From the NCBI RefSeq assembly GCF_002699985.1, contig NZ_LKBT01000067.1, positions 124,001-188,000 of the forward strand: a stretch of DNA of 64,000 nucleotides, in the 5' to 3' direction. Shown one piece after another: positions 1-64,000 of this stretch. The position numbers were made by a program, and so were the translations under genes. The DNA is from Pseudomonas sp. ICMP 561 (GTDB lineage: Bacteria; Pseudomonadota; Gammaproteobacteria; Pseudomonadales; Pseudomonadaceae). Below the pieces are notes generated by a model. It was not told the origin of the DNA. It made no database searches and saw only the letters and a list, made by a program, of their open reading frames with translations. Within the stretch, counting starts at the first letter, position 1. Every line of letters starts with the position of its first letter.

Positions 1-809
1 TCCGAGGCCAAGGCTGCGGCACGCTTGAGCGGCATCTCTGCAAGCAGCAGATCAAGAATCCGTCGTGCCTCGCTTCCGATGACGTCTTCATCTTCAGGCT
101 CGGTCCAGCCCGCCACCAACACCACACACTCACCACGCTGCTGATTGCTGTCGCTTTCGACGAATTCACGCAACTCAGCGAGCGGCAAGCCTTTGAGGGT
201 TTCGAAGGTTTTAGTCAACTCGCGGGCCAGCAACGCAGGTCGCTGCGCACCGAAGACCAGTTCCAGATCCTGCAGACATTCAAGAATACGATGCGGCGCT
301 TCATAGAAGATCAGGGTGCGTGGCTCTTCTTTAAGCAGCTCCAGGCGAGCGCGACGGCCTACAGCCTTGGCAGGCAAGAAACCCTCGAAAATAAAACGAT
401 CAGAAGGCAGACCAGCCGCCGAGAGCGCAGCAATCAACGCGCAGGCACCTGGCACCGGGACGACTGCAATACCCGCAGCGCGAGCCTGACGCACCAGGTG
501 ATACCCAGGATCAGAGATCAGTGGCGTCCCCGCATCGGAGATCAGCGCAACATCATCGCCTGCCAGCAGGCGAGTAATAAACCGACTGCCCTCTTCGCGT
601 TCGTTATGCTCGTGACACGCAGCCAATGGCGTTGATATGCCGAAATGCTGCATCAATCGTGACGAGTGTCGCGTATCTTCGGCGGCAATCAGCGCCACCT
701 CGCGCAAGACCTTCAATGCACGCACGCTCATGTCATCCAGATTGCCGATTGGCGTGGCCACTACATAAAGCGAGCCCGCGGCGGAATTCAAAGCAACTGG
801 AGCAGTCAA
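1..809 (-). CDS. rsmI: 16S rRNA (cytidine-1402 2'-O)-methyltransferase, partial
   Basis: The 269 visible codons read as RsmI, which 2'-O-methylates C1402 of 16S rRNA in the decoding centre using S-adenosylmethionine. The N-terminal motif LYVVATPIGNLDD (residues 14-26) and ISDAGTPLISDPG (90-102) are the signatures of this tetrapyrrole-methylase-fold family. The C-terminus lies beyond the left edge of the window. No ATG fits the N-terminus: the nearest ATG upstream is out of frame and meets a stop within five codons. A TTG at 809 gives the expected start and has a GAGG about 7 nt upstream. The gene is divergent from lpoA, as in other Pseudomonas. Confidence 0.93.
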   Translation of the reverse strand, partial: MTAPVALNSAAGSLYVVATPIGNLDDMSVRALKVLREVALIAAEDTRHSSRLMQHFGISTPLAACHEHNEREEGSRFITRLLAGDDVALISDAGTPLISDPGYHLVRQARAAGIAVVPVPGACALIAALSAAGLPSDRFIFEGFLPAKAVGRRARLELLKEEPRTLIFYEAPHRILECLQDLELVFGAQRPALLARELTKTFETLKGLPLAELREFVESDSNQQRGECVVLVAGWTEPEDEDVIGSEARRILDLLLAEMPLKRAAALAS

Positions 810-1092
810 AGCGCAGACCTCATGATTTGTTACCCTTCAGGGCGAAGGTCATCATTGTACAGACTACGACCGCGACCAATGACTCGCAGACTCAAGGAAG
901 ACCTGAAAAAGGGAGGAAAAGTCATGATTGGCGCCCGATATCTGCCAGCGCAACATTTCGTAAAGGCCGTTTTACCTCGTGTAATCAGGCACTGCGACTT
1001 ATATCACTGCTTTAAATGCTAACGACGTCGCACCCATGCCAGTGCTTGGGTACAATTCCCCGCTAATTTGCTCGAGTATCAGGAACATACAC

Positions 1093-2907
1093 ATGATCGC
1101 TTGCCTGCGGCTGTTCTCTGCCCTCTGCCTTGCTGCCCTGTTGGCGGCTTGCGCCAGCTCGCCTTCGTCCAGCCTTGGCGAACTTCCACGCACCCCTGAC
1201 GCCAGCATCGAGCAGTTACTCGATCAGGCGGCCGCCGCGAAAACCCCGGAACAGGCCTCCCTGCTCCGACTCAGCGCTGCGGATCTGGCCAACCGGCAGA
1301 ACAATCCCGGACGCGCTGCGCAAATCCTCACGCAAGTGCAGATTGAGTTGCTCAAGCCTGGCCAGCAGGTGTTTGCCGCGACTCTGGATGCTGAACTGGC
1401 GATGGGTCGCAATCAGCCAAAAGCCGCACTGACTGCGCTGAGCCACCCGAGCCTGCAACGCCTGAGCGAGCTGTCCGTTGAACAGCAGATTCGGACCCAC
1501 ACCGTCCGCGCTCGCGCACTCGAAGCTGATGGCCAGATCCTGCCGGCGATCAGCGAGCGAGTCTTCGTGGGTCCATTGCTGCAAGGCAACGACCTGAGCG
1601 CCAACAACGACGCTATCTGGAAACTCGTTGGGGCACTGCCTCCGGAACAACTGCAAAGCAACGCGACCGACGATCTGGGCGGCTGGCTAAGCCTTGCGCG
1701 CAGCATCAAAGGCGCGGGCACGCTGGAACAGCAACAAGCCGCTATCGACACCTGGAAAGCACAGAATCCAAAGCACCCCGCTGCTATCCAGCTGCCTGCG
1801 ACACTTGCGCAATTGCGCGCCCTGACCAGCGAGCCGCTGACCAAAATCGCCCTGTTGCTGCCACAGGAAGGCCCACTTGCAGCCGTCGCCAAGGCACTGC
1901 GTGAAGGCTTCATGGCCGCACACTACCAGGCACAGCAAGCCGGTCAGAATCCTCCAGCCATTCAGGTATTCGACAGTTCGCGCCTGACCTCTATGGATGA
2001 GTTCTATCGCGAGGCTCAAGCTGCAGGCGTGCAACTGGTTGTCGGTCCGTTGGAAAAACCACTGGTCAAACAATTGAGCACCCGCCCGCAACTGCCTATC
2101 ACCACATTGGCGCTGAACTACAGTGATGCAGGCCCTGAAGGCCCTCAGCAACTGTTCCAGTTCGGTCTGTCCGCTGAGGACGAAGCCCGTGAAGTAGCAC
2201 GCCGCGCCTGGGCAGATGGCAAGCGCAGCGCTGTTGCGATGGTGCCAAAAGGCGAATGGGGCGACCGCGTTCTGGACGCTTTCCGCCAGAGCTGGCAAGC
2301 CAAAGGCGGCACGCTGATTGCGGCTGAACACGTCGACCAACCCGTTGCACTGGCACAGCAAGTTGCTGACCTGTTCCAGCTGCGCAACAGCGAAGGCCGC
2401 GCGCAACGTCTGCAGAGCACTGTAGGGACCCAAGTAGCCGCCCAACCGACGCGCCGTCAGGACATTGATTTCATGTTCCTGGCTGCGACCCCACAACAGG
2501 CGCAGCAGATCAAGCCAACCATGGTCTTCCAGTACGCAGGTGATGTTCCGGTCTACGCCACATCGCACTTGTTCACCAACAGTAACGATCACGCGCAATA
2601 CATGGACCTGAATGGCGTGCGCTTCTGCGAAACTCCATGGTTGCTCAACGCCAATGATCCACTGCGTCAGCAGGTCGTCACCCAGTGGCCTCAAGCTTCA
2701 GGCAGTCTGGGCCGCCTCTACGCTATGGGCGTCGATGCCTATCGCCTTGCTCCGCGCCTGGGCCAACTCAAAACCATGCCTGAAAGCCGCATCGACGGCC
2801 TGTCCGGCAGCTTGAGCATCAACCCGGCTCGCCGCGTGGAACGTCAATTGCCATGGGCCGAATTCGTTGACGGCAAGATTCAGCGCCTGCCGGATACCGC
2901 TCAGTAA
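1093..2907 (+). CDS. lpoA: Outer-membrane lipoprotein activator of penicillin-binding protein 1a, LppC/LpoA family
   Basis: A 604-residue lipoprotein of the LppC/LpoA family, which reaches through the periplasm to activate the bifunctional peptidoglycan synthase PBP1a. The signal peptide ends in the lipobox LLAAC with lipidated Cys20. An N-terminal helical, TPR-like half (about residues 30-230) is followed by a periplasmic-binding-protein-like domain (about 240-600, beginning near TKIALLLPQEGPL). The ATG at 1093 was chosen because it starts the signal peptide and has AGGAA 7-8 nt upstream; the longer reading from 1036 adds a non-signal leader. The stop is directly followed by the yraN ATG, indicating co-transcription with yraN and probably gmhA and dolP. 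Confidence 0.93.
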   Translation: MIACLRLFSALCLAALLAACASSPSSSLGELPRTPDASIEQLLDQAAAAKTPEQASLLRLSAADLANRQNNPGRAAQILTQVQIELLKPGQQVFAATLDAELAMGRNQPKAALTALSHPSLQRLSELSVEQQIRTHTVRARALEADGQILPAISERVFVGPLLQGNDLSANNDAIWKLVGALPPEQLQSNATDDLGGWLSLARSIKGAGTLEQQQAAIDTWKAQNPKHPAAIQLPATLAQLRALTSEPLTKIALLLPQEGPLAAVAKALREGFMAAHYQAQQAGQNPPAIQVFDSSRLTSMDEFYREAQAAGVQLVVGPLEKPLVKQLSTRPQLPITTLALNYSDAGPEGPQQLFQFGLSAEDEAREVARRAWADGKRSAVAMVPKGEWGDRVLDAFRQSWQAKGGTLIAAEHVDQPVALAQQVADLFQLRNSEGRAQRLQSTVGTQVAAQPTRRQDIDFMFLAATPQQAQQIKPTMVFQYAGDVPVYATSHLFTNSNDHAQYMDLNGVRFCETPWLLNANDPLRQQVVTQWPQASGSLGRLYAMGVDAYRLAPRLGQLKTMPESRIDGLSGSLSINPARRVERQLPWAEFVDGKIQRLPDTAQ

Positions 2908-3279
2908 ATGCCCGGCAACACCCGCCAAACTGCAGGGCGCGAGGCTGAAACCCGCGCCCTGCAGCATTTACAGCAGCACGGTTTGCAGCTCATTGCACGA
3001 AACTGGTTATGCAAACGTGGTGAGCTTGATCTGGTCATGCTCGACGGGGATACAGTAGTATTCGTCGAAGTTCGCTACCGCCGCCATTCGACATGGGGTG
3101 GAGCGTTGGAAAGCGTTGATTTTCGCAAGCAGCAAAAGCTGGTTCTGGCGGCACAATTGTTCCTGCAGAGCGACACACAATGGGCAGATGCGGCATGTCG
3201 TTTCGACGTCATAGCCATTGAGGGTGATCCGCGTGGCGGCCCATCCTTGAACTGGATCAAGCATGCATTCGAGAGCTGA
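2908..3279 (+). CDS. yraN: YraN/UPF0102 family endonuclease-like protein
   Basis: A 123-residue protein of the UPF0102 (YraN) family. The core GELDLVMLDGDTVVFVEVRYRR region (about residues 35-56) has the E-x(n)-D-x(n)-ExK/R arrangement of PD-(D/E)XK nuclease folds, as in Holliday-junction-resolvase-like proteins; no activity is established for the family. The ATG begins at the base after the lpoA stop codon, so translation is probably coupled. A 176-bp gap without recognisable features separates it from gmhA. Confidence 0.88.
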   Translation: MPGNTRQTAGREAETRALQHLQQHGLQLIARNWLCKRGELDLVMLDGDTVVFVEVRYRRHSTWGGALESVDFRKQQKLVLAAQLFLQSDTQWADAACRFDVIAIEGDPRGGPSLNWIKHAFES

Positions 3280-3308
3280 AATCCCTGGCGTCCACGCCAT
3301 GCGGGTAG

Positions 3309-4624
<1,316 letters not shown>

Positions 4625-4643
4625 CTTCCACTTCGCACGCATG

Positions 4644-4673
4644 AAAAAGGCGACCCTGAGGTCGCCTTTTTTT
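4644..4673. terminator. Bidirectional rho-independent terminator between dolP and sspB
   Basis: A run of five A, a GC-rich stem (AGGCGAC / GTCGCCT, 6-nt loop) and a run of seven T. Because A and T runs flank both sides it can end transcripts from both convergent genes, dolP and sspB. Confidence 0.85.
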
Positions 4674-4690
4674 GTTACACGTGAAGCTGC

Positions 4691-5107
4691 TTACTTGACC
4701 ACTTTCAGACTGGGTCTACCGCTTGGACGCGGTGGCTCGGTATCCGGTGGTGGAAGATCATCATCCGCATCGACGCTGTCTTCGTCCTCGAATGGAGGCT
4801 CCAGCTCGAAAACCATACCCTGACCATTCTCCCGGGCATAAATGCCCAGAATCGCCCCTACAGGGACGTACAGGGTATGCGGGACACCGCCGAAGCGACC
4901 TTCAAAACTGACTGCATCGTTGTCCATGTGCAAATGGCGCACAGCAGACGGAGAAACGTTCAGGACAATCTGCCCATCGTTGGCAAACCCTTGCGGGACC
5001 TGCACTGATGGATACTCCGCATTGACCAGCATATGCGGGGTGCAATCGTTATCCACGATCCACTCATAGAGAGCACGAATCAGATAAGGGCGACTGGAGT
5101 TCATCAA
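4691..5107 (-). CDS. sspB: ClpXP adaptor / stringent starvation protein B
   Basis: A 138-residue SspB, the adaptor that hands ssrA-tagged proteins to ClpXP. The N-terminal substrate-binding domain (about residues 5-112, starting SSRPYLIRALYEWIVDNDCTPHMLV) is followed by a flexible acidic linker and a C-terminal basic/hydrophobic tail ending RPSLKVVK. That tail is the expected ClpX-binding XB motif. It lies 14 nt downstream of sspA in the usual sspA-sspB order. Confidence 0.93.
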   Translation of the reverse strand: MMNSSRPYLIRALYEWIVDNDCTPHMLVNAEYPSVQVPQGFANDGQIVLNVSPSAVRHLHMDNDAVSFEGRFGGVPHTLYVPVGAILGIYARENGQGMVFELEPPFEDEDSVDADDDLPPPDTEPPRPSGRPSLKVVK

Positions 5108-5121
5108 CGGCTCCTTAGGCC

Positions 5122-5739
5122 TTAGCGCATATCACGTTCGGCAGCAGACAGACTTGCCTGGAATGCCTCACGCGCAAACTGGCGCTCCATATAATCAAGC
5201 AACGGCTTGGCAGGCCGCGGCAATTCAATACCCAAAACAGGCAAACGCCAGAGTATGGGCAATAGACAGCAGTCAACCAGACTTTGCTCGTCACTGAGGA
5301 AAAAAGCTTTCTCGGCAAACAATGGCGAGACGCCGGTCAGACTTTCACGCAGCTCCTTACGAGCTACCGCACGAGCAGATTCCTTGCTGCGCGGATCCAG
5401 AATCAGGTCCACCTGAGCGCACCAGTCGCGCTGAATTCTATGGATCAGCAGGCGGCTATTGGCGCGTGCGACCGGATAAACCGGCAGCAACGGCGGGTGC
5501 GGATAACGCTCATCCAGATATTCCATCACCACAGTCGACTCGTACAGCGCCAGATCACGATCGACCAGGGTGGGTACGCTGCCGTATGGGTTCACCTCGA
5601 TCAATTTCGGCGGTTGGGTACCCGTCACAACATCAATGATCTCGGCGCTGACACCTTTCTCGGCGAGCACAATGCGCACGCGGTGGGAATAGTGGTCGGC
5701 GGGGTCGGAGTAACAGGCCAACCGATTGGTCACGCCCAT
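5122..5739 (-). CDS. sspA: Stringent starvation protein A (GST-fold RNA polymerase-associated regulator)
   Basis: A 205-residue glutathione-S-transferase-fold protein (thioredoxin-like half about 10-85, helical half 90-200). SspA binds RNA polymerase and affects stress and virulence gene expression; it is not an active GST. The sequence ...[35 protein letters not shown] is the typical SspA core. The 225-bp gap to petC upstream should hold its own promoter, though sspA may also receive read-through from petABC. Confidence 0.93.
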
Positions 5740-5964
5740 GGCGGTCCTCCTCGCTTGTTAAATTTATCGAATACACAAAAACGGACGCGCCCTCGGACGC
5801 CTCCGACAACAACCGCATTGAGGCAGTGGTCATCGCGGGCGACAAGATAGCTCATTTACGCTTGGTAAATTCTGCAATCTTGCCGTCACAACCACATTTG
5901 CCCTGCATTTATTGCCTAAATGGGACGCACGAGCGCGCGAGTGTTACCTCAGCGTTACATACGG

Positions 5965-6747
5965 TCAGTGAATGTCCTTCCAGTATTCACGCTTGAGCAG
6001 GTAAGCGAAGACAAAGAAGAAAGCCAGGTACAGCAACACATACATCCCGATGCGCTGATGCTGAAGCTTCGTCGGGTTCGCGGAATAAGCGAGGAAGGTC
6101 ACCAGATTCTTGACCTTCTCGTCGAACTGCTCTGCATTCAGACTGCCGGTATTGGGAACAATCGTCAGTTGATCGCATGCTTCGTGCGTCAGTGGCGCGC
6201 CCGTCAACGGGTCGTACTGCTTCTTGCCCTCCTCGACCAACTGAATCTGCTTGCAGCCGATGATCTGACGACCTTGCAAGCCAGCCAGCACGTTGGGCAT
6301 CCCCACATTAGGAAAGACTGTGTTGTTCACCCCGAATGGACGCGCTGGATCCTCGTAGAAAGAGCGCAGATAGCCATATAGCCAATCTGTGCCCCGCACT
6401 CGCGCCACCAGCGTCAGATCCGGCGGAGCCGCGCCGAACCAGGCTTTAGCGTCGGCAGATTGCATTCCGATGTTCATGTGGTCGCCGATCTTGGCACCGG
6501 TGAATACCAGCTTATCCAGCATCAGCTCATGAGGGATGCCCAGATCGTCGGCAACGCGCTCGTAACGCTGGAATTTAGCGCTGTGGCAGCCCATGCAATA
6601 GTTGACGAACGTGCGCGCGCCATCTTGCATGGCAGCCTTGTCCGAGACATCGATATCGATGCTTTCCAGCTCAGGACCGCCGTGTTCAGCAGCAACGGAA
6701 AATATTGGCAGAGCAACAAGCATCAATACAGCAAATAGCTTTTTCAT
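5965..6747 (-). CDS. petC: Ubiquinol-cytochrome c reductase, cytochrome c1 subunit
   Basis: A 260-residue cytochrome c1 of the bc1 complex, which passes electrons from the Rieske centre to soluble cytochrome c in the periplasm. It has an N-terminal signal peptide (about 1-20), a single covalent haem motif CMGCH (residues 51-55), and a C-terminal membrane anchor (about 232-256, IGMYVLLYLAFFFVFAYLL) followed by basic residues. The start codon abuts the petB stop (one-base overlap), confirming the petABC operon. Confidence 0.95.
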   Translation of the reverse strand: MKKLFAVLMLVALPIFSVAAEHGGPELESIDIDVSDKAAMQDGARTFVNYCMGCHSAKFQRYERVADDLGIPHELMLDKLVFTGAKIGDHMNIGMQSADAKAWFGAAPPDLTLVARVRGTDWLYGYLRSFYEDPARPFGVNNTVFPNVGMPNVLAGLQGRQIIGCKQIQLVEEGKKQYDPLTGAPLTHEACDQLTIVPNTGSLNAEQFDEKVKNLVTFLAYSANPTKLQHQRIGMYVLLYLAFFFVFAYLLKREYWKDIH

Positions 6748-7958
6748 TAGCCAGTCACCCTTTCCGGAACCGGTTTGGTTTTCTCAAGCCGGGTATAGAA
6801 CGGCATCAGAATGAAGTAGGCGAAGTACAGGAAGGTGCAAACCTGCGACAGCAACGTGCGCCCCGGAGTTGGCGCCAAAACACCCAACACACCGAGGATT
6901 ACGAAAGACACACAGAACACCAGTAACCAGACCTTGCTCAGCCATCCCTTGTAGCGCATTGACTTGACGGGGCTCCGGTCCAGCCAGGGCAGCACAAACA
7001 ACACTGCAATTGCAGCCCCCATAGCCATGACCCCCATCAGCTTGTCAGGAACGGCGCGCAGAATCGCGTAGAACGGCGTGAAATACCAGACAGGTGCAAT
7101 GTGCTCTGGCGTCTTGAAGGGGTTTGCCATCTCGAAGTTGGGTTTTTCGAGGAAGTAGCCACCCATTTCCGGGAAGAAAAACACGATGAAGCAAAACACG
7201 AAGAGGAAGACGACAACGCCAACGATATCTTTCACGGTGTAATAGGGGTGGAACGGAATTCCATCCAGAGGGATACCGTTTTCGTCTTTGTGTTTCTTGA
7301 TGTCGACGCCATCGGGGTTGTTCGAACCCACTTCATGCAACGCCAGAATATGCAGAACGACCAGGCCCAGCACTACGATCGGCAGCGCAATCACGTGGAG
7401 CGCAAAAAAACGGTTCAGGGTAATCCCGGAGATCAGGTAGTCGCCGCGAATCCATTGCGTCAGGTCATCGCCGATAACCGGAATGGCGCCAAACAGCGAG
7501 ATGATCACCTGCGCGCCCCAGTACGACATCTGCCCCCAGGGCAGTAAATACCCCATGAACGCTTCAGCCATGAGCGCCAGATAAATCAGCATGCCGAAGA
7601 TCCACACCAGCTCACGAGGCTTTTGATACGAGCCATACAGCAGGCCGCGGAACATGTGCATATAAATGACAATGAAGAACGCCGAAGCACCGGTGGAATG
7701 CAGCAAACGCAAAATCGACCCGTAAGGCACATCACGCATGATGCCCTCGACAGACGCAAACGCCTCTTCAGCCGTCGGCGTGTAGCTCATCGTGAGCCAG
7801 ACACCGGTCAGGATCTGATTGACCAACACCAGCAGGGCTAGTGAACCGAAGAAGTAGAAAAAGTTGAAGTTTTTGGGGGCGTAATACTTGCTGAGATGGT
7901 CTTCCCACATTTTTGTGGCGGGGAAGCGAGCATCGATCCAATCCATGAACTTGCTCAT
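6747..7958 (-). CDS. petB: Ubiquinol-cytochrome c reductase, cytochrome b subunit
   Basis: A 403-residue polytopic membrane protein carrying the two b haems and the quinol sites of the bc1 complex. Eight to nine hydrophobic helices are evident, with haem-ligand histidines in LLHSTGASAFFIVIYMHMFRG and RFFALHVIALPIVVLGLVVLH. The ATG at 7958 was preferred over an in-frame GTG at 7961: it is preceded by AGGAG with 7-nt spacing and overlaps the petA stop as TGATG. Confidence 0.95.
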   Translation of the reverse strand: MSKFMDWIDARFPATKMWEDHLSKYYAPKNFNFFYFFGSLALLVLVNQILTGVWLTMSYTPTAEEAFASVEGIMRDVPYGSILRLLHSTGASAFFIVIYMHMFRGLLYGSYQKPRELVWIFGMLIYLALMAEAFMGYLLPWGQMSYWGAQVIISLFGAIPVIGDDLTQWIRGDYLISGITLNRFFALHVIALPIVVLGLVVLHILALHEVGSNNPDGVDIKKHKDENGIPLDGIPFHPYYTVKDIVGVVVFLFVFCFIVFFFPEMGGYFLEKPNFEMANPFKTPEHIAPVWYFTPFYAILRAVPDKLMGVMAMGAAIAVLFVLPWLDRSPVKSMRYKGWLSKVWLLVFCVSFVILGVLGVLAPTPGRTLLSQVCTFLYFAYFILMPFYTRLEKTKPVPERVTG

Positions 7959-8551
7959 CACGCGCTCTCCTGATCGACGCCAATGACAATAATGTTGTCC
8001 GACTCATAGGAATGCGGCGGCACTGGCAGATTCAAAGGTGCAGGTTGGGATTTATAGACGCGGCCAGCGAGGTCGTAATGTGAGCCGTGACAAGGGCAGA
8101 AATAGCCACCCACCCAATCTTTGCCCAGATCGACTGGAGCTACTTCAGGACGGAAAGTCGGGGAGCAACCCAAGTGGGTGCAAATACCGATCAACAGCAG
8201 GATTTCAGGTTTGATGGATCGTACAACAGGGTCGACGTAAGCGGGCTGGAGCGAGTCCCTGGATTCGGGGTCCGACAACTGGCCCGTAATTTTGCCGAGG
8301 TTGCCCAGTATTTCATCGGTACGACGGACAATGAAAACTGGCTGACCGCGCCACTCAGCAATCATCTGCTGCCCTGGTTCGATCTTGCTGATATTCACCT
8401 TTACCGGTGCGCCTGCGGCTTTCGCCTTGGCACTGGGAAACCATGACCCTACGAACGGGACCGCCGCCCCCACCGCTCCTGCTGCACCAACCACAGATGT
8501 GGCCGCCACGAGGAAGCGACGCCGGCCTGCATTCACGCCGTCATTGCTCAT
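7958..8551 (-). CDS. petA: Ubiquinol-cytochrome c reductase, Rieske iron-sulfur subunit
   Basis: A 197-residue Rieske protein. A twin-arginine-like N-terminus (GRRRFLVAATS, residues 9-19) precedes the hydrophobic anchor. The [2Fe-2S] cluster loops CTHLGC (124-129) and CPCHGSH (152-158) supply the two Cys and two His ligands and the disulfide. The ATG at 8551 has GAGGA about 6 nt upstream; the ATG at 8566 would lie in that ribosome-binding site. First gene of the petABC operon. Confidence 0.95.
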   Translation of the reverse strand: MSNDGVNAGRRRFLVAATSVVGAAGAVGAAVPFVGSWFPSAKAKAAGAPVKVNISKIEPGQQMIAEWRGQPVFIVRRTDEILGNLGKITGQLSDPESRDSLQPAYVDPVVRSIKPEILLLIGICTHLGCSPTFRPEVAPVDLGKDWVGGYFCPCHGSHYDLAGRVYKSQPAPLNLPVPPHSYESDNIIVIGVDQESA

Positions 8552-8629
8552 TCCGTCCTCTCCCATCAGCTATGTGGCCTGTTCGATCAGGCGTCTAATT
8601 TAAAAATTCATGTATCCAAATTTTGCCGG

Positions 8630-8658
8630 ATGGTAGATAAAAACCCTTCAAACCACAA
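8630..8658 (-). promoter_or_regulatory. Candidate sigma-70 promoter for petABC
   Basis: Reading the minus strand, TTGTGG (8653-8658) and TACCAT (8630-8635) are separated by 17 nt and lie about 80 nt upstream of petA. The match to consensus is moderate and no transcription data are available. Confidence 0.35.
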
Positions 8659-8746
8659 GGGAATTACTTTTCACGAAAAGCTGAAAGCCTTGTAATACGG
8701 GGCCTGCGCTGAATGAGTCATGTTGTCACAGGTATACGACGCGCAT

Positions 8747-8772
8747 AAAAAAACGCCCAGCTCCGTGAGGAG
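8747..8772 (-). terminator. Rho-independent terminator after rpsI
   Basis: On the minus strand a GC-rich stem (AACGCCCAG / CTGGGCGTT with a bulged inner part) is followed by seven T. It lies about 30 nt after the rpsI stop codon. Confidence 0.85.
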
Positions 8773-8802
8773 GCTGGGCGTTCTTCTTGAACGAAGTGCG
8801 TA

Positions 8803-9195
8803 TTAACGCTTCGAGTACTGCGGACGCTTACGCGCTTTACGCAGACCGACTTTCTTACGTTCAACTTCACGGGCGTCGCGTGTAACGAAGCCAGCTTTGC
8901 GCAGAGCGCCGCGCAGGGTTTCGTCATACTGCATCAGAGCGCGAGTGATACCGTGGCGGATTGCGCCAGCTTGACCACTTACACCACCGCCAATCACGGT
9001 GACGTAGATGTCGAACTTCTCGACAGTCTCAGTCAATTCCAGCGGCTGACGAACTACCATGCGGGCAGTTTCACGGCCGAAGAAATTATCCAGCGAACGG
9101 TTGTTGATGGAGATGTTACCGGTACCTGGACGCAGGAAAACGCGTGCGGTAGCGGTCTTGCGACGGCCAGTGCCGTAATTTTGAGTCGCCGACAT
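8803..9195 (-). CDS. rpsI: 30S ribosomal protein S9 (uS9)
   Basis: A 130-residue uS9, full length for the family, ending in the conserved basic tail [10 protein letters not shown] that reaches towards the P-site tRNA. The [17 protein letters not shown] motif at residues 8-24 is diagnostic. The ATG at 9195 gives the family-length protein. It follows rplM after 14 nt, the near-universal rplM-rpsI operon. Confidence 0.97.
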
Positions 9196-9209
9196 AATCA
9201 ACTATTCCG

Positions 9210-9638
9210 TTAAAACTTCAGTTCTTGGGGCTGCTGAGCAGTATGAGGGTGTGCAGTGCCCGCATAGACTTTCAGCTTACGGTACATGTCGCGACCCAGC
9301 GGGTTCTTAGGCAGCATGCCTTTAACCGCGGTCTCGAGCACACGCTCAGGAGCTTTGGCGATCAGCTTTTCGAAGTTGATCGACTTGATCCCGCCCGGAA
9401 AACCGGAGTGAGAGTAGTAGATTTTGTCGGTGGTTTTAGCACCGGTAACACGGATTTGCTCAGCGTTGATAACAACGATGTAGTCACCAGTGTCAACGTG
9501 CGGGGTGTATTCCGCTTTGTGCTTGCCACGCAGACGGCTCGCGATTTCTGTAGCCAGACGACCGAGGGTCTGACCAGCAGCATCGACTACGAACCATTCG
9601 CGCTTAACTGTTTCCGGTTTAGCAGTATAAGTTTTCAT
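9210..9638 (-). CDS. rplM: 50S ribosomal protein L13 (uL13)
   Basis: A 142-residue uL13, an early-assembling large-subunit protein. The conserved segments [19 protein letters not shown] (residues 16-34) and [19 protein letters not shown] (about 108-126) are present and the length is standard. First gene of the rplM-rpsI operon, with a promoter candidate about 45 nt upstream. Confidence 0.97.
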
Positions 9639-9679
9639 TATTTAGCCTCAGGGGCCGCCCTGATAAATTGAGACGGCGG

Positions 9680-9708
9680 ATCTTACTGAATAGATCGTAC
9701 TTTGACAA
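9680..9708 (-). promoter_or_regulatory. Candidate sigma-70 promoter for rplM-rpsI
   Basis: On the minus strand TTGTCA (9703-9708) and TAAGAT (9680-9685) are separated by exactly 17 nt, about 45 nt upstream of the rplM ATG. An 8-bp perfect inverted repeat at 9700-9722 overlaps the -35 hexamer. Confidence 0.5.
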
Positions 9709-9894
9709 GCAGCATGTCAAAGGCAGCCGTTATACAGACGCTGCCGAGGGCTCGGGTCGGCGCATCTGTGGTACGGCAAAGATGTCTCTCCGGCAGATGG
9801 AGCATCACTTCCACTGCAAAGAGCCGCGGGATTATGCGGATTGCGAAATAAATATCAACCTGCTTTTATGGTTCTCTTACTTGAGGAGAAGCAA

Positions 9895-10932
9895 ATGGAC
9901 TATCGCCAACTTGGCCGAACCGACCTGAAAGTCAGCGCAATCTGCCTCGGCACCATGACCTGGGGCGAGCAAAACAACCAGCCTGAAGCCTTTGCCCAGA
10001 TCGAACGCGCCAAAGAAGCCGGCATCAATTTCCTTGATACCGCCGAGATGTACCCGGTACCGCCAAAAGCAGAAACCTACTCCGCAACCGAGACAATCAT
10101 CGGTAACTGGTTCAAGCAACAGGGTGACCGCGCCGACTGGATTCTGGCCAGCAAGATCGCCGGTCCAGGCAATGCCATCGATCATATTCGCGACGGCAAC
10201 CTCAAACACAACCGCAAGCACATTGTGGCAGCTCTCGACGCCAGCCTTGCGCGCCTGCAAACCGATTACCTCGATCTGTATCAACTGCACTGGCCTGAGC
10301 GCAGCACCAACTTCTTCGGCAAATTGGGTTACACCCATAAAGACGAAGATTTCACCCCGCTGGAAGAAACCCTCGAAGCCCTGGACGAGCAGGTCAAAGC
10401 GGGCAAGATCCGCCACATTGGTCTGTCCAACGAGACGCCATGGGGCACCATGAAATTCCTGCAGTTGGCCGAAAGCCGTGGCTGGCCACGGGCGGTGTCG
10501 ATCCAGAACCCCTACAACCTGCTCAACCGCAGCTTTGAAGTGGGCCTGGCCGAAATTGCCATTCGCGAACAATGTGGACTGCTGGCTTACTCACCTCTGG
10601 CGTTCGGCACGCTTTCAGGCAAATACGAAGGTGGCGCTCGCCCGGCCAAAGGTCGCCTGAGCCTCTACAGCCGTTTCACCCGCTACTTCAATCCGCAATC
10701 GGAAGCAGCGTGCAGCCGCTACGTGGCGCTGGCCCGTGAGCACGGTCTGGAGCCAGCACAAATGGCGCTGGCCTTCGTGACCCGTCAGCCGTTCGTGACC
10801 AGCAATATCATTGGCGCGACCACCCTTGAGCAACTGGACAGCAACATCGCCAGTTTCGGGCTGAAGTTGTCGGACGAGGTGTTGGCGGGTATCGAGGCGA
10901 TTCACAAGGATCATCCGAATCCTGCGCCCTGA
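9895..10932 (+). CDS. Aldo/keto reductase, Tas-like
   Basis: A 345-residue NADPH-dependent aldo/keto reductase, closest in character to E. coli Tas. The catalytic tetrad is visible: Asp48 and Tyr53 (LDTAEMYP), Lys87 (LASKIAG) and His132 (LYQLHWPE). The natural substrate is unknown. The ATG at 9895 has GAGGAG 6 nt upstream; the longer in-frame reading from 9841 lacks family similarity. It is a single-gene unit between the rplM promoter and a repeat-filled gap. Confidence 0.88.
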   Translation: MDYRQLGRTDLKVSAICLGTMTWGEQNNQPEAFAQIERAKEAGINFLDTAEMYPVPPKAETYSATETIIGNWFKQQGDRADWILASKIAGPGNAIDHIRDGNLKHNRKHIVAALDASLARLQTDYLDLYQLHWPERSTNFFGKLGYTHKDEDFTPLEETLEALDEQVKAGKIRHIGLSNETPWGTMKFLQLAESRGWPRAVSIQNPYNLLNRSFEVGLAEIAIREQCGLLAYSPLAFGTLSGKYEGGARPAKGRLSLYSRFTRYFNPQSEAACSRYVALAREHGLEPAQMALAFVTRQPFVTSNIIGATTLEQLDSNIASFGLKLSDEVLAGIEAIHKDHPNPAP

Positions 10933-10959
10933 ACTGCCAGCTCGACTTTAACGCAGCCC

Positions 10960-11061
10960 TGTGGGAGCGAGCCTGAACGCTATAAGGCTGGACGCGATGT
11001 ACTTTAAACCGCGTCGTACTTATCGTCGGAATGCCGCCCAGACCAAGCCTCGCTCCCACAT
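10960..11061. repeat. REP pair, GTGGGAGCGAG family (degenerate)
   Basis: The left end begins GTGGGAGCGAGCCT and the right end finishes AAGCCTCGCTCCCAC, an inverted pair about 70 bp apart with a degenerate centre. The same core ends recur at 23067-23154 and, in variant forms, at 43730, 48256 and 60807. Confidence 0.65.
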
Positions 11062-11078
11062 GAAATTGCGCTATTCCG

Positions 11079-11166
11079 TAGGACCGGCTTTAGCCGGGAG
11101 GGCGTCGGGACACCCACCCATTCTTCTTCGCCAGAAATACCGCCCTCCCGGCTAAAGCCGGTCCTA
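11079..11166. repeat. REP pair, GGACCGGCTTTAGCC family
   Basis: Perfect 26-bp inverted arms (11079-11104 and 11141-11166), each carrying its own small palindrome CCGGCTTTAGCCGG, separated by 36 nt. This is the BIME-like doublet layout typical of Pseudomonas REP sequences. Confidence 0.85.
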
Positions 11167-11310
11167 AGGGACTTCGGGCCAACATAGAATCTCCCACCTG
11201 ACCAACATCGCCCAATAGCCTGCTCAGCATTCCATAGCTGGACACACCCGAAAAAAAATAAGACGATCCAGCCGTAACCTGACCACTTCCCCATATAAGA
11301 ATAAAAGAAT

Positions 11311-12306
11311 ATGTCGACTCACGCCTCCGCGCCCCTGCGGCGCGTCAGCATCCTGGCTATTGACGGGGTGTTCGCTTCCACATTGATGCAAGCCAAGGAT
11401 TTCTTCCATCTTGCCGCTCTGCGCTACAGCAAACAGCTGGGCCTTGGCAGAGTCCCTGCGTTCGAAACCCGACTGGTCAGCCCGGACGGCAAGCCCGTGC
11501 GTAGCTTCAGCGACGTCGTACTCCCCGTCGATGGCGACCTCGACCAAAGCGATGTCATCGTGATCCCGGCATTCTGGGACAACTTCGACGCGCTTCGCTT
11601 GCGATACCCCCAGGTCATTCCCTGGCTACGTGAACAGCATGCCAACGGCGCAGTGCTCTGTGGTGAAGCCAGCGGCGTGTTCTGGCTGGCAGAATCCGGC
11701 CTGCTCGATGGCAAGGAAGCGACAACCTACTGGCGATTTTTCAACGACTTCGGTGAGCGTTTTCCGAATGTTTTGTTGAACCAAGAGAAACATCTGACAG
11801 ACGCGGACAATCTGTACTGCGCAGGCGGCACGACTTCAGCCTGTGACCTGTACATTTATCTGATTGAGCGCTTCTGCGGTGCAAACGTCGCGCAAGCCGT
11901 GGCTCGGGACATTCTGTATGAAGTGCAGCGCAACTACGCACCGGGCCGAATGGGGTTTGGCGGGCAGAAACTGCATCAGGACGTCGTGATCCTGCAAATC
12001 CAGCACTGGCTGGAAGAGCATTTCGCCGACAAGTTTCGCTTCGAAGATGTGGCCCGCAATCACGGCATGAGCATCCGCAACTTCATGCGCCGTTTCCAGA
12101 CTGCCACCGGAGACAAGCCCCTGCACTACCTGCAACGCCTGCGCATCGAAACCGCCAAAGGCTTGCTGTCCGGCACGCGCAAAAGCATCAAGACCATCAG
12201 CTATGAAGTCGGGTACGACGACGCCAGCTTCTTCGCCCGACTGTTTCGTCAACATACAGAGTTGTCGCCGAATCAGTATCGGCAGCAGTTTCAGCAGGCC
12301 GCGTAA
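11311..12306 (+). CDS. GlxA-type transcriptional regulator (DJ-1/PfpI-like domain plus AraC HTH)
   Basis: A 331-residue regulator with an N-terminal class-I glutamine-amidotransferase/DJ-1-like domain (about 8-190; nucleophile-elbow region GAVLCGEASGVFWLAESGLL) and a C-terminal AraC-type double helix-turn-helix (about 225-325, ending DDASFFARLFRQHTELSPNQYRQQF). The GlxA group includes regulators of choline, carnitine and arginine catabolism, but the effector here cannot be told from sequence. No adjacent target operon is apparent; the aldo/keto reductase upstream is separated by repeats. Confidence 0.85.
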   Translation: MSTHASAPLRRVSILAIDGVFASTLMQAKDFFHLAALRYSKQLGLGRVPAFETRLVSPDGKPVRSFSDVVLPVDGDLDQSDVIVIPAFWDNFDALRLRYPQVIPWLREQHANGAVLCGEASGVFWLAESGLLDGKEATTYWRFFNDFGERFPNVLLNQEKHLTDADNLYCAGGTTSACDLYIYLIERFCGANVAQAVARDILYEVQRNYAPGRMGFGGQKLHQDVVILQIQHWLEEHFADKFRFEDVARNHGMSIRNFMRRFQTATGDKPLHYLQRLRIETAKGLLSGTRKSIKTISYEVGYDDASFFARLFRQHTELSPNQYRQQFQQAA

Positions 12307-12321
12307 GCGGCCTGCTGAAAC

Positions 12322-12381
12322 GTAGGACCGGCTTTAGCCGGGAGCGCGTCAGACTTGTCTCCCGGCTAAAGCCGGTCCTAC
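12322..12381. repeat. REP pair, GGACCGGCTTTAGCC family, between convergent genes
   Basis: Perfect 23-bp inverted arms (12322-12344 and 12359-12381) around a 14-nt loop, lying between the stops of the convergent GlxA-type regulator and zapE. The position suggests transcript-end or stabilising function for both. Confidence 0.85.
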
Positions 12382-12417
12382 AAACCCGTCCGAGGCGCCG
12401 CGACGCCAAGCGATCGC

Positions 12418-13512
12418 CTACGGCTTATGCGCCCGCGATAAGAACTCATGGGACTGCATTTCCAGCAACCGGCTCAATGTCCGCTGGAACTCGAAGTTCA
12501 GACGTCCACCCGTGTACAAATCCTTCAATTCAACTTCAGCCGAGATGATCAGCTTGACGTTACGGTCGTAGAATTCGTCGACCATGTTGATGAAGCGTCG
12601 GGCGATGTCGTCGGTGGTGACGCTCATCTGCTCAACGCCACTGAGCAACACGGCGTGGTAGATCTTGCCCAGCTCAATGTAGTCGTTCTGGCTACGCGGG
12701 CCGTCGCACAGTTCGCGGAAGTCGAACCAGGCCACGTCATCACAAGTGCGCAGTGCACGGATTTCGCGATTCTCGATCATCAGCACATCGTTTTCGATGG
12801 TCTCGGCGCAATCAGGCGTAAGGGCCTTGAAGCTCTTGCGCAGACTTTCCTGCGCGGCTTCATTCAGCGGGAAGTGGAACAGCTCAGCCTGCTCAAGGTG
12901 ACGCAGGCGATAGTCCACGCCGCTGTCGACGTTGACGATTTCGGTGTTCTGTTTGATCAGCGCGATAGCGGGCAGGAAGCGCGCACGTTGCAGGCCATCC
13001 TTGTACAGGCCGTCCGGGACGATGTTCGAGGTCGCGACCAGAGTCACGCCATTCTTGAACAGTTCTTCCATCAAGGTGCCGAGGATCATGGCGTCGGTGA
13101 TGTCGGAGACGAAGAACTCATCGAAACAGATCACCCGCGCTTCATCAGAAAAACGCTTGGCGATGAGGGTCAGCGGGTTTTTCTCCCCCTTGAGGGTCTT
13201 CATCTCTTCGTGCACGCGCTTCATGAAACGGTGGAAGTGAGTACGGACTTTCTGCTCGAACGGCAGGGCTTCGAAGAAGGTGTCGACCAGGTAGGTCTTG
13301 CCCCGGCCAACGCCACCCCAGAAGTACAAGCCCTTCACCGGCGCCTGTTCCTTCTTGCCAAACAGCTTGCCGAACATGCCCGGCTTGCTCTGGTTGGCGG
13401 CAACCAGATCGTCATAAAGACGCTGCAAGTGACGCACAGCCGTTTCCTGCGCCGCATCATGAAAGAAGTCAGGGCGTTTCAGATCAGCTTGGTATCGTTC
13501 TAGAGGGGTCAT
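12418..13512 (-). CDS. zapE: Cell division ATPase ZapE (AFG1-like)
   Basis: A 364-residue AFG1/ZapE-family AAA-type ATPase. E. coli ZapE associates with FtsZ at the constricting ring and is needed under low-oxygen or heat stress. Walker A is GGVGRGKT (about residues 66-73) and Walker B VICFDEF (about 134-140). ATG at 13512 gives the family N-terminus MTPLERYQADL; no clear Shine-Dalgarno is seen, so the start is slightly uncertain. It is convergent with the upstream-lying regulator gene. Confidence 0.92.
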   Translation of the reverse strand: MTPLERYQADLKRPDFFHDAAQETAVRHLQRLYDDLVAANQSKPGMFGKLFGKKEQAPVKGLYFWGGVGRGKTYLVDTFFEALPFEQKVRTHFHRFMKRVHEEMKTLKGEKNPLTLIAKRFSDEARVICFDEFFVSDITDAMILGTLMEELFKNGVTLVATSNIVPDGLYKDGLQRARFLPAIALIKQNTEIVNVDSGVDYRLRHLEQAELFHFPLNEAAQESLRKSFKALTPDCAETIENDVLMIENREIRALRTCDDVAWFDFRELCDGPRSQNDYIELGKIYHAVLLSGVEQMSVTTDDIARRFINMVDEFYDRNVKLIISAEVELKDLYTGGRLNFEFQRTLSRLLEMQSHEFLSRAHKP

Positions 13513-13573
13513 ATTCGCTAACAAGGCAACAAAAACGGGCCGTCACTGTAGCGACGGCCCGGCAGATTGGCAA

Positions 13574-14923
13574 TTAATCCTGTTGGGGGGCAAGAGCCAG
13601 CTTGAGGCTTTCGATAGCGGCATCACGCGCTGCAGCGTCGACAAATTGCGGACTTTCGGCGATGTGCTCACCATTGATCCAGAGAGTAAACCCGAAATGC
13701 TCTGGACGGAGCTCGAATTCACTGCCCTGCTGCAGCTGTTTGCTGACTGCGCCAGCGGCCTTGCCATCAGCGAAATTGCGCGACAACAGCAACTGCTCGC
13801 CATCGGCCGCCAGCAGACGGAAACGGAAACTGCCATCGTCTTCACGGAAGCTGACAAAGCGTGCACCCTTGGCAACTTTCTTCTTGCCGGTTTCGGCCAC
13901 TTGCACATTGCTGCGGAATGAACGCAGGCCTACCGCTTCACGTAACTCGCCGAGGAAAGGTGTGGCGACTTTCCGGGCTTTCTCTGCGCCAGCCAGCAGA
14001 ATATCTTCCAGGTCCGCCGGACGCTCGATCAGACGATGGTAGTTCTCACGAGCTTCGCCCAGCTCACTATCCAGCAAGGTGAACAGGCGACTCTTCGCTT
14101 CACCCCAACCAAGACCTTGCAACAAGTCGGAGCGGAACTCTGCGATCTGCTCTGGGGTAGCGAAGGCCTGATAGAGCGTGAAGAGATGGGAGTTGTCAGG
14201 GTCTTTGGCTTCACCCGGTGCCTTGGAGTCAGTCACGATGCGCGAAATCGCATCCTTCATGTCCTTGGCGCTGCTGAACAACGGAATCGTGTTGTCGTAG
14301 CTTTTCGACATTTTGCGGCCGTCGAGACCTGGCAGCGTGGCGACGCTTTCCTCGATCAGGGCTTCAGGCATGACGAAGAACTCTCTGCCCTTGCCGAACA
14401 AGTGATTGAAGCGCTGGCCGATATCGCGGGCCATCTCGACATGCTGAATCTGGTCACGACCCACCGGAACCTGATGCGCGTTGAACATCAAAATGTCGGC
14501 TGCCATTAACACCGGGTAGCTGTACAAGCCCATGGTGACGCCAGCATCCGGGTCTTCACCGGTTTCGACGTTCTTGTCCACGGACGCTTTGTAGGCGTGA
14601 GCACGGTTGAGCAAGCCTTTGGCAGCAACGCAGGTCAGCAGCCAGGTCAGCTCGGTGATTTCCGGGATATCGGACTGGCGATAGAAAGTCACGCGATCCA
14701 CATCCAGGCCAGCAGCCAGCCAGGTTGCGGCGATTTCCAGACGCGAGCGCTGAATGCGCAGCGGGTCATCGCATTTGATCAAGGCGTGGTAGTCAGCCAG
14801 GAAGTAGAACGAATCAGCATCGCTCTGGCGGCTGGCAACGATGGCCGGGCGGATTGCGCCCGCGTAGTTACCCAGGTGAGGCGTGCCGGTGGTAGTAATA
14901 CCGGTCAGGATACGAGTGGTCAT
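13574..14923 (-). CDS. trpS: Tryptophanyl-tRNA synthetase (long form)
   Basis: A 449-residue class-I tryptophanyl-tRNA synthetase. The HIGH-type signature [13 protein letters not shown] (11-23) and the KMSKS loop in [10 protein letters not shown] are intact. It is about 110 residues longer than the E. coli enzyme, with a C-terminal extension (about 340-449) that characterises the Pseudomonas long form and resembles a small accessory domain. The stop lies 61 nt from the zapE start, so the two may be co-transcribed. Confidence 0.95.
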
Positions 14924-14947
14924 GGCAGGTCGCTTATGGGGCTGTCA

Positions 14948-15577
14948 TCAGTTCGAAAGGCGTGGCGCAACCAGATCTTTGAGATCAGTGAGCTTGCCGT
15001 GAAAAAAGTGTCCACATTCTGCCACTTTCAGCAGTTCATGTGGGCGCGGCAATGCTGCCGACCAGTTGTAAACCAGTTCAGGCTCGACGACTTCGTCGGT
15101 CTCCGGCTGGATAACGGTCAGCGGGCAGTTCTGCGGCAGAGGATATTGCTCGCTCAAGCGCATGACCGCAGGCGCGACCATGAACAGATGGCTAATCGTG
15201 TGTCCAGCGCCCTCAAGCCGGCCGGCAAGACTGGCTGCAACGAAACCACCAAAGGAAAAACCGAACAGTGTGAGGGGCAGATCGGGGTGTTTTTCCAGCA
15301 CCCAGCGAGCGACGGCCTGAGCATCTTCGATTTCGCCAGGGCCCGCTTCAGACGTACCGGCGCTCGCCCCGACGCCACGATAATTGAAACGCAATGTAAT
15401 CAAACCCGCATCGCGAGCCGTACGTTGCAGGGTCGAGACGACCTTGTTGAGCATGGTGCCGCCCTGGATCGGGTTAGGATGGCAGATCAACGCCACGCCT
15501 GTAGCATCAGGCAAATCAAGGTAAAGGGCTTCAAGCTGGCCCACCGGGCCATTGATCAATACGGGGGTTTCGCGCAT
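14948..15577 (-). CDS. Alpha/beta hydrolase, small cytosolic type
   Basis: A 209-residue alpha/beta hydrolase. The nucleophile elbow GFSFGG (Ser in the G-x-S-x-G motif) is followed by a late His in AECGHFFHG, with an Asp/Glu in QPETDEVVEPE, making a plausible triad. Substrate unknown. Two starts are possible: ATG at 15577, or an in-frame TTG at 15583 that sits at better spacing (7 nt) from GGAG. It is 24 nt upstream of trpS and is probably in the same transcript. Confidence 0.8.
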   Translation of the reverse strand: MRETPVLINGPVGQLEALYLDLPDATGVALICHPNPIQGGTMLNKVVSTLQRTARDAGLITLRFNYRGVGASAGTSEAGPGEIEDAQAVARWVLEKHPDLPLTLFGFSFGGFVAASLAGRLEGAGHTISHLFMVAPAVMRLSEQYPLPQNCPLTVIQPETDEVVEPELVYNWSAALPRPHELLKVAECGHFFHGKLTDLKDLVAPRLSN

Positions 15578-15722
15578 GAGCAAAAAGGAACTCCGTGACC
15601 TCGCAATGGGTCGACTCGTCTAGCTGATTGTCTGCAAATAGCATATCCGTGAGCGTGTCGCGGTATACAGAGCAGGTTCGAGCCGTTAACGTAAAGCAAA
15701 GCCGTTTATAGAGGAAGGACTC

Positions 15723-16160
15723 GTGGAACTGTCGCTCTTAGTTTGGTTGTTGCCAACCATCGCCCTGGTTGTCGGTGTTGTCATCGGTTTTCTGGTCGCA
15801 CGTCTGGTGCCCAACGCTGCTCCCAATGGAACCCAGCGTCAGCTGGATGACGTTCAGGAGCGTTTCGATGCCTATCAGAACGAGGTAGTCACCCACTTCA
15901 ACAGCACGGCCAATCTGGTCCAGAAGCTTTCGCAAAGCTATCAGGACGTACAGGAACATCTCTCCGAAGGTGCCAACCGTCTTGCTACCGACGAATTGAC
16001 TCGCCAGCGTCTGCTGGCTGCCCTGCATCCTGAAGCCAGCCAGGTCCACCGCGATCGCCTGACCCCACCCCGCACAAATGAAGCACCTAAAGACTACGCG
16101 CCAAAATCACCCAACGCTCCCGGCATGCTCGATGAGCACTACGGTTTGAAAAAGCCGTAA
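15723..16160 (+). CDS. zapG: YhcB/DUF1043 inner-membrane division protein (ZapG-like)
   Basis: A 145-residue protein with one N-terminal membrane helix (about 4-25, SLLVWLLPTIALVVGVVIGFLVARL) and a cytoplasmic coiled-coil region (about 35-95), the YhcB layout. The E. coli protein (also called ZapG or LapD) interacts with divisome and elongasome proteins. The start is GTG at 15723 with GAGGAAGG 4-5 nt upstream. A strong terminator follows. Confidence 0.87.
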   Translation: MELSLLVWLLPTIALVVGVVIGFLVARLVPNAAPNGTQRQLDDVQERFDAYQNEVVTHFNSTANLVQKLSQSYQDVQEHLSEGANRLATDELTRQRLLAALHPEASQVHRDRLTPPRTNEAPKDYAPKSPNAPGMLDEHYGLKKP

Positions 16161-16177
16161 GCGAAAGCTGGATCAGG

Positions 16178-16212
16178 AAAGCCCGCCATTCGTGAGAATG
16201 GCGGGCTTTTTT
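16178..16212 (+). terminator. Rho-independent terminator after zapG
   Basis: A perfect 14-bp stem (16178-16191 with 16196-16209) around a GTGA loop, ending in a run of six T. The left side carries AAA, so activity from the other side is also possible. Confidence 0.9.
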
Positions 16213-16326
16213 GTAGATCAGTCAGGGATAAAATCCGGGCGAAGAAACTTCCTACGCACTTTCAGGAATACAGCGGCTATATATATTTTGTTGCGACCTC
16301 TATGCTTTTTGGAAAACGGAGGAAGC

Positions 16327-16485
16327 ATGAAAAAATTCCAAATACTCGCAGCAAGCATTTTGCTATTTGGCTGCGTACCAGGTGACTGCACAAAAGACTG
16401 CTACATCCTCACAAGCAAAGATCTGGAACTCGAGCACAAATGCAACATGGACCCTTATCGATCAGACTGCCCCGTCAACAGATAG
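16327..16485 (+). CDS. Small cysteine-rich lipoprotein, unknown function
   Basis: A 52-residue ORF with signal peptide MKKFQILAASILLFGC, where the lipobox LFGC sets lipidated Cys16. The 37-residue mature part has four more cysteines (about 21, 25, 39, 48), enough for two disulfides in the periplasm or at the surface. ATG at 16327 has GGAGGAAG 3-8 nt upstream. It lies in an AT-rich islet (about 43% GC over 16261-16560 by hand count) and faces the lectin gene tail to tail, 8 bp apart. I do not recognise a family. Confidence 0.65.
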   Translation: MKKFQILAASILLFGCVPGDCTKDCYILTSKDLELEHKCNMDPYRSDCPVNR

Positions 16486-16493
16486 ACAGGCAG

Positions 16494-16988
16494 TCAAAAG
16501 TGCCACGTGTAAATATCTTTTTTGTTATGAGGGCCATTGACGTTAATTAGCTTTGGTTTCTTGATGCGCCCCGGTGTAAAGCCAAAACGCGCCCACCGGA
16601 GGTCGCCCTGCCGCCCATCATAAATAACCAGATTCCCATCATTCTGTATGGACATGTGACTGTGGTACCACAACGATTTGTCCTTGGTGTGCGTGCTTTC
16701 CGCTATCCAAAGCCTCGACCTGGCTGGATCATAGAGGAAGCCGCTGTTGCTTACCACAAACCACGGAGCACCTCTCTGCTTGCGGGACAACGTGCTGCTA
16801 AAGGTCTGACCTCGGTCAGCGACCCAGGCGACAGCGCCGTTATCTTTAATAACCAGGTTGCCGTCGCTTTGCAGTTCCAGACGAAAACGCCCATTGGGCG
16901 ATTGTAAAAACTGCCCCGGTGTCATTTTCTGATTGGGCGGCAATACCGGAGCGCCATTATTTCCAAACACACCATACTGAATACTCAT
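16494..16988 (-). CDS. Mannose-binding (B-type) lectin-domain protein
   Basis: A 164-residue protein with the bulb-type (monocot mannose-binding, MMBL) lectin fold. Of three expected QxDxNxVxY sugar sites, the last (QNDGNLVIY, about residues 118-126) is canonical, the first (QSDGNLVIK, about 42-50) has Lys for the final Tyr, and the middle one is degenerate (VSNSGFLYD). No signal peptide is present, as in the lectin-like LlpA bacteriocins of Pseudomonas, which however carry two MMBL domains. About 30 C-terminal residues are basic and unmatched. ATG at 16988 has AAGGTG upstream; 17024 is an alternative. It may be a bacteriocin relative or a carbohydrate-binding protein. Confidence 0.75.
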   Translation of the reverse strand: MSIQYGVFGNNGAPVLPPNQKMTPGQFLQSPNGRFRLELQSDGNLVIKDNGAVAWVADRGQTFSSTLSRKQRGAPWFVVSNSGFLYDPARSRLWIAESTHTKDKSLWYHSHMSIQNDGNLVIYDGRQGDLRWARFGFTPGRIKKPKLINVNGPHNKKDIYTWHF

Positions 16989-17193
16989 ACTTTCACCTTT
17001 GAAAGCTATTGATTGAGCATTCAACTAATCATCCACTGATTCACAGCATGCGATAAATATATACCGCATCTGAATTACCTTAACGCCTTGATTATTCTTG
17101 CAGTAGCCGCGCCAGTGCCCATGATCCCCTAAGTTGCACGGCAGATACAAAATCTGTGGAGCGGGCTTCAGACAGACTGCGTAATCGTTCATC

Positions 17194-17460
17194 GCGAGCA
17201 AGCTCGGCTCCTACAGGTATCGGTTATCCCTGTGGGAGATTCTATGTTCACCTGCAATCCCGTAGGACCGGCTTTAGCCGGGAGGGCGGTTCTACTACCG
17301 AAGAACATTTAGCGAATGTCCCGACGCCCTCCCGGCTAAAGCCGGTCCTACGAAATAGCGTGATCCATGTGGGAGCTGAGCTTGCTCGCGATGAACGATA
17401 ACGCGGTATAGCTGACGGAGCGAGTCGCCTCAATCGCGGGCAAGCCTCGCTCCAACAGGA
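17194..17460. repeat. Compound REP cluster with one pair nested in another
   Basis: An outer pair (GCGAGCAAGCTCGGCTCCTACA near 17197-17218 facing GTGGGAGCTGAGCTTGCTCGC near 17370-17390) encloses a perfect 28-bp inverted pair of the other family (17261-17288 with 17325-17352). A further half-repeat of the GCGGGCAAGCCTCGCTCC type ends near 17456. The nesting implies successive insertion events. Confidence 0.75.
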
Positions 17461-17480
17461 TTCTCTGGAGCCCCCCCACA

Positions 17481-17510
17481 AACAAAAAACCCGCCATCTC
17501 TGGCGGGTTT
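17481..17510 (-). terminator. Rho-independent terminator after cysNC
   Basis: A 10-bp stem (AAACCCGCCA / TGGCGGGTTT) with a 4-nt loop; on the minus strand it is followed by a run of six T. It lies about 20 nt after the cysNC stop. Confidence 0.88.
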
Positions 17511-17530
17511 CCTGTGACAGAAAGCGATCG

Positions 17531-19429
17531 TCAGATCGCGCCGCGACTGCGCAGCAGGTCCAGCACTTGCTTGACGCTGTCTTCGAGACTCAGGGTTTGA
17601 GTATCGATGACCAGATCCGCATTGAGCGGTACGTCGTACGGGAAGGACTCGCCCGGGATGTTATCGCCCTCGGCTGCGTACAGGCCCTGTGGATCGCGTT
17701 CGCGGCAAACCGCAGGGGATGCCTGGACGTATACGGTCAGCAGGCGATCAGCACCGATCAGAGACTTGGCCTGCTCGCGACCTTCGCCGTCAGGCGCAAC
17801 GAACGCAGCCAGGGTAATCAGCCCCGCCTGGTTGAACTGACGCGCAACGTGAGCGGCACGACGCCAGTTCTCGGTACGCCCGGCGCGATCCTGTGGCAGA
17901 CCTTTGTTCAGGTCGTGACGCAGGTTCTGGCCATCCAGCACGTAAACCGCGCGTCCCATGTCGAACAGCTTGCGCTCGACCGCATAAGCCAAGGTGCTTT
18001 TGCCAGCGCCCGACAGGCCGCTGAACAGCACAGTGGCTGGCTGCTGACCAAAACGCTGAGCTCGCTCTTCAGTCGCAACGTGAGCCAGAGCGCCGTGATG
18101 ATTGGCACCTGCGCCGCCAACGGGCTTGGCGATGATCATGCCCGCGGCCACTGTGCCATTGGTCAAACGGTCAATTACGATGAACGAACCCGTGGTGCGG
18201 TTGCTGTCGTAACCGTCCAGCGCGATGGCCGAGTCTAGGCTGATCTTGACGCGACCAATCTCATTCAGGCCCAGCGAACTGGCAGGCCCTTCGGCCAAGG
18301 TATTCACATCGACACGATGGGTGATGCTGGCAATCGAGCCCGGCACATAGCTGGTGGCACGCTTGATGTCGTATTTCTTGCCCGGCAGCATCGGCTCTTC
18401 AGCCATCCATACCAGCATGGCATCGAATGCATCAGCCACTTGCGGAACGTTATCGGCGTGTACCAGCAAGTCACCACGGGAGATATCAATCTCGTCTTCC
18501 ATGGTCAGAGTGACGGCCTGACCCGGCCCGGCACTCTCCAGCTCACCTTCAAAGGTGACGATGGATTTGACACGACTGCTCTTGCCCGACGGAAGCACGA
18601 CGACTTCGTCACCCTTGTGCACGATACCGCTCGCCAGCGTACCGGCGAAACCACGGAAGTTCAGGTTTGGACGGTTGACGTACTGCACCGGGAAACGCAT
18701 GTCGGTGTAATTGCGGTCGTTGGCAATCTCGACGGTTTCGAGGATCTCCATCAAGGACTGGCCGGTGTACCAGGGCGAACGCTCGCTCTTGTTCACCACG
18801 TTGTCGCCCTTGAGAGCCGACATCGGCACGAAGGCCATGGTGGTCGGTTTGAACGCGATGCCGTCGGCGAACTTCAAGTAGTCGGACTTGATCGACTCGA
18901 AGACGCTTTCGTCGAAGCCATTGAGGTCCATCTTGTTGATGGCTACAACGATATGTTTGATGCCCAGCAGCGATGCGATGTAGCTGTGACGGCGGGTCTG
19001 GGTCTGTACGCCGTAACGGGCATCCACCAGGATGATCGCCAGGTCGCAGGTCGATGCACCGGTTGCCATGTTGCGTGTGTACTGCTCATGGCCCGGAGTA
19101 TCGGCAATGATGAACTTGCGCTTGGCGGTGGAGAAATAACGGTAAGCAACATCAATCGTGATGCCCTGCTCCCGCTCGGCCTGAAGGCCGTCAACCAGCA
19201 ACGCCAGATCGACGTCTTCGCCGGTGGTGCCGGACTTCTTCGAATCGCGGGTAATGGCTTCAAGATGATCTTCGTAGATCATCTTGGAGTCGTGCAGCAG
19301 ACGCCCGATCAGCGTGCTCTTGCCGTCGTCGACGTTGCCACAGGTAAGAAAGCGCAGCATTTCCTTGCGTTCGTGCTGGCCCAGATAGGCGAGGATGTCC
19401 TCGCTGATCAAATCAGATGCGTGACTCAT
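17531..19429 (-). CDS. cysNC: Bifunctional ATP sulfurylase GTPase subunit / APS kinase (CysN-CysC fusion)
   Basis: A 632-residue fusion. The N-terminal EF-Tu-like GTPase (GNVDDGKS 31-38, then DTPGHEQ and NKMD) powers sulfate adenylylation with CysD; the C-terminal APS kinase (P-loop GLSGAGKST near residue 470) makes PAPS for assimilatory sulfate reduction. ATG at 19429 gives the family start [11 protein letters not shown], with GGAG about 10 nt upstream; the 19459 reading adds ten unrelated residues translated from a flanking repeat. A four-helix-bundle gene separates it from cysD. Confidence 0.95.
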
Positions 19430-19442
19430 TTCATTCGAGCTC

Positions 19443-19880
19443 CAAGCTGTAAGCTTCAAGCGGCAAGCTTGTCGGCGTACAGCTAGTCAGAAATTTTATT
19501 GATCAGCCCGCAAAGCATTTTTGAAAGCTCACGGGTTTCGATAATCCAGGCTGCTGCAAGTGGTTCAGCGATATAACCAATTTCACCGCCGATGATGAGC
19601 TGAGTTCTTAGCTCGCCACAGGATGCTTTAGCAATCGATAGAAAGCGGCATTTGTCCTTCGCAGTGAAACGCTCCATACCTTCCGCAATATTGCTCGGCA
19701 CCGACAGCCCAGAGCGCGTGATCTGACTCCTGAAAGCCAAATCGGGACAGGAAGCCATCTCCTTGTAAAGATTGACTGCCAAAGCCTTGGCTCTTTGCCA
19801 AACCAAGAGTTTCTCGAAATCCATTTCGATCACCTGCTTTTGATTCACTTGCAGCTTGCCACTTGAGGCTTGTAGCTGCT
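19443..19880. mobile_element. Inverted-repeat-bounded insert carrying a four-helix-bundle gene
   Basis: The segment between the cysNC ribosome-binding site and the cysD stop begins and ends with imperfect inverted repeats of about 25-27 bp. The left end carries AAGCTTCAAGCGGCAAGCTT (near 19450-19470). The right end, read in reverse, carries AAGCCTCAAGTGGCAAGCTG, with about 21 of 27 positions agreeing. It holds one short ORF and no transposase. Element borders are inferred and no target-site duplication was established. Confidence 0.55.
19483..19824 (-). CDS. Four-helix-bundle protein, S23 / 23S rRNA intervening-sequence family
   Basis: A 113-residue all-helical protein of the S23 family, first known from ORFs inside 23S rRNA intervening sequences and related in fold to the Avd accessory protein of diversity-generating retroelements. 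Family hallmarks are the start [18 protein letters not shown] (3-20), SVPSNIAEG (41-49) and [10 protein letters not shown] (67-76). ATG at 19824 has AGGTG about 6 nt upstream. It lies between cysD and cysNC, normally adjacent genes, and is flanked by inverted repeats. GC is about 52% over 19501-19800 (hand count), lower than cysNC. Function unknown; probably basic and RNA- or DNA-binding. Confidence 0.85.
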
Positions 19881-19882
19881 CT

Positions 19883-20800
19883 TTAGAAATAACCCTGACG
19901 TTTCTTTTCTTCCATCGAACCAGCGCCATCGTGATCAATGACCCGGCCTTGACGTTCGGAAGTACGCGTCAGAAGCATTTCCTGAATGATGTCAGTGAGG
20001 CTGGTGGCCTCGGACTCGACTGCGCCCGTCAACGGGTAGTCGCCAAGTGTACGGAAGCGGACTTTCTTCTTGACGATGCGAGCCTTGTCTTCATCGCTGA
20101 GATGATTCAGAAGACGCTCGTCGTCGATCATGATCCAGGTGCCGTTCATCTCGATGACATCGCGCTCGGCGGCGAAGTACAACGGGACAATCGGGATGCC
20201 TTCCAGATAGATGTACTGCCAGATGTCCAGCTCGGTCCAGTTGGACAGCGGGAACACGCGAATCGACTCGCCTTTGTTGACGTTGCCGTTATAGACGTTC
20301 CACAGCTCCGGGCGCTGGTTCTTCGGATCCCAGCGGTGCTTGCTGTCGCGGAACGAGTACACGCGCTCTTTGGCACGGGATTTCTCTTCATCACGACGCG
20401 CGCCACCGAACGCGGCATCGAAGCCGTGCTTGTCCAGGGCCTGCTTGAGACCTTCGGTCTTCATGATGTCAGTGTGCTTGGAGCTGCCGTGGGTGAGCGG
20501 GCTGATGTTTTGAGCCACGCCGTCCGGGTTGATGTGGACGATCAGGTCCAGGCCCATTTCCTTAACCATCTGGTCGCGAAAACGGTACATTTCCTGGAAT
20601 TTCCAGCGGGTGTCCACATGCATCACCGGGAATGGCAGCTTGCCCGGAAAGAACGCCTTGCGCGCAAGGTGCAGCATTACGGCAGAGTCTTTACCGACGG
20701 AGTACAGCATCACCGGGTTATCAAACTCGGCGGCGACCTCGCGGATGATGTGGATGCTTTCCGCCTCCAGTTGCTTAAGATGCGTCAGTTTATCGACCAT
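19883..20800 (-). CDS. cysD: Sulfate adenylyltransferase small subunit
   Basis: A 305-residue ATP sulfurylase catalytic subunit of the PAPS-reductase/adenine-nucleotide-hydrolase type, making adenosine 5'-phosphosulfate from ATP and sulfate in complex with CysN. The PP-loop motif [19 protein letters not shown] (about 33-51) and the C-terminal [20 protein letters not shown] are characteristic. It heads the cysD-cysNC operon; the next gene downstream is the inserted four-helix-bundle ORF. Confidence 0.96.
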
Positions 20801-20910
20801 GGTTACTCACGGGTTGCATTCATTATTGACCGGACAACGCCCGGGACGGCCAGCGGGCCGTGTTCGAGGCCGCACTCTAGCACAGCACCTGCTTCTATTC
20901 AGGGGCCCCA

Positions 20911-20929
20911 ATAGATCGAAACGTTCTAT
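20911..20929. promoter_or_regulatory. Imperfect 19-bp palindrome upstream of cysD
   Basis: ATAGATCGAAACGTTCTAT matches its own reverse complement at 14 of 19 positions, with outer arms ATAGA/TCTAT. It lies about 110 nt upstream of the cysD ATG in the 152-bp gap after the Nif3-like gene, a place where a LysR-type sulfur regulator could bind. No binding is demonstrated. Confidence 0.25.
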
Positions 20930-20952
20930 GGATATACCGTCTCGTTAGGTAT

Positions 20953-21711
20953 TCAAACCGGGTTAGGGCAGTCGATAAACAGGTGCTCCAACGCAAACCG
21001 CCGCGCCAGATAGTCACCCAGCGCCTGAACCCCGTAACGTTCAGTTGCGTGGTGTCCGGCGGCAATAAAGCTGATGCCGTTTTCCCGGGCACTGTGAACC
21101 GTCTGCTCAGACGCTTCGCCACTGATGAACAGATCGACACCCGCCGCTATTGCCTGATCGATATAACCCTGCCCGCCCCCGGTACACCAACCCACCCGGC
21201 GAATCATATCGGCACCTTCAATCAACAACGGTTCGCGCCCAAGCGCTTCCTGCACACGACGGGCAAAGTCGCGGGGCATCATGGGTTCATTCAACGAACC
21301 GACCAAGCCGACGACGCGGGCATTATCTGGATCCAGTGGGCCTTCCACGGTGATATCCAGCTGGCGCGCCAACTGCACGTTATTACCCACATCCGGATGC
21401 ACATCCAGTGGCAAGTGATAGGCCAGCAGGCTGATGTCGTGCTTGAGCAGGGTTTTCAGGCGGCGCTGTTTCATGCCGACGACGCAAGGGTTCTCGCCTT
21501 TCCAGAAATACCCGTGATGCACAAGAATCAGATCGGCCTGCGCATCCACTGCGGCATCCAGCAAAGCCTGGCTGGCAGTGACGCCGCTGATGATGCGCAT
21601 GACCTGCGGACGACCTTCGACCTGCAAGCCATTGGGGCAATAATCCTGGATACGCGAACTGCCGAGATAACGGTTGGCTTCTTCTACCAGAGTGCTGAGC
21701 GCAACAGCCAT
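20953..21711 (-). CDS. Nif3-like dinuclear metal-centre protein (YbgI family)
   Basis: A 252-residue Nif3/DUF34 protein. Metal-ligand segments are visible: LVHHGYFWKGE (about 62-72) and the C-terminal ISFIAAGHHATERYG (about 213-227), matching the two-metal site of the hexameric family. E. coli YbgI is the reference structure; proposed activities include GTP cyclohydrolase-like reactions, but the role is unsettled. It is divergent from algW, as in other Pseudomonas. Confidence 0.9.
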   Translation of the reverse strand: MAVALSTLVEEANRYLGSSRIQDYCPNGLQVEGRPQVMRIISGVTASQALLDAAVDAQADLILVHHGYFWKGENPCVVGMKQRRLKTLLKHDISLLAYHLPLDVHPDVGNNVQLARQLDITVEGPLDPDNARVVGLVGSLNEPMMPRDFARRVQEALGREPLLIEGADMIRRVGWCTGGGQGYIDQAIAAGVDLFISGEASEQTVHSARENGISFIAAGHHATERYGVQALGDYLARRFALEHLFIDCPNPV

Positions 21712-21811
21712 AAAAGACTCCTGAATGTGTGGTTTGAAGCTGATAGGGTCGTGCTGCTGAAATGGTTCACTTCAGAAGATCTTATTTGCGAGACACAACC
21801 CCAAGTGCTCG

Positions 21812-21817
21812 TATAAT
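21812..21817 (+). promoter_or_regulatory. Consensus -10 element upstream of algW
   Basis: A perfect TATAAT about 65 nt upstream of the algW ATG. No good -35 hexamer sits at 16-18 nt, so the promoter may depend on an activator or be a chance match. Confidence 0.35.
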
Positions 21818-21881
21818 GCCGCCCATTATGGCGCAGATGGGCAGCAAGCCGCAGCGTCGGATCACTTTCAGGATTTGCTCA

Positions 21882-23045
21882 ATGTTCAAGGCACTGCGCT
21901 TTTTTGGTTGGCCATTGCTGGCAGGCGTACTCGTCGCACTGCTGATTATTCAGCGTTTCCCGGATCTGGTGGGTCTGCCAAGTCTCGACGTCAACCTGCA
22001 ACAGGCGCCACAAACCACCTACGTCCAGCAAGGCCCTGTCACGTATGCCGATGCGGTTGGCATGGCGGCACCTGCGGTGGTCAATCTCTACACCACAAAG
22101 ATGGTCAACAAAGCGGCAAATCCGATGTTCGAGGACCCGCAGTTCCGACGTTTCTTCGGCGACAACATGCCCAAGCAGAAACGCATGGAGTCGAGCCTCG
22201 GCTCCGGCGTTCTGATGAGTCCGGAAGGCTACATTCTGACCAACAATCATGTCACCACCGGTGCCGATCAAATCGTCGTTGCACTGAAGGACGGTCGGGA
22301 AACCATTGCCAGGGTGATCGGCAATGATCCGGAAACCGATCTGGCAGTGTTGAAGATTGATCTCAAGAACATCCCGTCCATCACTATTGGCCGCTCCGAC
22401 AGCATCCGCATCGGTGACGTTGCACTGGCCATCGGCAACCCTTTCGGCGTCGGCCAGACCGTGACCATGGGTATTATCAGCGCCACCGGCCGCAACCAGC
22501 TCGGCCTGAACACTTATGAAGACTTCATTCAGACCGACGCAGCGATCAACCCGGGCAACTCTGGCGGCGCACTGGTTGATGCCAATGGCAACCTGACAGG
22601 GATCAACACAGCGATTTTCTCCAAGTCTGGCGGCTCTCAAGGCATCGGTTTCGCGATTCCGACCAAACTGGCCATGGAGGTCATGAAATCGATCATCGAG
22701 CATGGTCAGGTGATTCGTGGCTGGCTGGGTATTGAAGTGCAGCCGCTGACACAGGATCTGGCCGAGTCATTCGGGTTGAAAGACAGACCAGGCATCGTCG
22801 TCGCAGGTATCTTCCGCGATGGACCTGCACAGAAAGCAGGTTTGCAATTGGGTGACGTGATTTTGAGCATCAACGGCGAGCCCGCGGGTGATGGTCGTCG
22901 CTCGATGAATCAGGTGGCACGCACCAAGCCCGGCGACAAGATCGCCATCGAGGTGATGCGCAACGGAAAAGAAGTGAAGCTCAACGCTGAAGTTGGCCTG
23001 CGCCCACCGCCTCCGCCGTCGGCTACTCCGGTTGAAGAGCAGTGA
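21882..23045 (+). CDS. algW: Periplasmic site-1 serine protease AlgW (DegS-like)
   Basis: A 387-residue HtrA-family protease. One N-terminal membrane anchor (about 8-25) is followed by a trypsin-like domain with catalytic His123 (NNHVTT), Asp153 (ETDLAVL) and Ser227 (NPGNSGGA), and one PDZ domain (about 275-370). AlgW senses misfolded envelope proteins and starts proteolysis of the anti-sigma factor MucA, releasing AlgU (sigma-22). ATG at 21882 has AGGA 8 nt upstream; the long upstream reading adds 40 unrelated residues. The proline-rich C-terminal tail (RPPPPPSATP) is unremarkable. Confidence 0.94.
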   Translation: MFKALRFFGWPLLAGVLVALLIIQRFPDLVGLPSLDVNLQQAPQTTYVQQGPVTYADAVGMAAPAVVNLYTTKMVNKAANPMFEDPQFRRFFGDNMPKQKRMESSLGSGVLMSPEGYILTNNHVTTGADQIVVALKDGRETIARVIGNDPETDLAVLKIDLKNIPSITIGRSDSIRIGDVALAIGNPFGVGQTVTMGIISATGRNQLGLNTYEDFIQTDAAINPGNSGGALVDANGNLTGINTAIFSKSGGSQGIGFAIPTKLAMEVMKSIIEHGQVIRGWLGIEVQPLTQDLAESFGLKDRPGIVVAGIFRDGPAQKAGLQLGDVILSINGEPAGDGRRSMNQVARTKPGDKIAIEVMRNGKEVKLNAEVGLRPPPPPSATPVEEQ

Positions 23046-23066
23046 TCACTGAGTTGCGTAGATACC

Positions 23067-23154
23067 TGTGGGAGCGAGGCTTGCCCGCGATAAGGCCGCC
23101 TCGTTTATCAGACAGACCTCAGTGCTTTTATCGCGGGCAAGCCTCGCTCCCACA
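23067..23154. repeat. REP pair, GTGGGAGCGAGGCTTGCCCGC family
   Basis: Perfect 27-bp inverted arms (23067-23093 and 23128-23154) separated by 34 nt, between the convergent algW and hisC genes. The position fits a role at both transcript ends. Confidence 0.85.
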
Positions 23155-23198
23155 AGTGTGATGCAATCCGCGATTGCGGCGATACTGCGATGGGGGTC

Positions 23199-24251
23199 TT
23201 ACAGACCCGCCAGCCCATCCAGCAACGCCTGGTTCTGCTCCGGCGTACCAATGCTGATCCGCAGGAACTGGGCAATCCGCTCCTGTTTGAAGTGCCTAAC
23301 GATGACACCCTTCTCGCGCAGCTTCGCCGCAATGCCCGCTCCGTCGTGTTGCGGGTGACGGGCAAAGATGAAGTTGGCCGCAGATGGCAGTACTTCAAAA
23401 CCAAGGGCTTGCAGCTCAGCGGTCAATAATTCCCGGCTGGCGATCACCTTGTTACGGGTGGAATCGAAGTGCTCGCGGTCCTCGAAGGCTGCAGCGGCAC
23501 CGACGATTGCCAGACGATCCAGCGGATACGAGTTGAAGCTGTTCTTGACCCGCTCCAGCGCCTCGATCAGATCAGGATGTCCAATCGCCAGACCGACCCG
23601 CAAACCCGCCAGCGAGCGGGACTTGGACAACGTCTGCGTCACCAGCAGGTTCGGATAACGCTCCACCAGCGAGATCGCCGTCTCGCCACCAAAATCGATG
23701 TACGCCTCATCCACCACAACCACTGAATCAGGGCTCGCCTTCAGCATCTGCTCAACAGCATCCAGCCCCACTACGCAACCGGTTGGCGCATTTGGATTAG
23801 GGAAAATGATCCCGCCATTAGGTTTGGCGTAATCCGACACACGAATCTGGAACTGCTCATCCAGCGCGATGGCGTCGAACTCGATGCCGTACAGGCCACA
23901 GTAAACCGGATAAAAGCTGTAGCTGATGTCCGGAAACAGCAAAGGCTTGCCGTGCTGGAAAAACGCATTGAACACGTGTGCCAGCACTTCATCGGAACCA
24001 TTGCCCAAAAATACATGGCTGGTCTGCACGCCGTAATAGGTCGCTACAGCCTGCTTGAGCAGGTCGCTGTTCGGATCGGGATAAAGACGCAAGTCATCAG
24101 TCAGCTCGGCGCGCATCGCGGCCAGAGCTTTAGGCGAAGGGCCATAAGGATTTTCATTGGTGTTGAGCTTGACCAGTTTGGTCAGCTTGGGTTGTTCACC
24201 CGGCACATACGGCACCAGGCTGTTGACGAAAGGACTCCAGAATTTACTCAT
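23199..24251 (-). CDS. hisC: Histidinol-phosphate aminotransferase
   Basis: A 350-residue class-II PLP aminotransferase converting imidazole-acetol phosphate and glutamate to histidinol phosphate. The N-terminal [11 protein letters not shown] and the PLP-lysine region [14 protein letters not shown] are diagnostic. ATG at 24251 has GGGGAG 6 nt upstream, preferred to TTG at 24257. Two bases separate it from the hisD stop, so it is co-transcribed with hisG-hisD. Confidence 0.95.
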
Positions 24252-24253
24252 GC

Positions 24254-25582
24254 TCAACTCCCCTGCCCTTCGCTATCAATGATCCGGTACTCGGCGCTGC
24301 GGGCGTGTGCAGTCAATGATTCGCCACGCGCCAGTACCGATGCGGTCTTGCCAAGTTCGGATGCACCTTGCTGCGAGCAGTAGATGATCGACGAACGCTT
24401 CTGAAAATCGTAAACACCCAGCGGCGATGAAAAACGCGCTGTGCCGGAGGTTGGCAACACGTGGTTTGGACCGGCGCAATAGTCGCCCAGCGCCTCGGAG
24501 GTGTGACGCCCCATAAAGATCGCACCCGCGTGACGAATCTGCGGCAACCAGGCTTCAGGGTCTGCCACCGACAACTCAAGGTGTTCCGGAGCAATACGGT
24601 TGGCGACTTCAATGGCCTGCCGCATATCAGCGACCTTGATCAACGCACCACGGCCATTGATCGACTTATCGATGATGTCCGCACGTTCAAGGGTCGGCAT
24701 CAATTTGGCAATGCTCGCTGCGACTTGATCCAGAAAGTCTGCATCCGGACTTACCAGAATGGCCTGGGCGTCCTCATCGTGCTCGGCCTGAGAGAACAGA
24801 TCCATAGCAATCCAGTCCGGGTCTGTCTGACCGTCGCAGACCACGAGGATCTCGGAAGGACCAGCGATCATGTCGATCCCGACCTGACCAAAAACATGGC
24901 GTTTGGCCGTAGCGACATAGATGTTGCCCGGGCCGACGACCTTGTCGACGCGAGGTACGCTTTCAGTGCCGTACGCCAGTGCCGCAACCGCCTGAGCACC
25001 ACCGATGGTGAACACCCGGTCGACTCCGGCAATACATGCCGCGGCCAGTACCAGCTCGTTGATTTCCCCGCGCGGGGTCGGCACGACCATGACGACTTCA
25101 GCAACACCCGCAACCTTGGCAGGAATAGCGTTCATCAATACCGACGACGGATACGACGCCTTGCCACCGGGCACATACAGACCGGCGCGATCCAGCGGCG
25201 TAACCTTCTGGCCAAGTACCGTGCCGTCGGCCTCGGTGTAGGTCCAGGAGTCCTGCTTCTGTTTTTCGTGGTACATGCGTACACGATCTGCGGCTTTTTC
25301 CAACGCTGTGCGCTGGGCTGGAGTGATGCGGGTCAGTGCCAACTCAAGACGCTCGCGAGGCAGAATCAGATCAGCCATGGAGGCCACCTGCAAACCGTCG
25401 AAGCGCTCGGTGAATTCGACCAGCGCGGCATCGCCCCGCTCACGCACGGCTTTGATGATGTCGAGGACACGCTGGTTGACCGAATCGTCAGACACACTTT
25501 CCCAGCTCAGCAGATGATCCAGATGATGCGCGAAATCCGGGTCAGCAGCATTGAGTCGGCGAATTGCAGTCGGTGCGGTCAT
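24254..25582 (-). CDS. hisD: Histidinol dehydrogenase
   Basis: A 442-residue zinc-dependent, NAD-linked HisD that oxidises histidinol to histidine in two steps. The signature [13 protein letters not shown] and the metal-binding [15 protein letters not shown] (Gln and His ligands) are intact. ATG at 25582 gives the family start; the extra 35 residues from 25687 come from the intergenic gap. Confidence 0.96.
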
Positions 25583-25707
25583 AGCTAGAGCCTCATAGGA
25601 ATGGCAAAAACTCAGGCGCCCTAAACTAGCAGTCGTTCCGCTTGGGCACCTGAGAATTCTGGCTATGAGGCGGATAGACGGGCGCAACTCAAGGTTGCGC
25701 GAGTAAG

Positions 25708-26343
25708 TCAGCCGCGGTGTCGCGATTCCACTGCATTGCGCAGGGTATCGATAAGCGACTGAATACGGGCGTGCTGCATTTTCATGGAAGCCTTGTTGAC
25801 CACCAGACGGGAACTGATCGTCGCGATCAACTCCTGAGGCTCCAGGCCATTGGCCCGCAGCGTGTTGCCAGTGTCAACAACGTCGATGATCTTGTCAGCC
25901 AGACCAATCAGCGGTGCCAGCTCCATGGAGCCGTACAGCTTGATGATGTCGACCTGACGACCTTGCTCGGCGTAATAGCGCTTGGCAACGTTGACGAACT
26001 TGGTTGCCACGCGCAGACGGCCTTTGGGCTCAGGAGCACCGATGGCGCCTGCTGTCATCAAACGGCACTTGGCAATCTGCAGGTCCAATGGCTCATACAG
26101 GCCTTGGCCGGTGTATTCCATCAGCACATCTTTACCGGCAACGCCAAGATCAGCAGCGCCATGCTCGACGTAGGTCGGCACATCGGTAGCACGCACGATC
26201 AACAGGCGCACATCGGCCTGGGTCGTGGGGATGATCAGCTTGCGGCTCTTGTCCGGATTCTCGGTCGGCACAATGCCTGCTTCAGCAAGAAGCGGCAGGG
26301 TGTCATCAAGAATGCGGCCCTTGGACAATGCGATGGTCAACAT
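25708..26343 (-). CDS. hisG: ATP phosphoribosyltransferase, short form
   Basis: A 211-residue short-form HisG, the first enzyme of histidine synthesis, joining ATP and PRPP. The short form lacks the C-terminal regulatory domain and needs HisZ, encoded elsewhere and not in this window. [24 protein letters not shown] and [15 protein letters not shown] are typical. It lies in the conserved murA-hisG-hisD-hisC order. Confidence 0.96.
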
Positions 26344-26371
26344 GGGAAACGTCAGTCCTTATCAGGAAGCT

Positions 26372-26431
26372 TTTGCCCGGACGCAATCGACGCCGGGCAA
26401 ATCCTCATGCCGCATAAAAACGGGCATGAGG
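26372..26431. other. Two tandem hairpins in the murA-hisG gap
   Basis: Two adjacent perfect 9-bp stems: TTTGCCCGG/CCGGGCAAA (26372-26380 with 26393-26401) and CCTCATGCC/GGCATGAGG (26403-26411 with 26423-26431). Neither is followed by a clear T run on the minus strand, so they look more like RNA-stability or processing elements than simple terminators. Confidence 0.5.
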
Positions 26432-26518
26432 TGAAACAAATCAGAATTCACACGCCGCGAAACGTGCAAGACCAACGTCCGAGGCCACAAATGGCCCCAG
26501 ACGCCAGTTATATGACTG

Positions 26519-28046
<1,528 letters not shown>

Positions 28047-28158
28047 GCAAAACCTCGATTGGCGACCTACGCGCGCGGGTCGGCCATCATACAAAAAAGC
28101 CCACTCAATGCGAACCCCGCAACGCAGGACCCGGACGAGGGGCTTTCATAAAGGACAA

Positions 28159-28464
28159 TCAATGATTGTGAAGCAGTTCAGTCAACTCGGACACCTGGGC
28201 GATCTTGCTCATGTCTTCCGGCATCGAACGAATGCTCACGTCCTTGCCGGCATCACGCGCATCGCGCATGAATGCGAGCAGCAAGGCCAGACCAACGCTG
28301 CTGGACTTCTCGACACCGGAGCAATCCAGAACAACGGTCGACAACTCGCTCGACTTGATCAGTGCAGCCCCCTGCTTGCGCAAGGCCGGGCCGGTCGAAT
28401 AGTCGAGCGTACCGGTTAACTGTAGCTCACCCGGCGCAACGAGCTTGACGGCTGACTCGGTCAT
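28159..28464 (-). CDS. mlaB: STAS-domain subunit of the Mla phospholipid transporter
   Basis: A 101-residue STAS-domain protein, the cytosolic MlaB subunit that stabilises and activates the MlaF ATPase. The STAS switch region VVLDCSGVEKSSSVGLALLLAF (about 45-66) is clear. Its start overlaps the mlaC stop by 4 nt. Last gene of mlaFEDCB. Confidence 0.93.
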   Translation of the reverse strand: MTESAVKLVAPGELQLTGTLDYSTGPALRKQGAALIKSSELSTVVLDCSGVEKSSSVGLALLLAFMRDARDAGKDVSIRSMPEDMSKIAQVSELTELLHNH

Positions 28465-29105
28465 TGCGGAGCAGCTTCAGGCGCTTTCTCTTTAGCCTTG
28501 GCAACTTCACCTGCCCAGTTGTTGATCGTCTGGTCGAGGTTGTTGCCATTACGCTGCATTGCATCGGCGAATTGATCGCGGAACAGCTTGCCGATGTTAA
28601 TCCCGTTGATGATCACGTTACGTACCTTCCACTCGCCGCCAATCTTGACGAGTGTGTAGGAGACAGGATACATCGCGCCGTTGGTACCCTTGACCTGCAT
28701 TTCAACGCTGGTGCGATCGGCGCCTTCAGGTTTTTCAGGCGAAACGGTGATGCCCTGGTTGTTGTATTCAAGCAGTGCGTTGCCATAGAACTGCATCAGG
28801 CTGCGCTTGAAGTTTTCCTGAAAGCGCTGAATCTGCTCTGGAGAAGCGTTGCGCGAGTACTTCACGGTCATGATGCTTTTGGAAATGCCATCGGCATCTA
28901 CCACCGGACCGACGATGCGGTTCAGCGCGTCGTAAAACGCGCCCGGATTGGTTTTGTACTGTTCTTTGTTGGCTGCCAGATCACTCAGCAATTCCTTGGT
29001 GGTGCGATCCACCAGATCATGAGCGGACGGTGTGGCGGCGGCATTCCCCAGCATTGGTAACAATGCCAGCAACACCAGCAGACCACGGCGCACGATAGAG
29101 ATCAT
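28461..29105 (-). CDS. mlaC: Periplasmic phospholipid-binding protein MlaC
   Basis: A 214-residue periplasmic protein with a cleavable signal peptide (about 1-24, ending GNAAATP) and a Tol-Tol-Ttg2-type MlaC domain. It shuttles phospholipid between the outer-membrane MlaA-porin complex and inner-membrane MlaFEDB. ATG at 29105 has GAGGAG 7 nt upstream; the ATG at 29120 would start within this ribosome-binding site. The tail KAKEKAPEAAPQ is a low-complexity extension. Confidence 0.93.
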   Translation of the reverse strand: MISIVRRGLLVLLALLPMLGNAAATPSAHDLVDRTTKELLSDLAANKEQYKTNPGAFYDALNRIVGPVVDADGISKSIMTVKYSRNASPEQIQRFQENFKRSLMQFYGNALLEYNNQGITVSPEKPEGADRTSVEMQVKGTNGAMYPVSYTLVKIGGEWKVRNVIINGINIGKLFRDQFADAMQRNGNNLDQTINNWAGEVAKAKEKAPEAAPQ

Positions 29106-29116
29106 GTAAAAGCTCC

Positions 29117-29584
29117 TCATTTAGCGTCTTTACTCACGGTATTGAGCAGGAATTTTCCGATAAGGTCTTCCAGCACAAGCGACGACTGCGTGTCATGGAT
29201 GGTACTGCCATCCTTAAGCAACCCATCGTCGCCACCTACGCTGATACCCACATATTTCTCACCAAGCAAGCCAGCGGTCAAAATCGATGCAGTGGAGTCG
29301 ATAGGCAGGTTATTCACCTTCTTCTGGACTTCCATGGTCACCCGACCTGTGAAGGTGTCGCGATCAAGATCGATCGCCGTGACCTTACCAATTGTGACGC
29401 CAGCCATGCTCACCTTGGCTCTGACAGTCAAACCGGCAATATTGTCGAAATTTGCATAAAGTTTATAAGTATCAGTGCTGGCACTGGAGCTAAGACCGCT
29501 GACGCGCAGGGCAAGCAGGAGCAAAGCCAGAATCCCGGCCAGCAGGAACAGGCCTACACCTGTTTCGATGGTGCGGTTTTGCAT
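29117..29584 (-). CDS. mlaD: MCE-domain subunit MlaD
   Basis: A 155-residue inner-membrane protein with one N-terminal helix (about 7-27, TGVGLFLLAGILALLLLALRVSG) and a single MCE domain (about 38-117) that forms the periplasmic hexameric ring of the Mla transporter. Start and mlaE stop overlap. Length is typical of the Pseudomonas subunit. Confidence 0.94.
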   Translation of the reverse strand: MQNRTIETGVGLFLLAGILALLLLALRVSGLSSSASTDTYKLYANFDNIAGLTVRAKVSMAGVTIGKVTAIDLDRDTFTGRVTMEVQKKVNNLPIDSTASILTAGLLGEKYVGISVGGDDGLLKDGSTIHDTQSSLVLEDLIGKFLLNTVSKDAK

Positions 29585-30381
29585 CAGAAATCTCCAAACA
29601 TCAAGGCGGTCAGAATAAAGTCCAGGCCCAGCACGGCCAGGGAGGCATACACGACTGTTTTCGTCGTGGCACGACTGATCCCTTCTGAGGTGGGTTCGCA
29701 GTCGTAACCCTGGAAAACGGCAATCCAGGTCACAACGAACGCAAATACGACGCTCTTGATGACGCCGTTAATCACATCATCAACAAAAGAAACGCTGTTC
29801 TGCATGTTTGACCAGAAAGAGCCTTCATAGACACCCAACCAGTCGATCGCTACCCAGGAACCGCCCCAGATACCCACTACGCTGAAGATCATGGCCAGCA
29901 GCGGCAGAGAAATGAACCCGGCCCACAGACGTGGCGCAACAATGTATTTGAGCGGGTCAACACCGATCATTTCCAGACTGGACAACTGCTCGGTGGACTT
30001 CATGTTGCCGATCTCGGCGGTCAATGCCGAACCTGCACGGCCAGCAAACAGCAAAGCCGTAACCACTGGACCCAGCTCTCGCAAAAGCGTCAGGGCAACC
30101 ATCTGCCCGACTGCCTGCTCCGAACCGTACTTGGTCAGAATGCTGAAACCCTGAAGCGACAGCACCATGCCGATGAACATACCCGACACGACGATGATCG
30201 CCAGGGACATGACACCGACCGAATAGAGCTGCCTGACCAGCAACTGGAAGCTGCCACCAATCGAGCTCCGGCCCAGCAAGGCATGAACCAGAAAAATCGC
30301 CGAACGCCCGAGCACCGCCAGGATATCGATTGCGGCACGCCCGAGAAGGCGAACTCGCTCCATTAATGACTTCTTGCGCAT
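29584..30381 (-). CDS. mlaE: Mla transporter permease MlaE
   Basis: A 265-residue permease of the MlaE family with about five to six membrane segments. The conserved [26 protein letters not shown] region (about 95-120) is the family signature that contacts the ATPase. It overlaps mlaF and mlaD by single bases, showing a tight operon. Confidence 0.95.
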
Positions 30382-31190
30382 CAGCGCTTCCCCAAAAGAT
30401 CTTCGCGGTAATCCGGCGCAGGATAGTGAAACGGCACCGGGCCATCCGGGTTGCCGGTCATGAATTGACGAATGCGCGGGTTGTCCGACCCCATCAGTTC
30501 CTCGGGTGTCCCCTGCCCCAGCACCTGACCGTCGCCAACCAGGTAGAGGTAGTCAGCAATACTCGCCGTTTCATCCAGATCATGGGAAACCACAACACTG
30601 GTGATACCGAGCGCATCATTGAGCAGCTTGATCAAACGAACAAGTACACCCATCGCAATGGGGTCTTGCCCCACGAATGGCTCGTCGTACATGAGTATCT
30701 GAGGATCGAGGGCAATCGCACGAGCCAGCGCCACGCGACGCTTCATGCCACCTGACAGCTCGTCGGGCATCAACTCGATGGCGCCGCGCAGCCCCACTGC
30801 CTGCAACTTGAGCAGGACAATGTCACGGATCATTTCTTCCGGCAGCTCGGTATGGACCCGCAACGGGAAGGCAACGTTCTCGAACACATCCAGGTCAGTA
30901 AACAGTGCGCCGCTCTGAAACAACACACCCATGTGCTTGCGCGCATCGAACAGATCGCTGCGCGACAAGGCAGGAAGGTTCTGACCGTTGACCCACACTT
31001 CGCCCGCAGAAGGCCGTAGCTGGGCGCCCATCAAACGCAGCAAAGTAGTTTTGCCACTGCCCGAAGGTCCCATGATGCCGGTGACTTTTCCGCGGGGAAT
31101 ACGAATATCAACATTATCGAAAATGCTGCGCGTACCGCGCCTGAAGGAAACGCCCTTCAGCTCGATCGCGTAGGCGTTATCGGCGCTCAT
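30381..31190 (-). CDS. mlaF: Mla transporter ATP-binding protein MlaF
   Basis: A 269-residue ABC ATPase. Walker A is GPSGSGKTT (about 41-49), signature motif [16 protein letters not shown], Walker [10 protein letters not shown], and H-loop VVVSHD. The C-terminal extension that binds MlaB is present. First gene of mlaFEDCB, with a good promoter candidate at 31277-31305. Confidence 0.95.
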
Positions 31191-31276
31191 CTAAACTCCT
31201 TGCGATACAGCCTCACGTTCAGCTGCCGAGTCCCTGGCGGGAGACATGCTGTCTCGGTGGGCAGAACAAGCCGCGG

Positions 31277-31305
31277 ACTATACCACCGCAATAAGGCGTC
31301 GCCAA
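31277..31305 (-). promoter_or_regulatory. Candidate sigma-70 promoter for mlaFEDCB
   Basis: On the minus strand TTGGCG (31300-31305) and TATAGT (31277-31282) are spaced by 17 nt, about 90 nt upstream of mlaF. The resulting leader would include a GAGACA-TGC-TGTCTC hairpin at 31241-31255. Confidence 0.5.
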
Positions 31306-31439
31306 AGCGCGAAGACGATCAATCAATATCGCCATACACAATTTGCGACACTTCCTACAAATGGGCTCGACCTATCGTCATACGGAACGATTAAACGCAA
31401 AGCTTGACGATCAGACGTGAGGGAATCGCGCATTACCGC

Positions 31440-31445
31440 TATAAT
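31440..31445 (+). promoter_or_regulatory. Consensus -10 element upstream of kdsD
   Basis: A perfect TATAAT 32 nt upstream of the kdsD ATG. No strong -35 is visible at normal spacing. It is probably the head promoter of the kdsD-lptB cluster, divergent from mlaF. Confidence 0.4.
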
Positions 31446-31477
31446 CGCCGCCTTTTAACCGGCCAACCGATTTTCAC

Positions 31478-32452
31478 ATGAACCAATCCAGCGACCTGAT
31501 CCAGTCAGCACAACGCACCATCCGCCTTGAAATCGAAGCCGTGGAGGGGTTGTTACCTCATATCGACGCGGATTTCATCAAGGCCTGCGAGATGATTCTC
31601 GCGAGCAAAGGACGCGTTGTCGTGGTGGGCATGGGTAAATCAGGCCACATCGGAAAAAAAATTGCCGCCACTCTGGCGAGCACCGGCACCACTTCATTTT
31701 TTGTTCACCCAGCTGAAGCCAGCCATGGCGACATGGGCATGATCACCTCCGGTGACATCATCCTTGCCCTCTCAAACTCGGGAACAACGGCTGAAATCGT
31801 CACTTTGCTCCCCCTGATCAAACGCCTCGGCATCAAGATGATCAGCCTGACGGGAAATCCGGAGTCAACCCTGGCTGAAGCTGCCGACGTTAACCTTAAT
31901 GCTCGCGTCGAGCATGAGGCCTGCCCACTGAATCTGGCGCCTACCTCTTCGACAACTGCAGCACTGGTCATGGGCGATGCTCTCGCAGTAGCACTGCTGG
32001 AAGCCCGCGGTTTCACGGCTGAAGACTTCGCGTTCTCGCATCCCGGTGGTGCTTTAGGCAGACGCTTGCTGCTCAAGGTTGAGCATGTCATGCACAGCGG
32101 CGAACAACTGCCACAAGTACAGCGCGGCACTCTGCTGCGCGACGCGCTGATGGAAATGACCCGCAAGGGACTGGGCATGACCGCAGTTATCGAGGCCGAT
32201 GGACGACTGGCCGGGATATTCACTGACGGCGACCTGCGCCGCACTCTGGATCGTCCGATTGATATTCGCCTGGCAACCATCGATGACGTGATGACCGTTC
32301 ACGGCAAGACAGCCCGCCCTGAAATGCTCGCGGCTGAAGCATTGAAAATCATGGAAGATCACAAGATCGGCTCACTCATCGTCGTTGACGAAAATGATCA
32401 TCCGGTCGGAGCTTTCAACCTGCAGGACCTGCTGCGCGCAGGCGTCATGTAA
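31478..32452 (+). CDS. kdsD: D-arabinose 5-phosphate isomerase
   Basis: A 324-residue enzyme converting ribulose 5-phosphate to arabinose 5-phosphate, the first step to Kdo for LPS. An SIS domain (about 35-180; phosphosugar loop VVVGMGKSGHIGKKIAATLAS) is followed by two CBS domains (about 205-265 and 275-324). The divergent mla operon and downstream kdsC-lptCAB match the order seen in E. coli and P. aeruginosa. Confidence 0.96.
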   Translation: MNQSSDLIQSAQRTIRLEIEAVEGLLPHIDADFIKACEMILASKGRVVVVGMGKSGHIGKKIAATLASTGTTSFFVHPAEASHGDMGMITSGDIILALSNSGTTAEIVTLLPLIKRLGIKMISLTGNPESTLAEAADVNLNARVEHEACPLNLAPTSSTTAALVMGDALAVALLEARGFTAEDFAFSHPGGALGRRLLLKVEHVMHSGEQLPQVQRGTLLRDALMEMTRKGLGMTAVIEADGRLAGIFTDGDLRRTLDRPIDIRLATIDDVMTVHGKTARPEMLAAEALKIMEDHKIGSLIVVDENDHPVGAFNLQDLLRAGVM

Positions 32453-32465
32453 TGGAGATGTGCAA

Positions 32466-32990
32466 ATGACTACCGATCTGCTGCGACGCGGCAAAAATAT
32501 CAAACTGGCCATCTTCGACGTCGACGGCGTACTGACCGACGGTCGCCTGTACTTTCTTGAAGACGGCAGCGAATTCAAGACTTTCAACACGCTGGACGGC
32601 CAAGGCATTAAAATGCTGATCGCCTCTGGCGTGGCAACGGCCATTATCAGCGGCCGCAAGACACCAGTGGTTGAACGCCGGGCAAAGAACCTCGGCATTG
32701 AACATCTTTACCAGGGCCGTGAAGACAAGCTGGTGGTTCTCGACGAACTACTCGGCCAACTCGGTCTGAATTACGAACAGGTCGCCTATCTGGGTGATGA
32801 TCTGCCAGACTTGCCAGTCATTCGGCGTGTCGGCCTAGGCATGGCGGTGGCCAATGCCGCTACTTTTGTCCGGCAACATGCCCATGGCATTACCCAGGCA
32901 CGCGGTGGCGAAGGCGCAGCGCGCGAGTTCTGTGAATTGATCATGAGCGCCCAAGGCAGTCTTGAAGCCGCCCACGCAGCCTACTTATAG
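32466..32990 (+). CDS. kdsC: 3-deoxy-D-manno-octulosonate 8-phosphate phosphatase
   Basis: A 174-residue C0-type HAD phosphatase that releases phosphate from Kdo 8-phosphate. Motif I FDVDGVLTDG with both nucleophile aspartates (about 19-28), the Ser/Thr motif II IISGR, and the C-terminal GDDLPDLPV (about 110-118) are intact. ATG at 32466 has GGAG 7 nt upstream; the longer 32385 reading starts inside kdsD. Confidence 0.95.
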   Translation: MTTDLLRRGKNIKLAIFDVDGVLTDGRLYFLEDGSEFKTFNTLDGQGIKMLIASGVATAIISGRKTPVVERRAKNLGIEHLYQGREDKLVVLDELLGQLGLNYEQVAYLGDDLPDLPVIRRVGLGMAVANAATFVRQHAHGITQARGGEGAAREFCELIMSAQGSLEAAHAAYL

Positions 32991-33003
32991 ACAGAAGCCA
33001 TTT

Positions 33004-33576
33004 ATGCTTAGCAAACGAATTCGAACGTTTCTGATCCTCGGTGTGCTGGCATTTTTGCTGGCGGCCGCAGGCTATTGGAACATCAGCCCGGAAAGCTTCA
33101 TGGAGCAACCGGCTGCTACGGTGGACGAAAGCGCCATCGACTTTTACGCAATCAATGCTCACAGCGTGCAGTATCTGCCGGATGGCAAGTTGCAGTACGA
33201 AATGACGGCCGACAAGGTCGAGCATATCAAGGCCACCGATGTGACAATGCTGACCACGCCAGACTTACAGATGTACCGTGGCACCCTGTTTCCCTGGCAT
33301 ATCCAGAGCAAAACGGGTGAGGTTTCCCCAGGTGGTGAGCAAGTCGAACTGATTGACTCGGTTCGCATAGCAAGAACCGACGAGAAAAAACGTACGACCA
33401 TAATCACCAGCAGTCGAATGACCGTATTCCCGCAGAAGCAATATGCGCAGACCGAGCAAGCCGTTAGAATCGACGGCGCGGGCGGTGTGACTACGGCCAA
33501 GGGAATGAAAGCGTATTTGAACGACGGCAGGATGGACCTGCTATCTAATGTAAGAGGACAGTATGAGGCTCGTTAA
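33004..33576 (+). CDS. lptC: LPS export protein LptC
   Basis: A 190-residue bitopic protein with one N-terminal helix (about 9-26) and a periplasmic beta-jellyroll (about 45-185). It takes LPS from the LptB2FG extractor and passes it to LptA. ATG at 33004 begins the short basic leader MLSKRIR before the helix. Its end overlaps lptA by 14 nt. Confidence 0.93.
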   Translation: MLSKRIRTFLILGVLAFLLAAAGYWNISPESFMEQPAATVDESAIDFYAINAHSVQYLPDGKLQYEMTADKVEHIKATDVTMLTTPDLQMYRGTLFPWHIQSKTGEVSPGGEQVELIDSVRIARTDEKKRTTIITSSRMTVFPQKQYAQTEQAVRIDGAGGVTTAKGMKAYLNDGRMDLLSNVRGQYEAR

Positions 33577-34108
33577 AACCCTTCCTTTTTTGCTTGGCCT
33601 GGGTGCAGCACTGGGAAGCGCGAGCGCCTGGTCCCTGCCGACTGATCGCGATCAGCCGATTCACATTCAGTCCGACGACGCACAACTCGACGACAAGAAA
33701 GGCGTTGCCACCTACAAAGGCAACGTAATCATCACCCAGGGCTCGATGAAGATCACCGGCAACACAGTGACCATCACACGTAATGCCCAAGGCGAAGTCG
33801 ACGTGTTCACATCGGTCGGCAACCTGGCCTACTACGAGCAGAAGCCGTCTGTAGACAAGCCTATCGTTCAAGCCTACGCGATCACCATCCAGTACTACGC
33901 TGCGCAGGATCGTATCGTACTGATCGACAAGGCCAAGGTCATCAATGATGGCAACACGTCCGAAGGCGAGAAGATCGTGTATGACACGGTCAAGCAGATC
34001 GTCAGTGCCGGTCGTGCCAATGGCGGCAGCAAGGTGACCACGCCACGCCCGCGTATTGACATGGTTATCCAGCCGAAAAAGAAAACCGACCAGCAGAAGG
34101 CCCAGTAA
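33563..34108 (+). CDS. lptA: Periplasmic LPS-transport bridge protein LptA (LptH)
   Basis: A 181-residue protein with a signal peptide (about 1-25, ending SASAWSLP) and one OstA/LptA beta-jellyroll, which polymerises into the periplasmic bridge for LPS. In Pseudomonas it is called LptH. The tail QPKKKTDQQKAQ is polar and variable. It overlaps lptC and abuts lptB directly. Confidence 0.94.
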   Translation: MRLVKTLPFLLGLGAALGSASAWSLPTDRDQPIHIQSDDAQLDDKKGVATYKGNVIITQGSMKITGNTVTITRNAQGEVDVFTSVGNLAYYEQKPSVDKPIVQAYAITIQYYAAQDRIVLIDKAKVINDGNTSEGEKIVYDTVKQIVSAGRANGGSKVTTPRPRIDMVIQPKKKTDQQKAQ

Positions 34109-34834
34109 ATGGCGACGCTGAAAGCCCAGCATTTGGCTAAGAGCTACAAGGGGCGTCAGGTCGTTCGCGATGTGAGCCTGTCCATCGAAAGCGGCCAGAT
34201 CGTTGGCTTGCTGGGGCCTAACGGCGCTGGCAAGACCACTTGCTTTTACATGATTGTCGGCCTGGTTCAGGCGGATCAGGGGCGAGTGTTGATCGACGAC
34301 CTGGATGTAAGCCACCAGCCCATGCACGGCCGTGCACGTGCTGGTATTGGCTACCTGCCACAGGAAGCCTCGATCTTTCGCAAGTTGTCGGTAGCCGACA
34401 ACATCATGGCGATTCTCGAGACCCGTCAGGAACTGGACCGGGATGGACGCCGCAAGGAGCTGGAAAGCCTGCTGCAGGAGTTCCACATCACCCATATCCG
34501 CGACAATATGGGCATGAGCCTGTCTGGTGGTGAGCGCCGCCGCGTAGAAATCGCACGCGCACTTGCTACTTCACCGAAATTCATCCTGCTCGACGAACCA
34601 TTCGCAGGTGTGGACCCGATTTCCGTAGGCGATATCAAACAGATCATCCACCATCTGAAAGCCAAGGGCATCGGCGTGCTGATCACCGATCACAACGTTC
34701 GTGAAACTCTGGACATCTGCGAGACAGCCTACATCGTCAATGACGGGCAGCTAATTGCCGAAGGCGACTCGGAAACCATTCTCGCAAATCAGCTGGTGAA
34801 AGAGGTCTACCTCGGTCACGAGTTCCGCCTGTAA
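34109..34834 (+). CDS. lptB: LPS export ABC transporter ATP-binding protein LptB
   Basis: A 241-residue ABC ATPase powering LPS extraction. Walker [10 protein letters not shown] (about 36-44), signature [16 protein letters not shown], Walker [14 protein letters not shown], and H-loop LITDHNV are all complete. Start codon directly follows the lptA stop. A 185-bp gap precedes rpoN. Confidence 0.96.
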
Positions 34835-35019
34835 AAAGAACTGCGGTGCCCGGCCTTAAAGGCGGGCATGCCTGGTTGTTGGTGCTGATGGTTATTAAAT
34901 GCCAGCATCCCCTAGGCAAACACTTCAGTTTCAGGCATATAATTTGCTTATGTACGCGCCCAGGCGCTCGGTAGTGGATGGCGCATGTGCGCCGGCGAAT
35001 AAGGTGTTAAGCCCCAGCC

Positions 35020-36513
35020 ATGAAACCATCGCTAGTCTTGAGAATGGGCCAGCAGCTGACGATGACGCCGCAGCTGCAACAGGCCATCCGCTTACTCCAA
35101 TTGTCGACACTGGACCTCCAACAAGAGATCCAGGAGGCACTGGAGTCGAACCCTATGCTGGAACGCCAGGAAGAAGGCGACGATTTCGACAACGCTGATC
35201 CACTGGCTGACAACGTCGAGCAGAAACCCAATCCTGATGTACAGGAGCCGACTTATCAGGAGCCGGCGCCTACTGTGGACAACCTTGAAGAGGGCGACTG
35301 GAGCGAGCGCATCCCCAACGAGCTGCCCGTCGACACCGCGTGGGAAGACGTCTACCAAACCAGCGCCAGCAGCCTGCCCAGCAACGACGATGACGAATGG
35401 GACTTCACCACTCGCACTTCTGCCGGTGAGAGCCTGCAAAGCCATTTGCTCTGGCAGTTGAATCTGGCGCCGATGTCCGACACCGATCGCCTGATCGCCG
35501 TGACGCTGATCGACTGCATCAACAATCAGGGTTATCTGGACGAGACGCTGGAAGAAATCCTCGACGCCTTTGATCCCGAGCTTGATATCGAGCTCGACGA
35601 GATTGAAGCCGTGCTGCACCGCATCCAGCAGTTTGAACCAGCCGGTATCGGCGCGCGCAACCTGAGCGAATGCCTGCTGCTGCAACTGCGTCAGCTTCCG
35701 GCAAAGACCCGTTGGCTCAGCGAAGCGCAACGGCTGGTCAGTGACTACATCGACCTGCTGGGCAGCCGCGACTACTCGCAGCTCATGCGCCGTATGAAGC
35801 TCAAGGAAGATGAACTGCGCCAGGTCATCGAGCTGGTGCAAAGCCTTAACCCTCGCCCCGGCTCGCAAATCGAATCCACCGAAGCTGAGTATGTGGTACC
35901 GGACGTCATTGTGCGCAAGGACAACGAACGCTGGCTGGTTGAGCTCAATCAGGAATCAGTCCCCCGCCTGCGTGTAAATCCGCAGTACGCCGGTTTTGTC
36001 CGCCGCGCTGATACCAGCGCCGATAACACCTTTATGCGCAATCAGCTGCAAGAAGCACGCTGGTTCATCAAAAGCCTGCAGAGCCGCAATGAAACCCTGA
36101 TGAAAGTGGCGACGCAGATCGTCGAGCATCAGCGCGGCTTTCTTGAATACGGCGATGAAGCGATGAAGCCACTGGTCCTGCATGACATCGCAGAGGCCGT
36201 CGGCATGCATGAGTCGACCATTTCTCGTGTAACCACCCAGAAATTCATGCATACCCCGCGTGGTATTTACGAGTTGAAATATTTCTTCTCGAGCCATGTA
36301 AGTACCTCCGAGGGCGGTGAATGTTCATCCACAGCCATTCGCGCGATCATCAAAAAACTGGTTGCAGCGGAAAATCAGAAAAAGCCGTTGAGTGACAGCA
36401 AGATCGCTGGTTTACTGGAGGCACAAGGCATTCAAGTAGCCCGTCGCACAGTAGCCAAATACCGCGAATCTCTTGGCATTGCGCCGTCGAGTGAACGCAA
36501 GCGACTGATGTGA
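35020..36513 (+). CDS. rpoN: RNA polymerase sigma-54 factor
   Basis: A 497-residue sigma-54. The Gln-rich region I (about 1-50, [23 protein letters not shown]) receives enhancer-binding-protein signals, an acidic region II (about 55-125) follows, then core-binding and HTH regions, and the RpoN box [12 protein letters not shown] near residue 475-486 contacts the -24 element. It heads rpoN-hpf-ptsN-rapZ-ptsO, the conserved nitrogen/PTS cluster. Confidence 0.97.
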
Positions 36514-36593
36514 CGAGAGGTACAGTAGCAACCGTGCGAGCTTTGGCCCAAAGCGGTTCTACACAGCCCGGTTGCTAGCCACAGCGTTCCAGT

Positions 36594-36611
36594 GGCAGGC
36601 AAAAGCCTGCC
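36594..36611 (+). other. Small hairpin upstream of hpf
   Basis: Perfect 7-bp stem GGCAGGC/GCCTGCC around an AAAA loop, followed by CTCTTTAT, about 30 nt upstream of the hpf ATG. It may limit read-through from rpoN or shield the 5' end of the hpf transcript. Confidence 0.35.
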
Positions 36612-36643
36612 TCTTTATGCACTGGCAATAAGGAGAAAGCGGT

Positions 36644-36952
36644 ATGCAAGTCAACATCAGTGGACATCAACTGGATGTGACCGACGCCCTACGCGACTAC
36701 ATCACCGAAAAACTCGGACGACTGGAGCGCCACTTCGACAAGATCACTAATGTGCAGGTCATCATGGAGGTCGAGAAGCTCAAGCAGAAAATCGAAGCCA
36801 CCCTGCACATCCCCGGCTCAAAGGTCGTCGCCAATGCGGAACATGATGACATGTACGCGGCAATCGACCTTTTGACCGACAAGCTGGATAGACAACTGCT
36901 CAAGCATAAGGAAAAGCAGCTAAGCCTCCTTCAGGGTGCAACGGCTCGCTGA
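36644..36952 (+). CDS. hpf: Ribosome hibernation promoting factor, short form
   Basis: A 102-residue HPF/YfiA-family protein. MQVNISGHQLDVTDALRDYITEKLGRLERHF is the family N-terminus; the short length means it lacks the C-terminal dimerisation domain of long HPF. It binds 30S subunits and, in gammaproteobacteria, promotes 100S ribosome dimers with RMF in stationary phase. GGAG lies about 8 nt upstream. Confidence 0.95.
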   Translation: MQVNISGHQLDVTDALRDYITEKLGRLERHFDKITNVQVIMEVEKLKQKIEATLHIPGSKVVANAEHDDMYAAIDLLTDKLDRQLLKHKEKQLSLLQGATAR

Positions 36953-36964
36953 TACCCCCAAAAC

Positions 36965-37429
36965 ATGATCCGACTAGAAAATATCCTGACCCCCGGCCGT
37001 TCACTCGTGAACGTGCCGGGCGGCAGCAAGAAAAAAGTCCTCGAACAAATTGCCAACCTGATCGGCAAGGAAGTGCCTGATCTGGATTCGGACGACGTGT
37101 TTTCGAGTCTTATCGCCCGTGAAAAGCTAGGTTCTACCGGCTTTGGTAATGGCATAGCCATTCCGCATTGTCGCTTGAAGGGGTGTGAATCCCCTATCAG
37201 CGCGTTGTTGCACCTAAACGCTCCTGTAGATTTCGACGCTATCGATGGCGCCCCCGTTGACCTGCTGTTTGTTCTGCTGGTCCCGGAAGCGGCTACCGAT
37301 GCACACCTGGAATTGCTGCGCCAGATAGCCAGCATGCTCGACCGCAAAGAAGTGCGTGAACGCCTGCGTAGTGCCCCGAGCAATGAAGCCCTTTATCAGG
37401 TCGTACTGGACGAGCAAAACGGTCATTAA
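36965..37429 (+). CDS. ptsN: Nitrogen regulatory PTS EIIA component
   Basis: A 154-residue EIIA-Ntr of the mannitol-fructose EIIA fold. The phosphorylated histidine is His68 in [11 protein letters not shown]. It receives phosphate from EI-Ntr and NPr and regulates potassium transport, sigma-54 pathways and, in Pseudomonas, polymer metabolism. It is 12 nt after hpf; no strong ribosome-binding site is seen, so translation may be coupled. Confidence 0.96.
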
Positions 37430-37431
37430 TC

Positions 37432-38289
37432 ATGCGCATGATCATTGTGAGCGGTCGCTCAGGCTCCGGCAAAAGTACCGCGCTGGACGTTCTGGAAGAC
37501 AGCGGTTTTTACTGCGTTGATAACCTCCCGGCGGGCCTGCTGCCCGAGCTTGCCGAGCGCGCGCTGATCAACACCGAGCTGGCCGAACCACTGCTGGCGG
37601 TGTCTATTGATGCACGGAACCTGCCCAGCCACCTGACCCGCTTCCCACAGATGCTGGAAGAGGTTCGTTCACGCAATATCCAGTGCGACGTGCTTTACCT
37701 GGATGCGGATGAATCAACGCTCTTCAAGCGGTTCTCGGAAACCCGTCGCCGTCATCCTCTGAGCAACGCTGACCGCTCGCTGGCCGAGGCCATTCGGGAC
37801 GAGACCACATTGCTGGGACCGATCATTGATCTTGCCGACCTGAAGATCAACACCACGCACCTGAATCTCTACCAGTTGCGCGACACCCTCAAGCTTCGCC
37901 TGCTGAACAAGCCAGAGCCGGGTACCGCGTTCCTGCTCGAGTCTTTCGGTTTCAAGCGCGGTATGCCCGTGGATGCCGATCTGGTATTCGACGTACGCTG
38001 CCTACCTAATCCTTACTGGAAGCCAGAGCTGCGAGAACAATCGGGAAAAGATCAGCCTGTTATCGACTATCTAGCTGCACAGCCTGATGTGGAAGAGATG
38101 TTTCAGGACATCTTCGCGTATCTCAACAAGTGGCTGCCGCGCTTTGCTGCCAGCAACCGCTCGTATGTAACCATTGCCATTGGCTGCACTGGCGGCCATC
38201 ACCGCTCGGTGTACCTGACCGAGCGCCTGGGTCAGGTCCTGCAACAATCCCTCAAAAACGTTCAGGTTCGCCACCGCGACTTAAGCTGA
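37432..38289 (+). CDS. rapZ: RNase adaptor / nucleotide-binding protein RapZ
   Basis: A 285-residue RapZ (YvcJ family). An N-terminal P-loop GRSGSGKST (8-16) kinase-like domain is followed by the C-terminal RNA- and glucosamine-6-phosphate-binding domain with [12 protein letters not shown] (about 251-262). In enterics it guides RNase E to the sRNA GlmZ; in Pseudomonas the target is not clear. It starts 2 nt after the ptsN stop. Confidence 0.95.
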
Positions 38290-38305
38290 AAGGACTTCCC
38301 CTGCG

Positions 38306-38578
38306 ATGCCCGCTCTTCAAATCACCATTATCAACAAGTTGGACCTGCACGCCCGCGCAGCCGCCAAATTCGTCGGAGTCGCCGGCAAGTACCCCTGCCA
38401 GATCCGCGTGGGTCGCTCACCTGAAAGCATGGTGGATGGCAAAAGCATCATGGCAGTGATGATGCTCGCCGCTGGCAAAGGCACGGATATTCACCTTTCG
38501 ACCGAAGGCGAGCAAGAGCAGGCTGCGCTGGATGGTCTGGTTGAGTTGATCAATAACAAGTTTGATGAGGGGGAATAG
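38306..38578 (+). CDS. ptsO: Nitrogen PTS phosphocarrier protein NPr
   Basis: A 90-residue HPr-fold protein. The phosphorylated His15 is in KLDLHARAAAKF, and Ser47 in VDGKSIMAVMML corresponds to the regulatory serine site of HPr. It carries phosphate from EI-Ntr (PtsP, not in this window) to EIIA-Ntr. Last gene of the rpoN cluster. Confidence 0.95.
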   Translation: MPALQITIINKLDLHARAAAKFVGVAGKYPCQIRVGRSPESMVDGKSIMAVMMLAAGKGTDIHLSTEGEQEQAALDGLVELINNKFDEGE

Positions 38579-38619
38579 TCGTTGAGCTCGGCGCGCCACA
38601 GCCTCTTACACTAACGCCC

Positions 38620-38925
38620 TCAACTCGCGAAACTTTCGATCTTGACCTGCCCATCCGGGAAAGTAGCGACAATCTCCAACTCTCCGCCCATCGCACGGAT
38701 GTAATTGCGCAAAGTGCTGATGTACATATCCGTACGACGTTCCATTTTCGAAATAGCCGCCTGATTGACGTGTAACGTCTTGGCTAGAGTCGCTTGGCTC
38801 AAGGCTTTTGCTTGACGCAATTCGTGAAGCGGCATTTGCTCCAGGTGCTCTTGATACAACCGATCAGCAGCGGCCCGGGACTCCGGCGACATACGTGCTT
38901 GCAGTTCGGAGAATTTTTTAGCCAT
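38620..38925 (-). CDS. higA: XRE-family antitoxin, HigA-like
   Basis: A 101-residue protein with a central XRE helix-turn-helix (about 37-72, including LSQATLAKTLHVNQAAISKMERR) and an N-terminal helical region (1-35) likely to bind toxin. The C-terminal strand EIVATFPDGQVKIESF is common in HigA-2-type antitoxins encoded after HigB-type toxins. ATG at 38925 overlaps the end of the toxin reading frame by 8 nt and has GAGG 10 nt upstream. The ORF appears intact although its toxin is broken, so it may act as a solitary repressor. Confidence 0.85.
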   Translation of the reverse strand: MAKKFSELQARMSPESRAAADRLYQEHLEQMPLHELRQAKALSQATLAKTLHVNQAAISKMERRTDMYISTLRNYIRAMGGELEIVATFPDGQVKIESFAS

Positions 38926-39216
38926 CTGTAAGACCCTCTGTACGCAATGTTTCAAGGTGCTCGCGGTAAAGACGCTCAGCTAAAGGCACATGCTCATCGT
39001 ACCAGCGGTTCTGCCCGGTTTTTTCCCCACCAATCAGCAATAAAGCGCAACGCCTGGGATCGAAGGCATAAAGAACCCGGTAAGGCCGACCGGCGTGCTG
39101 AGAGGGACCGAATTGCCCCAGCAGCCTGACGCTTGATTCAACACTGGCCTGCTCGTCCTCCCCCAAACCGTCCCACCAACATCAAACTCATCTGTGTATT
39201 CAATTTCCCAATTCAT
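38918..39216 (-). pseudogene. higB: HigB/RelE-type toxin, frameshifted and internally deleted
   Basis: Remnant of a Gp49/HigB-family mRNA-interferase toxin. The ATG at 39216 starts MNWEIEYTDEF, typical of these toxins, but the frame is lost after residue 11. The expected continuation WWDGLGEDEQASVE is read in another frame, directly after an in-frame TGA. Further on, QFGPS is joined straight to QHAGRPYRVLYAFDPRR, so about 20-25 residues, including the SRH-x(3)-KELR-like basic segment of the active region, are missing. Two independent lesions make an active toxin very unlikely. The C-terminal part overlaps higA. Confidence 0.82.
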
Positions 39217-39230
39217 AGGAGAACTATGAA
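39212..39230. promoter_or_regulatory. Palindrome over the higB start, candidate HigA operator
   Basis: TTCATAG-GAGAA-CTATGAA is a perfect 7-bp inverted repeat spanning the toxin ATG. A TATATT -10-like element lies just upstream on the minus strand (39239-39244). XRE antitoxins usually autorepress through such sites. Confidence 0.45.
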
Positions 39231-39327
39231 GGGATGAAAATATAACCTCAACGGAATATATCAGCGAACGCTAACAGAAACCTCCGTAATTCATGTAGGA
39301 ATTGTTCGTATATCTATACGGTACCTC

Positions 39328-39357
39328 AAAAAAAATCCGGCCCCTTTCGGGTCCGGA
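39328..39357 (-). terminator. Rho-independent terminator after the PhnA-like gene
   Basis: On the minus strand a stem TCCGG-CCC/GGG-T-CCGGA (one bulged base) is followed by eight T. It lies about 30 nt after the stop of the PhnA-like gene. Confidence 0.8.
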
Positions 39358-39389
39358 CTCTTCATCATTAACAGGGCTTACTCAAAACC

Positions 39390-39734
39390 TCACCCCTTCT
39401 TCACAAACTCCGACTTCAGCTTCATCGCACCAATGCCGTCGATCTTGCAATCGATATCGTGATCGCCATCCACCAGACGGATGTTCTTCACCTTGGTGCC
39501 AACTTTCACCACCAGCGAAGAGCCTTTGACTTTAAGGTCCTTGATGACGGTGACGGTGTCGCCGTCTTGCAGGGTATTGCCTACCGAATCCTTGATGACT
39601 TTGACGTCATCAGCCGCTTCGCTGCTGCCGTCGGCAGACCATTCATGCGCGCATTCCGGGCAGATCAGTTGAGTACCGTCTTCGTAGGTGTATTCGGAAT
39701 TGCATTTCGGGCAGGCAGGTAAGCTCACGGACAT
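39390..39734 (-). CDS. yjdM: PhnA/YjdM-family zinc-ribbon protein
   Basis: A 114-residue protein with an N-terminal zinc ribbon (CPKC at 8-11, CPEC at 25-28) and a C-terminal SH3-like PhnA domain (about 44-114, [25 protein letters not shown]). The 'alkylphosphonate utilisation' label is historical and does not imply phosphonoacetate hydrolase activity. It stands alone between the toxin-antitoxin remnant and the ZIP gene, with its own terminator. Confidence 0.88.
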
Positions 39735-39822
39735 TCTCGCGTCGAAGGGTAAAAACCATGGATTATAAGTGGTTTTAGACGTAGGCAGGAGGCGAATGTC
39801 ACTTCGCCGCCTCGCCCACCCT

Positions 39823-40707
39823 TCAAGCCAGGGCTGTGTCCATCACCATCATCAGGCAGAACCCCGCGATCAGGCCAAGGCTGGCGACCTTGTCGTGCCC
39901 ATTGCGACGTGATTCGGGGATGATCTCTTGAGTAACCACCAGCAACATGGCACCGGCAGCAAATGCTAGTCCTAGCGGCAACAGCAACTCGGCGATTGCT
40001 ACGAGCCAGGCGCACAGCAGTGCGAAAACCGGCTCAACCAGACCTGAGGCAGCGCCGATCAGAAATGCCTTGAAGCGCGACATCCCGGCCCCCGCCAGCA
40101 CCAACGCAATGACCAGTCCCTCGGGCACATCCTGTATCGCGATGCCCATAGCGAGACTGTCCGCATCGGGCAAACCGCCGCCAGCGGACACACCAATAGC
40201 CATGCCTTCAGGGATGTTGTGGGCAATGATCGCGATAACGAACAACCAGATCCGCGGCGCAATGGCAGGAAGTTCTCCACCGCTCAGAGGCGAACCTTTG
40301 GAGACGGTATGGTCAACCACAAACAAGCCGACAGCCCCGAGAAAAATACCAAGACTGACAAGCCCGCCAGCTCCCCACGGGGAAAATCCGAGGCTTTCAG
40401 CTGCCGCAAGGCCAGGCACGATCAGGGAGAACGCGGTCGCCGCCAACATCACTCCTGCACCGAAGCCGAGCAAACCATCGGACACCGATGCAGGCATGCC
40501 CCTGATGACCAGCACGGGAACGGCACCTAACGCGGTGCCCAGAGCACAAATCGCTCCGCCCTCAAGTGCCCGCATCAGGCGCGGTTCAAGATTCAGCCAC
40601 TCAAGCGCATGAGCGACCAGAAGCGCCATACCTGCCAACAGCAGAACCGATCCCAGTGCCAGGCGAAACAACCGCCCGCTGCTGACGGTGAGTATTTCCG
40701 TGCGCAT
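39823..40707 (-). CDS. ZIP-family metal transporter
   Basis: A 294-residue inner-membrane protein with about eight hydrophobic helices and the ZIP metal-site motifs [12 protein letters not shown] and [17 protein letters not shown] in the fourth and fifth helices. It probably imports Zn2+ or another divalent metal such as Mn2+ or Fe2+. It sits 29 nt after sodA at the end of the iron-responsive fagA-fumC-orf-sodA operon and may be co-transcribed, which would suit a manganese/zinc supply role; that link is inference. Confidence 0.87.
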
Positions 40708-40736
40708 AAACTGCCCTGGATCTGATTATTGGGAGA

Positions 40737-41348
40737 TCAGACCAGAGCGGCCTGGTAACGACGAGCGACTTCAGCCCAGTTGACGACGTTATAAAACGCG
40801 TTGATGTATTCCGGGCGACGGTTCTGGTAACGCAGGTAATACGCGTGCTCCCAGACGTCCAGCCCCAGAATTGGCGTGTTGCCGTTCATAAGCGGACTGT
40901 CCTGGTTACCGCTGCTCTCAACCACCAGTTTTTTCTCCGGGGTCACGCTCAGCCACGCCCAGCCACTGCCGAAACGTGTCAGTGCTGCTTTGGTGAAAGC
41001 ATCCTTGAATTGCTCGAAGCCACCCAGTTGCTCATCAATCGCTTTTGCCAGTGCACCGTCAGGCGAGCCGCCACCGGTTGGGGTCATGACATCCCAGAAC
41101 AACGAATGGTTGGCGTGCCCCCCACCCTGGTTGATGACCGCAGGGCGCAGCTTCTCCGGGAGTTGAGCGACAGATGCCACCAGCTTCTCGATTGGCCACT
41201 CAGCCCACTCAGTACCTTCAACCGCCGCGTTCAGGTTATTGATGTAAGTCTGGTGGTGCTTGCTGTAGTGAATCTCCATGGTCTGCGCATCGATGTGCGG
41301 CTCCAGGGCATCGTAAGCGTATGGCAAGGCAGGCAAAGTAAACGGCAT
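40737..41348 (-). CDS. sodA: Superoxide dismutase, Mn-type
   Basis: A 203-residue Fe/Mn-family SOD. Metal ligands are His27, His81 ([11 protein letters not shown]), Asp163 and His167 ([19 protein letters not shown]). The GGGHANHS sequence, and the location in an iron-starvation operon with fumC, indicate the manganese enzyme. ATG at 41348 gives the family start [10 protein letters not shown] with GGAG about 9 nt upstream. Confidence 0.95.
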
Positions 41349-41349
41349 A

Positions 41350-41811
41350 TCAATGTACTCCGTAGAAAAGGCCGGAAGTGGCTGCGGCATTGCGTTGTAA
41401 TGACGAGCGCGAATGCTCGCCGCCACTGTTCAACAGGCGATGGGTGCGCGGGTATTCACCGTGCTCGCTGATAAAATTCAGCAGCTCGGCGTAGGTTTTG
41501 CTGCTATGGCGCAACGCAGCCTGACGCAAAGCTGGCGGCAGACGTTGCTCTTGCATGACCCGCAACAGGTGCTGATGGATCGCGCACAGGTACTCCGCGC
41601 TCTCCTCCGGCTGGCCCAGACTCAAATGCAGGTCGGCAAGGTTGTGATGGGAAATGACGCAAGCGGCCACCGCTTCATCAGGGTTGGGCCAGCGCTCGAA
41701 CAACACCTGAGCCAGCGCCAGCGCCTGCAGATACAACTCGCGGGCGTCAACCAGCTCACCGAGATTGAAACAGCGATTGGCTTTTTCGATTGTGCGTTTC
41801 CAATGCTCCAT
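41350..41811 (-). CDS. Conserved TPR-like protein of the fumC-sodA operon
   Basis: A 153-residue helical protein of unknown function, the counterpart of the unnamed gene between fumC and sodA in P. aeruginosa. It has tetratricopeptide-like helix pairs (for example [23 protein letters not shown] and [24 protein letters not shown]). ATG at 41811 starts [11 protein letters not shown]. It ends 1 nt before the sodA start. Two conserved-looking HH/His clusters are worth noting, but no metal site can be assigned. Confidence 0.75.
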
Positions 41812-41841
41812 GGCGCGACTCCTCAAGCGATGGCCGACGGG

Positions 41842-43218
41842 TCAGATCCCGCCAGCAGTGAGTTTTTCCGGATCCAGCAATGCCTCCAGCTGGCTGCGCT
41901 GCAGGTCGGTGTGTTCAAGGGCGACGTCGATGATCGGACGCCCCTGCTTGTAGGCCGTCTTGGCAATTTCGGCGGCCTTCTGGTAACCAATGATCGGGTT
42001 CAGGGCAGTGACCAGAATCGGGTTGCGCGACAAGGCTTCCTTTAGCTTCGCTTCATTGACCTTGAAGGTCGCGATGGCCTTGTTGGCCAGCAGTCGGCTG
42101 GAGTTGGCCAGTAGCTCGATGCTGCTCAGCAGGTTTTGCGCAATGATCGGCAGCATCACGTTCAACTCGAAGTTGCCCGACTGCCCGGCGACCGTAATCG
42201 CCGCGTCATTGCCAATGACCTGTGCCGCCACCATGGCTGTGGCTTCCGGGATCACCGGGTTAACCTTGCCCGGCATGATCGACGAACCCGGCTGCAAAGC
42301 TTCCAGTTCAATCTCTCCCAGCCCGGCCAGCGGACCGGAATTCATCCAGCGCAGGTCATTGGCGATTTTCATCAGCGAAACCGCAGTTCCCTTTAGCTGG
42401 CCAGACACAGCAACGGCAGTGTCCTGGGAGCCGATCAACGCAAACAAATCCTTGCCGGGCACAAAAGCCACGTTGCTCAAACGGCTCAAATGACTGCTGA
42501 AACGCTTGGCAAACTCCGGATGCGCATTGATTCCGGTACCCACGGCGGTGCCGCCCTGAGCCAACGCCTGCAGGCTTGGTAGCAAGGCCTGGAGATGTTC
42601 GATATTGGCGCGAATCTGCTGAGCCCAACCGTTCAGCACCTGACTCATGCGCACCGGCATGGCGTCCATCAAGTGTGTGCGGCCGGTCTTGATGAAGGGG
42701 TGCACCTCATCAGCCTTGCGCTCGATCACGTCGACCAGATGGGTCAACGCCGGTAATAGCTGCTCGTGCAACGCCAGGGCGGCACTGACGTGAATAGTGG
42801 TCGGGATAATGTCGTTGCTGCTCTGGCCACAATTCACGTGGTCGTTGGCGTTGACCTTGTCGCCCAGTACGCGGCTGGCAATGGTAGCGATGACTTCGTT
42901 GGCGTTCATGTTGGTGCTGGTGCCGGAACCGGTCTGAAACACGTCCACCGGAAAGTGCGCCATGTAATCGCCGCTCAGCAATTCCTGACAGGCACTGACA
43001 ATCGCTTCGCTCTGCGCGGCCGTTATCTGCTCCAGCTCAAGGTTCGCGTGCGCGGCGGCAGCCTTGGCGAGCAATAGTGCACGGATGAACTGCGTTGGCA
43101 TGCGCAGGTTACTGATAGGGAAGTTATTCACCGCACGCTGGGTCTGAGCGCCATACAGGGCCTCGGCCGGGACCTGCAATTCGCCCATGCTGTCGCGTTC
43201 GATACGGGTATTACTCAT
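41842..43218 (-). CDS. fumC: Class II fumarate hydratase, iron-independent
   Basis: A 458-residue class-II fumarase. The signature GSSIMPGKVNP, the substrate segments SSNDIIPTTIHV and TGRTHLMDAMPVR are all present. FumC lacks an iron-sulfur cluster and replaces the iron-dependent fumarase under iron limitation. ATG at 43218 has AAGGAAA 6 nt upstream and overlaps the fagA stop; the upstream in-frame extension runs through fagA in another frame. Confidence 0.95.
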   Translation of the reverse strand: MSNTRIERDSMGELQVPAEALYGAQTQRAVNNFPISNLRMPTQFIRALLLAKAAAAHANLELEQITAAQSEAIVSACQELLSGDYMAHFPVDVFQTGSGTSTNMNANEVIATIASRVLGDKVNANDHVNCGQSSNDIIPTTIHVSAALALHEQLLPALTHLVDVIERKADEVHPFIKTGRTHLMDAMPVRMSQVLNGWAQQIRANIEHLQALLPSLQALAQGGTAVGTGINAHPEFAKRFSSHLSRLSNVAFVPGKDLFALIGSQDTAVAVSGQLKGTAVSLMKIANDLRWMNSGPLAGLGEIELEALQPGSSIMPGKVNPVIPEATAMVAAQVIGNDAAITVAGQSGNFELNVMLPIIAQNLLSSIELLANSSRLLANKAIATFKVNEAKLKEALSRNPILVTALNPIIGYQKAAEIAKTAYKQGRPIIDVALEHTDLQRSQLEALLDPEKLTAGGI

Positions 43219-43609
43219 CGGAATTTCCTTGCACCAGTTCAGTAGGAGAGATCGAGGGCTGCAGCAGGCATGTCGCCAACTGCCAGCTGTAGGCCTGCCA
43301 GCGTTGTTGGTCGGCCGGGGAGTTGATGAGGGCCTTGAGATCGCGCAGCGGACGCCAGGCCTGATCGACGCATAGACAGCGCCAATGCCAGGGCAAAACC
43401 GTATCGCGAGCAGTGTCGATGAGCAGCCGGAAGGAGGTTTCAGCAATCATTCGCTGAGGTGTAGCGGTGAAGCGCGCCAGATACCGGCCTTCGGCGAGGT
43501 AGTGATCGATCAGCCGTGGTTCGTCAGGCTCAAGGGCACAACGAATTCTGAAACTCATCCCGCGCCAGTTTTCCAGGTGTGCAGGAAGTGCGTGCAAAAC
43601 AGGACCCAT
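43211..43609 (-). CDS. fagA: Fur-associated protein FagA
   Basis: A 132-residue protein matching the gene that opens the Fur-controlled fagA-fumC-orf-sodA operon of pseudomonads. Tryptophan-rich segments (LPWHWRCLCVDQAWRPLRDL, RWQAYSWQLATCLL) and no signal peptide are seen. Function unknown. ATG at 43609 is preferred to the GTG at 43615. A double Fur box lies immediately upstream. Confidence 0.82.
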   Translation of the reverse strand: MGPVLHALPAHLENWRGMSFRIRCALEPDEPRLIDHYLAEGRYLARFTATPQRMIAETSFRLLIDTARDTVLPWHWRCLCVDQAWRPLRDLKALINSPADQQRWQAYSWQLATCLLQPSISPTELVQGNSDE

Positions 43610-43625
43610 AACCACGGCTCATTCA

Positions 43626-43660
43626 GATAATGATATTCATTATTAAATGATATTGAGAAT
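43626..43660 (-). promoter_or_regulatory. Fur box (two overlapping half-site arrays) for the fagA-fumC-sodA operon
   Basis: GATAATGATATTCATTATT (43626-43644) agrees with the 19-bp Fur consensus GATAATGATAATCATTATC at 17 positions. A second array of half-sites (AATGATATTGAGAATC, ending 43660) follows directly. It lies 17 nt upstream of the fagA ATG. Confidence 0.85.
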
Positions 43661-43729
43661 CAAAACAACCGTAGAAGGTGAAGGGGATTTTGAGGGGGAG
43701 GAGAATAATCGTCGGAGCGGCATGTTTTT

Positions 43730-43818
43730 TGTGGGAGCTGAGCTTGCTCGCGATAAGGCTGGACACGGTTCACTTCAGATCGCATCCAGCCTTGTCGCGA
43801 GCAAGCTCCGCTCCCACA
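43730..43818. repeat. REP pair, GTGGGAGCTGAGCTTGCTCGC family
   Basis: 34-bp inverted arms (43730-43763 and 43785-43818) matching at 32 positions, 21 nt apart. It lies between the start region of the fagA operon and the 3' end of pmbA. Confidence 0.85.
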
Positions 43819-43848
43819 GAGACAAAGTGGGTGCGGATAACTTTTGTA

Positions 43849-45195
43849 TCAGCTACCGGCGACGGTCATCCGCTCGATCAGCACCGAGCCGGTGCGGATG
43901 TTGCTGCGCAACTCAAGATCGCTGCCAACGGCGACGATTTGCTTGAACATGTCACGCATGTTGCCGGCGATGGTCACTTCCTGCACCGCGAACTGGATTT
44001 CGCCGTTCTCGACCCAGAAACCCGCCGCGCCGCGAGAATAATCACCGGTCACCATGTTCAGGCCACTGCCCATCAACTCGGTGACCAGCAGCCCGCGGCC
44101 CATGCGGCGGATCAGCGCTGCCTGGTCTTCAGTCCCGTGGGTAACGAACAGGTTATGCACGCCGCCCGCGTTTGCGGTACTCGGCAAGCCCAGCTTACGG
44201 CCAGAGTAGGTGCTAAGAATGTAAGAAACCAATTCGCCATTTTCGACGAACGGTTTGGCATACGTTGCCAGACCATCACCGTCGAAGGCCGAACTGCCCA
44301 TGGCGCGCATCAAGTGCGGCCGTTCGTCAATGGTCAGCCATTCGGGAAACAGTCGCTGACCGATGGAGCCCTCGAGGAACGACGACTTTCGATAAAGATT
44401 GCCGCCAGAAATCGCCCCGAGGAAACTGCCGAACAGTCCACCGGCCAGCTCGGCCGAAAACAACACCGGCACTTCGCACGTCGGCACTGGGCGTGCACCC
44501 AGACGGCTGGCTGCCCGCTCGGCAGCTTTACGACCGATGCTCTGCGGATCGGCCAGCAACTCACCCTGGCGACTTACGTCATACCAGTAATCACGCTGCA
44601 TCTGGCCATTGCCTTCAGCGATCATCACGCAGCTAAGGCTGTGGCGGGGCGAGGGATAGCCGCCGATAAAGCCGTGGCTGTTGCCGTACACGCGGCAGCC
44701 CTGATGGGTATTAAGCGTTGTGCCGTCGGCATTCTTGATCCGGCTATCGGCGTCAAAAGCTGCTGCTTCGCAGATCAAGGCTTTCTCGATGGCCTGTTCA
44801 GGCGTGATATCCCAAGCATGAAACAGGTCAAAATCCTGCTGCTCCCTGGCCATCAGCGCAGCATCAGCGAGGCCTGACGCCTCATCCTCAGATGTATGTT
44901 TAGCGATGGCGAGCGCGGCGGCGACAGTCTCACGAATTGCATCAGCACCACTGGCTGAGGTACTGGCCGAGCCTTTACGCTGGCCTACGTACAAGGTAAT
45001 GCCGAAACCCTGGTCACGATTGAATTCGACGGTTTCCACTTCGCGCTGACGAACCGAGGTCGACAGGCCCTGCTCCAGCGACACAGCGACTTCGCAGGCA
45101 CTGGCACCCTGACGCCTGGCTTCGGCAATGATTTGCTCGACTTGTTCCTGCAGTGCGGGCAAGGCCTGTGGGCCGACGCTTTGTGATGCACTCAT
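43849..45195 (-). CDS. pmbA: TldE/PmbA-family metalloprotease component
   Basis: A 448-residue TldE (PmbA), the partner of TldD in a heterodimeric metalloprotease that clears unfolded peptides and matures RiPP-type peptides such as microcin B17. It lacks the HExxxH motif found in TldD, as expected. Conserved segments include NRDQGFGITLYVGQRKGSASTS and the C-terminal GDYSRGAAGFWVENGEI. ATG at 45195 has GGAG 7 nt upstream. Confidence 0.94.
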   Translation of the reverse strand: MSASQSVGPQALPALQEQVEQIIAEARRQGASACEVAVSLEQGLSTSVRQREVETVEFNRDQGFGITLYVGQRKGSASTSASGADAIRETVAAALAIAKHTSEDEASGLADAALMAREQQDFDLFHAWDITPEQAIEKALICEAAAFDADSRIKNADGTTLNTHQGCRVYGNSHGFIGGYPSPRHSLSCVMIAEGNGQMQRDYWYDVSRQGELLADPQSIGRKAAERAASRLGARPVPTCEVPVLFSAELAGGLFGSFLGAISGGNLYRKSSFLEGSIGQRLFPEWLTIDERPHLMRAMGSSAFDGDGLATYAKPFVENGELVSYILSTYSGRKLGLPSTANAGGVHNLFVTHGTEDQAALIRRMGRGLLVTELMGSGLNMVTGDYSRGAAGFWVENGEIQFAVQEVTIAGNMRDMFKQIVAVGSDLELRSNIRTGSVLIERMTVAGS

Positions 45196-45302
45196 GACTT
45201 TCTCCATCAAATTCTGCTTTCGGCACGAGCCGAATACCGAGCGGGCCGGACAAGAGGCCCATGACTGGTTATCATGGCGGCGTTTATTTGCGGACTGCCC
45301 CC

Positions 45303-45824
45303 ATGGTTGATTCTTACGACGACTCCCTCGACGGGGAGAAAAGCAAAACCCAGGTCAAACGCGAGCTGCATGCTCTGGTTGAACTTGGCGAGCGTCTTGT
45401 GTCGCTCAAACCTGATTTGCTGAACAAGCTGCCTTTGACCGATCCGCTGCGCAGAGCCTTGGCCGATGCGCCCAAGCACACGGCTCATATCGCACGCAAA
45501 CGGCATATTCAGTTCATCGGCAAGCTGATGCGCGATCAGGATCTGGACGCCATTCTGGTGCTTCTCGATCAACTCGATGCCTCCACTCGCCAATACAACG
45601 AACGTTTTCACGGCCTGGAACGCTGGCGTGATCGACTGATCGCCGGTGATGACGGTCTGCTCGAAATGTTCGTTGCTGAATATCCGGAAGCGGACCGTCA
45701 GCAGCTGCGTTCGCTGATCCGTCAGGCCCAACACGAGCTGGCCCATAACAAGGCGCCTGCGTCGAGCCGGAAAATCTTCAAGTACATCCGTGAGCTGGAC
45801 GAGAAACTACGCGGTTTGCGTTAA
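45303..45824 (+). CDS. darP: Dual-action ribosomal maturation protein DarP (YjgA)
   Basis: A 173-residue mostly helical UPF0307 protein. DarP (YjgA) binds pre-50S subunits at the peptidyl-transferase centre and aids assembly. The core [22 protein letters not shown] and [13 protein letters not shown] are diagnostic. ATG at 45303 gives the family start MVDSYDDS. It is divergent from pmbA and convergent with tldD. Confidence 0.92.
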
Positions 45825-45835
45825 CTCTCATCTGG

Positions 45836-45903
45836 CCCGTAGGAGCGGCTTCAGCCGCGAGGGAAGCATTGCTGCCGCTCGCGGCTGAAGCCACTCCTAC
45901 GGG
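45836..45903. repeat. Inverted repeat between convergent darP and tldD
   Basis: 26-bp arms (45836-45861 and 45878-45903) matching at 25 positions around a 16-nt loop, with core GCGGCTTCAGCCGC. It starts 12 nt after the darP stop and ends 8 nt before the tldD stop, so it probably serves as the transcript end for both. Confidence 0.85.
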
Positions 45904-45911
45904 ACCATGTA

Positions 45912-47351
45912 TCAACCGCCCGTGCCGCCTACCGTGATCGCATCGATCTTCAGGGTCGGCTGACCCACGCCCACCGGAACCGACTGACCATCCTTGCCGC
46001 AGGTACCGACACCGCTGTCCAGCGACAGATCGTTACCGACCATCGACACCTTGCTCATGGCTTCCGGGCCGTTACCGATCAACGTCGCACCTTTGACCGG
46101 GGCAGTAATTTTGCCGTCTTCGATCAAATAGGCTTCGCTGGTGGAGAAAACGAACTTGCCGCTGGTGATGTCTACCTGACCGCCACCCAGGTTGGCGCAG
46201 TAGATACCGCGCTTGACCGACGCAATGATTTCCTGCGGATCGCTCTGCCCACCCAACATGTAGGTATTGGTCATCCGTGGCATCGGCAGGTGCGCATAGG
46301 ACTCACGGCGACCATTACCGGTACGCGCTACGCCCATCAGACGTGCATTGAGTTTGTCCTGCATGTAGCCCTTGAGCACACCGTTTTCGATCAGGGTCGT
46401 GCATTCAGTCGGTGTGCCTTCGTCATCGACGCTCAACGAGCCGCGACGTCCAGCCAGGGTGCCGTCATCGACAATGGTGCAAAGCTTTGAAGCAACCATC
46501 TCGCCCATACGGCCACTGTAGGCCGAACTGCCTTTACGATTGAAATCGCCTTCCAGGCCGTGACCAACCGCCTCGTGCAGCAAGACACCGGACCAGCCGG
46601 AGCCGAGAACAACGGGCAGCGTGCCCGCCGGGGCAGGAATCGCTTCGAGGTTGACCAACGCCTGACGCAACGCTTCCCGGGCATAACCCATGGCGCGGTC
46701 ATCGCTGAGGAAATAACGGTAATCGGTACGCCCGCCGCCGCCATGACCGCCACGCTCCCGACGGCCGTTCTGCTCGACGATGACGCTGACGTTGAAACGC
46801 ACCAGAGGGCGCACATCGGCCGCCAGACTGCCATCAGTGGAAGCGACGAGAATACGTTCCCAAACGCCCGCCATGCTCACCGTGACCTGCTGAATACGCG
46901 TATCCAGTGCACGGGTGGCAACGTCAACCCGCTTGAGCAGTTCGACTTTCTCCGCGCGGGTCATCACTTCCAGTGGGTTATCCGGCGCATACAACTGGGC
47001 CACGTCCTGTGCAGTGAAAGCCTGCACGGTGCCATTCTGACCGGCGCGGGAAATCGAGCGCGCAGCGCGAGCTGCCGTGGTCAGGGCTTCGTGAGTGATT
47101 GCATTGCTGTAGGCAAAACCGGTTTTCTCACCCGATTGGGCACGCACGCCAACTCCCTGATCGAGGTTGAAGCTGCCCTCTTTGACGATGCCGTCTTCCA
47201 GCGACCAGGACTCAGAAATCTGCCCCTGGAAATACAGGTCAGCGGCATCAATGCCTGGACCGGCCAGCTCGCCCAACACCGATTGAAGGCTGTCGAGGTT
47301 CAAGCCACCAGGTGCCAGAAGGTGTTCGCTGACAGAGGACAAGTCGCTCAT
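45912..47351 (-). CDS. tldD: Metalloprotease TldD
   Basis: A 479-residue TldD, the catalytic half of the TldD/TldE protease. The zinc motif [11 protein letters not shown] (HExxxH, near residue 265) is intact, and the later glutamate/Cys region [16 protein letters not shown] is present. ATG at 47351 gives [12 protein letters not shown] with CGGAG about 6 nt upstream. Its start lies 2 nt after the nitrilase stop, and both are on the minus strand. Confidence 0.95.
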
Positions 47352-47353
47352 AT

Positions 47354-48205
47354 TCACTCCGAGGTCTGCACAGGCCGCACGGCGTCCTGCGTAAAAAATC
47401 GCCGGTGACTGGACACCGGCATCCGCGCCCTGATGGACGCCTGTTCTTCGTTGTCCCGTTCGGCCAGCAGCACCGCCTCGCCCTGCGCCTGTTCGGCCAG
47501 GACTCGCCCCCAGGGGTCGACGATCGCTGCATGCCCATATGTTTCCCGAGGTCCCGGATGAACTCCGCCCTGCGCGGCCGCCAGCAGATAGCACTGGGTT
47601 TCAATGGCTCGCGCACGGATCAGAATGTCCCAGTGCGCTGCGCCGGTAACGGCGGTAAAGGCCGACGGCGCAGTAATCAATTCAGCCCCTGCCTTTCGCA
47701 GAGCGGTGTACAGCTCAGGGAAGCGCAAGTCGTAGCATACGGTCAAACCGAGACGCCCCACTGGCGTGTCGGCAACCACCACATTGCTGCCATGAGCATA
47801 GTCGTCGGATTCCCGATAACGTCCACGACTGTCTGACACGTCCACATCAAACAAGTGCAGCTTGTCGTAACGCGCCACGTGCTCGCCATGCTCATCAATC
47901 AACAATGAACACGCGGTAATCTTGCCTTCAGGATTATCAATCGGCGGTAAAGGTATGGTTCCGGCAACTATCCATAACTTGAGGTCGCGAGCGGCCAGTT
48001 TCAACCATGGCAGGATTGGCCCCTGGCCTAAAGCTTCCGCCCGGCCGATATCCGCGACATCGCGACGGCCCATGGCAGCAAAGTTTTCCGGCAGTACCGC
48101 CAGGCGCGCTCCGGAAGCAGCAGCTTGTTCCAGCAGGCGCCGGGCCTGAGCCAGATTGCCCGGCACGTCGCTCTGGCTAACCATTTGAATCACGGCAAAA
48201 GACAT
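47354..48205 (-). CDS. Nitrilase-family carbon-nitrogen hydrolase (Nit1-like)
   Basis: A 283-residue amidase of the nitrilase superfamily with the catalytic triad Glu40 (VLPENF), Lys115 (YDKLHLFD) and Cys157 ([13 protein letters not shown]). The sequence is closest in character to Nit1/NitFhit and to deaminated-glutathione amidase, a metabolite-repair enzyme; the substrate is inferred. It is upstream of tldD in the same transcript and downstream of yhdP across a large palindrome. Confidence 0.88.
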
Positions 48206-48255
48206 GGCGGCCTCTCCTCAAACAACACGCGCCCACCCGAACCGGAATGCATTTT

Positions 48256-48350
48256 CTCTGTAGGAGCTGACGAGCACCGCGAGGCTGCGATAGCGGTCAA
48301 TCTGATACACCGCTATCGCAGCCTCGCGGTGCTCGTCAGCTCCTACAGAG
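48256..48350. repeat. Perfect 42-bp inverted repeat between yhdP and the nitrilase gene
   Basis: Arms 48256-48297 and 48309-48350 are perfect reverse complements, with an 11-nt loop. The ends (CTGTAGGAGCTGACGAGC) resemble the other 'GTAGGAGC' REP ends in the window, but the inner part (CACCGCGAGGCTGCGATAGC) is distinct. The long stem could form a cruciform or RNA hairpin in the yhdP-nit transcript. Confidence 0.92.
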
Positions 48351-48407
48351 TCTTGCGGTGTCTGGACGGTAGCCCTCGTAATGGCTCCCACTGTACTCCA
48401 TGACGAA

Positions 48408-51400
48408 CTATTGAGGTTTTTCAAACGGCTTGTCGAACGTGATCTTCGGCTCTTTCCAGGGCCCTTCGACCTTGTACTGAACGCTGGCGAATCGTGCGAC
48501 ACGATCGCCCAGCAGCTTATCGACCAGGAACAACGCCCCTCCAATAGCGGGAGCACCGACAATCAAAGCAGCGATCGGAAGGTTATTAGTGACCGGCAGC
48601 GTCACCAGCAGCTTGGCATCGACTCGATCCTTGACCATGTCCAGCGTCCCGTTCAACTCCAGATTGCTCGAAGGCCCCGTCAGGGTAATCGGCGTGCGCG
48701 TGACATAAACACCATCGCTCGCGATCAGCAGGCCTTTGACCCTATCGTAGCTCAACCCTTTGCCCAGCAAGTCGGAGAAATCAAGACGCAAGCGGCGGCC
48801 GATGGAGTTGAAGTTCAGCAGGCCAAATACTCGTAATGCCTGTGCTCCGCCTTCCACCTCGACAAACTGGCCTTTTTCAAGCTTGGCATCCAGGCTGCCG
48901 GAGAAACGCTTGAGCGCCACCCAGGCCGGTGATCCGGGCCAACGACCATCGGCGTTCAATTCGAGTTTTTCGGCAGTGACCGTTGGGGCAAACCCCCATG
49001 CCTTGAGGATATCCCCGAGGTTCTTGCCTTCAACATTGCCCCGGTACCAACTGCTGGTTGAACCCGGCGTGCCTTCCCAGCCACCCTCGCCTTTCAAACG
49101 TATGCCCTTGAGACCCAGGTCCATGTCAGACAGACGAATACCTGTGGGCGTCGGACGAATCTTGAGGGCCCATGCGCCCAATAACTGCTCGCCCTGAAAC
49201 AGCTGCGTGACCTTCACATCAAGCGCCGGAATCTGGCTCGGATCGATATCGGCCAGTGGGTCTGGTGCATTCTCTACAACTACTGCGGCTGGATCAGGCG
49301 CAGGCAGTCGGACATAAAGCATGTCAATACCAATAGGTGCGGTCTTCACGTCAGGAAGCGTCGCAGTACCCTTGGCAAGCTGGCTATCCAGCGAAAGCGC
49401 CCAGTTGTCGGTGTTGCGTTTGAGTTGAACACTGACGTTGTCCAGCGTGGTGCCCATGGCGGTCAGCTTGCCAATCTGCAGGTCGACGTTATTGACCAAT
49501 TGCTTGGCGCTACTACCGGGATTATCACCGGCGTAACGTTTAACCATTGCTTGCCAGGGCGCGACATCGAGTTCCGAAAGTGAGCCTCTGACACGCAGGC
49601 CTTTGGCGTCCGGGACAATGGCGCCGCCGTCGCCGAGAAACACCTCGCCACGCCCGTCGCCCAGTTTGTCCGGTGTCGCGGCGTAAGCCAGATTGGCCAG
49701 CTTGCCGTAGGCAAAACCAAAGCGCCGTTCAGCGCCCTGAAGGGTCATGCGGAATTCGCTGTCCAGGCTACTTTCAGCCGACTTGCCGAACGGTGCGGGC
49801 AAATCCACTGCTACGCCTTTCAGGCTGGAGTTGATCCGCAACGAGCTATCTGCGCCCAGAGTCAGTTGCAGCTGATACGGAATATCGCCAGAAACAGGTA
49901 ACGGCTGGGTAACGCCCAACCATTCAGTCAGACGTTTTACCGTGACCTGACCGTTGGCAACCACACGAGTAAGATTGGCGCCGGGCTTGCCTTCCGCTGC
50001 GATTTCCGCAGTGACAGGGCGATCAAACGCCTGCGCCTGAACACCCTTACCACTTAACCCCTTGGCATTATCAAAGCGAAACTCGCCTTTCAATTGGGTC
50101 AGATCCAGCGCCGGGTCAGCCAGTTTCAAACGTGCGCCCTGGGTGCTGAAGTCCACAGCGATTTTCGGCTCCTGCCCTTTGACCAACGGGATATCCAGCT
50201 TCAGCTTGCCATCCAGCGGACCCGTGCCCTGCCAGCCCGCGAAGGTACTGGCAGTACCAATAGGCGCCTCCTGCAAAATCTTCACGCCATCGGCCAGTTG
50301 ACCGGAAAAGTTGCCGTCTACCAGCAAATGGCTGGGTTGTCCGGCTGGAGTGTGGGGAATATTGACCTGTACCTTGCTGATATCGGTATTGAGCAGCTTG
50401 CCCTTGCTGGCTTTGACACGCACGCCACTGTTCTCGACATACACCTTGCCGTCCACGCCAGTCAGCTGCGGCCAGCCGGGTTCGAAGTCCAGCGTCGCGT
50501 CACGCACCTTGAAAAACAAACTGATAACCCGGGCGGTGTCAGCCGCGTTCTTGCTCAGCGACCCCTGGTACTGGAAGAAACCCTGATCAACCTTGCCGCC
50601 GATGATCGCCGTACGCAGCCACTTGTCCAGGTCCGGGCTGAGGACAGCCGGCAGATACTTGCTGGTGTAACTGCCGTCGCCATCGACCATGCCCACGCGC
50701 AGGTCCATGTAGTCCTCATCCGCCCGCTCATGCTCCAGATGCAGTCGAATCAGGAAGTCCGCAGCGATCTTGCCCTCGTCGCCCAGCACTTTGATGTAGG
50801 GCGCGATCAGCGTGAAAGTCTCGTCATCCAGACGCCAGGTCAGGCGAGCATTGGCTTTGGGATAGGTCCACTCGTTTTTGAAAATCGGATACAGGTGCAG
50901 CATGAAGTTGTCGCTGTCGAGGCGCAGTTCACCCTGCCCCAGATCACCACTGATCGCGCCGCTGACATTTCCCGCCCCAGGAGCACCGTGATAAGCATTA
51001 AACCCGATGCTTTCCAGATTGGCGGCGAAGCTCAGGCGCTTGTCACCCACCGCTTGCGGGCGGTAATCCACCAGTGCGTTACGCAGTGCACCCGTCACCT
51101 TGAGGTTATCAACGACCTGCATGAAGGTGTCCGGCAACGGAGCCAGAGACTTCAACAGAGGCGTCACCGGAGTCAGATCAAGCCGGTCAGCCTGAACATG
51201 CCAGGTTTCTTCCTGATCGCTGGTGGCGATCTTCTGCTCAAGCTGAATGCGGCTTTCCCAGCGCTGGCCGTTCAGGTCCATGGCCAGAGAGCCAAGGTTC
51301 ACTTCAAAGCCGCTATCGTTTCGTTCAAGCCACGCGTTGAGCGCCAGATTGTCGATCTTCGACGATTTTCGCTCGGCATAAGCCGCTTTCAGCGTCGGCG

Positions 51401-52226
51401 CATTGAGGCGTGCGACAGCACTTTGCACAGTGCCCTTGCCCCAGCTCAGCCAGAACTCGCCACCCGCCTTCAGGGTCGATACTTTCCATTCGCGGGTCAG
51501 GGTTTTGGGCAGCCACTTCGCCCAGTCGCTTTGTGGCAGGCTCAGGTAGATATCGGCTTCACCCTCCTTCCACGCGCTGGCCTGAATCCGCGAGCGAACG
51601 TTAAGGGCAAGTGGTTGACCATCCGGGAGTGTCAACCGCGCATCAAGACGCTGATGGGTGCTGCCCGTCGCCAGACTGATGTTCACATAAGTCAGGGTCA
51701 GCGGTGCTTGCTCAAAAGGCTGCAGGGTGACCTGACTGTTGAGCAGAGAGAGGCGCGATACAACCTGCATCTGGTTGAGAATCTGCTCGGGATCAAGCGT
51801 TTTGTCATCCTGGACCGGCAAACCTTGCAGCGCCCAATGACCGTCCTGATCCTCCTTGAGGATCACCTGCAAACCGTTGACTTCAACGTGGGAAAGTCGC
51901 ACATCCCATGCCAGCAAGCTGGCCCAGAGATCAGGTTCGGCGCGAACTTCATCAAGACGCACAGCGTTTGCGCCCTCGCCGACCATTACATCGTTGGCGA
52001 CGAAAACCGGTGAAAAGCCACGCCAGCTGCCTTCAAGGCTGCCGATAGCCAAGGGCATGCCGACTGCAGCCTGCGCCTTGCTCTGGACTTCAACACGGTA
52101 ACCCGCGACCAGTGGCGTCAGCTCACGACCGACGCTGACATACAGAGCCGCCAGGATCAGAACCAATGCGCAGAGACTCAGACCCCAGCGCGTCAGGAGC
52201 GAGGCCAAACGTGTCAGACGCCCCAT
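48408..52226 (-). CDS. yhdP: YhdP, AsmA-like inter-membrane phospholipid transport protein
   Basis: A 1272-residue giant of the AsmA-like (DUF3971/AsmA_2) family, with one N-terminal membrane helix (about 15-35, GLSLCALVLILAALYVSVG) and a long beta-rich periplasmic rod. In E. coli, YhdP with TamB and YdbH moves phospholipids from the inner to the outer membrane. ATG at 52226 gives the family start MGRLTRLASLLTRWG, with GGAGG about 9 nt upstream. Length matches the family. Confidence 0.94.
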   Translation of the reverse strand: MGRLTRLASLLTRWGLSLCALVLILAALYVSVGRELTPLVAGYRVEVQSKAQAAVGMPLAIGSLEGSWRGFSPVFVANDVMVGEGANAVRLDEVRAEPDLWASLLAWDVRLSHVEVNGLQVILKEDQDGHWALQGLPVQDDKTLDPEQILNQMQVVSRLSLLNSQVTLQPFEQAPLTLTYVNISLATGSTHQRLDARLTLPDGQPLALNVRSRIQASAWKEGEADIYLSLPQSDWAKWLPKTLTREWKVSTLKAGGEFWLSWGKGTVQSAVARLNAPTLKAAYAERKSSKIDNLALNAWLERNDSGFEVNLGSLAMDLNGQRWESRIQLEQKIATSDQEETWHVQADRLDLTPVTPLLKSLAPLPDTFMQVVDNLKVTGALRNALVDYRPQAVGDKRLSFAANLESIGFNAYHGAPGAGNVSGAISGDLGQGELRLDSDNFMLHLYPIFKNEWTYPKANARLTWRLDDETFTLIAPYIKVLGDEGKIAADFLIRLHLEHERADEDYMDLRVGMVDGDGSYTSKYLPAVLSPDLDKWLRTAIIGGKVDQGFFQYQGSLSKNAADTARVISLFFKVRDATLDFEPGWPQLTGVDGKVYVENSGVRVKASKGKLLNTDISKVQVNIPHTPAGQPSHLLVDGNFSGQLADGVKILQEAPIGTASTFAGWQGTGPLDGKLKLDIPLVKGQEPKIAVDFSTQGARLKLADPALDLTQLKGEFRFDNAKGLSGKGVQAQAFDRPVTAEIAAEGKPGANLTRVVANGQVTVKRLTEWLGVTQPLPVSGDIPYQLQLTLGADSSLRINSSLKGVAVDLPAPFGKSAESSLDSEFRMTLQGAERRFGFAYGKLANLAYAATPDKLGDGRGEVFLGDGGAIVPDAKGLRVRGSLSELDVAPWQAMVKRYAGDNPGSSAKQLVNNVDLQIGKLTAMGTTLDNVSVQLKRNTDNWALSLDSQLAKGTATLPDVKTAPIGIDMLYVRLPAPDPAAVVVENAPDPLADIDPSQIPALDVKVTQLFQGEQLLGAWALKIRPTPTGIRLSDMDLGLKGIRLKGEGGWEGTPGSTSSWYRGNVEGKNLGDILKAWGFAPTVTAEKLELNADGRWPGSPAWVALKRFSGSLDAKLEKGQFVEVEGGAQALRVFGLLNFNSIGRRLRLDFSDLLGKGLSYDRVKGLLIASDGVYVTRTPITLTGPSSNLELNGTLDMVKDRVDAKLLVTLPVTNNLPIAALIVGAPAIGGALFLVDKLLGDRVARFASVQYKVEGPWKEPKITFDKPFEKPQ

Positions 52227-52403
52227 TTCAGCGAGCCTCCGGAACGGTATGCGCGCCAATCGGCTTGCGTGAAATGGCCCCACTTAATGGTGCTGATACT
52301 GCCAGGGGTTAGCTCATTTACCACGCATAGTTCTCTGCTTGTGACGGCATGCATGCCGCTGGCCCTGAGGCACCGTTAACAATTCAATCTATCAGGTGCA
52401 CTG

Positions 52404-53861
52404 TCAGAGCAGCACGACATCGTATTGTTCCTGTGAATACATGGTTTCTACCTGAAAACGAATAGTGCGGCCGATGAACGCTTCCAGTTCCGCCACATTA
52501 CCCGACTCTTCGTCCAGAAGGCGGTCTACAACTCGCTGATTGGCCAGTACCCGGTAGCCCACCGCCTGATAGGCACGGGCCTCACGCAGAATTTCCCGGA
52601 ATATCTCGTAGCAGACGGTTTCCGGCGTCTTCAGCTTGCCGCGCCCCTGGCAAGCATGACAAGGCTCGCACAGCACCTGCTCAAGGCTTTCACGGGTTCG
52701 CTTGCGGGTCATCTGCACAAGCCCCAACTCGGTGATGCCGATGATGTTGGTCTTGGCGTGATCGCGCTCCAGTTGTTTCTCCAGGGTACGCAGGACCTGA
52801 CGCTGGTGCTCACCGTCTTCCATGTCAATGAAGTCGATGATGATGATGCCGCCCAGATTACGCAGGCGCAGTTGACGGGCAATGGCCGTTGCCGCCTCCA
52901 GATTGGTCTTGAAGATGGTTTCTTCGAGGTTGCGATGCCCGACGAAGGCGCCAGTGTTGACGTCGATGGTGCTCATTGCTTCGGCCGGATCGATCACCAG
53001 ATAGCCGCCGGACTTGAGAGGAACCTTGCGCTCAAGCGCTTTCTGGATCTCATCCTCAACGCCGTAGAGGTCGAAGATAGGCCGCTCGCCAGGGTAATGC
53101 TCCAGGCGGTCAGCGATCTCAGGCATCAGCTCAGCCACGAATTGCGTGGTTTTCTGGAAGGTTTCCCGGGAGTCGATGCGGATCTTCTCGATACGCGGGC
53201 TGACCAGATCACGCAACGTGCGCAGCGCCAGACCAAGATCTTCGTAGATCACATTGGGCGGGCTGACGGTCTTGATCTGCTCACCGATCTGATCCCAGAG
53301 GCGGCGCAGATAACGAATGTCCATAAGGATTTCGTCAGCCCCGGCACCTTCGGCCGCAGTACGCAGGATAAAGCCGCCAACCTCTTTGATGCCTTCGAGG
53401 GCTACGCAATCGCTGACCACTTTTTTCAGTCGCTCACGCTCGCCCTCGTCCTCGATCTTCAGAGAAATCCCGACGTGCGCCGTCTTGGGCATGTACACCA
53501 GATAGCGCGAAGGAATTGACAGCTGCGTCGTTAGTCGCGCGCCTTTGCTGCCAATCGGATCCTTCGTGACTTGAACGACGAGGCTCTGACCTTCGTGCAC
53601 CAACGCGCTGATGGTTTCGACGGCAGAGCCTTCACGCATGGAGATTTCCGAGGCGTGAATGAACGCTGCACGGTCCAGCCCGATATCAATGAACGCGGCC
53701 TGCATGCCGGGCAACACCCTGACAACCTTGCCTTTATAAATGTTGCCCACGATGCCGCGACGCTGGGTCCGCTCGACGTGAACCTCTTGCAAAACACCGT
53801 TTTCCACCACTGCCACGCGTGATTCCATTGGCGTGATGTTGATCAGAATCTCTTCACTCAT
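52404..53861 (-). CDS. rng: Ribonuclease G
   Basis: A 485-residue RNase G (CafA), the endoribonuclease maturing the 5' end of 16S rRNA. An S1 domain (about 38-118) is followed by the catalytic RNase E/G core with the DNase-I-like site [11 protein letters not shown] (Asp ligands, near 340-350) and the zinc-link cysteines [11 protein letters not shown]. It lacks RNase E's long C-terminal scaffold. Its start overlaps the maf stop by 4 nt. Confidence 0.95.
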
Positions 53862-54457
53862 GACTTGTCACCTTCCTGGCCTTGCCAACAGGGTATGCCG
53901 AAACGGCTCAGCAGTTCTGCGGTTTCGCATAGCGGCAAGCCCACCACTGCGGAATAACTACCGTGCAAACCCTCGACGAAAATCGCCGCCAGGCCCTGAA
54001 TAGCGTAGCTGCCTGCCTTGTCCTGAGGCTCGCCACTGGCCCAGTAAGTCTGGATTTCTGCAGTAGAGATCGAGCGAAAACGCACCCGACTGGAGACGAC
54101 GCGGGTTTCGCAACGCTGTTGACTGACCAGCGCAATCGCCGTCAACACCTCGTGTTCACGCCCCGACAACGCCGTCAGCATGCTCTGGGCATCCGCTTCA
54201 TCCCGAGGCTTGCCGAGGATATGACCGTCGAGCACCACAGCAGTGTCAGCCCCCAACACGCAGCCCTGATCATCGGTCAGCAACGCCAATCCGGCTTGCG
54301 CTTTGCCACGGGCAAGACGCTCGACATAGGCCGTCGGGGTTTCTTCGCTATGGGGAGTTTCGTCAATCTGTGCGCTGAGCACCGTGAAGCGAACGCCGAT
54401 CTGGGTCAGTAATTCCCGACGGCGCGGCGAGCCAGAGGCCAGAAAAAGCGGGGGCAT
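53858..54457 (-). CDS. maf: Maf-family nucleotide pyrophosphatase
   Basis: A 199-residue Maf/HAM1-like nucleoside triphosphate pyrophosphatase (YhdE type, dTTP/UTP and modified nucleotides). The N-terminal signature [12 protein letters not shown] and [18 protein letters not shown] are typical. It sits between mreD and rng in the conserved mreBCD-maf-rng order. Confidence 0.94.
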
Positions 54458-54529
54458 TGGGACATCTCCGTGTCAAAGATCGTGATGCGGCCCCGAGCCA
54501 GAGATGCTTACCCGGGGCTGCACGCTGCG

Positions 54530-55021
54530 TCAGTTGATTTTCAAACGCTTGCTCAAGCCTCGCAGGCCATAGCTGACCCAAGGCCATAACAACGCACTGA
54601 CCAAAGCAGGCAACACCAACGCCAGTGTCGGCTGTCGATTGCCGGTCAGAGCGCTGAGCCAGAGCTGGGCCAACTGGGCCAGCCCATAGATAACCAGCAG
54701 AATCAGACACTGTTGCCACATGGGGAACATGCGCAAACGCTGCTGCAGGGACATCACCAGGAAGGTGATCAGACACAACGTCAGGGCGTTCTGCCCCAGC
54801 AGTGTGCCGTACAACACGTCCTCCATCAGACCCAACAGCCATGCGGTGGTCATGCCGACCTTATGGGGCAGATACAGCGCCCAGAAGGTCACGAGCAGCG
54901 CCAGCCAGAGCGGACGAAAAATTTCCATGAACTGCGGCAGCGGCGAAACGCTCAACAGCAAACCGACGACGAAAGTGAACCACACGACCCACCCGTTACG
55001 TTCCGGGGCATGACTAGCCAT
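54530..55021 (-). CDS. mreD: Rod-shape-determining protein MreD
   Basis: A 163-residue inner-membrane protein with about five to six hydrophobic helices, the MreD subunit of the elongasome. ATG at 55021 lies inside the last codons of mreC (8-nt overlap), so translation is probably coupled. A 72-bp gap separates it from maf. Confidence 0.93.
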   Translation of the reverse strand: MASHAPERNGWVVWFTFVVGLLLSVSPLPQFMEIFRPLWLALLVTFWALYLPHKVGMTTAWLLGLMEDVLYGTLLGQNALTLCLITFLVMSLQQRLRMFPMWQQCLILLVIYGLAQLAQLWLSALTGNRQPTLALVLPALVSALLWPWVSYGLRGLSKRLKIN

Positions 55022-56147
55022 CGATTCTCTCCCGAGTGGCGGCAGGCGCGGTGGCCGGTGGCTTGGTCGCCGCAGGCTTTACAGGCGGCTTGCTGGCGGG
55101 CTTGGGTGCTGGCGTGGCCGGCGTTGCGGCAGGTGTTGCAGCTGGCGCGGCGGACGGAGCAGCGGCCGGAGCAGCAGCACCGTGGGCGGCAGGCGCGGCG
55201 TGTGTCGTCCCGGCAGGAGCGGCTGCGTTATTGACAGGAACAGTCGCCGGGACGGCTGCCGGATCAACACCTTTCTCGATGGACTCCTGGGCACGTGCGG
55301 CATCGGCGGCGCGCTCTTCCGGCGAGCGGCCGTCGGAGAACACCAGCAGCAGGTAACGGCTGCGGTTCAATGCGGCTGTCGGCACGGCGCGAACGATAGC
55401 AAACGGTTGTCCGGAGTCATGGATGACTTCTTTAACGGTTGCGACCGGATATCCGGCAGGAAAACGCTGACCCAGACCGGAACTGACCAGCAGGTCGCCT
55501 TCCTTGATGTCAGCGGTGTCCGCGACATGGCGCAGCTCCAGACGTTCCGGGTTACCCGTGCCGCTGGCAATCGCACGAAGCCCGTTGCGGTTGACCTGCA
55601 CTGGAATGCTGTGAGTCGTGTCGGTCAGCAGCAGTACACGCGAGGTGTAAGGCATCAACTCGACCACTTGCCCCATCAGGCCACGTGCGTCGAGCACTGG
55701 CTGACCCAGGACAACGCCATCGCGCTCGCCTTTGTTGATAATGATTCGATGGGTAAACGGATTGGGATCCATGCCGATCAGTTCGGCCACTTCAACCTTC
55801 TCGTTGACCAGTGCCGACGAGTTGAGCAACTCGCGCAGGCGCACGTTCTGCTCGGTCAGGGCCGCGAGCTTTTGCAGGCGCCCTTGAAGGAGCAAGGCTT
55901 CAGTCTTGAGTTTTTCGTTTTCAGCGATGAGCTCGGTACGGCTGCCAAACTGGCTGGCCACACCCTGTATCAAACGCTGCGGCAGATCGACGATCCAGTA
56001 CGACTGCATCAGTACCAGCGACATCTGGCTGCGCACGGGCTTGAGCACGGTGAACCGCGCATCAACGACCATCAGCGCCACCGATAAAACGACCAGCACC
56101 AACAGGCGCACGCCCAATGAGGGGCCTTTTGCGAAAAGCGGTTTAAT
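55014..56147 (-). CDS. mreC: Rod-shape-determining protein MreC
   Basis: MreC, the bitopic scaffold linking MreB to PBP2/RodA. It has one N-terminal helix (LLVLVVLSVALMVVD), a coiled coil (about 65-105) and the two beta domains. The start is uncertain. TTG at 56117 gives 367 residues. The frame stays open upstream and reads IKPLFAKGPSLG before the helix, beginning with ATT at 56147, 6 nt after a strong GGAGGAG. The ATT start (377 residues) is preferred here. A C-terminal Ala/Pro-rich tail of about 80 residues (TPAATPATPAPKPASKPPVK region) follows the folded domain. It overlaps mreD by 8 nt. Confidence 0.88.
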   Translation of the reverse strand: MKPLFAKGPSLGVRLLVLVVLSVALMVVDARFTVLKPVRSQMSLVLMQSYWIVDLPQRLIQGVASQFGSRTELIAENEKLKTEALLLQGRLQKLAALTEQNVRLRELLNSSALVNEKVEVAELIGMDPNPFTHRIIINKGERDGVVLGQPVLDARGLMGQVVELMPYTSRVLLLTDTTHSIPVQVNRNGLRAIASGTGNPERLELRHVADTADIKEGDLLVSSGLGQRFPAGYPVATVKEVIHDSGQPFAIVRAVPTAALNRSRYLLLVFSDGRSPEERAADAARAQESIEKGVDPAAVPATVPVNNAAAPAGTTHAAPAAHGAAAPAAAPSAAPAATPAATPATPAPKPASKPPVKPAATKPPATAPAATRERIDG

Positions 56148-56221
56148 AGGCCGCTCCTCCGAAGCAGGATTTCAATCGGCTGTTGTTATTCATGAGATAT
56201 GCAACCGGCTTGAACAGGTAG

Positions 56222-56246
56222 AAAAAGTAACGCCATATTTTGGCGT
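56222..56246 (-). terminator. Candidate terminator/attenuator between mreB and mreC
   Basis: On the minus strand the hairpin ACGCCA-5 nt-TGGCGT is followed by TACTTTTT. A second perfect 10-bp hairpin (TACAGGTAGC/GCTACCTGTA, 56259-56284) lies just before it. It could lower mreCD expression relative to mreB. Confidence 0.5.
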
Positions 56247-56318
56247 CAGCCTAACGCATACAGGTAGCCAAATCGCTACCTGTACACATAAGGATGCATG
56301 ATAGGTCCTGCCGGCGAG

Positions 56319-57368
<1,050 letters not shown>

Positions 57369-57400
57369 CTAGGGAACGCGTGGGTAAAAAAGTGCGGCAA

Positions 57401-57429
57401 ACTCTAACAACGACAGGGATTTTGGGCAA
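57401..57429 (-). promoter_or_regulatory. Candidate sigma-70 promoter for mreBCD
   Basis: On the minus strand TTGCCC (57424-57429) and TAGAGT (57401-57406) are spaced by 17 nt, about 45 nt upstream of the mreB ATG. Confidence 0.5.
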
Positions 57430-57564
57430 GGAGCCAATATGCTAAATTAGCGGTTTTTCCGAGCACGACCCTCGACGTTCGCGGCCTTCTGACCGTAGAA
57501 ATGCGATAGTGTTCCTCAATCTACCACACGGATCCAATCCGTAGGCATTCCACTGGAGAACCCC

Positions 57565-57852
57565 ATGGCGCTTGATCGCTCCGACGTGGAAAAGATCGCT
57601 CATCTGGCGCGAATTCGCCTGAATGACGCCGATGTCCCACGTACTACCGAAGCACTTAATAGCATTCTTGGGCTGGTTGATCAGATGCAAGCGGTCGATA
57701 CCACCGGTATTGAACCCCTTGCCCACCCCCTCGAAGCTTCCCAACGCCTGCGCGAAGATGTGGTTACCGAGCGAAATCGTCGGGATACCTATCAAGCCAT
57801 CGCACCAGCGGTCCAAGACGGCCTTTATCTGGTTCCAAAAGTCATCGACTAA
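57565..57852 (+). CDS. gatC: Glu/Asp-tRNA amidotransferase subunit C
   Basis: A 95-residue GatC, the small subunit that wraps GatA and stabilises Gat[22 protein letters not shown] and [11 protein letters not shown]...LREDVV are family hallmarks. It starts after GGAGAACCCC and opens the gatCAB operon, divergent from mreB. Confidence 0.95.
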
Positions 57853-57867
57853 GGGAATGTGCCTTCA

Positions 57868-59319
57868 ATGCATCAAATGACTCTGGCCGAGATCGCCCGC
57901 GGACTCGCCGATAAAAAGTTTTCTTCCGAAGAATTGACCCGTGTCCTGCTCGCGCGTATCACGCAGCTCGATCCACAGCTCAACAGCTTCATTACCCTCA
58001 CCGAAGACCTGGCCATCACTCAGGCGCAGGCCGCTGACGCACGTCGCGCTGCCGGTGAAAACAATCCATTGCTGGGCGCACCACTGGCTCACAAGGACCT
58101 GTTCTGCACGCAAGGTATCCGTACCAGCTGCGCGTCGAAGATGCTCGATAACTTCAAGGCGCCATATGACGCCACCGTTGTTGCCAAGCTGGCCGCAGCG
58201 GGCACCGTGACCCTTGGCAAGACCAACATGGACGAATTCGCCATGGGATCGGCCAACGAGTCCAGCCACTACGGCGCGGTGAAAAACCCGTGGAATCTTG
58301 ACCATGTGCCGGGCGGCTCCTCAGGGGGTTCGGCTGCTGCAGTAGCTGCGCGCCTGCTGCCTGCCGCCACCGGCACCGATACCGGCGGCTCGATTCGCCA
58401 ACCGGCCGCACTGACCAACCTGACCGGCTTGAAACCGACCTACGGTCGTGTTTCCCGTTGGGGCATGATCGCTTATGCGTCCAGCCTCGATCAGGCCGGT
58501 CCGTTGGCACGCAGCGCTGAAGACTGTGCGCTGCTGCTGCAAGGCATGGCCGGTTTCGACCCACTGGACTCCACCAGCATCGACGAACCCGTTCCAGATT
58601 ACAGCGCCAGCCTCAACGGCTCGCTGCAGGGACTGCGCATCGGTCTTCCAAAGGAGTATTTCAGTGCCGGTCTCGATCCGCGCATTGCAGATATGGTCAT
58701 GGCCAGCGTCGAAGAGCTGAAAAAGCTCGGTGCCGTGGTCAAGGAAATCAGCCTGCCGAACCTGCAACACGGCATCCCGGCTTATTACGTGATCGCTCCG
58801 GCTGAAGCCTCTTCCAACCTGTCGCGCTTTGACGGCGTGCGTTTCGGCCATCGCTGCGAAGAGCCAAAAGACCTCACCGATCTGTACGAGCGCTCCCGCG
58901 CCGAAGGCTTTGGCCCGGAAGTACAACGCCGGATTCTGGTGGGTGCCTACGCGCTCTCAGCTGGCTATTACGACGCCTACTACTTGCAGGCGCAAAAAAT
59001 CCGTCGCCTGATCAAGAACGATTTCATGAGCGCTTTTGCCGAAGTCGATGTGATCCTCGGCCCGACCACGCCTAACCCGGCCTGGAAAATCGGCGCCAAG
59101 ACCAACGACCCGGTCGCCGAGTATCTGGAAGACTTCTACACCATCACCGCCAACCTCGCGGGTCTGCCGGGCTTGTCCATGCCTGCGGGCTTTGCCGATG
59201 GTCTGCCGGTAGGCGTGCAATTGCTCGCCCCGTATTTCCAGGAAGGCCGCCTGCTGAACGTTGCACATCAATATCAGCAAGTCACCGATTGGCATCTGCG
59301 CAGGCCTGACGGCTTCTAA
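57868..59319 (+). CDS. gatA: Glu/Asp-tRNA amidotransferase subunit A
   Basis: A 483-residue amidase-signature enzyme releasing ammonia from glutamine for amidation of Glu-tRNA(Gln)/Asp-tRNA(Asn). The Ser-cisSer-Lys triad is visible as Lys76 (LAHKDLF), Ser151 (PGGSSGGS) and Ser175 (DTGGSIRQ). ATG at 57868 gives the family start [13 protein letters not shown]; a GTG at 57859 is an alternative. 15 nt after gatC. Confidence 0.95.
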
Positions 59320-59331
59320 GGAGAAAACACA

Positions 59332-60777
59332 ATGCAATGGGAAGTCGTTATCGGGCTGGAGATTCACACCCAGCTTTCGACCCAATCGAAGATTTTCTCC
59401 GGCAGCGCCATCGCGTTCGGCTCCGAGCCCAACACGCAGGCCAGCCTGGTTGATCTGGGCATGCCGGGCGTTTTGCCGGTGCTCAACAAAGAAGCCGTGC
59501 GCATGGCTGTAAAGTTCGGCCTGGCGGTAGACGCCGAGATCGGCCAGCACAACGTGTTTGCCCGCAAAAACTACTTCTACCCTGACCTGCCCAAGGGCTA
59601 TCAGATCAGCCAGATGGAATTGCCGATTGTCGGCAAAGGCCACCTGGACATCACCCTTGAAGACGGCACGGTGAAACGCGTCGGCATCACCCGCGCCCAC
59701 CTTGAAGAAGACGCCGGCAAAAGCCTGCACGAAGACTTCAGCGGCATGACCGGCATCGACCTGAACCGCGCTGGCACTCCGCTGCTGGAAATCGTTTCCG
59801 AGCCGGACATGCGTTCGGCCAAGGAAGCAGTGGCTTACGTTAAAGCCATGCACGCGCTGGTTCGTTATCTGGGCATCTGCGACGGCAACATGGCGGAAGG
59901 CTCGCTGCGTTGCGACTGTAACGTGTCGATTCGTCCCAAAGGCCAGGTTGAATTCGGTACACGCTGCGAGATCAAGAACGTCAACTCGTTCCGCTTCATC
60001 GAGAAGGCGATCAACAGCGAAATCCAGCGTCAGATCGACCTGATCGAAGATGGCGGCAAGGTCATTCAACAGACCCGTCTTTACGACCCGAACAAAGACG
60101 AAACCCGCGCCATGCGCAGCAAGGAGGAAGCCAACGACTACCGTTACTTCCCCGATCCAGACCTGCTGCCAGTAGTGATCGAAGATTCATTCATCGAAGA
60201 AACCCGCGCCACGCTCCCGGAGTTGCCTCCGCAGAAGCGCGAGCGCTTCCAGAGTCAGTTCAGCCTGTCGGCCTATGACGCTAGCGTGCTGGCCTCCAGC
60301 CGCGAGCAGGCGGACTACTTCGAGCAAGTGGTCAGCATCAGCGGCGATGCGAAACTGGCCGCCAACTGGGTCATGGTTGAACTGGGCAGCCTGCTGAACA
60401 AGCAAGGCCTGGAAATCGAAGAATCGCCGGTCAGCGCCGAGCAATTGGGCGGCATGCTCAAGCGCATCACCGACAACACCATTTCCGGCAAAATCGCGAA
60501 AATGGTTTTCGAGGCCATGGCCAATGGTGAAGGCAGCGCCGATGAGATCATCGAAAAACGCGGCTTGAAGCAAGTGACTGACAGCGGCGCCATCGAGTCG
60601 ATGCTCGACGAGATGCTCGCAGCCAACGCCGAACAGGTCGAACAGTACCGCGCGGCGGATGAAGCCAAACGGGGCAAGATGTTCGGCTTCTTCGTCGGTC
60701 AGGCGATGAAAGTCTCGAAAGGCAAGGCCAACCCGCAGCAGGTCAATGAACTGCTGAAGAAAAAGCTGGAAGGTTGA
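59332..60777 (+). CDS. gatB: Glu/Asp-tRNA amidotransferase subunit B
   Basis: A 481-residue GatB, the kinase/amidation subunit that binds the mischarged tRNA. N-terminal [22 protein letters not shown] and the catalytic core [21 protein letters not shown] are typical, and the C-terminal YqeY-like tail (about 330-481) that contacts tRNA is complete. GGAG lies 8-9 nt upstream, 12 nt after gatA. Confidence 0.96.
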
Positions 60778-60806
60778 TTTAAAAAACTCTAATAGTCACA
60801 ACGACC

Positions 60807-60895
60807 TGTAGGAGTGAGCTTGCTCGCGATTCGGTATGCCATCCAGCGTATCTATCGAATGGCCTGACGCTATCGCGAGCAAGCTCACTCCTACA
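60807..60895. repeat. REP pair, GTAGGAGTGAGCTTGCTCGCGAT family
   Basis: Perfect 24-bp inverted arms (60807-60830 and 60872-60895) separated by 41 nt. It lies between gatB and the RlpA-like gene. Confidence 0.87.
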
Positions 60896-60927
60896 GATTG
60901 CGTCCAGGCATTCAAGGATCGCACCCC

Positions 60928-61305
60928 ATGCTGCGGCTTCTCGGCACCACAGCTCTGTTCACCTTTCTGGTTGGCTGCGCCAGCCAGAATCAGACCATCG
61001 ATGCTCGCGGTTACAACGAAACCGGCAACGCCTCCTATTACGGCGCCCGGCATCACGGCAAGCGTACCGCCAGCGGCGAACCCTTTGACCAGAATGGACT
61101 CACTGCGGCCCATCGCCAGTTGCCTTTTGGTACCCGGGCCAGAGTCACCAACCTGGATAACGACAAGAGCGTGATCGTCCGGATCAATGATCGCGGCCCT
61201 CATACCCGTGGTCGATTGATTGATTTGTCACGTGCTGCCGCCGAACAAATCGGTATGCTGCGCAGTGGCACCGCGCCTGTGCGCGTACAAAGTCTGAGCG
61301 ACTAA
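60928..61305 (+). CDS. Septal-ring RlpA-like lipoprotein with a single DPBB domain
   Basis: A 125-residue lipoprotein (lipobox LVGC, lipidated Cys17) with a double-psi beta-barrel RlpA domain (about 33-120: ASYYGARHHGKRTASGEPFDQNGLTAAHRQLPFGTRARV, then VRINDRGP). RlpA of P. aeruginosa is a lytic transglycosylase acting on naked glycan strands at the septum, but this short form lacks the C-terminal SPOR domain, so septal targeting is not assured. ATG at 60928 has AAGGA about 9 nt upstream. Confidence 0.85.
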   Translation: MLRLLGTTALFTFLVGCASQNQTIDARGYNETGNASYYGARHHGKRTASGEPFDQNGLTAAHRQLPFGTRARVTNLDNDKSVIVRINDRGPHTRGRLIDLSRAAAEQIGMLRSGTAPVRVQSLSD

Positions 61306-61316
61306 GGACGCCCCGA

Positions 61317-62402
61317 ATTCTCGAACTCTCATCCCTGCCGTTTCCCGATGTCCTTCAGTGGATATGTGGCCTGCTGTTACTGCTGATCGGTGCCGAACTT
61401 TCAGTGCGCGCCGCGGTGAGCCTGGCAACCACCCTTGGCGTGCGCCCTTTGTTCATCGGTCTGACATTTGTCGCACTGGGCAGCAGCGCGCCGCAAATGG
61501 CAGTCGGCCTGCAAGCAGCCTTTACTTCCAGCGCCGACATCGCCGTGGGCAGCGTGGTGGGCAGCAACATCTTCAATGTACTGGTCACTCTTGGGCTGTG
61601 CGCCTTGATCATTCCGTTGCGGGTGACCCGGCAGTTGGTGCGCCTGGAGATCCCGTTGATGGTTGTCGCCAGCGCACTGGTGCTGGCCCTTTCCTGGAAC
61701 GGCGTGCTGGGCGCGCTCGATGGCGCGATTCTGCTGCTGGGCTTGCTGGGCTATCTGCTGATCGTTTTGCGACAATCCGGGCAGCGTTTTGCCTATCGCC
61801 AGTCAAGCGGATCCGAGCACTCCCGCAAAACCGGCCAAGTGCTGCTGCGTCTCGGAGCGTTGTTTACCGGCATAGCCTGCGTCGTACTGGGCAGTCACCT
61901 GCTGGTGGCAGCGTCAGTGGTGATCGCCATAGACCTTGGTCTGTCCGAACGGGTGATTGGCCTGACGGTGATCGCGGTCAGTACGTCCCTGCCCGCCCTG
62001 ACCACTTCATTGATCGCGGCCCTGCGTGGCGAGCGTGACATCGCCGTGGGCAACGTGATTGGCAGCAACCTGTTCAATCTGCTGGGCGTATTGGGCATCA
62101 CCGCGTTGATCGCACCAGCCCCACTGTCTGTTTCACCCAATGCGCTGGATTTTGACTTACCGGTGATGCTCGGGGTAGCGGCGCTGTGCATGCCGTTGTT
62201 CTACTCAGGCTACCGGATCACCCGGATTGAAGGGCTAATGCTGCTGGCGCTGTATCTGGCTTATGGGTTGCACATTGTGTCGTTCACCACCGGCATGCCG
62301 CTCGCCGATAAACTTGAGCGACTGATGGTGCAATTTGTTCTGCCGGTGTTCGCGGTGATGATTACCTTCAGCACCATCCGGGCATGGCGACGCCAGCACT
62401 AG
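61317..62402 (+). CDS. CaCA-family cation exchanger, atypical ion-binding residues
   Basis: A polytopic CaCA (Na+/Ca2+ exchanger) family protein with two alpha-repeats and about ten helices. Alpha-1 reads ALGSSAPQMAVGLQ...GSVVGSNIFN and alpha-2 reads AVSTSLPALTTSLI...GNVIGSNLFN. The GTS-x-PE glutamate, which binds Ca2+ in NCX_Mj, is Gln in the first repeat and Ala in the second. The first ordinary start, GTG at 61404, cuts into helix 1. An ATT at 61317 opens a 361-residue frame at 8 nt from AAGGA and is preferred. Substrate uncertain. It overlaps the convergent AEC gene by 4 nt. Confidence 0.8.
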   Translation: MLELSSLPFPDVLQWICGLLLLLIGAELSVRAAVSLATTLGVRPLFIGLTFVALGSSAPQMAVGLQAAFTSSADIAVGSVVGSNIFNVLVTLGLCALIIPLRVTRQLVRLEIPLMVVASALVLALSWNGVLGALDGAILLLGLLGYLLIVLRQSGQRFAYRQSSGSEHSRKTGQVLLRLGALFTGIACVVLGSHLLVAASVVIAIDLGLSERVIGLTVIAVSTSLPALTTSLIAALRGERDIAVGNVIGSNLFNLLGVLGITALIAPAPLSVSPNALDFDLPVMLGVAALCMPLFYSGYRITRIEGLMLLALYLAYGLHIVSFTTGMPLADKLERLMVQFVLPVFAVMITFSTIRAWRRQH

Positions 62403-63340
62403 ATCCAGCCGCCCCATTGCAGGATAAAAATCCCGATATTGGTGGTCACTGCGGCCGCCAGCGTTGTGATCACGATGATCGCTGCCGCCAGCACGTGATT
62501 GCCATTGGCCGCCCGGGCCATGACATAGCTGGACGCAGCGGTCGGGCTGGCGAAGTACAGGAACAGAATCCCCAGCTCCGGACCGCGGAACCCACACAGC
62601 CAGGCTGCCAGCGTAGACAGCACCGGCAAAGTGACCATCTTCATAAAGCTGGCACTGACAGCCAGCTTGCCACTCTGATGCAGCGAACTCAGCGATAACG
62701 TGCCGCCGATACAGATCAGCGCCAGTGGCAGGGTCATTTGCGCAAGGTAATTGCCCGACGTCTCGATCCAGTGCGGCAAGCCAATCTTGAAGTAGGCAAA
62801 CGGCGAGGCAAGCATGATGCTGATGATCAGCGGGTTGCCCAGCACGCTTTTGAACAGGCTCCACGGATCGGATTTGATTACCGGGCTGTACACCGCAAGC
62901 ACGATGGTCGAAAGCGCGTTATAGAACAGAATGACCAGGGCGGCGAGAATCGCCCCCAGAGAGATACCGTAATCGCCGTACATGCTGGCGGCCAGCGCCA
63001 GGCCGATCACGCCGTTATTACCACGAAAGGCGCCCTGAACAAAAACGCCACGGTCTGCCAGCGGCACGCGCCAGATGGCCCAGGCCCACGCAAAGGCGAA
63101 ACCGGCCAGGGTGATGATGGTGAAAAAAATCAGCAGCGAGGGCTGCAACGCTTCACGCAGATTTGCGTGGATGATGCCGAGAAACAACAGCGCGGGCATG
63201 GTCACGTTAAACACCAGACTCGACGCAGTCATGATGAAATTGTCGTCAATCCAGTTGATGCGCTTGAGCAGCACACCCAGAAACAGCATGGCGAAAACCG
63301 GCGCGGTGATGGCCAGGGTCTGATAGAAAATGTCCAGCAT
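62399..63340 (-). CDS. AEC-family transporter (auxin efflux carrier type)
   Basis: A 313-residue inner-membrane protein with about ten hydrophobic helices, in two halves of five, typical of bacterial AEC permeases such as malonate or organic-acid carriers. Substrate cannot be told. Conserved features include FRGNNGVIGLALAASMYGDYGISLGAILAALV and the Pro-rich turn ASPTAASSYVMARAANG. It is convergent with the CaCA gene. Confidence 0.87.
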   Translation of the reverse strand: MLDIFYQTLAITAPVFAMLFLGVLLKRINWIDDNFIMTASSLVFNVTMPALLFLGIIHANLREALQPSLLIFFTIITLAGFAFAWAWAIWRVPLADRGVFVQGAFRGNNGVIGLALAASMYGDYGISLGAILAALVILFYNALSTIVLAVYSPVIKSDPWSLFKSVLGNPLIISIMLASPFAYFKIGLPHWIETSGNYLAQMTLPLALICIGGTLSLSSLHQSGKLAVSASFMKMVTLPVLSTLAAWLCGFRGPELGILFLYFASPTAASSYVMARAANGNHVLAAAIIVITTLAAAVTTNIGIFILQWGGWI

Positions 63341-63453
63341 CGTCGAACCCTGCCCCGTCGTTAGGTGGCTAATGATAAGCCAGCATAGACGAGAACGTTA
63401 CAGAGAATTTCGGAAGGCCTCTGACAGCCCGCCTACGGGATCCCCACAATCCC

Positions 63454-63543
63454 GTAGGACTGGCTTTAGCCGGGAGGACGTCTTGACGTCCTCTAAATTC
63501 GCCCAGGCAGAAATACCGCTCTCCCGGCTAAAGCCAGTCCTAC
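63454..63543. repeat. REP pair, GGACTGGCTTTAGCC variant
   Basis: Perfect 23-bp inverted arms (63454-63476 and 63521-63543), with T replacing C in the core of the family found at 11079, 12322 and 17261 and the compensating change in the other arm. A short inner palindrome (GAGGACGT/ACGTCCTC) follows the left arm. Confidence 0.87.
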
Positions 63544-63603
63544 AACATCAAGAGCGGAGCCAGATTCCGGGCAGTGTCTCATTCCAAATTCAGAAATGCG
63601 CCT

Positions 63604-64000
63604 CTAAGCATCCCGCGCGGGCACCAGTTTTTTCTCGAACACCGACACCCCGTCCAGATCCCGCAAGGTCACGGTCATCTCCGAGCTTTGGCCGTCGATG
63701 TTCACTTCACCAAAAAACTGGAAACCGGCAAATGGTGAGGTATTTTGCGCAGGCGGGGCCTTTTGGAAAACCAGTTCGGGGCCGAAGGTCTTGTCCAGCG
63801 CGTTAGGGCCAAAGCTGCCAGCGTTCAACGGCCCGGCAACGAATTCCCAGAACGGGTCGAAGTCCTGAAACACAGCGCGATCCGGTTGGTAGTGATGCGC
63901 CGCGCAGTAATGCACATCGGCGGTCAGCCATACGCAGTCGCGGATTTTCTGCGCGCGCAGATAGGTCAACAACTCGGCGACCTCCAGCTCGCGTCCAGCC
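63604..64000 (-). CDS. phoD: PhoD-like alkaline phosphatase D, C-terminal part
   Basis: The last 131 residues of a PhoD-type phosphodiesterase/alkaline phosphatase; the frame is open to the right edge. IRDCVWLTADVHYCAAHHYQPDRA matches the family's C-terminal metal-ligand histidine region, and the following FWEFVAGPLNAGSFGPNALDKTFGPELVFQKAP block is typical of the PhoD metallophosphatase domain. Such enzymes are usually exported by the Tat pathway and hydrolyse phosphodiesters under phosphate limitation. The N-terminus and catalytic core are outside the window. Confidence 0.85.
   Translation of the reverse strand, partial: AGRELEVAELLTYLRAQKIRDCVWLTADVHYCAAHHYQPDRAVFQDFDPFWEFVAGPLNAGSFGPNALDKTFGPELVFQKAPPAQNTSPFAGFQFFGEVNIDGQSSEMTVTLRDLDGVSVFEKKLVPARDA

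Follow-up and report, generated by a model that had tools for sequence, protein, structure and literature searches.

The genes cysD and cysNC of Pseudomonas sp. ICMP 561 are separated by an insert of 453 nt, whereas most of the empty relatives that were read have a spacer of only 9 nt. This raises the question of what kind of element the insert is and how the gene that it carries is related to its repeated ends. The following features were found at this locus in the window, i.e. the whole stretch of 64,000 nucleotides that was analysed.

19883..20800, minus strand: cysD, sulfate adenylyltransferase small subunit, 305 aa; upstream neighbour of the insert
19430..19882, minus strand: whole insert, from the cysD stop to the cysNC start
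19848..19882, minus strand: 5' heptad array directly after the cysD stop, AGAGCAG followed by the four units CTACAAG CCTCAAG TGGCAAG CTGCAAG (19848-19875); recognised by pattern and period tests
19830-19835: AGGTGA, possible ribosome-binding site of the S23 gene
19483..19824, minus strand: S23 (23S_rRNA_IVP) gene, 113 aa, four-helix bundle according to profile matches and a structure model
19440..19467, plus strand: 3' heptad array CTCCAAG CTGTAAG CTTCAAG CGGCAAG, inverted with respect to the 5' array
19440-19443, minus strand: GGAG from the outer end of the 3' array, likely ribosome-binding site of cysNC
17531..19429, minus strand: cysNC, bifunctional sulfate adenylyltransferase subunit 1 / APS kinase; downstream neighbour of the insert

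Anatomy and distribution of the cys insert

The insert begins and ends with arrays of degenerate 7-nt units (NNNCAAG) that are inverted with respect to each other. With at most one mismatch, AAGCTNNAAGCNNCAAG has three matches in the 64-kb window, all of them at the insert; 0.10 matches are expected, and none of 100 shuffles reached three. The first-pass annotation had described imperfect inverted repeats at both ends. The repeats do exist; more precisely, they are 7-nt units arranged in inverted arrays. A search for repeats in the window did not list the arms of the insert as an inverted pair and gave only an unrelated pair of 15 nt. The notion of one exact inverted pair was therefore rejected; the arrays are degenerate and were detected by pattern and period. 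The 29-nt 3' arm was likewise rejected as the repeat itself: with up to three mismatches it matches its own genome once, at the cys locus, and only the degenerate heptad is dispersed. In all 46 filled Pseudomonas loci, lag 7 was the best of lags 2-12 at the insert ends.

The complete 113-residue S23-family ORF, which had been noticed between cysD and cysNC and in the same direction as both, was confirmed by profile scans. The ORF, scanned with its longer open frame (19483-19938), matches PF05635 '23S_rRNA_IVP' with an E-value of 1.5e-28 (99.6 bits, cut-off 33.8) and TIGR02436 with 100.2 bits (cut-off 24); NF008912 is also above its cut-off. Among the Pfam families, no nuclease, polymerase or transposase match was obtained, PF01797 (Y1/HUH) included, and no defence or phage family was assigned by PADLOC or PHROGs. 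The predicted model (pLDDT 96.2) consists of four helices and resembles the solved members 2gsc (TM about 0.9) and 2rld (TM 0.80-0.84). The solved S23 relatives contain five chains each. The Avd subunit of diversity-generating retroelements is a pentamer. The S23 model is predicted to share the Avd fold, with TM values of about 0.78 for 4dwl and about 0.8 for 8ube, a ribonucleoprotein of such a retroelement, at weak E-values of 0.01 to 0.05; the title of entry 8ube describes the Avd complex as a ribonucleoprotein with reverse transcriptase. The two proteins differ in that their identity is about 16% and in that numbers of reverse transcriptase genes are unlinked to S23 presence in 58 genomes. 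For the Xanthomonas S23 protein, PMC4990558 gives a toroidal homopentamer.

The median dN/dS of S23 is 0.08 over 119 Pseudomonas pairs that are at least 80% identical at the nucleotide level, which indicates strong purifying selection on the protein. The ORF is intact at 112-113 aa in 38 of the 46 Pseudomonas genomes that have it; frameshifts, a stop and deletions occur among the remaining ones. In the 31 of 46 loci with one leader type and an intact ORF, the flanking arrays are 93-95% identical, as compared to 74% for the ORF and 53% for third codon positions. The arrays therefore appear to be under constraint or subject to conversion. An identical S23 protein is found in Pseudomonas folii DOAB 1069, among the best 80 of 374 relatives.

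A TIGR02436 match is present in 46 of 398 Pseudomonas genomes, that of ICMP 561 included, and absent from 352. In all 46, S23 lies between cysD and cysNC. The junction was read in 175 genomes, of which 46 are filled, 123 are empty and six contain a remnant, i.e. repeat ends without a recognisable S23 gene; the empty sites that the first-pass annotation had proposed to look for in relatives do exist. The commonest empty junction, TAA-GGGG(T/C)TGTC-ATG (91 of 123 empty genomes), comprises 9 nt, or 12 nt with the cysD stop (TAAGGGGYTGTC), and reads TAAGGGGTTGTC or TAAGGGGCTGTC. The insert replaces this short spacer, and no target-site duplication was visible when filled and empty cys junctions were compared by eye. 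With the insert in place, the cysNC start lies about 440-500 nt behind cysD (354 nt in one deleted copy) instead of 12 nt.

On a core tree built from cysD and part of cysNC, i.e. from the locus under study, the filled state requires 31 parsimony changes over the 175 genomes, compared to a mean of 40.7 and a minimum of 34 in 300 label shuffles. In some pairs the insert is more similar than the core genes (98% versus 92% for G094 and G313, 96% versus 89% for G356 and G317), which points to exchange between lineages. The site itself is shared beyond the genus. Among the best 80 of 374 relatives, which are the loci nearest to Pseudomonas S23, 76 are flanked by both CysD and CysNC matches, and the order cysD-S23-cysN(C) also occurs in Stutzerimonas, Halopseudomonas, Oceanimonas, Oceanisphaera, Halomonas, Salinicola and others. 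The insert had been interpreted as an element resembling an rRNA intervening sequence (IVS) that has entered an mRNA. Its anatomy agrees with this, as is detailed below, but it is not a stray insertion, given that the same junction is occupied in all S23-positive Pseudomonas genomes and in other genera.

Heptad arrays at S23 genes across Pseudomonadota

A search of 299 Pseudomonadota genomes identified 50 with S23, 48 of them outside Pseudomonas. From 80 matched places, two of which belong to Pseudomonas, 50 loci from 42 non-Pseudomonas genomes were taken; 20 of these were chosen mostly to add further genera and paralogues, and six S23-positive genomes in which the match was weak or only partial (G549, G445, G437, G508, G551, G667) were left out of the set. 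When lags 2-12 were compared in the 400-nt flanks, lag 7 scored highest in 44 of the 50 loci. The corresponding numbers for the controls were 6/50 and 6/50 for two sets of more distant stretches of the same loci, which were not restricted to intergenic DNA, and 3/50 for order-1 Markov copies. A lag-7 score of at least 0.6 was reached by 39 of the S23 flanks versus 3, 6 and 0 of 50 controls. Each of the 20 genera contains at least one locus with a period-7 frame, and in 16 genera this holds for all loci. The non-conforming loci show a period of 8 (three loci), 6 (best in two) or 9 (one). Arrays occur on both flanks of 29 loci, in inverted orientation in 24 and in direct orientation in five. The combination of repeat and S23 ORF, for which a genome search had been suggested, is thus not confined to the cys insert.

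A separate collection of named loci gave the same result, with lag 7 being the best in 24 of 24; it comprises L316 and L319 from Pseudomonas and 22 loci titled outside this genus, which are all such loci among the best 80 of 374. Matches to known RNA families at gathering threshold were rare: none in 20 loci, one in a further 20 (SRP RNA) and one in 14 sources (the 23S rRNA of L392). In L318, from Deltaproteobacteria bacterium IMCC39146, a long tandem array of AAAACTG/AAAATTG heptads lies just before S23 between cysD and cysN.

The unit varies widely between lineages (TAGGCAG, GTGAGTA, CGAATGG, GGATGAG, TTGAAAG and others), and this variation follows the S23 protein. For the 43 of 49 loci that passed the period-7 threshold (L364, in which no S23 domain was detected, was left out), the distance between units falls with S23 identity; the Spearman coefficient is -0.31, and none of 1000 permutations was as strong. 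Exactly the same unit is found in eight of ten pairs with at least 85% S23 identity. Paralogues within one genome, on the other hand, have units that differ at three of seven positions in all five comparisons, which is the average of unrelated loci. In the S23 tree, which comprises 45 of the 50 loci, the three loci with an 8-nt period (L375, L378 and L368 from G448, G467 and G588) form one clade (support 0.80) beside loci with the heptamer TAGGCAG. The 8-nt unit of L375 and L378, TAGGGCAG, corresponds to TAGGCAG plus one G and is present in both arrays, one of the two being degenerate; that of L368 is TAGGGGAA. G448 and G467 carry both the 7-nt and the 8-nt type. The tracking of S23 by the unit, the unlike units of paralogues and the 8-mer clade are not accounted for by a genome-wide mutational bias, but are accounted for by concerted evolution within an S23-containing element.

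The second unit, AGGCANTAGGCANTAGGCA, was followed across the 299 genomes. It matches in 11 of them, and ten of these belong to the 50 S23-positive ones (p 7e-8 if genomes are regarded as independent; the matches are confined to four genera, with seven genomes in one). In seven of the ten, the unit or TAGGCAA is present at an S23 flank that was read; in G588, G591 and G684, which have 1, 1 and 2 matches, the unit is absent from the S23 flanks read. Several genomes also contain it away from any S23 place. TAGGCAG arrays are present in G681 as well, in which S23 was not matched. The reversed AGGCANTAGGCANTAGGCA that served as a control matched 23 times in G581 and five times in G606, both of which are S23-positive, and once in G602; these may be further heptad families.

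One of the 50 loci, and only this one, lies in an rRNA gene. In L392 (G613:C1:1862251-1865571), S23 is located inside a 23S rRNA gene (RF02541) and is preceded by a heptad array and followed by an inverted one. The same genome possesses S23 at L371 and L383, where no rRNA match was found. The 23S rRNA IVSs with an S23p ORF of Coxiella and Leptospira resemble the cys insert in having this ORF, terminal inverted repeats that can form a long stem, and a short length (428 nt for the Coxiella IVS; PMC4990558). According to the same paper, tandem heptamers GACAGAT lie upstream of S23p in Coxiella, and the ORF is decayed in some strains, as it is in some copies of the cys insert. There are also differences: The cys insert is located in a protein-coding operon and its heptad is dispersed through the genome, and while the S23p of Coxiella is described as probably not made (PMC4990558), the cys S23 has evolved under strong purifying selection. 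The earlier IVS reading of the insert is thus supported with respect to anatomy, both by L392 and by the Coxiella heptamers, but not with respect to location. By its anatomy, S23 together with the inverted heptad arrays makes up one element of the IVS type.

Scattered heptads in Pseudomonas genomes

In the genome of ICMP 561, AAGCTNNAAGCNNNAAGC has 35 matches at 20 places, one of which is the cys locus, and the reversed pattern has none; here and below, the counts include overlapping matches within one array. The scattered arrays look intergenic by eye, and several consist of two facing arms. Among the 19 places other than cys, 17 were tested for folding, and 13 of these form a better hairpin than shuffles (z < -2), whereas four do not. 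Since the genome has a single S23 match, the scattered arrays are devoid of the gene.

The abundance of the pattern follows the presence of S23. The median is 48 matches in the 46 S23-positive Pseudomonas genomes versus 3 in the 352 S23-negative ones, and at least five matches are found in all 46 of the former versus 147 of the latter. The Mann-Whitney test, with four matches subtracted per S23-positive genome and relatedness ignored, gave p 4e-21. Relatedness was taken into account by means of 29 edge-disjoint pairs of filled and empty genomes, again with four matches subtracted for the cys locus. The filled genome has the higher count in 21 pairs and the lower one in eight (sign test p 0.024, Wilcoxon p 0.0005). 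Because 42 of the 123 empty genomes had been fetched for their richness in repeats and 14 of the 29 pairs include one of these, this comparison is biased against an association; in the 15 pairs whose empty partner was not picked in this way, the filled genome is higher in 14.

The correlation is not strict. Among 46 repeat-rich S23-negative genomes, 42 have a clean empty cys site, with up to 221 matches (G347), and four have remnants; the repeats may thus persist after S23 has been lost, or may originate elsewhere. G347, G002, G009 and G024 have no TIGR02436 match, a clean empty cys site and 108 to 221 matches of the AAGC heptad. Within the S23-positive genomes, the count is seven in G317 and 370 in G356, although their S23 proteins are nearly identical. 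The first-pass annotation had considered that the ends might be unrelated copies of a common genomic repeat. The repeat is indeed dispersed, but its copies are not unrelated, as their abundance follows S23 presence and their sequence follows the S23 protein.

Two further candidate partners were considered in the same 29 pairs (58 genomes). The number of RAYT genes does not differ between S23-positive and S23-negative genomes (p 0.81), and RAYT was consequently rejected as the driver in Pseudomonas. The same holds for reverse transcriptase genes (p 0.95); 12 of the 29 S23-positive genomes have no RVT_1 match, and a dedicated reverse transcriptase is not supported, although PF00078 would miss very divergent ones.

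Individual arrays differ in their stability. At 20.8 kb of contig C10 of the ICMP 561 genome, in a place that appears to be intergenic, a heptad array is present in this genome (G000) and in G094, whereas G155, G115 and G050 contain other DNA after the same left flank, which we read as REP-like. This demonstrates turnover at the site, but not an act of transposition. The array at 4.8 kb of the same contig lies in an alignment that is continuous, with few gaps, in six of seven relatives; not every array is therefore variable. Away from heptad arrays, two stretches of ~95 nt in L218 (8347-8442 and 14124-14215) have many dispersed matches in related Pseudomonas.

S23 as a candidate partner of bacterial heptamers

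The explanation that we prefer, with a probability of about 0.55, is an element of the IVS kind in which S23 is framed by arrays of its own unit, binds the cognate hairpins and favours their spread, the scattered hairpins being its offspring. Judged by sequence, the heptad frame is present at most sampled S23 genes across Pseudomonadota, unit and protein co-diverge, and one such element is a 23S rRNA IVS; scattered heptad copies are generally abundant in S23-positive Pseudomonas genomes. We infer that S23 most likely binds the heptads and promotes their spread, although the association as such gives no direction of cause. In the model that demands least, the S23 ring would bind the hairpin as RNA or as single-stranded DNA, and bound S23 would favour the copying, homogenising and persistence of hairpins via host polymerases or repair. 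RAYT proteins are thought to promote the copying of REPINs, and by analogy the role of S23 might be somewhat similar, without a catalytic domain of its own. The scattered hairpins would be non-autonomous and decay after loss of S23. The copy between cysD and cysNC would move between strains mainly by homologous exchange at the locus and be lost by deletion, leaving remnants. Its outer arm supplies the likely ribosome-binding site of cysNC. No transposition was observed, and the single S23 site in Pseudomonas is unlike an active transposon.

The likeness to REPIN-RAYT systems consists in one gene place per S23-positive Pseudomonas genome that is framed by the repeat, and in many scattered inverted-repeat hairpins elsewhere in the genome. 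Moreover, the type of repeat goes with the adjoining protein, as described for REPINs in PMC3116915 and as found here for S23 units. In contrast to RAYT, S23 is a four-helix bundle without a match to a catalytic domain and not a Y1/HUH transposase; its repeat is an array of 7-nt units and not a REP, and RAYT numbers do not follow S23.

The mechanism that had originally been proposed for the insert, in which its end arms fold and RNase III cuts the stem, leading either to excision of the insert or to two separate messages, appears doubtful as an alternative. The rRNA IVSs are excised by RNase III according to PMC4990558. In the cys inserts, the two ends pair more strongly than shuffled ones at 45 of the 46 filled Pseudomonas loci (arm duplex z < -2), the minimum-energy fold pairs them in 37, and a GGAG is found no more than 22 nt ahead of the cysNC start in 44. 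However, excision of an S23 insert cannot be the function of the scattered arrays, which lack S23. Processing of the cys transcript by RNase III and the preferred explanation do not exclude each other. Given the longer distance to the cysNC start, the nearby GGAG and the pairing ends, an effect on cysNC translation is plausible with or without RNase III.

The ring of TRAP reads spaced triplets. By analogy, S23 might be a heptad-binding RNA regulator whose regulon is represented by the scattered hairpins and whose own arrays serve autoregulation, with no mobility involved. Several observations would suit such a regulator: the strong purifying selection on protein and arrays, the intergenic appearance of the scattered arrays and the folding of 13 of 17, the five chains of the solved relatives together with the Xanthomonas homopentamer (PMC4990558), and the co-divergence of unit and protein. 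The frequent change of the S23 state (31 changes in 175 genomes) and the broken and remnant copies, however, suit a dispensable element better, and inverted arrays on both sides also surround the S23 gene inside the rRNA gene of L392. We thus regard a purely regulatory role as unlikely.

A function of S23 in sulfate activation would account for its place between cysD and cysNC. It agrees with the 76 of 80 nearest loci flanked by CysD and CysNC, and outside Pseudomonas three of the 50 loci lie between cysD and cysN and two more near an APS-kinase match. Nevertheless, it is highly improbable: within about 1.5 kb of the remaining 45, neither CysD nor CysNC is matched, and 352 of 398 Pseudomonas genomes lack an S23 match. 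The simplest reading of the favoured cys site is common descent of the S23 clade together with the site. Least probable of all is that the heptads arise by polymerase slippage, as has been proposed for heptamers (PMC4679880, PMC4692102), which are widespread in bacteria (PMC6344855), and that S23 genes simply end up in such DNA or tolerate it, because slippage predicts neither the tracking of S23 clades nor unlike units of paralogues in one genome, an 8-mer clade or mostly inverted arrays.

The preferred explanation, S23 as a binder and promoter of its own heptads, touches on a second group of repeats. Bacterial heptamers have been described in Xanthomonas (GGGAATC), Beggiatoaceae (TAACTGA) and Nostoc (PMC4692102, PMC4679880, PMC6344855). 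According to these papers, the repeats resemble the S23 arrays in their 7-nt period, largely intergenic location, sometimes inverted arrangement and taxon-specific units, and the accessible parts name no partner protein. The term S23 is absent from PMC4692102 and PMC4679880, and 'four helix' from both and from PMC6344855. Published papers retrieved with AAGCTGCAAGC include none on bacterial repeats, as judged by title. In the open-access literature, a link between S23 and heptamers was found only in the Coxiella IVS paper (PMC4990558), whose accessible part mentions the heptamers upstream of S23p and makes no generalisation.

In these seven-base repeats, which have lacked an explanation, S23 provides a candidate for the partner protein. 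Location, inverted arrangement, co-divergence and copy number connect two old puzzles, S23 with the rRNA IVSs and the bacterial heptamers, across lineages with different units. A single protein, its RNA or DNA ligand and the deletion of one gene would therefore suffice to test both. The element also suggests an origin of rRNA intervening sequences. As a tentative generalisation, to which we give somewhat less than an even chance, S23 proteins may be the missing trans-acting partners of heptamers, which among the periodic repeats of bacterial intergenic DNA are the most common; each subunit of the ring would read one unit of 7 nt, rarely 8 nt, and thereby drive copying and concerted evolution of the inverted arrays, and the rRNA IVS would be a special case. 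If this generalisation holds, such elements would form a class of repeats that depend on a protein but have no catalytic domain of their own, which has not been described so far in searchable, i.e. open-access, papers.

A separate observation concerns L380 of G676, in which S23 is framed by heptads of the GGGATTC type. They are close to the GGGAATC repeat reported for Xanthomonas campestris, from which the solved S23 protein 2gsc was obtained.
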